The position numbers and the translations under genes were made by a program. From a virus, in IMG/VR virus record IMGVR_UViG_3300028844_001926, positions 1-26,803 of that record: a DNA stretch of 26,803 bases; one strand, given 5' to 3'. The notes below the pieces were generated by a model that ran no database searches, had not been told where the DNA came from, and worked only from the letters and a program-made list of their open reading frames with translations. Shown one piece after another: positions 1 to 26,803 of the stretch. Within the stretch, counting starts at the first letter, position 1; every line of letters starts with the position of its first letter.

Positions 1-99
1 GGCAGTGGACCACATGCATACCAATTATGGTGTTTGGTGTGTAACAAGCACATACAATGGGTTAATAATAAACAAGCAATAAGGATAACAGGATTATGA
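1..99 (+). CDS. 3' part of the zinc-ribbon-like protein (complete copy at 26600)
   Basis: The first 99 bases are the end of the 52-residue gene that begins at 26600, ending in TGA at 97-99. The fragment keeps the C-x2-C motif (LWCLVCNKH) but not the first Cys/His pair. It is incomplete only because the circle was cut inside the gene; it is not a pseudogene. The stop overlaps the start of the next gene as ATGA. Confidence 0.85.
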   Translation, partial: GSGPHAYQLWCLVCNKHIQWVNNKQAIRITGL

Positions 100-144
100 T
101 AGTAATAGAAATATATTCATACGAAGATGGAATAAGGTGTGTGG
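1..144. repeat. Left copy of 144-bp end redundancy
   Basis: This block is identical, base for base, to the last 144 bases of the window. It carries the 3' part of the zinc-ribbon gene that starts at 26600 and the first 49 bases of the gene at 96. The exact identity and the uninterrupted reading frame across the join show the molecule is closed or terminally redundant. An assembler overlap on a circular molecule is the simplest explanation; a true short direct terminal repeat is possible. Confidence 0.97.
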
Positions 145-335
145 ATCAAGTGGAATATAAGGATTATAGTGAATGGGAAAAAGACTATATGATAATGAAG
201 TTTCGTGATACTTGGGTTGGACACAAAATCTATGATATGAGCATGGAAGAATTCAACAAATTAAGCCAAACACAAAGAAACAACATAAACTGCAAAGCAG
301 TATTTGACAAAGAAGCGTTTATACGCAAACATTAG
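96..335 (+). CDS. Small acidic protein of unknown function, 79 aa
   Basis: I do not recognise this protein. It begins MIVIEIYSYEDG and is rich in acidic and aromatic residues, with the segment EWEKDYMIMKFRDTW near the middle and two cysteines; there is no signal peptide or membrane segment. The start overlaps the stop of the preceding zinc-ribbon gene as ATGA, with AAGGATAACAGG upstream as a weak ribosome site, so the two are probably translationally coupled. It belongs to the operon that runs from 25180 through the junction to 663. Its first 49 bases appear again at 26755-26803. An early regulatory or host-interaction role is inference from position only. Confidence 0.75.
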   Translation: MIVIEIYSYEDGIRCVDQVEYKDYSEWEKDYMIMKFRDTWVGHKIYDMSMEEFNKLSQTQRNNINCKAVFDKEAFIRKH

Positions 336-345
336 GAGAAACAGT

Positions 346-663
346 ATGAACAAAGATAGACTAAAACATTTTCGTAAATGGTGGAAAGTTAATCACCACT
401 ATACACCAGCACATACTTGGTTAGTAAAGCATTCAAAACGCACTATGCACAATTACAATATAGCACCAGAACAGTTTGATCATTGTAGAGTTGTAATGAA
501 AAGATACAATTTAAGTGAGCACAAAAGACTTAATAAAGCTGATGCAGAGTTCTTATGGCGTTTAACACATCCTACAATGAACCAAAGACGAGAGCGTTTA
601 TTAGCTACAGCCGTGTTTTTTGAAGAACAACGCAAAAATGTAGACAGAAAATTCAGCAAATAA
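346..663 (+). CDS. Basic protein of unknown function, 105 aa
   Basis: I chose the ATG at 346 because AGGAGA sits eight bases upstream; an in-frame ATG at 304 lies inside the previous gene and has no ribosome site. The product is strongly basic and rich in His, Arg, Lys and Trp (MNKDRLKHFRKWWKVNHHY at the N-terminus, MNQRRERLL near the end) and has no membrane segment. The charge suggests a nucleic-acid-binding protein, but I see no named domain. It is the last gene of the early operon, and the next transcription signal, a perfect sigma70 promoter, begins 16 bases after its stop. Confidence 0.75.
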   Translation: MNKDRLKHFRKWWKVNHHYTPAHTWLVKHSKRTMHNYNIAPEQFDHCRVVMKRYNLSEHKRLNKADAEFLWRLTHPTMNQRRERLLATAVFFEEQRKNVDRKFSK

Positions 664-678
664 AGTATAGTTTTGGGC

Positions 679-707
679 TTGACATTATTGATGATCGCTG
701 TTATAAT
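679..707 (+). promoter_or_regulatory. Perfect consensus sigma70 promoter (P1)
   Basis: TTGACA at 679-684 and TATAAT at 702-707 are separated by exactly 17 bases, which is the full housekeeping consensus. The expected start of transcription is near 714. The first thing downstream is not a gene but a set of tight hairpins ending in a terminator at 794-842, so the product is most likely a short RNA. Confidence 0.85.
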
Positions 708-713
708 ATAATT

Positions 714-842
714 ACCAAAATACAAAGGTTTTGTTGAACCTTGTTACAATTGGATTTGCAGAGATGCAAAGGTTATGCGAGTGTATAACCACTAACCCAC
801 AATAGTTCTCCTAGTGCTAAGAGTTGCTGTTGTGGGTTTTTT
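714..842 (+). ncRNA. Candidate structured small RNA (about 130 nt)
   Basis: Between promoter P1 and a U-rich terminator I see four consecutive hairpins. They are AAGGTT/AACCTT (725-730 with 737-742), TTTGCA-GAGA-TGCAAA (755-770, a GNRA tetraloop), GGTTAT/ATAACC (771-776 with 785-790), and a long terminator arm AACCCACAA/TTGTGGGTT (794-802 with 830-838). No reading frame of useful length with a ribosome site lies inside. The fourth hairpin has further internal pairing (AG/CT, CTC/GAG), making a 45-nt rod. The family is unknown to me. It could act as an antisense or protein-binding RNA; the alternative is a structured 3' end of the early operon transcript. Confidence 0.6.
794..842 (+). terminator. 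Rho-independent terminator after the first small RNA
   Basis: A nine-base perfect stem (AACCCACAA with TTGTGGGTT) closes a partly paired 27-nt loop and is followed by a run of T to 842. It would end both the P1 transcript and read-through from the early operon ending at 663. Confidence 0.75.
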
Positions 843-843
843 C

Positions 844-869
844 TTGACTGCCAAATCTTGCGTTATAAG
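844..869 (+). promoter_or_regulatory. Possible weak or decayed promoter fused to the terminator
   Basis: TTGACT at 844-849 directly follows the terminator T-run, in the same TTTTTTCTTGACT arrangement that forms the promoter at 25096. The best -10 match, TATAAG at 864-869, is only 14 bases away, too short for good activity. It may be a degenerate copy of the 25096 unit, or a weak promoter for the hairpins at 937-1012. Confidence 0.25.
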
Positions 870-936
870 TGACTTCGTAAGTTAGACACCCATACACCTT
901 AATGCCTATTATTCTTACAAAAAAGAGCTAAATACT

Positions 937-1012
937 AGCGCCTATCAAACAGTGGGGGTTCTGCTTTGATACGCTGGCCCGAGAGTGTTACAATCCTTGT
1001 TGACTTTCGGGC
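937..1012 (+). other. Pair of strong hairpins in the 664-1070 intergenic region
   Basis: The first hairpin pairs AGCG-cc-TATCAAA-CAG (937-952) with CTG-c-TTTGATA-CGCT (961-975) and exposes a TGGGGGTT loop. The second pairs GCCCGA (977-982) with TCGGGC (1007-1012), with inner pairing of AGT/ACT and ACAA/TTGT. The second stem is followed by TACTTTTA, a poor terminator tail. No gene is present. The pair could be a structured RNA, a leader element or a packaging or replication signal; I cannot tell which. Confidence 0.45.
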
Positions 1013-1033
1013 TACTTTTACTGGTTTTATTTT

Positions 1034-1043
1034 GGATAAATAA
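1034..1043 (+). promoter_or_regulatory. GGATAAATAA late-promoter-like motif 1
   Basis: GGATAAATAA lies 27 bases before the first gene of the fibre operon. The same ten bases occur before the portal gene and before the scaffold gene. The ATAAATA core matches the late promoter element of T4-type phages (TATAAATA; NATAAATA in marine relatives). There is no matching sigma70 -35 box upstream. Confidence 0.5.
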
Positions 1044-1070
1044 CATTGTAAACAACAAGGAAATCACACT

Positions 1071-1193
1071 ATGAACGAATTAGACAAATTATTTAAAGCC
1101 CTAACAACCCTAACAAATCTTGTTCTTATATATCTGTTTATCAGGTGGAGTTATGAAGGACTAGAATTTATATTAAGGAGTATATTAAACTAA
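1071..1193 (+). CDS. Small single-pass membrane peptide, 40 aa
   Basis: The ATG at 1071 follows AAGGA by nine bases. The product begins MNELDKLFKALTTLTN and then has a hydrophobic stretch LVLIYLFI followed by RW, a plausible single membrane span. The stop overlaps the next start as TAATG, so it is coupled to the BppU-like gene. It is the first gene after the GGATAAATAA motif. A holin or membrane-signalling role is possible but not supported by any motif I recognise; its consistent start signals and coupling make it likely to be translated. Confidence 0.6.
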   Translation: MNELDKLFKALTTLTNLVLIYLFIRWSYEGLEFILRSILN

Positions 1194-1525
1194 TGCCAGC
1201 AGCAGAATATAACATAACAATATCACAAAATGCAGATTTTATTAGAAGCTTTCAACTGAAGGAAGCTAATGTAGTAGTAGATATTACAAATAAAACCTTT
1301 GCAGGAAAGATTAAAAAGAACTACAATGAAACATCCGGCACAGACTTTACAGCAGTTATAGACAATGCTGCAAGTGGTTTGTGGACAATGAAACTATCAG
1401 ACACAGAAACAGCCGCTCTTAAACCGGGTGATCAAGTATATGACATTGTAATGACGGATACAGTAAGTGGAGAGAAAACAAGATTACTACAAGGTAAAGC
1501 ATTTGTTAGTCCAGGAGTAAGTTAA
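1193..1525 (+). CDS. BppU-like / Ig-like baseplate or fibre-anchoring protein, 110 aa
   Basis: The protein is an all-beta domain with the pattern of the N-terminal domain of phage baseplate upper (BppU-like) proteins: a conserved DITNKTFAGKIKK stretch, an aliphatic FTAVIDNAASGLWTMKLS strand pair, and PGDQVYDIVMTD near residue 80. Proteins of this kind often sit immediately before a tail fibre gene and help attach it. Here it ends one base before the giant fibre starts, with GGAGTAAG as the shared ribosome site region. Its own AAGGAG lies 13 bases before the ATG, and it overlaps the 40-aa peptide as TAATG. Function is by family resemblance and context. Confidence 0.65.
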   Translation: MPAAEYNITISQNADFIRSFQLKEANVVVDITNKTFAGKIKKNYNETSGTDFTAVIDNAASGLWTMKLSDTETAALKPGDQVYDIVMTDTVSGEKTRLLQGKAFVSPGVS

Positions 1526-4500
1526 ATGAGCACATATACAATATTGCCTAAAGACGATAGCAATTTAGGCGTAACGGTTATCAGTGATGACCAAAGTCAA
1601 GTAATAGTAGTTGACTCAGCAACACAACAAGTAACAGTAACAGAAGATGTAATTAGCGTAAGCGTTACACCAGGCCTTATTGGATCATTAACTGTTGATA
1701 GTGTTAATGGTAAAACAGGATTGGTTGTTTTAAATGCAGATGACATCAGTGAAACATCAGACCCTGCAGGAAACAAATACTACACTGCATCAAGAGATAC
1801 CGCACAATTTAATATTGATTTAGCATTGAAGACCACAGATGATTTAGCTGAAGGTTCAAGCAATGAATATTACACAGACGCTAAAACAAGAGCTGCTATC
1901 AGTGGTGCTGGTGATATTAACTACAATCAAAACACAGGTATCATATCATTTGATAGTTCAAGTCTTGTAACAAGTGTGAACGGACAAGATGGTGCCGTTG
2001 TATTAAGCACATCAAACATTGCAGAAGGCACTAACAAATACTGGACACAGGTTCGCTTTGATGCTGCAATAGGTGCCGCTGACACAGATGATTTAGATGA
2101 AGGCAATGTTAACTTATATTACACAGATGTTAGAGCACAAACTGTAATCACTGCAAACACAGAACAATTTATTAAAGCTGATTCAACAGAAACCCTTACA
2201 AACAAATCAGGAAACATATCACAGTGGTCAAATGATAGTGATTATGTTACAAGTGTAAATGGAATTGAAGGTCCATCTACAGTATTAGACACAGACAATA
2301 TTCAAGAAGATACAAGCCCAACAAACAAATGGTTCACAGAAGCTAGAGCCAGAAGCAGTGTTAGTGTAAACGACACTGGTGGAGATGGAAGTTTAAGTTA
2401 TGATAACACCACAGGTGTGTTTACTTTTACAGGCCCAGCACCAAGTGATGTTAGAGTTTTAGTAGATGCAGATGATTTAGGTGGAGATGGAAGCTTCACT
2501 TACGATAACACAACAGGTATCTTTAGTTACACTGGGCCAAGTGCCGCAGAAGTAAGAGCACACTTTAGTGAAGGTGATGGAATAGATATTAATTCAGGTG
2601 TGATCAGCATTGAAACAGATGGCGTTGACGCTACACACATTGACTTTGGAACAGGAGCCAACCAGGTAAGCACCCAAAACTTACCAGAGAACAATAATCT
2701 GTATTACACAGATTCAAGAGCTAGACTCAGTTTAACTGTAAATGATTTAGGTGGTGATGGAAGTATCACTTATGATAATGCCACAGGTGTTATTGATTAC
2801 ACAGGACCAAATCAAACAGAAGTAAGAGCACACATTACAAAAGCATTTGTAGATGCATTAGGCATTCAAGCTACAAGTGTAGATGCTGACAGTGTAGCAT
2901 TAGGCACAGACACAACAGGTGATTATGTGCAAAGCATTACTGGAACAGCAAACAAAATTGAAGTAAGCGGAAGTGGAACAGAAGGTAGACCAGTTACATT
3001 AACATTACCAAGCACAGTTCAGATTGCACAAGATCTAACTGTAGGCGGAAACCTAACTGTAAACGGTGACTTAACATATCTAAACACCACAGACTTACAA
3101 ATACAAGATAACTTATTTGAACTAAATGCAGGCTTAACAGGCACACCAACAAATGACAGTGGAATGCTTATACAAAGAGGCAATCAAACTAATCAAATCT
3201 TTATGTGGGACGAAAGTGTAGACAAGTTTACATTGGGTGCCACTGCCAGTGAAGATGGTGCCAGAGGAAACATTAATGTTACTGTGGGAACATTGGTTGC
3301 AAACATTGAAGGTGATTTAACTGGAAATGTTGTAGGTAATGTTACAGGTAATGTAACAGGAGATACAACCGGTCATCATTATGGTGAATCAACTGGTGAT
3401 GTAGCAGGTGATGTTACAGGTGATCTAATTGGTGATGTTACAGGTGACTTAACAGGTAACACTAGTGGAACACACACTGGACCAGTTGTAGGCAATGTAA
3501 CAGGAAATGTTACAGGAGATGTAAGTGGAACACTAAACGGACCAAGCAACGGAACACACACTGGCCAAGTAAATGGATCTACAGTTACAGCAAGTGGCGG
3601 ATTTACAGGCGCATTAGTAGGTAATGTCACAGGAGATGTTACAGGTAATGTCACTGGAGATTTAACAGGAGATGTTGCAGGTAAAATAACATCAACAGGC
3701 ACTGGCGCACAAAAGAGTGTATTCACAGAAGTTGACATCAATGGTGGTGCAATAGACGGCACACCAATTGGCGGCAATGTAGCCAGCACAGGTGAATTTA
3801 CAACTGTATCAACCACAGGTTCAATTACTGCTAATACAGGCTTTACAGGAAACTTAACAGGTGATGTTACGGGAAATGTGACAGGTAATGTTACGGGTAA
3901 TGTTACTGGAGATTTAACTGGTGATGTAACAGGTAATGTTAGTGGAAACGCCGGCACTGTTACAAGTTTATCAAATCAAAGCACAACAAATTTAGCTGAA
4001 GGTAATAATCTATATTACACAACAACACGAGCCAACACAGACTTTGATACTAGATTAGCTACCAAAGATACAGACGATTTAACAGAAGGTTCAAATGAAT
4101 ATTACACAGATGCCAAAGTATTAACTAAGATTAACAACACAAGCATTGACGCTTTAAGCGATGTTGACACCAGCACAGACACACCATCAGTTGCACAAGT
4201 ATTAGAATGGGATGGAAACAATTGGGTCCCAGGTGACGCAGGTATTGGTGATGTTACACAAACAGGCACACAAACACTAACCAACAAAACATTAACAAGC
4301 CCAATAGTAAACGCCCTTATTGCAACAACACCAGGTGACCCAATTGCAATAAAGAAAATTAAATCTTTTGCAGGTAGCAGTGGGCCAATTAACCCAAGCA
4401 ATTTTGGCGGGCAATTAGCTGGTATCAATACCAGCTCTACAATTAATTCAGACTCACATACTTTTCCTAATATTCCAAATGCCGTAGTTAATGGCGTTTA

Positions 4501-7500
4501 TTCATATGCTGGCTTTGGTTGGAGTGATCAATTAGCAGCAAGAGAAGGTCAGACAGGTTCAAATCCTTGGCTTGATAAAGCAATTGTTGAAGTATCATTA
4601 ACCAGAGAACCAATTAGTGGCTTAGCCACTACTGAATTCTTAAGTGCTAAAGCTCTTTATGAAGGTGGATTTTCTACAAAAACAATTAACAAGACTTACG
4701 CTCCTAACACTGGTAGCTACTATAATATCAGACCAAAAGAAACTGATGGACATTTAAGTGAATTAACTTTAACTGGATCATCAGCATCTACTAGTGCATT
4801 GTCACCACAAAGTGATAACAATTGGCAATACAATAGATTAAAAAGCACAACTAATGGATCTACACTAGCAAACTTAGATATAGATGGCAGTGCAATATCA
4901 TTTTATAACAATGAATATAGGTTTCCAAGCACAGCAGGAACCAGTGGACAAGTATTATTTACAGATGGTAACGGTAACCTAAGTTGGACTTCAGCAGTTG
5001 GAACAGTTTCAAGTGTTAACAATCTAACAGGTGCTGTTGTATTAGATACAGATGATATTCAAGAAGATGCTAATCCAACAAACTTATACTTTACAGATGC
5101 TAGAGTAGAAACCAAATTAAACGCCACTAACTTAGATGAGATACAAGATGTTGTTTATACATCAGCGCCACAGGCTGGTGAAGTGTTGCTATGGGATAGC
5201 ACTGTTTATCCAAACGGCGCATGGAGACCAAATGTAGTATCTGGAACAGGAACTGTAACAAGTATTACAGGTGGAACAGGATTAACAGGTGGCACTATAA
5301 CAGGTGCAGGAACACTGGATGTTGATGTTGGAACAACTGCAAACAAAATAATTCAATTAGATGGTCAAGCAAAAATACCAGCAGTTGATGGTTCACAATT
5401 AACCAATGTGCCAGCGTCAGGTGTTCAAAGTATTACACCAGGACTAGGTTTATATAATACACAAGGTGGAACAGGTGTTCCTATTACAAACACTGGAACA
5501 ATTGCAGTAGATGTTGGAACATTTGCAAATAGTTATATTAGTAAGATTTGTCAATTTGATTCAAGTGGTAGATTACCAGCAGTAGATGGTTCACAGTTAA
5601 CAAACTTACCAGCAAGTGCAGCACAAACACTTAGCTTTAGTAGTCCAGACTTAGCATTATCAGGCGGTGGCGGAACTGTTGATTTATCAACATTAACACC
5701 AAGCTCAATGGCGTGGAGTGCAATTACAGGCACACCAACTACTATTAGTGGATACGGAATTACAGACGCATTTGATGGAGCATACAGCTCATTAAGTGGA
5801 CTACCAACATTGTTCAGTGGTGCTTATGCAGACTTAACAGGTAAACCAACATTATTTGATGGAGCATACAGCTCATTAAGTGGACTACCAACTACAATAA
5901 GTGGATACGGAATTACAGATGGTGTTACATTAACTGGAACAGAAACACTAACCAACAAAACAATACCAGCTTTTACTGGTAATGAAATCAAATACATAGC
6001 CAACAGTGGAAGTGGTAATAACTTCCAAGCATTAAAGATTGTTAATGAATATGATTCAACTTTAACACCAGACTGGAGTGCATACGATGGTTCATTCCAA
6101 ATGCAAAACTACACTGATGCACAAAATGACTGGATTAATGTTTTACAATTCCAAACACCAAACCAGAAGAACATGTTTAGGCTTAACATTGACAACTCAG
6201 ATTTTGTAGACAATGATGGTAATATAACTCTTAAGAGCGTTACTGCAGGTAATTTTATAACTGGCAAGTCATATAAAATTACCAGTGCTGGAACCACAGA
6301 CTTTACACAAATTGGTGCAGCTGATAATAATGATGACACACTATTTGTAGCCACTGGTGCAGGAACTGGAACAGGAACAGCTGATGCATGGGACACTGGT
6401 TCACACTTTTCAACATTAAGTATGAAAGGTGCAGACGACATTGGCTTTGTAAAAGCAAGTGACGGATTTATCACTGGTGTTAAATATAAGATCTTTACAG
6501 TTGGAACCACAGACTTTACAGCCGTTGGTTCAGCAGACAACAATGTAGGCACAGAATTTACATGTGATGCAACTGGTTCAAGTGGAACAGGTGTTGCGGT
6601 TGATCTAAGACCTTTTAAAGGACAGAAAAACAGATTTAGTTCTTACACTGCTCATCAAGGTCCAAATGTGTGGCCAACTAATTTAGATTTTGAAGCTAAC
6701 AGTATTAGCTTCCACAATAATTATGTATTCCCTAAAACAGATGGTAGTGCAAACCAAGTATTAACAACAGATGGTTCAGGACAATTAAGTTTTACAAGTC
6801 CTAGCGGAACTGGAACTGTAACAAGTGTTGATTCAGGAACAGGCTTAACAGGCGGACCAATTACAGGTTCAGGAACATTAAATGTTGATGTTGGAACAAG
6901 TGCAAATCAAATTGTTCAATTAGATGGCAGTGCAAAACTACCAGCAGTAGACGGAAGTAACTTAACAAACTTACCAAGTGGTGCTGCTCAGACACTTAGC
7001 TTTAGTAGTCCTGACTTAACAATAAGTGGAAGTTCAAGCACTGTTGACCTAAGTGCATTAAGCACAACATCATTGGCGTGGAGTGCAATCACTTCAACAC
7101 CAACAACAATTGCAGGTTATGGAATTACAGATGCATTTGATGGCGCTTATAGTTCATTAAGTGGATTACCAACATTGTATGATAATGCTGATGTAGATAC
7201 ACATTTGAATACATCTAGTGCAACAACCAATCAAGTATTAAGTTGGACTGGAACAGACTATGACTGGGTTGCTAATTCAGGTGGTAGTTCAACTACAATC
7301 AACAACAATGCTGACAACAGAATTATTACAGGTAGTGGCACTGCTAATACACTTAACGGTGAAAGTGATTTAACTTATGATGGTGATCATTTATTAGTAG
7401 AAGGAACTGCCGGTGGAACAGATGATGCGGTTGTTAATATTAAAACAGACAATTCAAGTTGGAACACACCACAAATTACATTAGAAGACAGTGACTCAAA

Positions 7501-9307
7501 AGCAGTTGCACTTGTTGGTCAAAATGATGCCATCAATGATGTAGATAAACTTGTGTTTATGATGGACCCAGAAGGTAATCATAACAGGACAGGTGCTTAC
7601 ACAGGTGATTACGGATTCTACTACACCAAAGACTGGTCAGACCTTGCAGGTGGCGGTGATATTACAATGCGTATGAGAACCTTTGGTGCAGAAGATCATC
7701 TTGAATTTTTAGTTAAAGGTGACTATACTTCAAATTATGCATACAGACCAATGCATGTGAAGACACAAAAGTTTAAAGTTCAAGTCAGTGACAACAGTCA
7801 AAATTTGTCAGAAGCATTGAGAGTTGAAGATGGAACCATTAGATTCTTTGAAGAATACAAGTTCCCAACAACAGATGGTAGTGCAAACCAAGTATTAACA
7901 ACAGATGGTCTTGGAAACTTAACATTCGAAACTCCAGGAGTTACACAAGGTGGAGCAGAAACACTAAGCAACAAAACCCTAGCTTCACCAATACTAAGTG
8001 GAACAACTACAAGTGCAAGTGGCAACATTGTTTTAGATCCTGCCACACAAATAGTAGAAATAAAAGGTGACGGAAGCAGCGTAGAAGGACAGATTAAACT
8101 TAACTGTCACGCTAACAGTCACGGCCAAACAATTAAAGCACAACCACACAGTGCAGGTGTTACTAACACAATGCTATTACCACCTGGCTCTAATTCAACA
8201 TTAGTTTCAGAAGTAAGTGCTTCAAACTTAACAAACAAAACAGGTAACATTAGTCAATGGACAAATGATAGTAATTACTTAACAAGTGTTCCAGCTCAAT
8301 CATTTAGTAGTCTTACTGGAAAGCCAACTACTATTGCAGGTTATGGAATTACTGATTCTTTTGCTGATGCTGATGTAGACACACACTTAAACACATCAAC
8401 TGCAACAACTAACCAAGTGTTAAGTTGGACAGGAACAGACTATGACTGGGTTACTAACTCAGGTGGCGGTGGTAGTTCAACACTCAGTGGATTAACTGAT
8501 GTTGATATTACAAGTGTTCAGAACAATGATCTACTTATGTATAATTCAACAGCAAGTGAATGGCAGAACACTAACTTAGGCGTAAGTGTAACACCAACAC
8601 TAACTGGTGATAGCAGTGGATTTAGCGGACAACCATACACTTTAACAGTTTCAAATCATGCTACATATGATGACCCTGCATACAGCGTAGAAGTTTATAC
8701 AGGTTCTACTAGAGTTGTGCAGAATTCAGCTGTAACAGACAATGGTGATGGAACGCTAACATTTACAGCACCAGCCACAGGCACACATGAAATAAGAATT
8801 AGATGTCAAGACTTTGGTGACTTACAATCAGAGATAGCAACCAAGGCACTAACAACTACAGCATTTGAATTCAACTACAGATACTTCCGTTTATTGTTTA
8901 ACAGTGCAATTGCTTCAGGAACGCTAATTAAAGAATTTGGAATGTATACAAGTGGTAGCCAAGGTGGAACTAAATGGCCAACAAGTGCATTGACTTCAAA
9001 CTCAGCACCAACACCATTTGTTGCAAGCGGTGTAGGAGTTTATGGCGGAACAACATATAATTATTTCAAAGCGTTTGATAACGCTACCAACACCATGTTT
9101 TGGAACTTATCTGGAACAAGCAACACAGACTACCTTAGCATTGATTTAGGTAGTGCTCAAGCAATACAAAGTTTCAAAATAGAAACAGCCGGCTTTGTTC
9201 AATCAACTTGTTTAATTCAAGCAAGTTCAACAGGAGCTTGGGGTGGTGAAGAAGTAGATGTGCAAGAAGTATCTTTAGCAACCAATAGCACATTTAACAT
9301 AGGATAA
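1526..9307 (+). CDS. Giant repetitive tail fibre / receptor-binding protein, 2593 aa
   Basis: This single gene is about 29% of the genome. From N to C it shows YYTDARA-type repeats mixed with TLTNKS modules (residues about 50-450). Three blocks of tetrapeptide repeats of the form T-G-N/D-V/L follow (about 595-815), expected to form a thin trimeric beta-structure. Next come ISGYGITDAFDGAYSSLSGLPT repeats (about 1400-1480 and again near 1850), and two copies of a Y-x-I-x3-G-T-T-D-F-T domain (about 1575 and 1650). An Ig-like segment lies near 2350-2440. The C-terminal domain from about 2446 resembles F5/8 type C (discoidin) carbohydrate-binding modules, with YFRLLF, AFDN, and YLSIDLGSAQAI. The last domain is the likely receptor contact. 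Long exact internal DNA repeats suggest growth by duplication. Confidence 0.85.
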   Translation: MSTYTILPKDDSNLGVTVISDDQSQVIVVDSATQQVTVTEDVISVSVTPGLIGSLTVDSVNGKTGLVVLNADDISETSDPAGNKYYTASRDTAQFNIDLALKTTDDLAEGSSNEYYTDAKTRAAISGAGDINYNQNTGIISFDSSSLVTSVNGQDGAVVLSTSNIAEGTNKYWTQVRFDAAIGAADTDDLDEGNVNLYYTDVRAQTVITANTEQFIKADSTETLTNKSGNISQWSNDSDYVTSVNGIEGPSTVLDTDNIQEDTSPTNKWFTEARARSSVSVNDTGGDGSLSYDNTTGVFTFTGPAPSDVRVLVDADDLGGDGSFTYDNTTGIFSYTGPSAAEVRAHFSEGDGIDINSGVISIETDGVDATHIDFGTGANQVSTQNLPENNNLYYTDSRARLSLTVNDLGGDGSITYDNATGVIDYTGPNQTEVRAHITKAFVDALGIQATSVDADSVALGTDTTGDYVQSITGTANKIEVSGSGTEGRPVTLTLPSTVQIAQDLTVGGNLTVNGDLTYLNTTDLQIQDNLFELNAGLTGTPTNDSGMLIQRGNQTNQIFMWDESVDKFTLGATASEDGARGNINVTVGTLVANIEGDLTGNVVGNVTGNVTGDTTGHHYGESTGDVAGDVTGDLIGDVTGDLTGNTSGTHTGPVVGNVTGNVTGDVSGTLNGPSNGTHTGQVNGSTVTASGGFTGALVGNVTGDVTGNVTGDLTGDVAGKITSTGTGAQKSVFTEVDINGGAIDGTPIGGNVASTGEFTTVSTTGSITANTGFTGNLTGDVTGNVTGNVTGNVTGDLTGDVTGNVSGNAGTVTSLSNQSTTNLAEGNNLYYTTTRANTDFDTRLATKDTDDLTEGSNEYYTDAKVLTKINNTSIDALSDVDTSTDTPSVAQVLEWDGNNWVPGDAGIGDVTQTGTQTLTNKTLTSPIVNALIATTPGDPIAIKKIKSFAGSSGPINPSNFGGQLAGINTSSTINSDSHTFPNIPNAVVNGVYSYAGFGWSDQLAAREGQTGSNPWLDKAIVEVSLTREPISGLATTEFLSAKALYEGGFSTKTINKTYAPNTGSYYNIRPKETDGHLSELTLTGSSASTSALSPQSDNNWQYNRLKSTTNGSTLANLDIDGSAISFYNNEYRFPSTAGTSGQVLFTDGNGNLSWTSAVGTVSSVNNLTGAVVLDTDDIQEDANPTNLYFTDARVETKLNATNLDEIQDVVYTSAPQAGEVLLWDSTVYPNGAWRPNVVSGTGTVTSITGGTGLTGGTITGAGTLDVDVGTTANKIIQLDGQAKIPAVDGSQLTNVPASGVQSITPGLGLYNTQGGTGVPITNTGTIAVDVGTFANSYISKICQFDSSGRLPAVDGSQLTNLPASAAQTLSFSSPDLALSGGGGTVDLSTLTPSSMAWSAITGTPTTISGYGITDAFDGAYSSLSGLPTLFSGAYADLTGKPTLFDGAYSSLSGLPTTISGYGITDGVTLTGTETLTNKTIPAFTGNEIKYIANSGSGNNFQALKIVNEYDSTLTPDWSAYDGSFQMQNYTDAQNDWINVLQFQTPNQKNMFRLNIDNSDFVDNDGNITLKSVTAGNFITGKSYKITSAGTTDFTQIGAADNNDDTLFVATGAGTGTGTADAWDTGSHFSTLSMKGADDIGFVKASDGFITGVKYKIFTVGTTDFTAVGSADNNVGTEFTCDATGSSGTGVAVDLRPFKGQKNRFSSYTAHQGPNVWPTNLDFEANSISFHNNYVFPKTDGSANQVLTTDGSGQLSFTSPSGTGTVTSVDSGTGLTGGPITGSGTLNVDVGTSANQIVQLDGSAKLPAVDGSNLTNLPSGAAQTLSFSSPDLTISGSSSTVDLSALSTTSLAWSAITSTPTTIAGYGITDAFDGAYSSLSGLPTLYDNADVDTHLNTSSATTNQVLSWTGTDYDWVANSGGSSTTINNNADNRIITGSGTANTLNGESDLTYDGDHLLVEGTAGGTDDAVVNIKTDNSSWNTPQITLEDSDSKAVALVGQNDAINDVDKLVFMMDPEGNHNRTGAYTGDYGFYYTKDWSDLAGGGDITMRMRTFGAEDHLEFLVKGDYTSNYAYRPMHVKTQKFKVQVSDNSQNLSEALRVEDGTIRFFEEYKFPTTDGSANQVLTTDGLGNLTFETPGVTQGGAETLSNKTLASPILSGTTTSASGNIVLDPATQIVEIKGDGSSVEGQIKLNCHANSHGQTIKAQPHSAGVTNTMLLPPGSNSTLVSEVSASNLTNKTGNISQWTNDSNYLTSVPAQSFSSLTGKPTTIAGYGITDSFADADVDTHLNTSTATTNQVLSWTGTDYDWVTNSGGGGSSTLSGLTDVDITSVQNNDLLMYNSTASEWQNTNLGVSVTPTLTGDSSGFSGQPYTLTVSNHATYDDPAYSVEVYTGSTRVVQNSAVTDNGDGTLTFTAPATGTHEIRIRCQDFGDLQSEIATKALTTTAFEFNYRYFRLLFNSAIASGTLIKEFGMYTSGSQGGTKWPTSALTSNSAPTPFVASGVGVYGGTTYNYFKAFDNATNTMFWNLSGTSNTDYLSIDLGSAQAIQSFKIETAGFVQSTCLIQASSTGAWGGEEVDVQEVSLATNSTFNIG

Positions 9308-9317
9308 GGAGAACATT

Positions 9318-9533
9318 ATGAGTTTAGCAACAGAATGTCAAGCCGCAATATTTAATTATGTAGATGCTGACACACAAAGAAATGCCGCACTAACAGGTGA
9401 GCATAAACATTATGTAATGTTAGTAATACAACTAATGCGTGATGCTTACAGAGATCAGAAAGCCGCAGGTGAAACAACTTTCACAGTGCCAGATGAAATA
9501 GCATTACTATTAACTGAGGAGTGTCCCTGGTGA
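9318..9533 (+). CDS. Small protein of unknown function, probably fibre-associated, 71 aa
   Basis: The ATG at 9318 has AAGGAGA eight bases upstream. The 71-residue product starts MSLATECQAAIFNYV and appears helical, with HYVMLVIQLMRDAYRDQ in the middle and VPDEIALLLTEECPW at the end. I do not recognise a family. It lies between the giant fibre and another fibre-like protein, and its stop overlaps the GTG start of the latter, so it is likely a structural or fibre-assembly accessory. No membrane segment is convincing. Confidence 0.7.
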   Translation: MSLATECQAAIFNYVDADTQRNAALTGEHKHYVMLVIQLMRDAYRDQKAAGETTFTVPDEIALLLTEECPW

Positions 9534-10111
9534 GTCAAGTAATTAAACCAAAACGCAGACATACCAGTGGAGCACCAACAACAAGTGATTTAGTTGAAGG
9601 TGAAATTGCAGTCAACACAAGTGATTACAGTATCTATGTTAGAGATGATGCAAACAATATACTAAGAGTTGGCGGTGTGCAAACACCAATGGCACAAGAC
9701 TTAGATGTAAATGATTTTGAAATTAAAAATGAAGCAGCCCCAACAATAACAGGATTTCCAAATTCAGTTAATCTTGGATCAGTGTTAAAATTAAATAGAT
9801 ATTCAAATATGCCAGATATGCAAATAGATGCAGATCAATGTGAAGTAGGCAAGAGATATCAAATTAAAACTGTTGGTGATACAGATTTTACAGCCATGGG
9901 TGCCGGCGCAAACTTTGTAAATATAATCTTTACATGCACAGCAACTGGCAGTGGAACAGGAAAAGTTGCAGTTGGTGATGAATATTTTGGATTACTAGCA
10001 TATGACACAAGCGCCAGAAGATTAGTTATGTATAATGAGTTTGATAGTTCATCATCAGGAACAGATCTAAGATTTGGTTGGAGTGAGTTTGAAGATAGAA
10101 GAGCAGAATAA
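9530..10111 (+). CDS. Fibre-like structural protein with TDFT domain, 193 aa
   Basis: I chose the GTG at 9530, which overlaps the preceding stop as GTGA and has GAGGAG eight bases upstream; a GTG at 9521 sits directly on that ribosome site. The N-terminus (KPKRRHTSGAPTTSDLVEGEIAVN) resembles the start of many phage fibre proteins in which a short beta segment precedes variable modules. Residues about 105-150 carry the Y-Q-I-K-T-V-G-D-T-D-F-T-A-M-G-A domain that also occurs twice in the giant fibre. The protein is therefore likely part of the same fibre or a short side fibre. The exact virion position is unknown. Confidence 0.7.
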   Translation: MSQVIKPKRRHTSGAPTTSDLVEGEIAVNTSDYSIYVRDDANNILRVGGVQTPMAQDLDVNDFEIKNEAAPTITGFPNSVNLGSVLKLNRYSNMPDMQIDADQCEVGKRYQIKTVGDTDFTAMGAGANFVNIIFTCTATGSGTGKVAVGDEYFGLLAYDTSARRLVMYNEFDSSSSGTDLRFGWSEFEDRRAE

Positions 10112-10124
10112 AAGGAGTTCTACC

Positions 10125-10481
10125 ATGAATGAAAATGCGGACAACACTGAGGACAAACAGGAAAAAGCAGCACCAAAGAAAGGTGCACCACGAAAAGAAG
10201 TTGATGTAGAAATACTTAAGAAACTATGTGAAGTGCAATGCACAGTCAAAGAAATGGCTTACATATTGGGCGTGAGTGTAGATACATTAAATAGGAACTA
10301 TAAGGATGTAATTGCAACAGGCAAGACGCTTGGTAAAGTTGCATTGAGAAGAGCGCAATGGAGAAACGCAATTGAAAAGAATAATGTTACTATGCAAATT
10401 TGGCTAGGTAAAAATATTCTTAATCAAACAGATGCTCCACTAGATGAAGAAGACGGGCAAATATTGCCTTGGAGTGATTAA
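10125..10481 (+). CDS. terS: Terminase small subunit, 118 aa
   Basis: The ATG at 10125 has AAAGGAG eight bases upstream. After a charged N-terminus (residues 1-25), residues about 27-60 form a helix-turn-helix (EILKKLCEVQCTVKEMAYIL then GVSVDTLNRNY). A segment typical of small terminases follows: GKVALRRAQWRNAIEKNNVT, then MQIWLGKNILNQTD. This family binds the packaging site and loads the large terminase. It lies upstream of the large subunit but is separated from it by a holin-like cassette. The identity rests on the C-terminal motif plus HTH and context. Confidence 0.75.
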   Translation: MNENADNTEDKQEKAAPKKGAPRKEVDVEILKKLCEVQCTVKEMAYILGVSVDTLNRNYKDVIATGKTLGKVALRRAQWRNAIEKNNVTMQIWLGKNILNQTDAPLDEEDGQILPWSD

Positions 10482-10502
10482 CTATTAAAAGGATAGCTTA
10501 CA

Positions 10503-10730
10503 ATGAGCAAACAAGAACACAAGTGGGCGGAAGTCACAGAACAAAACGCAAAAGATATTGTGGAAATTAAACATTCAATTGAAACAATCAAAGATAACCA
10601 CTTGAAGCACTTGGAAGCTGACATGTGTAAGCAAACAAAAGCAATAGAAAAAATTGACAACAGAATATGGTGGGTATTAGGCCTACTGGTTGTATCAACA
10701 GTGATAGGGATGGTAAAAAATGGCTTATAA
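10503..10730 (+). CDS. XhlA-like coiled-coil/TM protein, probable lysis accessory, 75 aa
   Basis: Residues 1-52 are a charged helix with coiled-coil character (IVEIKHSIETIKDNHLKHLE, IEKIDNRIW), followed by a single C-terminal membrane span WWVLGLLVVSTVIGMV and a short tail. This is the layout of the XhlA (haemolysin XhlA) family, which works with a holin and an endolysin in some phages. The ribosome site AAAAGGA lies ten bases before the ATG. Its last codons overlap the start of the 15-aa Lys-rich peptide. A general membrane anchor function cannot be excluded. Confidence 0.6.
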   Translation: MSKQEHKWAEVTEQNAKDIVEIKHSIETIKDNHLKHLEADMCKQTKAIEKIDNRIWWVLGLLVVSTVIGMVKNGL

Positions 10731-10767
10731 AAAGAAGAAAAAAGGCAAAAAGAAATACGGCAAGTAA
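10720..10767 (+). CDS. Lys-rich micropeptide, 15 aa
   Basis: An ATG at 10720, overlapping the end of the XhlA-like gene in another frame, opens a 15-residue frame reading MAYKKKKKGKKKYGK: nine of fifteen residues are lysine. It ends one base before the next ATG (TAATATG), so it fills the gap between two genes exactly. Tiny Lys-rich peptides are known to me from other marine phages. There is no strong ribosome site, so expression would need coupling to the upstream gene. It may be a real DNA-binding or lysis-related peptide or simply a spacer. Confidence 0.4.
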   Translation: MAYKKKKKGKKKYGK

Positions 10768-10768
10768 T

Positions 10769-10981
10769 ATGAAACTAACCCCAGAACAATTAGACGCTTG
10801 GAGAGTAATACCAAGAATGCTGATACTAACATACATGATATGTTTCTATTTGGTTATAACTTGGTTTATGGATTTACCAGATCCAAACAATGCTCAAGCA
10901 GCATTTACCAGCACAATGATTGGTGCAGGTGCAGCTTGGTTTGGACTTTATGTAAATGGAAAATCAAATGCCTCTAAGTGA
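10769..10981 (+). CDS. Two-TM holin-like protein, 70 aa
   Basis: The ATG at 10769 is preferred over a longer in-frame start at 10667 that lies inside the XhlA-like gene. The protein has a short cytoplasmic N-terminus (MKLTPEQLDAWRVIPR), a first span MLILTYMICFYLVITWFM, a short loop with LPDPNNAQA, and a second, glycine/alanine-rich span TSTMIGAGAAWFGLYV. That size and topology fit a class II holin, and similar proteins in marine phages carry the same DAWRVIPR...PDPNNAQ...GAGAAWFGLY pattern. It follows the XhlA-like gene and overlaps the start of the large terminase. Confidence 0.6.
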   Translation: MKLTPEQLDAWRVIPRMLILTYMICFYLVITWFMDLPDPNNAQAAFTSTMIGAGAAWFGLYVNGKSNASK

Positions 10982-12203
10982 AGTTCAGAAAGAAGTAAGC
11001 GATGACCCAAGTAGATTTAAGGTTGTGGTTGCAGGGCGTAGATGGGGAAAGAGTTGGTTATCAATGCATGAGATGGCCAAGTATGCAAGGTTTCCCAATT
11101 CAAAGATCTTTTATGTTGCGCCAACCTATAAAATGTGTCGTCAAATATTATGGGATGACATTAAGGAAAAATTTATAAGAGCCCGTTGGGCTAAGAAGAT
11201 TAATGAAAGTAATTTAGAAATTACATTAGTTAATAATAGTAGGATATACTTACGCAGTGGTGATAACCCAGATAACTTGCGTGGTGTTAGTATGGATTAC
11301 TTGGTAATGGATGAAGCAGCTATGATAGACCAAAAGATGTGGACAGAAGTATGTAGACCAGCATTGTCAGACAGACAAGGTGGTGCTATGTTTATTACAA
11401 CTCCACAAGGCAAAGGTAGTTGGATTTATGACTTATGGCAAGGTGCACACTCACAAGAGAATTACAGTGCGTTTCAATATTCAACAATTGCTGGCGGTAA
11501 TGTTCCACCAGAAGAAATTGATGCAGCACGAAACGAATTAGATGAAAGAAGTTTTAGACAAGAATATGAAGCCAGCTTTGAAACTTATGCAGGAAGTATA
11601 TATTACAATTGGGATTCAAGCGTTCATATTAAGAAACAAGACATAGACTTTAAGAAGAATGAGATACTACATGTTGGGATGGACTTTAATGTTAGCCCAA
11701 TTGTTGCAATGATTTGCAGAGTTAATGGAAATGAAATAAGTGTAATAGATGAAATAGCTATGGAAGGATCAAATACATTTGAAATGGCAGAGGAATTGAC
11801 AAATAGATATCCTAATAATAGGTTATGGATTTATCCAGATGCGTCAGGACAGGCACGCAAAACCAGTTCAAATACAAGTGATCATCACATACTAAGAAAT
11901 GCAGGCTTTGTATTAAAAGTAAGAAACATTAATCCACCTGTTAAAGATAGAATAGCAAGTGTAAATGCTAGTTTAAAAGCAACAGACGGAACTGTAAAGA
12001 TACATGTTGATCCTAAATGCAAACATTTAATTAAATGCATTAGTGGACAAACATACAAAGAAGGAACTAGAATACCAGACAAGAGTGGAAACCTCGACCA
12101 TGCCATGGATGCTTTTGGATATCTAGTAAATTGGATCAATCCAATAAGACCTAATAAGCCAGAACATGTGAACAGAAGTCCGCAGTTATTTGGGCATTAT
12201 TAA
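10956..12203 (+). CDS. terL: Terminase large subunit, 415 aa
   Basis: This is the packaging motor ATPase and nuclease. The Walker A motif AGRRWGKS is at residues 26-33, Walker B YLVMDEAA at 115-122, and the coupling motif TTP at 148-150 with QGKGSW following. The C-terminal RNase H-like nuclease has acidic residues in HVGMDFN (D243), YPDASG (D295) and LDHAMDAFGY (D385). The length is near the usual 400-450 aa, so it looks complete. The start is uncertain: ATG 10956 overlaps the holin-like gene by 26 bases, while ATG 10968 gives MPLSEVQKEV with TGGAAA upstream and may be the true start. Confidence 0.93.
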   Translation: MENQMPLSEVQKEVSDDPSRFKVVVAGRRWGKSWLSMHEMAKYARFPNSKIFYVAPTYKMCRQILWDDIKEKFIRARWAKKINESNLEITLVNNSRIYLRSGDNPDNLRGVSMDYLVMDEAAMIDQKMWTEVCRPALSDRQGGAMFITTPQGKGSWIYDLWQGAHSQENYSAFQYSTIAGGNVPPEEIDAARNELDERSFRQEYEASFETYAGSIYYNWDSSVHIKKQDIDFKKNEILHVGMDFNVSPIVAMICRVNGNEISVIDEIAMEGSNTFEMAEELTNRYPNNRLWIYPDASGQARKTSSNTSDHHILRNAGFVLKVRNINPPVKDRIASVNASLKATDGTVKIHVDPKCKHLIKCISGQTYKEGTRIPDKSGNLDHAMDAFGYLVNWINPIRPNKPEHVNRSPQLFGHY

Positions 12204-12207
12204 AAAA

Positions 12208-12217
12208 GGATAAATAA
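12208..12217 (+). promoter_or_regulatory. GGATAAATAA late-promoter-like motif 2
   Basis: This is the same ten-base motif as at 1034 and 14623. It lies just after the large terminase stop and 60 bases before the portal gene, preceded by AAAA. A leader with two perfect 12-base palindromes separates it from the portal ATG. It is read as a T4-type late promoter core; no sigma70 -35 box is present. Confidence 0.5.
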
Positions 12218-12238
12218 GTAAGTAGTAATAGCTGATCA

Positions 12239-12266
12239 CTATTGCAATAGCTACCCTTTATAAAGG
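12239..12266. other. Two 12-bp perfect palindromes in the portal leader
   Basis: CTATTGCAATAG (12239-12250) and CCTTTATAAAGG (12255-12266) are both perfect palindromes. The second contains the AAAGG that serves as ribosome site for the portal gene at 12278, so folding or a bound protein could limit portal translation. Confidence 0.45.
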
Positions 12267-12277
12267 AAAATATAATT

Positions 12278-13756
12278 ATGTTAACATTAGAACAGATAGA
12301 ACAAACCCATCCTAGCTACGCTGAAGTGGCTAAACAGGCTAATTATCATTACAAATCATATGTGGGTGGTGAATTGTATAAAAGTGGTAGTTACTTAACA
12401 CAATACTTAGGTGAAAACAGTGGACCAGGAGACCAATACGCAAAGCGTTTGAGCTCAACTCCATTAGATAACCATGTGCAAACAACCGTAGATATATACA
12501 GAAGTTTCTTGTTTAGAACATTACCTAAACGAGACCTAGGACTGTTAATCAACAATCCATTAGTTAATGCGTGGTTGTATGACACTGACCAAGAAGGACA
12601 AAGCATAGACAGTTTCTTAAAAACTGCTAATGACTTGGCTATGGTGCATGGATCGAGCTGGATATTAATCGATAAGGCAACTTACAAAGTAGAAACAGAA
12701 GCTGAAGCAATACAATTAGGTATCCGTGCTTATGCGGCAGTTTACACTCCACAAAATGTTTTAGATTGGTATTACGAACGCAACATTGCAGGCAAGATGG
12801 AACTTGAATACATCAAAGTAAGAGAATCAGAAAATGATGAATATGTTACATTTACTTGTTGGCATAAAACTTATGTAGAGAAATACAAAGTAGCCAAAGA
12901 CAATCAAGGTGATTTAGATAAAATACTTGAACACGAAGAATATGATAATCCATTGGGTTACATTCCATTTGTTTTTCATGCTCCACTTAAAAGCCCTACA
13001 AAAGGTATAGGCTTTAGTATGGTGGCAGATGTAGCTAATCAACAAAAGTTTATCTACAACTGTTTAAGTGAAGTAGAACAACACTTGCGTATCAGTTCAC
13101 ATCCTACACTAGTTAAACCAACTAGCACAGATGCAGTTGCAGGTGCTGGTGCAATACTTAACTTAGATGAGTCAACAGATGGTGCATTAAAACCATACTT
13201 GTTACAACCAACACTAAGCACAACAGACAGTATACTTAAAACAATTGAAAACTCAGTTGCAAGTATTAAACGCATGACACATACAAGTGCAATACAGGCA
13301 ACAACAGGTTCACCAATGAGTGGTGTTGCATTACAGACAGAACGACAATTATTAAATGCAAAGCTGGCGGACATGGCTGACACACTCAAAGAAACAGAAT
13401 ACCAAATGTGGATTACATGGTTAGATTGGCAAGCCTTAGGTATGCCTGAAGACTTTAGTTTAGAATATCCAGAAACATTTGACATGAGAGATGAACATTT
13501 AGAACTAGACTTCTTAATGAAGGCAAGAAGTGCTGGTGTTAATAATGAAATGTTCCAAAAAGAAATAAGCAAACAAGTAGTTGCATTAACAGTTGATGAT
13601 GATCAACTACAAAGTAAAATCTTAGCAGACATGGACAAACCTGAATTTGAACCACACGAAATGACTAACCCAGAAACTGGAGCAGTCACAGTTGTAACAA
13701 GCGAAGAACAACATTTACAACTAAGTGCATTGGGTTACAAACACGAGGGTGAATAA
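12278..13756 (+). CDS. Portal protein, 492 aa
   Basis: The portal forms the twelve-subunit ring at the capsid vertex through which DNA is packaged. Identification rests on length (about 490 aa), location directly after the large terminase and before the MuF-like protein and scaffold, and the portal-style architecture. An N-terminal region has PLDNHVQTTVDIYRSFLF, a beta-rich wing contains NVLDWYYERN and YVTFTCWHKTY, and a long helical stem follows GIGFSMVADVANQQKFIYNC. A C-terminal acidic region ends the protein. The fold type resembles the SPP1 gp6/DUF4055 portal group as I know it. The ribosome site is AAAGGA. The protein looks full length. Confidence 0.85.
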   Translation: MLTLEQIEQTHPSYAEVAKQANYHYKSYVGGELYKSGSYLTQYLGENSGPGDQYAKRLSSTPLDNHVQTTVDIYRSFLFRTLPKRDLGLLINNPLVNAWLYDTDQEGQSIDSFLKTANDLAMVHGSSWILIDKATYKVETEAEAIQLGIRAYAAVYTPQNVLDWYYERNIAGKMELEYIKVRESENDEYVTFTCWHKTYVEKYKVAKDNQGDLDKILEHEEYDNPLGYIPFVFHAPLKSPTKGIGFSMVADVANQQKFIYNCLSEVEQHLRISSHPTLVKPTSTDAVAGAGAILNLDESTDGALKPYLLQPTLSTTDSILKTIENSVASIKRMTHTSAIQATTGSPMSGVALQTERQLLNAKLADMADTLKETEYQMWITWLDWQALGMPEDFSLEYPETFDMRDEHLELDFLMKARSAGVNNEMFQKEISKQVVALTVDDDQLQSKILADMDKPEFEPHEMTNPETGAVTVVTSEEQHLQLSALGYKHEGE

Positions 13757-13758
13757 AA

Positions 13759-14619
13759 TTGGCTTTCAATGTAAAGAAGCACGATAAGATTGTAGACAAA
13801 GCCTTGGATACTATGAAGGCTGATGTGTTTGATATTGTCAAAGCATTGGAAAATGAAGTAGCTGACATAGTTGCTCTTAATCAAAGTCCAGAGATGGTAA
13901 GACCGCAAATACTTGCAGCAGTTGAAAAACACAGTCAGACTGTTAAGAATGCGGCACAAACATTAACATCTATTAGTGAAGACTTTATGGATCAAAGTTC
14001 TACACCGGCTGGACCGTTGGACTTTGAAAGTCAAAGACAACTATTAGATCTAAGTAGTGAAGAACTTGCTAATGCAATGTCAGGCTCAGGCGAAGATATT
14101 GTAAAAACAGTAGTGCTTGGAAGTGTTGCAGGATTATCTACAGCAGCATTAATAAATCAAGCACGAGGAAGAATTAGCGGAGTGCAAATGGATTCAACAG
14201 ATCCAGATGTAAGACGCGAACAGCGTAAATTACGCAAACTAGTTAAAACAGGTGGAAGTGCAGCAGCAATTACACAAGCAACAAACAAACTAAGGCGTAA
14301 GCTACCAGGAAGTGTTAACACAGCAGGTTCAATTGCTGTTAAGTTAAGCACAGGTGTAGATAACGCTGTAGGTAGCTTTAATGGCACTTATGCAAAAGCT
14401 CAAGCAACACGAAATGGTGTAGAAGAGTTTGAATATGTAGGTGGCGTTACGGCAACAAGTAGACCCTTTTGTGTGTCAATGGTAGGCAGTAGAATGAATG
14501 CAGAAGATATACAGAATTTATGGGATGGTAGTAGCTGGGCTGGTAAAGAACCAGGTGATCCGTTTGTAGTAAGAGGCGGATACAATTGCAGACACTACTG
14601 GGTGCCCGTAGAGGAATAA
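13759..14619 (+). CDS. MuF-like minor head protein, 286 aa
   Basis: Translation most likely starts at TTG 13759, only two bases after the portal stop, with GAGGGTGAA as ribosome site; the first residues AFNVKKHDK make a normal N-terminus. The N-terminal two thirds are helical. The C-terminal 60 residues match the MuF domain of phage minor head proteins: TSRPFCVSMVGSRM, then a W-x-G-K-E-P-G-D-P-F stretch, then RGGYNCRHYWVPV. MuF proteins enter the capsid with the portal and may be ejected with DNA. No fused toxin domain is present. Confidence 0.8.
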   Translation: MAFNVKKHDKIVDKALDTMKADVFDIVKALENEVADIVALNQSPEMVRPQILAAVEKHSQTVKNAAQTLTSISEDFMDQSSTPAGPLDFESQRQLLDLSSEELANAMSGSGEDIVKTVVLGSVAGLSTAALINQARGRISGVQMDSTDPDVRREQRKLRKLVKTGGSAAAITQATNKLRRKLPGSVNTAGSIAVKLSTGVDNAVGSFNGTYAKAQATRNGVEEFEYVGGVTATSRPFCVSMVGSRMNAEDIQNLWDGSSWAGKEPGDPFVVRGGYNCRHYWVPVEE

Positions 14620-14622
14620 AAA

Positions 14623-14632
14623 GGATAAATAA
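14623..14632 (+). promoter_or_regulatory. GGATAAATAA late-promoter-like motif 3
   Basis: This is the third copy of the ten-base motif, again preceded by AAAA and placed immediately after a stop codon. It lies 62 bases before the scaffold ATG. It would give the scaffold and major capsid genes their own strong late start. Confidence 0.5.
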
Positions 14633-14642
14633 AGCTATAAAC

Positions 14643-14676
14643 AAGTTTGATACATTTAGTATCCAACCCTAAACTT
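14643..14676 (+). other. Hairpin in scaffold leader
   Basis: GATAC-ATTTA-GTATC (14649-14663) is nested inside AAGTTT/AAACTT (14643-14648 with 14671-14676), with a bulge on the 3' side. It follows the late-promoter-like motif and ends just before the AAAGGA ribosome site, so it would form the 5' end of the scaffold/capsid mRNA and may protect it. Confidence 0.4.
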
Positions 14677-14693
14677 AATAAAGGAATATTGAC

Positions 14694-15380
14694 ATGACAA
14701 TTGATAATCATGGTGCAGAGATGCAAACTGAAACTGTAGACACTGGGGATACAGCAACAGGCCAAACAAATGACTCCCAGGTTGAAGCCACTAAGACTTT
14801 TACACAAGAAGAAGTAAATGATCTTATTGGTAAGCGTATTGCCCAAGTTAACAAGAAATATGAAAATGTTGACTTAGATGAATACACCGCACTCAAGAGC
14901 TTGAAAGAGCAAGTTGAGGAAGAGACACTGATCAAGAAGGAAGACTTTAATGGTGTTCTTAAGAAACAGAAAGAGAAAAGTGACAAAGAAATTACTAGAC
15001 TTAGAACTGAACTTGAGAGCATTAAGATTGATGGAGCATTAATTGATGCGGCATCTAAAGCTAAAAGTGTTGCACCTGATCATGTAGCTCAATTACTGAG
15101 ACAGAACATTAAACTAGATACAGAAGGTCATGTTATTGTAACTGACAAAGAAGGTAAACAAAGATATACGGATAGTGCAGATCCTATGAGTGTTGACAAT
15201 CTAGTTGAAGAGTTCCTATCTGGAAACACATACTTCAAAAGTGCCGGCCCTAGTGGTGCAGGCTCTAAGGGTAATACAAATAACGCTAGTCCACAGAGTT
15301 TGGATTTAGCACAACTTGATATGAACAAAGCTGAACACAGAGAAATCTATAAAAAGATGAAAGTGGAAGGCAAAGTTTAA
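14694..15380 (+). CDS. Capsid scaffolding protein, 228 aa
   Basis: The protein has the signature composition of a scaffold: an acidic, disordered N-terminus (residues 1-35), then FTQEEVNDLIGKRIAQVNKK and a long coiled coil to about residue 110 (EEETLIKKEDFNGVLKKQ and following). A Gly/Ser/Asn-rich linker and a short basic C-terminal helix HREIYKKMKVEGKV complete it; such tails usually bind the coat protein. It sits directly before the major capsid gene. The ribosome site AAAGGA is nine bases upstream. I see no protease domain, so prohead maturation would be protease-free or use an unseen enzyme. Confidence 0.8.
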   Translation: MTIDNHGAEMQTETVDTGDTATGQTNDSQVEATKTFTQEEVNDLIGKRIAQVNKKYENVDLDEYTALKSLKEQVEEETLIKKEDFNGVLKKQKEKSDKEITRLRTELESIKIDGALIDAASKAKSVAPDHVAQLLRQNIKLDTEGHVIVTDKEGKQRYTDSADPMSVDNLVEEFLSGNTYFKSAGPSGAGSKGNTNNASPQSLDLAQLDMNKAEHREIYKKMKVEGKV

Positions 15381-15415
15381 TTAATAATATAACCATTTAT
15401 TAGGAGAAATATAAA

Positions 15416-16276
15416 ATGGCACATGAATACGCATCAGGATTTAGCCTGACGGACTTAATGGTTCCAACTAAAGCAGCTACAATTTTTGCAGCTCAGGAAT
15501 CATCTTTATACATGGGCGGAGCACTAGTTCCAATGTTAAATTGCCCAGCAGGATCTACACAAGTTAAAGTTCCTAAATTAGCAAAAATCACAGACCCAAC
15601 AGTAGTTTCAACAGAAGCTGATTCAACTACAGGCATTGGTGACATTTCTGTTACTGCAATGTCTGATTCATCTGTTCCAATTAACTTAGGCCTTTACGCT
15701 TCAAGAAGTGTTGTAAGAGACTTAGGTGGTGTTGACACAAATGAAATTGGTAGAGTTTTAGGTAACTCTATTGCATCAGTATGGGACAAAGCTGTAACGG
15801 CTTCTTTTGCTGGTCTAACTGAACAAGAAATGGGTGCAGGCGCAGCCAACACTCTTGCAGTTTCAGACATCTTTGAAGCAGTAGCAACAATCCGTGGTAA
15901 CGGTGAAACAGGTGCATTGTTTGGTATTATTGGAACTAACCAATACGCAGCTCTTATGGCTGACATTGGTGGATCAGCATTTGCTGGTGGTGAATTCCAA
16001 AACACAGCAATGCGTAATGGATACTTTGGCACAATTGCTGGTGTTCCATTATATGTATCATCATATGTGAATGACACAGACATGGGCACAACTGCACATA
16101 AACCAGCGGCATGTATTATGTCAGCTGACGCAGTTAAAGGTGCTACACAAGGCGGCGTAAACTTAGAAATAAGCAGACGCCCAGAAGCAGTTGGTTTTGA
16201 TGTTGTTGCATCATTGGCGGCTGGTGTTGCAGTTACTGACGCAACACGCGGTGTTATCATCATTGATGAAGCATAA
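15416..16276 (+). CDS. Major capsid protein, 286 aa
   Basis: This is the coat protein, identified by its place after the scaffold, its strong TTAGGAGAAAT ribosome site, and an HK97-fold style sequence. It has an N-terminal arm, a Gly/Ala-rich spine helix region (NEIGRVLGNSIASVWDKAV), and a peripheral domain with GALFGIIGTNQYAALM and GTIAGVPLYVSSYV. At about residue 250 comes the conserved-looking RRPEAVGFDVVASLAAGVAV, common near the end of such coats. At 286 aa it is in the short range for the fold. A strong hairpin terminator follows, so transcription is partly stopped here and capsid dosage raised. Confidence 0.88.
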   Translation: MAHEYASGFSLTDLMVPTKAATIFAAQESSLYMGGALVPMLNCPAGSTQVKVPKLAKITDPTVVSTEADSTTGIGDISVTAMSDSSVPINLGLYASRSVVRDLGGVDTNEIGRVLGNSIASVWDKAVTASFAGLTEQEMGAGAANTLAVSDIFEAVATIRGNGETGALFGIIGTNQYAALMADIGGSAFAGGEFQNTAMRNGYFGTIAGVPLYVSSYVNDTDMGTTAHKPAACIMSADAVKGATQGGVNLEISRRPEAVGFDVVASLAAGVAVTDATRGVIIIDEA

Positions 16277-16290
16277 GAAGTAAACACTAT

Positions 16291-16320
16291 ACTAGGGGAT
16301 CTAATCCCCTAGTTATTTTA
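16291..16320 (+). terminator. Hairpin terminator after the capsid gene
   Basis: ACTAGGGGAT (16291-16300) pairs perfectly with ATCCCCTAGT (16304-16313) around a three-base loop, followed by TATTTTAAT. The stem is strong but the T-run is interrupted, so partial termination is expected, letting some transcription pass into the connector genes. Confidence 0.7.
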
Positions 16321-16334
16321 ATAGGAGAAATAAA

Positions 16335-16748
16335 TTGGCTTACGCAACAGCAGAAAACTTAAACTTTTATGCTCCAGAAGTATATGAAGGTGACACAGAG
16401 GATTGGGACACAGAACTGGCATTAGCTGAAACTGATATCAGAAACAAGATTGAAGTTAAGTGGTATGATCAAGTTAAAGGTGACAGAGAATTTGATGCAT
16501 CTAAATTAACCGAAGGGCAATGGACTAAGGCTACTGTTTATCAGACATTGGTAGCATATGTGCTACCTAAGATGTCAACCTTTAGAATTGATGATACATT
16601 CATTGAACAAATTAAGTTCTATCAGGACCGTTTGAAAGATGAATTAAATATGCAATTTGCATTGGGTATAAAGTATGATGATGATGGTGACGGAACAGTT
16701 ACTGATGCAGAAACATACAAATACGCTCAAACTAGGTTATTCAGATAA
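16335..16748 (+). CDS. Head-tail connector protein with an EF-hand-like loop, 137 aa
   Basis: Start is TTG at 16335 with TAGGAGAAAT upstream. The helical protein (AYATAENLNFYAPEVYEG at the N-terminus, then DWDTELALAETDIRNKIE) follows the capsid gene and precedes the tail terminator, the usual place of gp6-like adaptors that dock on the portal. Near residue 115 is DDDGDGTVTDAE, which fits the canonical twelve-residue EF-hand calcium loop (D1, D3, D5, G6, E12). The stop overlaps the next start as TAATG. The connector role is by position and composition. Confidence 0.65.
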   Translation: MAYATAENLNFYAPEVYEGDTEDWDTELALAETDIRNKIEVKWYDQVKGDREFDASKLTEGQWTKATVYQTLVAYVLPKMSTFRIDDTFIEQIKFYQDRLKDELNMQFALGIKYDDDGDGTVTDAETYKYAQTRLFR

Positions 16749-17170
16749 TGGCTAGCAGTGACAGAGAAAGCATATGTGCTGAACTTGTAGATTTGTTTAA
16801 AAAGCAAAGATCAGTTAAGTTTGGTAGAGTAGTTAGGGACCCTATTATCCCTGAAGAACTACCACGCACAGCATTCCCGGCAGTATATATTGAATCAAGT
16901 GATGAAGATATAGAAGATATTGCATTTAGTGGATTGAGACAAGGTGTTATGGAAGTTGAATGCGTGGTAGTAATATCAGGCAAAGCACGAAATACACAAC
17001 TCAATGTAGCTATCAAGGCAATGGAAGACACTGTCAATGCAGATAGAACGCTGGGCAGTAAGGCAACAGATTGTTCTCTTACGAGAATAGAACAGCTTGA
17101 AGCAGGAGACATGAGTCCATTCAGCTCAAGCAGAGTAGTGTTTACAGTATCATATGTATATACTATTTAA
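16748..17170 (+). CDS. Tail terminator / tail completion protein, 140 aa
   Basis: The protein is an alpha/beta domain: an N-terminal helix SICAELVDLFKKQRSVKFG, a strand AFPAVYIESSDED, then MEVECVVVISGKA and a helix VAIKAMEDTVNADRTLG, ending in FTVSYVYTI. This strand-helix-strand pattern and length match lambda gpU-like or minor-tail terminators, which cap the tail tube and join it to the head. It sits between the connector and the tail tube gene and is coupled to the connector by a TAATG overlap. The family assignment is by pattern, not by a diagnostic motif. Confidence 0.6.
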   Translation: MASSDRESICAELVDLFKKQRSVKFGRVVRDPIIPEELPRTAFPAVYIESSDEDIEDIAFSGLRQGVMEVECVVVISGKARNTQLNVAIKAMEDTVNADRTLGSKATDCSLTRIEQLEAGDMSPFSSSRVVFTVSYVYTI

Positions 17171-17194
17171 TAATCATTATTAAGGAGAAATATA

Positions 17195-17593
17195 ATGGCT
17201 ACAATTAAAGGTTCAGAGGGTTCACTTAAAGTTGGATCTGATAATACCAATGAAGTAGAATTAGCTCAAGTAAAAAGCTATTCATTAACTGAGTCAGCTG
17301 ATACGGCAGAAACAACAGTTATGGGCAATAATGCATCATACAAATCTTTCACTGCAACTTTAAAAAGTTGGGAAGGTTCATGTGACATCATTTATGACCA
17401 CGATGATTTTTCAAATGCTAATCTAAATGCAGGTGCAGATATCTATTTGGAATTATATCCAGAAGAAACTGATACTACAAACAAGTATTCAGGTAATGCA
17501 GTTGTTACTAGTTTTGAAATTACTGCTGACACTGGTGATCTAGTTCAAGCAACCGTTAACTTCCAAGGCAACGGCGCACTAGCAAGAACATAA
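17195..17593 (+). CDS. Major tail tube protein, 132 aa
   Basis: The protein is a compact all-beta domain: GSEGSLKVGSDNTNEVELAQ, SYSLTESADTAETTVMG, ATLKSWEGSCDIIYD, then ADIYLELYPEE and VVTSFEITADTGDLVQATVN ending in FQGNGAL. This succession and the closing F-x-G-N-G-x-L are typical of TP901-1/lambda-V-like tail tube subunits. A strong AAGGAGAAAT ribosome site and a following hairpin terminator fit a gene expressed in many copies. It is followed by a gp10-like protein and the tail chaperones. Confidence 0.8.
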   Translation: MATIKGSEGSLKVGSDNTNEVELAQVKSYSLTESADTAETTVMGNNASYKSFTATLKSWEGSCDIIYDHDDFSNANLNAGADIYLELYPEETDTTNKYSGNAVVTSFEITADTGDLVQATVNFQGNGALART

Positions 17594-17623
17594 AGTATAG
17601 GCAGGGGCAATCCTGCCTTTACT
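17594..17623 (+). terminator. Hairpin terminator after the tail tube gene
   Basis: AGTA-T-AGGCAGG pairs with CCTGCCT-T-TACT around a six-base loop with one mismatch. Only three T follow the core stem, so it should act as an attenuator rather than a full stop, in the same way as the hairpin after the capsid gene. Confidence 0.6.
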
Positions 17624-17642
17624 AACACTAGGAGAACATATT

Positions 17643-17930
17643 ATGTCAAAACCAGAAAAAGCAATGAAAGACTTAAAATCAACAATGCAAAATGATTTTG
17701 ATAAATTTGTTACTGAGTTTTCAAGTAACTTAAAAGTTAGAACCCCAATTAGAACAGGCGCGGCGAGACGAGCTTGGGCTAAAGTAAGTAACTTAAAAAT
17801 TGGTTCAGGTGCAACAAAAAGAATACTAACTAACGCAGTTGGCTATGCCAGTATATTAGATGATGGTTGGTCAAGGCAAGAGCCACAAGGTATTGTTAAG
17901 AATGCATTTAAACAAACGAGAACAAAATAA
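17643..17930 (+). CDS. HK97 gp10-like head-tail/tail completion protein, 95 aa
   Basis: The sequence carries the HK97-gp10-like signature: an N-terminal helix, then KVRTPIRTGAARRAWAKVSN, the typical P-x-R-T-G-x-x-R-x-x-W stretch, and later ILTNAVGYASILDDGWS followed by GIVKNAFKQ. Family members join the head-tail connector to the tail. The 95-aa length is slightly short. It lies after the tail tube gene, whereas this family is more often encoded between connector and tail terminator. Ribosome site TAGGAGAA. Confidence 0.7.
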   Translation: MSKPEKAMKDLKSTMQNDFDKFVTEFSSNLKVRTPIRTGAARRAWAKVSNLKIGSGATKRILTNAVGYASILDDGWSRQEPQGIVKNAFKQTRTK

Positions 17931-17949
17931 CTAACAAGGAGAAATCGTT

Positions 17950-18303
17950 ATGAGTGAAGACACAAAGATTAATATTGTTGAAAACGCAACTAAGCATTTT
18001 CAATCACAACTAGCAGGAGATCTATTACACATAGAAGTTCCAGAATGGGATTGCACAATCTATTTCAAGCCAGCATTTACATTTGCACAGCAAGAAAAGA
18101 TTATTGCATTAAGTAATGAAGGTAAAATGGTTGAAGCATTAGTTGAAACACTAATTGTAAGAGCCTTAGACAAAGATGGTAAGAAAGTATTTAGACCAGC
18201 AATGAAACCTAAGTTAATGCATGAAATTGATCCTAATGTAATTATTAGAGTTGTGACTGAAATGAACCAAGAGATCAAAGAGGAAGATCTGGGAAAGCAC
18301 TAA
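17950..18303 (+). CDS. Tail assembly chaperone (lambda gpG analogue), 117 aa
   Basis: The unshifted product has an N-terminal beta region (LLHIEVPEWDCTIYFKPAFT) followed by helices FAQQEKIIALSNEGKMVEAL and VIIRVVTEMNQE, and ends in EDLGKH. It is located directly before the tape measure gene, and a second frame continues past its stop. In lambda, gpG and the shifted gpGT coat the tape measure during tail assembly. The sequence is not obviously homologous to lambda, but position and the slippery site support the role. The ribosome site is AAGGAGAAA. Confidence 0.8.
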   Translation: MSEDTKINIVENATKHFQSQLAGDLLHIEVPEWDCTIYFKPAFTFAQQEKIIALSNEGKMVEALVETLIVRALDKDGKKVFRPAMKPKLMHEIDPNVIIRVVTEMNQEIKEEDLGKH

Positions 18304-18440
18304 AACAAGAACGAGATTTATATTTTATCTTTTTCTTGGCTGAACAATTGGGAAAAACAGTTGAATGGGTTATGAACAACATGTCAGTGTTAGAACTAAA
18401 AGCCTGGGCACAATACTATATTGTGAAGAATGAAAAATAA
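17950..18440 (+). CDS. Tail assembly chaperone fusion by -1 frameshift (gpGT analogue), about 163 aa
   Basis: Slipping back one base at GGGAAAG (18291-18297), just before the TAA of the chaperone, lets translation continue in the -1 frame to TAA at 18438-18440. This adds 47 residues (ALKQERDLYFIFFLAEQLGK, then TVEWVMNNMSVLELKAWAQY and a short tail). The extension has no start codon near the overlap, and its TVEWVMNNMSVLELKAW segment is typical of the T domain of tail chaperones, which binds the tail tube protein. The extension ends 11 bases before the tape measure ATG. The slip frequency cannot be read from sequence. Confidence 0.8.
18291..18297 (+). promoter_or_regulatory. Programmed -1 frameshift slippery site GGGAAAG
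   Basis: In the zero frame the bases read G-GGA-AAG, exactly the X-XXY-YYZ-type heptamer used by the lambda G/GT genes. The zero-frame stop is four bases downstream (CAC TAA), and the -1 frame stays open for 47 more codons. Confidence 0.85.
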
Positions 18441-18451
18441 GGAATTAGAAC

Positions 18452-20212
18452 ATGAGCACCAATTATACAATTGACATTAATGCTAAAGACAACACCAAAG
18501 GTGCAATGGGTAGTGTCGGAGGCGGTCTTACTACATTAAACAACAAAGCATCAAAACTTAAATTAGCTCTTGGAGCAGCCGCTGTTGCAGGTGCAGGTAT
18601 TATGGCAGGTAAAGCTGTGTTAGGTGCAATTGATAACATGGATTCATTGGCAAAGAGTGCCAGAGCAGCCGGAGCAGCAACAAGCAACGAGGCGTTCCAA
18701 GGCTTCCAAGTAATGAAGCAGGCTATGAATGAAGCAGGTATTGACGCCGCTACATTTGATAGAGCAATGCTTCAAACAAATTCAAGACTTAAAGCAGGAA
18801 CAGAAGGGCAGAAATCATTTGCCGCAGTTACTGACAAATTAGGTGATAGCATTCTTGATATGAATGGTGAACTGAAAAGTGGACCAGAACTATTACAAGA
18901 AATGATGAATGCCTTAAATGAAGGCACAATTACAACAGAAGAATTTGCAAAAGTAGTTGGTGGACGAGCTGGTCCATTGATTCAAGAACAGTTTGCAAGT
19001 CTTAATACTAGTGCAGAAGACTTACAAGCTACATTAGATGATGTTGCAGCAAACTCAAACATCGTAGATGTAAGTGCAGCCGAGAACGCAGAACTATTCA
19101 ATGACACAGTAGGTAGATTAAAAGAAGGTATGGGTCAGTTAATGACTGATGCCATTACACCACTACTACCAGTGTTAACCACACTAGCAACAGAATTAAT
19201 GGCTAAAATGCCAGATATAATTGATGGTGTTACTAATGCATTTGAAACACTCAAACCAGTATTAGATCTACTTGGCACAGTAATAAGTGAAATACTTTGG
19301 CCAATGTTACAGAATGTATTTACAGTATTAGGAACCATTGCTGAAGCAATTGCACCACTGGTAGAAAAATCAATACCAGCAATAAAAGAAGGATTTAAAA
19401 CTGCAGGTGAAATTATTGATGGACTTGTTACTTTCTTTACTAACTTAATTGAAAAGATTAAATTAATACCAGAAGAAGTTAAAAAGATGAAAGAAGCTAT
19501 TGTTGGTAAAATGGGTGATATGGTTCAAGGAACCAAAGACAAACTAAACGGCTGGAAAGACAGTGTGTTAGGTATCTTTAGTAAAACAGAAGATGAAGCA
19601 GTTGGTAACTCAATTATTCCAGATATGGTTGATGCAATCATAGATGAATTTACTAGAATGAAAGAAGTTACTGTTGAAACAACTGAAGATATGAGTAAAG
19701 GTATTACTGACACAATGGATGATGGAATGTCATCTTTTACTGATACATTAACCAATGCATTTAGTGATGGTAAGTTAGAAATGAATGACTTTAAAGGTTA
19801 CTTCAAGTCAACAATGACATCAATGGTTAAAGATGCAATATTTGGTTCAAACAAAATTAGTCAATCACTTGGTAGTAGTTTACACGGTGGTGGCAAGAAA
19901 AGCGGCATTGGTGGATTTGTTAGTAGTTTCATTGGTGGACTATTTGGTCGTGCAAGTGGTGGACCAGTTACAGGAAATAAGAGTTACCTAGTAGGAGAAC
20001 AAGGTCCAGAATTATTTACGCCAAGTGGTAATGGACGCATAACTAGAAATGGTGAAGGCAACAGTGGCACTAGTGAAGGCTTAACAGTAAACTTCAATCT
20101 AAATACAATAGATTCAAGAAGTGGCACAGAATTTATACTAGAACAAAAACAGCAGATTGTAGGAATGATCAATGATGCTTACACTAAACGAGGCCGTCAA
20201 GGAGTTTATTAA
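18452..20212 (+). CDS. Tail tape measure protein, 586 aa
   Basis: The tape measure sets tail length and is ejected at infection. An Ala/Gly-rich hydrophobic helix lies near residues 35-60 (KLALGAAAVAGAGIMAGKAV), and helical repeats continue through the centre. Long hydrophobic segments fall around 230-305 (ITPLLPVLTTLATELMAKMP and LGTVISEILWPMLQNVFTVL). The C-terminus carries the hallmark GRASGGPVTGNKSYLVGEQG-type motif with PELFTPSGNGRI (about 500-530). At 586 residues the implied tail is fairly short for a siphovirus. It follows the chaperone pair and overlaps the next gene as TAATG. Confidence 0.9.
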   Translation: MSTNYTIDINAKDNTKGAMGSVGGGLTTLNNKASKLKLALGAAAVAGAGIMAGKAVLGAIDNMDSLAKSARAAGAATSNEAFQGFQVMKQAMNEAGIDAATFDRAMLQTNSRLKAGTEGQKSFAAVTDKLGDSILDMNGELKSGPELLQEMMNALNEGTITTEEFAKVVGGRAGPLIQEQFASLNTSAEDLQATLDDVAANSNIVDVSAAENAELFNDTVGRLKEGMGQLMTDAITPLLPVLTTLATELMAKMPDIIDGVTNAFETLKPVLDLLGTVISEILWPMLQNVFTVLGTIAEAIAPLVEKSIPAIKEGFKTAGEIIDGLVTFFTNLIEKIKLIPEEVKKMKEAIVGKMGDMVQGTKDKLNGWKDSVLGIFSKTEDEAVGNSIIPDMVDAIIDEFTRMKEVTVETTEDMSKGITDTMDDGMSSFTDTLTNAFSDGKLEMNDFKGYFKSTMTSMVKDAIFGSNKISQSLGSSLHGGGKKSGIGGFVSSFIGGLFGRASGGPVTGNKSYLVGEQGPELFTPSGNGRITRNGEGNSGTSEGLTVNFNLNTIDSRSGTEFILEQKQQIVGMINDAYTKRGRQGVY

Positions 20213-21486
20213 TGCTTACTATATTAGAATACCCAGATACAACTAATCCACATTTTATTGATCCACTTTACATTGGTAATAATACTACAGGATTTCAAGG
20301 AAGAATTAAAAGTTTAAGAGATGGAAACTATCAAACATTGAACAGTGGAACACCACCAGCTAGTGTTGATAGTATGATGGAAAACATCAGTAGATTCAAA
20401 TACTATCTAAAGCACAATTCATACAGCAACAACATATCAATATATGATATATGGTATTTGCCAATGATAAGAGGCACAGTAAACTCAAGTGGAGTTATTA
20501 CTGCTGTTGATATTATTACATACGGCAATCAAAGATTTAGACAACAAACAGGTAGTTCAAGTTTTACAGGTTCGGCACGCATTAAAGCAAATGGAAGATT
20601 TTGGAAAGAAGGCGTAGCAACTGTATCAACTACAGGCAGTGTTGCAAACATAAGCATAAGTGCTGGTAGTGATGGTTACATTGACAGTGTATCATTAAAC
20701 TCGGGTGGTAGTGGTTATGGAAGTGCAGGCTATGTTATGTTTGAAATAGAACAAGCAGCCGCAGATACATATCCAGCAACACCAACTGCATTAGAAGCCG
20801 CAGATACTTGGGACACAGATAATGGTTGGACAAACGGAAGTGAAGATACAATCAAAGTATGGCCAACTGTTGTAGGACCAACAAGTGCTGAAGTAAAATA
20901 CGATCAACCAGCAAGTATTACAAGATCACAAACAGGTAAGAAATATGTTAAGAGTGCAGGCTTTACCAAGTGGGGTATTGAACTGAGTTATCCACCAATG
21001 ACAGCTGATCAATTTAAACAGTTTCACAGTGTTGTTCAAGCAGCAAGAGGACAAACAACTCCATTCTTACTAAAACTAAATCCAAATGGAAAAAGCATAA
21101 TATGGAAAAACCTAAACAGTAACAACAGTGCAAACAATTTAAGATTAAAAGATGATGTTGATGTTAGTGTTGAGAATCAAGTTATACTATTAGAAGGCTT
21201 AGAAGTAGGTGATACACTAAACAAAGGTGATGTAATCATTGGACAAAATGGTGACAACAACGGAGAAATAAATACTATCATAAGCACTGCAGATGCAAAT
21301 GTATTTGGTGAAGCTAAAGTTAGATTAGCATACGGAATAAGAGCTGATCAATCAACAGGCGATCCTTGGAGCACTGCACCAGATGAAGTAATTGTTAGTT
21401 TAACTGATAATGAATTTGACTATACAGTTGGCGTTGATGGATTATACAGAATGACAGTTACTATGGAATTGGATGAATGGAAATAA
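20212..21486 (+). CDS. Probable distal tail protein, 424 aa
   Basis: Placed directly after the tape measure, this beta-rich protein is likely part of the tail tip. Its N-terminus (MLTILEYPDTTNPHF) and the central KWGIELSYPPMTADQFKQFH followed by GQTTPFLLKLNP resemble the strand-and-turn pattern of distal tail proteins, with a large Gly/Ser-rich insertion (about residues 100-190, containing SVSLNSGGSGYGSAGYVMFE). It ends FDYTVGVDGLYRMTVTMELD. It is coupled to the tape measure by TAATG. The precise family (DUF2460-like or other) is uncertain. Confidence 0.6.
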   Translation: MLTILEYPDTTNPHFIDPLYIGNNTTGFQGRIKSLRDGNYQTLNSGTPPASVDSMMENISRFKYYLKHNSYSNNISIYDIWYLPMIRGTVNSSGVITAVDIITYGNQRFRQQTGSSSFTGSARIKANGRFWKEGVATVSTTGSVANISISAGSDGYIDSVSLNSGGSGYGSAGYVMFEIEQAAADTYPATPTALEAADTWDTDNGWTNGSEDTIKVWPTVVGPTSAEVKYDQPASITRSQTGKKYVKSAGFTKWGIELSYPPMTADQFKQFHSVVQAARGQTTPFLLKLNPNGKSIIWKNLNSNNSANNLRLKDDVDVSVENQVILLEGLEVGDTLNKGDVIIGQNGDNNGEINTIISTADANVFGEAKVRLAYGIRADQSTGDPWSTAPDEVIVSLTDNEFDYTVGVDGLYRMTVTMELDEWK

Positions 21487-21489
21487 AAT

Positions 21490-22104
21490 ATGGCAGATAG
21501 AGGCATAACAGGAGCATTATTAACTGCAATAGGCAAACAAGTAGTTGTATATTACGAATTGTTTGAAATAACAACAATTCAAAGTGGATCAACTGTTGTA
21601 TATTACCTAACAAATGCACCACAAGATGTGCAAAGCAATGGTAATACATACAGAGCATTTGGTCAGTTTATTGGCATGGGTAGTGTAAGTGAAAATGCTA
21701 CACAAGAAATAGCTCAAATGGCTATTAACATATCAGGCATTCAACCATACGAAGCTAACGCTGTTAACCCTAGTGAAAGTTTTATGGAAACTATTATCAA
21801 AGATACAACCATATACATTGACCAGCCAGTAAAAATATATAGAAGTTTCTACGGGTTAGACAACTTAGAAATAGGTAGTTTTTTGCTGTTTGAAGGACAA
21901 ACAGTATCAGCCGCAATTGAATATGACAGTGAAAATACTGCCGCAGTTGAACTAAAAGTAAGTTCACACTGGGTTAACTTTCAAAGATACACTGGACGCT
22001 TTACAAACACAAACTCACAACAAGTTCACTATAGCAGTGACACAGGATTTGATAGAGCAGTGCGTGTTCAAAAAGACATAGTATGGCAACAACCACCGGA
22101 GTAA
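21490..22104 (+). CDS. Tail tip protein, DUF2163/DUF1833-like, 204 aa
   Basis: The sequence has the recurring features of a widespread tail-hub family: LFEI near the start, YYLTNAPQDVQSNGNTYRAF, VKIYRSF in the middle, and near the C-terminus SSHWVNFQRYTGRFTN then a D-x-G-F-D segment and VWQQPP. In lambda-like and gene-transfer-agent-like tails, a protein of this class lies between the distal tail protein and the NlpC/P60 peptidase, as here. It lacks the cysteines of lambda gpL, so no iron-sulfur cluster is expected. The ATG lies four bases after the previous stop. Confidence 0.7.
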   Translation: MADRGITGALLTAIGKQVVVYYELFEITTIQSGSTVVYYLTNAPQDVQSNGNTYRAFGQFIGMGSVSENATQEIAQMAINISGIQPYEANAVNPSESFMETIIKDTTIYIDQPVKIYRSFYGLDNLEIGSFLLFEGQTVSAAIEYDSENTAAVELKVSSHWVNFQRYTGRFTNTNSQQVHYSSDTGFDRAVRVQKDIVWQQPPE

Positions 22105-22106
22105 AC

Positions 22107-22541
22107 ATGAACCTAGCAGATAGACATAAACTAGCATCATATATAGCCGAGCTTAGACATACTGAACACAATTGGGGTGTTATGGATTGTCAGCTTATGA
22201 CTGTTTATTGGGTTGATAAATTACTAGGCACAAATTATGCCAAAGATATAGCACACAAATACAAAGACAAAAAGAGTGCAGTTGTATTTGCAAAGAGATA
22301 TTTACAAGCTCCAGAGTGGCTTGAGAAAGTAGGCTTTGAAGATATAACTGAACAAGAAACAATATACAAAGATGGTGATGTATGGTTACAGAATCATGGA
22401 ATGTATTATACTGCATGGATAGTGTTTAAGGGATTACTTTACAGTGTTTGTGTAGATACTGGATTAGTTAATACTACACCAGAAGAATTAAGCAATGGAT
22501 TTGGAACAGATGATCCAACAACAAAATTTAGGATGATATAA
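22107..22541 (+). CDS. NlpC/P60-like (DUF6950-like) tail-tip protein, 144 aa
   Basis: I chose ATG 22107, two bases after the previous stop and preceded by CCGGAG; an earlier in-frame ATG at 22083 overlaps the upstream gene. NWGVMDCQLMTVYWVDKLLG (about residues 22-41) matches the W-G-x-x-D-C helix start of NlpC/P60-type tail proteins, with Cys as the likely nucleophile. The usual histidine strand could be NHGMYYTAWIVFKGL (about 94-108), but it is poorly conserved, so catalysis is uncertain. Its place before the J-like protein matches lambda gpK and the GTA cell-wall peptidase. It may cut peptidoglycan during entry. Confidence 0.65.
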   Translation: MNLADRHKLASYIAELRHTEHNWGVMDCQLMTVYWVDKLLGTNYAKDIAHKYKDKKSAVVFAKRYLQAPEWLEKVGFEDITEQETIYKDGDVWLQNHGMYYTAWIVFKGLLYSVCVDTGLVNTTPEELSNGFGTDDPTTKFRMI

Positions 22542-22542
22542 T

Positions 22543-24015
22543 ATGCCACCACCAGTAGTAGCCGCAGTAGTTTCAGCAGTAGTAACAGCCGTAGTAACAA
22601 CAGTTATTACAGTGGTTGTTGAAGAAGTAATTGAAGCAGTATTTGGCAAAGACAATACAGATGTGCGTGATGAAGCAGGTGCAATGGCACAATCAACAAC
22701 ACAAGCAAGAGCATTACTTGTAAACAAAAACTCAAACAACGCAGAGATTCCTGTTATATACGGAAAACTAAGAACAGGCGGAACAAGAGTTTACATGGAA
22801 ACATCAAACTCAAGTGGAAGCACTGCAAACAATGAAGCAGGCAATGAATACTTTAACTGTATTATTGCAATGTGTGAAGGTAAAATGGGCAACATCAGAG
22901 AATTATACTTTGGTGATGATCTTGTGTGGAGTGGTAATCAAGGTGGAGACAATGGAACTACACTAAGTGGATATGCAAGTGGAACATATCAAAGTGCCTT
23001 AAATGATAACTCAACAATCAAATACTACAACGGAAGCACAAGTCAAACAAGAGATTCAAATGTAGGTAACAGTGTTGGCAGTGATTGGCCAACTAATGCA
23101 GACCTTAAAGGAATTGCATATTTAAGTATTAGATTAAAAGCAAACGCAGAAGCTTATGCAGGTGGACTTCCGCTGTTTACCGCAGTATTAGAAGGTAAAG
23201 CAATTCCAAATGTAAGTAATATCACAGACGGACAAACAAGCACACCATCAACTACAACAGGTGCAGACCAAAATGCAGTTGATGTTATATATGATTATCT
23301 TACAAATAAAATATACGGCAAGGGATTAGATCACGATTCAAGTGGTAATTATGTTGCAGGCAAAGATATTGATATAGCAAGTTTCAAAGATGCAAGAACA
23401 CACGCCGCTAGTAGTGGACATGTATACAACGGAACACTATCAACTAGACAAAGAATATACGAAAACATACAAAGACTAACAAGTAGTTGTAATGGATTGC
23501 TTGTTTACAGTGCAGGCAAATACAAAATGGTTATACAAAGACCAAATGAATATGATGCCAATACTGCATATCAATTTACAGAAGAAAATATGTTAACCAA
23601 TGTTACTATATCAAAAGGATCTAAAACAAATAGATTAAACAAAATTAGCACAGGATTCAGTGATGCTAGTATAAAATATGTTGACAATATAGAAATACTA
23701 GAAGACAGTGGTTATTTAAGTGCAGACAATGGCGCAGTATTAGAAACAACAACAGACCAGCAAATGGTTACAAGTGCCAGTAGAATTGCTACACTAAATA
23801 GATATAAGTTAGATAAAAGTAGATATCAAACTGCAATTAAGTTTACTGCAACACACCAATCATTGATAGTAGAAGCAGGTGATGTTGTTGGAATTAAACA
23901 AGATGCATTAGGTTGGACAACAGCCAAACCATTTAGAATTATGTCAACTGAAATTGCAGGAAACAATACTATTGAATTTAGTGCAGTTGAATATATTTCA
24001 AGCATACAAATATAA
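22543..24015 (+). CDS. Tail hub / tip attachment protein (J-like), 490 aa
   Basis: An Ala/Val-rich hydrophobic N-terminus (AAVVSAVVTAVVTTVITVVV, residues 7-26) is followed by NAEIPVIYGKLRTGGTRVYM, the I-P-V-x-Y-G-x-x-R-x-G-G motif seen near the N-terminus of lambda I/J-type tail tip proteins. Downstream are LFTAVLEGKAIPNV, then a helical region with ENIQRLTSSCNGLLVYSAGK and IVEAGDVVGIKQDALGW, as in the hub domains of such proteins. It is much shorter than lambda J (about 1130 aa), so receptor binding is probably left to the giant fibre. It sits next to the NlpC/P60-like gene. Confidence 0.75.
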   Translation: MPPPVVAAVVSAVVTAVVTTVITVVVEEVIEAVFGKDNTDVRDEAGAMAQSTTQARALLVNKNSNNAEIPVIYGKLRTGGTRVYMETSNSSGSTANNEAGNEYFNCIIAMCEGKMGNIRELYFGDDLVWSGNQGGDNGTTLSGYASGTYQSALNDNSTIKYYNGSTSQTRDSNVGNSVGSDWPTNADLKGIAYLSIRLKANAEAYAGGLPLFTAVLEGKAIPNVSNITDGQTSTPSTTTGADQNAVDVIYDYLTNKIYGKGLDHDSSGNYVAGKDIDIASFKDARTHAASSGHVYNGTLSTRQRIYENIQRLTSSCNGLLVYSAGKYKMVIQRPNEYDANTAYQFTEENMLTNVTISKGSKTNRLNKISTGFSDASIKYVDNIEILEDSGYLSADNGAVLETTTDQQMVTSASRIATLNRYKLDKSRYQTAIKFTATHQSLIVEAGDVVGIKQDALGWTTAKPFRIMSTEIAGNNTIEFSAVEYISSIQI

Positions 24016-24027
24016 GGAATAATAATT

Positions 24028-24243
24028 ATGAGTAGAATTAGTGTAAACGGAGGTGTAACAACTCCTGCACCAGATCAAACTGATGTTGTAACAAGAGCAC
24101 CAGTTGGTATATTGAAAGATATTGTTATTGAAAGAACAGGTGCAAATGCAGTTGCAAATGGACATTTATTACAGTATAATGCAGATGCAACACCAGAACC
24201 GCAATGGGAAAATAGTAATGTCATTGACGGAGGCACTTACTAA
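24028..24243 (+). CDS. Small structural-like protein, 71 aa
   Basis: The product (MSRISVNGGVTTPAPDQTDV at the N-terminus) contains GHLLQYNADATPEPQWENSN, which resembles the G-x-x-L-x-Y-N...W motif that recurs in repeat modules of phage fibres, including the giant fibre here. I do not recognise a named family. Located 12 bases after the J-like gene, with AAGGAATAATA as the ribosome region, it may bridge hub and fibre. Function unknown. Confidence 0.65.
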   Translation: MSRISVNGGVTTPAPDQTDVVTRAPVGILKDIVIERTGANAVANGHLLQYNADATPEPQWENSNVIDGGTY

Positions 24244-24303
24244 AACACCGCGTTAAACCCATCAAATCAACGCATACAGCGTAGATAATTTACAGGATAT
24301 ACT

Positions 24304-24852
24304 ATGAACACCCCCACAGATTATACCACATATGGTGGTAAGCAAAGACTCAAAGCCATGTTTCAAAGAGTGTTAGATTTAGAAGATTATAAGAAACTAA
24401 CACACTTTGTTTTCTTACACACAGACTTTAAAGAAGAAATACCAGGAACATACAGTGTGTATCATATGCACAAAGAGGGACTGGCAATTGCCACAAATGC
24501 ATTGTGCATAAATGAATGGCTAAAACTACATGACATGCCAGTTAGACCAAAGATAAATGATTACACAGTGCAAAGAAAATTACTACATAACCAGGACGAA
24601 AGAATAGACAACAGGACTGAAGAAAGCGTTAACATGCAAAACAAACGAGGACGCAAACTAGGAGGAACAAACAATTTTGATCCTAATGCAGATCTTACTG
24701 CTAACATATGGAGTTGGCACAGTGCAGGAGTTACATCAGCAAAAATAAGCAGACGATTGGGAGTTACGCCAGCGGCTGTATATTATCATATAAAGAAATA
24801 CAAAAAAGCCAACCCAGATTATATTAAAGAGTTCTTAGAGGTTGACAGCTAA
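24304..24852 (+). CDS. Protein with C-terminal helix-turn-helix, possible regulator, 182 aa
   Basis: Residues 1-95 form a novel N-terminal domain (TTYGGKQRLKAMFQRVLDLE near the start). A charged linker MQNKRGRKLGGTNN follows. The C-terminus (about 135-175) is a helix-turn-helix: IWSWHSAGVTSAKISRRLGV then TPAAVYYHIKKYKK, typical of small DNA-binding modules. The start is weakly marked (ACAGGAT eight bases upstream). It is the last gene before promoter P2, whose -35 box lies within its final codons, with an inverted repeat covering its stop codon. That suggests it may act on the early region. A role as terminase- or fibre-associated protein cannot be excluded. Confidence 0.7.
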   Translation: MNTPTDYTTYGGKQRLKAMFQRVLDLEDYKKLTHFVFLHTDFKEEIPGTYSVYHMHKEGLAIATNALCINEWLKLHDMPVRPKINDYTVQRKLLHNQDERIDNRTEESVNMQNKRGRKLGGTNNFDPNADLTANIWSWHSAGVTSAKISRRLGVTPAAVYYHIKKYKKANPDYIKEFLEVDS

Positions 24853-24870
24853 GGTTTCTTAGTGTATAAA
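24842..24870 (+). promoter_or_regulatory. Near-consensus sigma70 promoter (P2) with inverted repeat in spacer
   Basis: TTGACA (24842-24847) and TATAAA (24865-24870) are 17 bases apart; the -35 box is inside the end of the HTH gene. The spacer holds CTAAG-GTTT-CTTAG (24849-24862), a possible operator. The -10 box overlaps TATAAATA, so it could also be read by a T4-type late sigma factor. Downstream is a structured RNA, not a gene. Confidence 0.75.
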
Positions 24871-24876
24871 TAGTAT

Positions 24877-25094
24877 TAGTAAATTAAAACATTTCAAGTA
24901 TATTACTCAAATGATTACAGTCAAGACATTCTCCAAAATGTTCAATAGTTTTAGTTTACAGTTGTATAAGGGTTATCTAGGAAATTCATTGCCTAGCTCC
25001 AACAAAATGTAACTGGAAACAGTGCCATATAGCAGACAACTGCCCACTACTTTATACAATGAATCTTAAAAAGGCGCAGAAATGCGTCTTTTTT
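24877..25094 (+). ncRNA. Candidate structured small RNA (about 220 nt)
   Basis: Between promoter P2 and the terminator at 25072-25094 lies a folded region. A closing stem TTGTATAA/TTATACAA (24962-24969 with 25052-25059) encloses CTAGG/CCTAG (24977-24981 with 24992-24996), the tetraloop hairpin ACTG-GAAA-CAGT (25012-25023) and GCAG/CTGC (25032-25035 with 25040-25043). Upstream is ACATT/AATGT (24926-24930 with 24937-24941). CAGTTGT (24959-24965) can pair instead with ACAACTG (25036-25042), so two folds exclude each other. A 33-codon frame at 24911-25012 has no ribosome site. I do not recognise the family; a regulatory RNA is the best reading. Confidence 0.55.
25072..25094 (+). terminator. Rho-independent terminator with GAAA tetraloop
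   Basis: AGGCGCA-GAAA-TGCGTCT forms a seven-base stem with one G-U pair, flanked by AAAA before and six T (25089-25094) after. It ends the P2 RNA and would also stop late transcription coming from the tail operon. Confidence 0.85.
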
Positions 25095-25095
25095 C

Positions 25096-25124
25096 TTGAC
25101 TAAAGCGTGTTTTTGTAGTATAAT
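25096..25124 (+). promoter_or_regulatory. Near-consensus sigma70 promoter (P3) for the early operon
   Basis: TTGACT (25096-25101) and TATAAT (25119-25124) are 17 bases apart. The -35 box begins one base after the terminator T-run, so terminator and promoter are fused. ATAAATA at 25126-25132 follows the -10. The transcript would start near 25131 and carry ATAAAAG/CTTTTAT (25139-25145 with 25152-25158) in its leader before the gene at 25180. Confidence 0.85.
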
Positions 25125-25179
25125 GATAAATACATATAATAAAAGAATTGACTTTTATTTTATAACATAGGAGAATACA

Positions 25180-25626
25180 ATGCTACACATATACCCAACA
25201 TTATTAAAACAACAAGCACGAAGTCACGGTAGACAACCTACTGGCAGTGTTAGAGTGAAAATCACAGCAGGCGAGAAAAAGTCTGTGTTAGAAGTGTTCC
25301 GTAGACACAGTGACTTTTATAAAGAATATCCAGACTTATATTACCAACATCATGATAGAATTGGTAACGACAGTGTTACATACACTACATCAGAAATCAT
25401 AGCAGATATTAATAAAAAGATTCCAGACTGGAAATCTAAGTCTACCAATGACATATATGAAAGTTATCTAATGCGTCACAACCATGTTGTTACTACTGCA
25501 GCTGAAAAGATATGCAAAATGCATGATTGCACAATAGCTGATGAATACATTGATCAATATTTTATACATTACGGACCAAGTGCGCCAAAACATACGCCAA
25601 ATAGTGGCTTATGGGAGGTTCAATAA
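25180..25626 (+). CDS. Early protein of unknown function, 148 aa
   Basis: This is the first gene of the operon behind promoter P3, with TAGGAGAATACA as a good ribosome site. The product starts MLHIYPTLLKQQARSHGRQP and is helical and His/Lys-rich, with GSVRVKITAGEKKSVLEVFR, EIIADINKKIPDWKSKSTND and a C-terminal MHDCTIADEYIDQYFIHYGP. I do not recognise a domain; there is no membrane segment. Its first place in the early operon suggests a host-takeover or replication-control role, but this is inference. Its stop overlaps the start of the next frame as TAATG. Confidence 0.75.
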   Translation: MLHIYPTLLKQQARSHGRQPTGSVRVKITAGEKKSVLEVFRRHSDFYKEYPDLYYQHHDRIGNDSVTYTTSEIIADINKKIPDWKSKSTNDIYESYLMRHNHVVTTAAEKICKMHDCTIADEYIDQYFIHYGPSAPKHTPNSGLWEVQ

Positions 25627-25853
25627 TGCTTTTTTTTGCGGCGCCGGAACATTCTATAGTAACTTATAGTATTAAAAGAAACATATATGTTACATATATG
25701 TTACTAGAGAATGTTCCAAAGAAACATTCTCATAAGAAACAAAAATATACCTTTCCCATTGGGAGAACTGCGTTCTCTAGAAGGACTACTAAAAAACAAC
25801 TGAAACTAGGTCTAAAGACCTCAATGACATCACAAATAGGAGACTACAAATGA
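25626..25853 (+). CDS. Doubtful small basic protein over a hairpin-rich region, 75 aa
   Basis: ATG 25626 overlaps the previous stop as TAATG and has GGGAGG about seven bases upstream; an in-frame ATG at 25611 is also possible but sits on the ribosome site. The product is basic, with MLFFAAPEHSIVTYSIKRNI at the N-terminus and KKHSHKKQKYTFPIGRTAFS near the middle. No family is recognised. The whole frame lies over four or more inverted repeats, so the DNA or RNA structure may be the selected feature and the frame incidental. It ends as ATGA over the next start. Confidence 0.45.
   Translation: MLFFAAPEHSIVTYSIKRNIYVTYMLLENVPKKHSHKKQKYTFPIGRTAFSRRTTKKQLKLGLKTSMTSQIGDYK
25646..25821. repeat. Dense array of inverted repeats
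   Basis: GGAACATTCTATAGTAAC (25646-25663) and GTTACTAGAGAATGTTCC (25700-25717) form 18-base arms with one mismatch, enclosing a tandem ACATATATGTT repeat (25681-25691 and 25692-25702). The right arm can instead pair as GAGAATGTT/AACATTCTC with 25724-25732. Then come CCC/GGG and GAGAAC/GTTCTC inside CCTT/AAGG (25750-25784), and AGGTC-TAAA-GACCT (25808-25821). A GC-rich palindrome CGGCGCCG precedes it. Origin, packaging site or RNA switch are all possible. Confidence 0.7.
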
Positions 25854-26422
25854 AACTACGGAATATCACAGAAACAAAAAAAGAAGAAAACAAATGGATT
25901 TACTTGCCACAAGATATAGACACAACACAAATTACAAAGATAAGAGTTGAGTTATATGACAATGATCATGACATAAAACCACTTAGTCAAAAGCAAAGAT
26001 ACAGATGTCAATTACATATGTGGACTACATCACCACACAACTCAACTAGTGATTACAAATTATACAATTGGATGAGTGCATTTAAGACTTTCAAAAACAA
26101 CCAATGGAAGAAAGAAAATGATCCACACAAGGAGTGGTATACAAATGAAGTTGAATTTGGCAAAGATCTCAATCAAGAACTAGGAAGTAATGCCGCAATA
26201 ATGCACGCCTGTTTGGGTGCAAAACAAAGTCATAATGGACCTAAAGGCGGATTTGGTGTTTATAATATGCCACGCTATGCAGTTCATTTGGTATATGCAG
26301 AAGGCTATGCACCATTAATTAAATTAAGCATTGAAGATTTCAAGTTTGATTTACATTTAGATAAAAACAGTGAATTTGCAGACTATAAATTACATTATGT
26401 AGATCAAGAGGTAACACAATGA
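25850..26422 (+). CDS. Early protein of unknown function, 190 aa
   Basis: The ATG at 25850 follows TAGGAGACTACAA. The protein begins MKLRNITETKKEENKWIYLP and mixes helices and strands: TKIRVELYDNDHD, YRCQLHMWTTSPHN, then a Gly-rich segment GPKGGFGVYNMPRYAVHLVY near residue 140 and IKLSIEDFKFDLHLD near the end. It has no membrane span and no motif I recognise. It is the largest protein in the early operon and is followed by a coupled start (ATGA). A regulatory or anti-host role is possible but unproven. Confidence 0.75.
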   Translation: MKLRNITETKKEENKWIYLPQDIDTTQITKIRVELYDNDHDIKPLSQKQRYRCQLHMWTTSPHNSTSDYKLYNWMSAFKTFKNNQWKKENDPHKEWYTNEVEFGKDLNQELGSNAAIMHACLGAKQSHNGPKGGFGVYNMPRYAVHLVYAEGYAPLIKLSIEDFKFDLHLDKNSEFADYKLHYVDQEVTQ

Positions 26423-26607
26423 AACTGTTCAAACCTGTAAAAAGAACACTATCAGAACATGAAATATATCTTATGATATTAGATAATGAATATTTTGTAG
26501 AGTTTCATGACTTAGATCATAATCCAATACCATTAGATAAAATGTCAATAGACAAGATATACAATCTAATACAATGGCAAGATGCTTGGAATCAAGCAAA
26601 TGTATAA
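26419..26607 (+). CDS. Small early protein of unknown function, 62 aa
   Basis: The gene starts at ATGA overlapping the previous stop and ends inside the next gene (ATGTATAA overlap). The product (MKLFKPVKRTLSEHEIYLMI at the N-terminus, IDKIYNLIQWQDAWNQANV at the end) is mainly acidic and helical with many aromatic residues. No family is recognised. Tight coupling on both sides makes it a genuine member of the early operon. Confidence 0.7.
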   Translation: MKLFKPVKRTLSEHEIYLMILDNEYFVEFHDLDHNPIPLDKMSIDKIYNLIQWQDAWNQANV

Positions 26608-26758
26608 TATAAAAGGAATAGCGGCAAAATGTGCAAATCATAGTGTGGAATTACGCAGAGGCAGTGGACCACATGCATACCAATTATGGTGTTTGGTGTG
26701 TAACAAGCACATACAATGGGTTAATAATAAACAAGCAATAAGGATAACAGGATTATGA
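26600..26758 (+). CDS. Zinc-ribbon-like small protein, 52 aa, crossing the junction
   Basis: The ATG at 26600 overlaps the preceding stop. The 52 residues contain C11-x2-H14 and C31-x2-C34 (KCANHSVELRR, then LWCLVCNKHIQWV), a spacing that fits a single zinc-ribbon. Small proteins with this C-x2-H...C-x2-C-x-K-H-I-x-W pattern are common in marine phages as I know them, with unknown function. The gene runs through the 144-bp redundancy, and its 3' part is also at 1-99, so it is complete in the circle. The stop overlaps the next gene as ATGA. Confidence 0.75.
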   Translation: MYNIKGIAAKCANHSVELRRGSGPHAYQLWCLVCNKHIQWVNNKQAIRITGL

Positions 26759-26803
26759 TAGTAATAGAAATATATTCATACGAAGATGGAATAAGGTGTG
26801 TGG
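26660..26803. repeat. Right copy of 144-bp end redundancy
   Basis: This is the exact counterpart of bases 1-144. Removing one copy gives a unique length of 26,659 bp. The gene at 26600 reads through this block to its stop at 26758, and the next gene starts at 26755 in this copy (96 in the left copy). Confidence 0.97.
26755..26803 (+). CDS. 5' fragment of the 79-aa gene (complete copy at 96)
   Basis: The last 49 bases are the beginning of the gene that is complete at 96-335 (residues MIVIEIYSYEDGIRCV). It is cut only by the end of the window, not by mutation. Confidence 0.85.
   Translation, partial: MIVIEIYSYEDGIRCV

Follow-up and report, generated by a model that had tools for sequence, protein, structure and literature searches.

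What is transcribed from a full-consensus sigma70 promoter that appears to point at no gene? This question is raised by a short region near the start of the window, by which we mean the whole stretch of DNA analyzed here, a 26.8-kb linear virus record that is probably incomplete and carries siphovirus-type late genes. A preliminary description of the region had proposed a small RNA with four hairpins and its own terminator. Here we follow that proposal through the window and its relatives.

Genomic context

The following late genes were recognized in the window:

1193-1525: small assembly-type protein, directly before the tail-fibre gene
1526-9307: tail-fibre gene, a long ORF, named from its neighbour and position
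10956-12203: terminase
from 12278: portal
from 14694: scaffold
from 15416: major head protein
from 18452: tape measure

The terminase has about 44% identity to those of the nearest isolated phages, Pelagibacter phage HTVC111P, phage DSL-LC06 and Vibrio phages. Relatives were collected via the genes and the DNA flanking the RNA locus. The 14-mer CAGTGGGGGTTCTG is present in 119 stretches, mostly by chance, and among these only stretches with extended similarity were kept. BLASTN with 660-860 as the query gave no real match among phage records, and 700-860 gave none among plasmids. In G001 and G003 the homologue of the 346-663 gene precedes the RNA locus by about 2.4-2.9 kb, which suggests that early genes are absent from the window or relocated in it (at 663-664).

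Two features at the other end of the window were also observed. A 182-aa protein encoded at 24304-24852 has a C-terminal helix-turn-helix that weakly resembles sigma region 4 and invertases; it is a possible late regulator. A second probable noncoding RNA of ~215 nt is found at 24842-25092, with a TTGACA-17-TATAAA promoter, a fold z of -3.9 and a terminator just before an early promoter at 25096. Homologous DNA is present in G001, G003, G004 and G008, and the Rfam family STnc40 matches 25019-25094 below threshold.

A consensus promoter

679-707, + strand: sigma70-type promoter, TTGACA-17-TATAAT with an extended -10, read from the sequence; homologous DNA in G012 and G004

The consensus reported earlier is present, with TTGACA at 679-684 and TATAAT at 702-707 separated by a 17-base spacer, and a TG at 699-700 extends the -10. 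It is the sole 12/12 site found in the window, where a first-order Markov model of the window predicts 0.087 perfect sites at spacings of 16-18, so that even one is unusual by chance. The accompanying statement that such a promoter is rare in any genome does not hold for this group of phages. The window and 12 related contigs (311 kb) contain 20 perfect copies against about one expected, all of them on the + strand, which is that of the late genes, and grouped within the short early region. These numbers indicate that the perfect promoter is an ordinary early signal of the phage group. Several early promoters (in G001, G003, G007, G008, G009, G011 and G012) carry a palindrome, AAGACATCTT, between -35 and -10, which is possibly a repressor operator.

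The window promoter sits in DNA homologous to a mini-ORF, with none of 1000 shuffles aligning as well. The homologous mini-ORF DNA reads TTGACA-17-TATGAT in G012 and TTAACA-22-TATAAA in G004; by sequence, what lies between a strong promoter (window and G012) and none (G004) is five bases of length and a few substitutions. One reading of this alignment is that the promoter arose by chance from a mini-gene in decay, and that the hairpins behind it are what is left of the end of a protein gene. The hairpin DNA does encode the last residues of a 55-aa ORF in G011 and G012 (ending in NKGFVEPVTIGFAEMQ, followed by the stop). However, G007 has no coding frame in this DNA, the frame is interrupted by indels, and the stems show covariation, and we consider decay of a gene highly improbable. 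Promoter activity in G012 was probably kept rather than accidental, since the mini-ORF DNA there also carries a near-consensus promoter. The narrower idea that hairpins 1 and 2 are a gene remnant was abandoned, as this DNA lies in no ORF in G007.

The predicted RNA

714-842, + strand: predicted noncoding RNA of ~125 nt, with a probable start near 714 judging from the -10 position
722-744, + strand: hairpin 1, inside an outer 4-bp stem
755-770, + strand: hairpin 2, 6 bp with a GAGA tetraloop, the first of the twin hairpins
771-790, + strand: hairpin 3, 8 bp with a GAGT tetraloop, the second of the twin hairpins
794-842, + strand: T1, intrinsic terminator with a 13-bp stem and a U run, in the same place in relatives with a different sequence

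The fold of 714-845 has an energy of -45.9 kcal/mol (z -5.39), and 0 of 200 shuffles folded as well. All four hairpins described earlier are recovered, three of them where they had been placed (755-770 with GAGA, 771-790 with GAGT, and 794-838), while the first spans 722-744 and not 725-742. The terminator stem, which had been given as nine bases, has 13 bp in the minimum-energy fold. Reading the sequence directly in the window and relatives, we found no conserved ORF within the predicted RNA, and its sole short frame, with an ATG at 766, is not kept in the relatives. The preliminary description had left the family unassigned, and a covariance search against Rfam 15 agrees, giving no family at or above gathering threshold for the predicted RNA; the only sub-threshold match, ST7-OT3_1 at 609-682 (E 0.55), falls outside it.

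Comparison of the predicted RNA with the start regions of the phage genes gave no excess complementarity, with 0.67 of shuffled RNAs equal or better. Together with the lack of a long unpaired seed in the predicted RNA, this result disfavours antisense pairing with phage mRNAs.

Conservation of the twin hairpins

Twin hairpins with GAG loops are found at the early/late junction in eight records: the window (G000), G001, G004, G005, G006, G007, G011 and G012. The layout is a 5-6 bp stem with a GAGA or GAGC loop, an abutting 8 bp stem with a GAGN loop, and then a terminator. Because MAFFT misaligned G005 and shifted hairpin 2, the sequences were aligned by hand on their structure for the counting of pairs. 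On this alignment of a small sample, eight sequences from related contigs, which leans towards structure because it is arranged by it, hairpin 3 pairs in 56/56 cells over seven distinct sequences, with two-sided changes at 7 of 8 pairs, and hairpin 2 in 38/42 cells over seven distinct sequences, again with two-sided changes. The stems form in each sequence alone. Slid controls gave 17-29 paired cells for hairpin 3 and 8-16 for hairpin 2, or fractions of 0.23-0.52.

GAG at the start of the loop is invariant in both twin hairpins. The stems vary freely around these fixed GAG loops, which suggests that a protein or polymerase recognizes the shape and the loops. Compensatory changes, which the preliminary description had proposed to look for in all four stems, are confirmed in hairpins 2 and 3. 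Hairpin 1 is kept only in close relatives (G000, G007, G011 and G012 among the records examined) and is degenerate in L154; the stem of the terminator varies, yet pairs. As judged from the aligned sequences, the structure is conserved by compensatory change, a mark by which phage small noncoding RNAs are recognized.

A covariance model (R1) trained on five sequences finds two untrained ones at the same locus, G001 (E 2.7e-7) and G004 (E 3.3e-5). Each record has a single strong copy by this model, and none has a second. R1 matches in G014, G017, G018 and HTVC111P were weak (15-18 bits), and these were not accepted as members. The twin hairpins are missing in G003, G008, G009, G010 and L156/L157, while T1 is kept in most. 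The RNA is therefore a dispensable accessory of the junction rather than a fixed part of the late switch.

Transcription of the RNA in relatives

The window shares a perfect (12/12) sigma70 promoter just upstream of the RNA with G005. The more distant L215/L216 have TTGACA-16-TATTAT (11/12), followed by two hairpins and a terminator (fold z -7.39); these hairpins have AGA triloops in a repeated CACAGAGUG context. Thus, a sigma70 promoter of its own recurs in two lineages other than that of the window. The RNA of G004, G007 and G011 begins just after TATAAATA or GATAAATA, i.e. phage (G/T)ATAAATA, which suggests that a start at the same point recurs via different promoters. In some relatives the RNA lacks a sigma70 promoter and sits in the 3' UTR of an early operon, and in G001 it is plainly a 3' UTR, following the stop codon of a protein gene by 4 nt.

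The small RNA with its own terminator that had been proposed is supported in part. Sequence signals for its own promoter and its own terminator are both present at the RNA locus, hairpins 2 and 3 covary, and promoter, twin hairpins and terminator recur as a unit, but the promoter of its own is absent in several relatives. Hairpins so close behind a stop codon in G001, and a T1 more widely kept than the twin hairpins, would also be consistent with a terminator that closes the early region, equipped with stabilizing hairpins and yielding an RNA that has no separate function. We find this unlikely, as the invariant GAG, the twin geometry and a dedicated promoter in three lineages exceed the needs of a generic stabilizer.

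The downstream late leader

Downstream of the RNA, the late leader has a conserved layout of its own:

943-971, + strand: hairpin with a conserved UGGGGGUU loop, outside the RNA; stem sequence changes and pairing is kept in aligned relatives
977-1012, + strand: T2, terminator-like hairpin with its loop at 994-1002 (UCCUUGUUG), complementary to the Shine-Dalgarno region at 1053-1061 (CAACAAGGA)
1035-1042, + strand: GATAAATA motif, candidate phage late promoter, between T2 and the Shine-Dalgarno site
1071-1193: gene for a 40-aa hydrophobic peptide, conserved in the examined relatives, where the tail-fibre assembly gene follows it immediately

The hairpin at 943-971 lies just after a (C/T)TAAATAC motif; similar G-rich loops occur in the distant relatives L153, L160 and L215, and GGGG in L165 and L218. 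An H-type pseudoknot at 943-976 was considered and rejected, since by eye a plain hairpin accounts for every relative, whereas some of them lack the partners that the pseudoknot requires. The 40-aa leader protein had no match in a scan of bacterial genomes.

The T2 loop and the Shine-Dalgarno region are conserved and co-vary, being perfectly complementary over 7-11 nt in 16/16 sequences, with a mean of 9.06 compared to 4.74 for shuffled hairpins. When loops and sites were re-paired among genomes, the observed mean was reached in 48 of 2000 permutations. Such complementarity makes it possible that the T2 loop masks translation on read-through transcripts.

The T4 late promoter is TATAAATA, and the GATAAATA of the window resembles it. 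In 13/13 related records GATAAATA occurs 2-5 times on the + strand and 0 times on the - strand. Its positions in the window (1035, 12209, 14624 and 25125) are mostly noncoding and upstream of late genes, including portal and scaffold. A gp55-like sigma factor was not recognized among the window proteins scanned. With these elements, read-through transcripts would be both masked and terminated, and transcripts started at GATAAATA would be translated.

Wherever the unit is found, it immediately precedes the entire late operon, with T1 and then the terminator-like T2 behind it, and this layout invites another explanation. RNA from a constitutive promoter could stop at T1 (and T2) and be released into the late genes only by an antiterminator, or by the twin hairpins acting as one; the gate would then act in cis, as in lambda pR'/6S RNA with Q or in HK022 put RNA. 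In the put RNAs, too, two stem-loops make up ~70 nt, and putL lies shortly after an early promoter (PMC9378689). On the other hand, several relatives without twin hairpins still keep the late operon, and GATAAATA upstream of the small ORF, portal and scaffold suggests that the late genes have their own promoter. Neither a Q-type antiterminator nor an N-like protein was recognized among the window proteins scanned, which comprise all but a few late proteins of an incomplete contig. R1 had no match in HK022, a weak test given that R1 was trained only on the twin-hairpin family. A gate of this kind is the main rival to the role proposed below, although we consider it less likely.

Proposed role of the RNA

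Structure, covariation, single copy, position, and the recurrence of promoter, twin hairpins and terminator were computed directly. For what they may mean, we propose that this phage noncoding RNA, which is short (~125 nt) and terminated, represents a new family whose twin hairpins dock a protein or RNA polymerase, and we give this reading an even chance of being right. Host sigma70 RNA polymerase would transcribe a discrete noncoding RNA from 714 to about 840. Its own intrinsic terminator, T1, would end it at the junction where the early genes give way to the late operon (tail, packaging, capsid). The conserved core would consist of two abutting GAG-loop hairpins, with stems free in sequence and fixed in pairing. 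These would dock a protein from phage or host, possibly RNA polymerase, rather than base-pair with a target, and the docked RNA, short and stable, could act either in trans or on its own terminator.

A more far-reaching version would make the twin GAG-loop RNA a new phage RNA class that controls the early-to-late switch by binding a regulator or RNA polymerase, with the downstream leader masking the Shine-Dalgarno site. The terminator-like loop downstream would then mask this site in read-through transcripts, and transcripts from the downstream ATAAATA promoter would escape. This combination seems to us quite improbable. Should the RNA bind a regulator or polymerase, we would learn from it how late genes are timed in a small phage whose early region spans only a few kilobases. 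Little is known about regulatory RNAs in uncultured marine phages, and the present one forms a compact family backed by covariation, whose position is clear, whose promoter is strong and whose loop motif can be tested.

Comparison with known systems

In lambda, the 6S RNA, or pR' leader with tR', is a short terminated transcript from a constitutive sigma70 promoter directly upstream of the late genes, in a system that involves Q. The window RNA resembles it in its sigma70 promoter, its short terminated RNA (as predicted) and the late operon next to it. It differs in that relatives place the RNA in 3' UTRs or behind ATAAATA, and in having candidate late promoters downstream.

The put RNA of HK022 is an element of factor-free antitermination through the beta' zinc-binding domain. 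It also consists of two stem-loops in ~70 nt near an early promoter; its stems are long and bulged, with a triplex in stem I (PMC9378689). Both RNAs are of phage origin and have two adjacent stem-loops close downstream of an early promoter (PMC9378689), and two stem-loops in ~70 nt downstream of an early promoter are indeed found in the window RNA. Its structure is not put-like, in line with the R1 search of HK022 and its limited reach: the stems are short, perfect and unbulged with free sequence, the loops are 4-nt GAG loops, and a terminator follows immediately, in an RNA that is absent from several relatives.

Phage-encoded small RNAs (PMC12197685) and 3' UTR-derived sRNAs are likewise short, terminated and noncoding, and the window RNA has counterparts in relatives that sometimes lie in a 3' UTR. 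It differs from these in lacking an evident base-pairing seed, and what is conserved instead is its shape and its loops.
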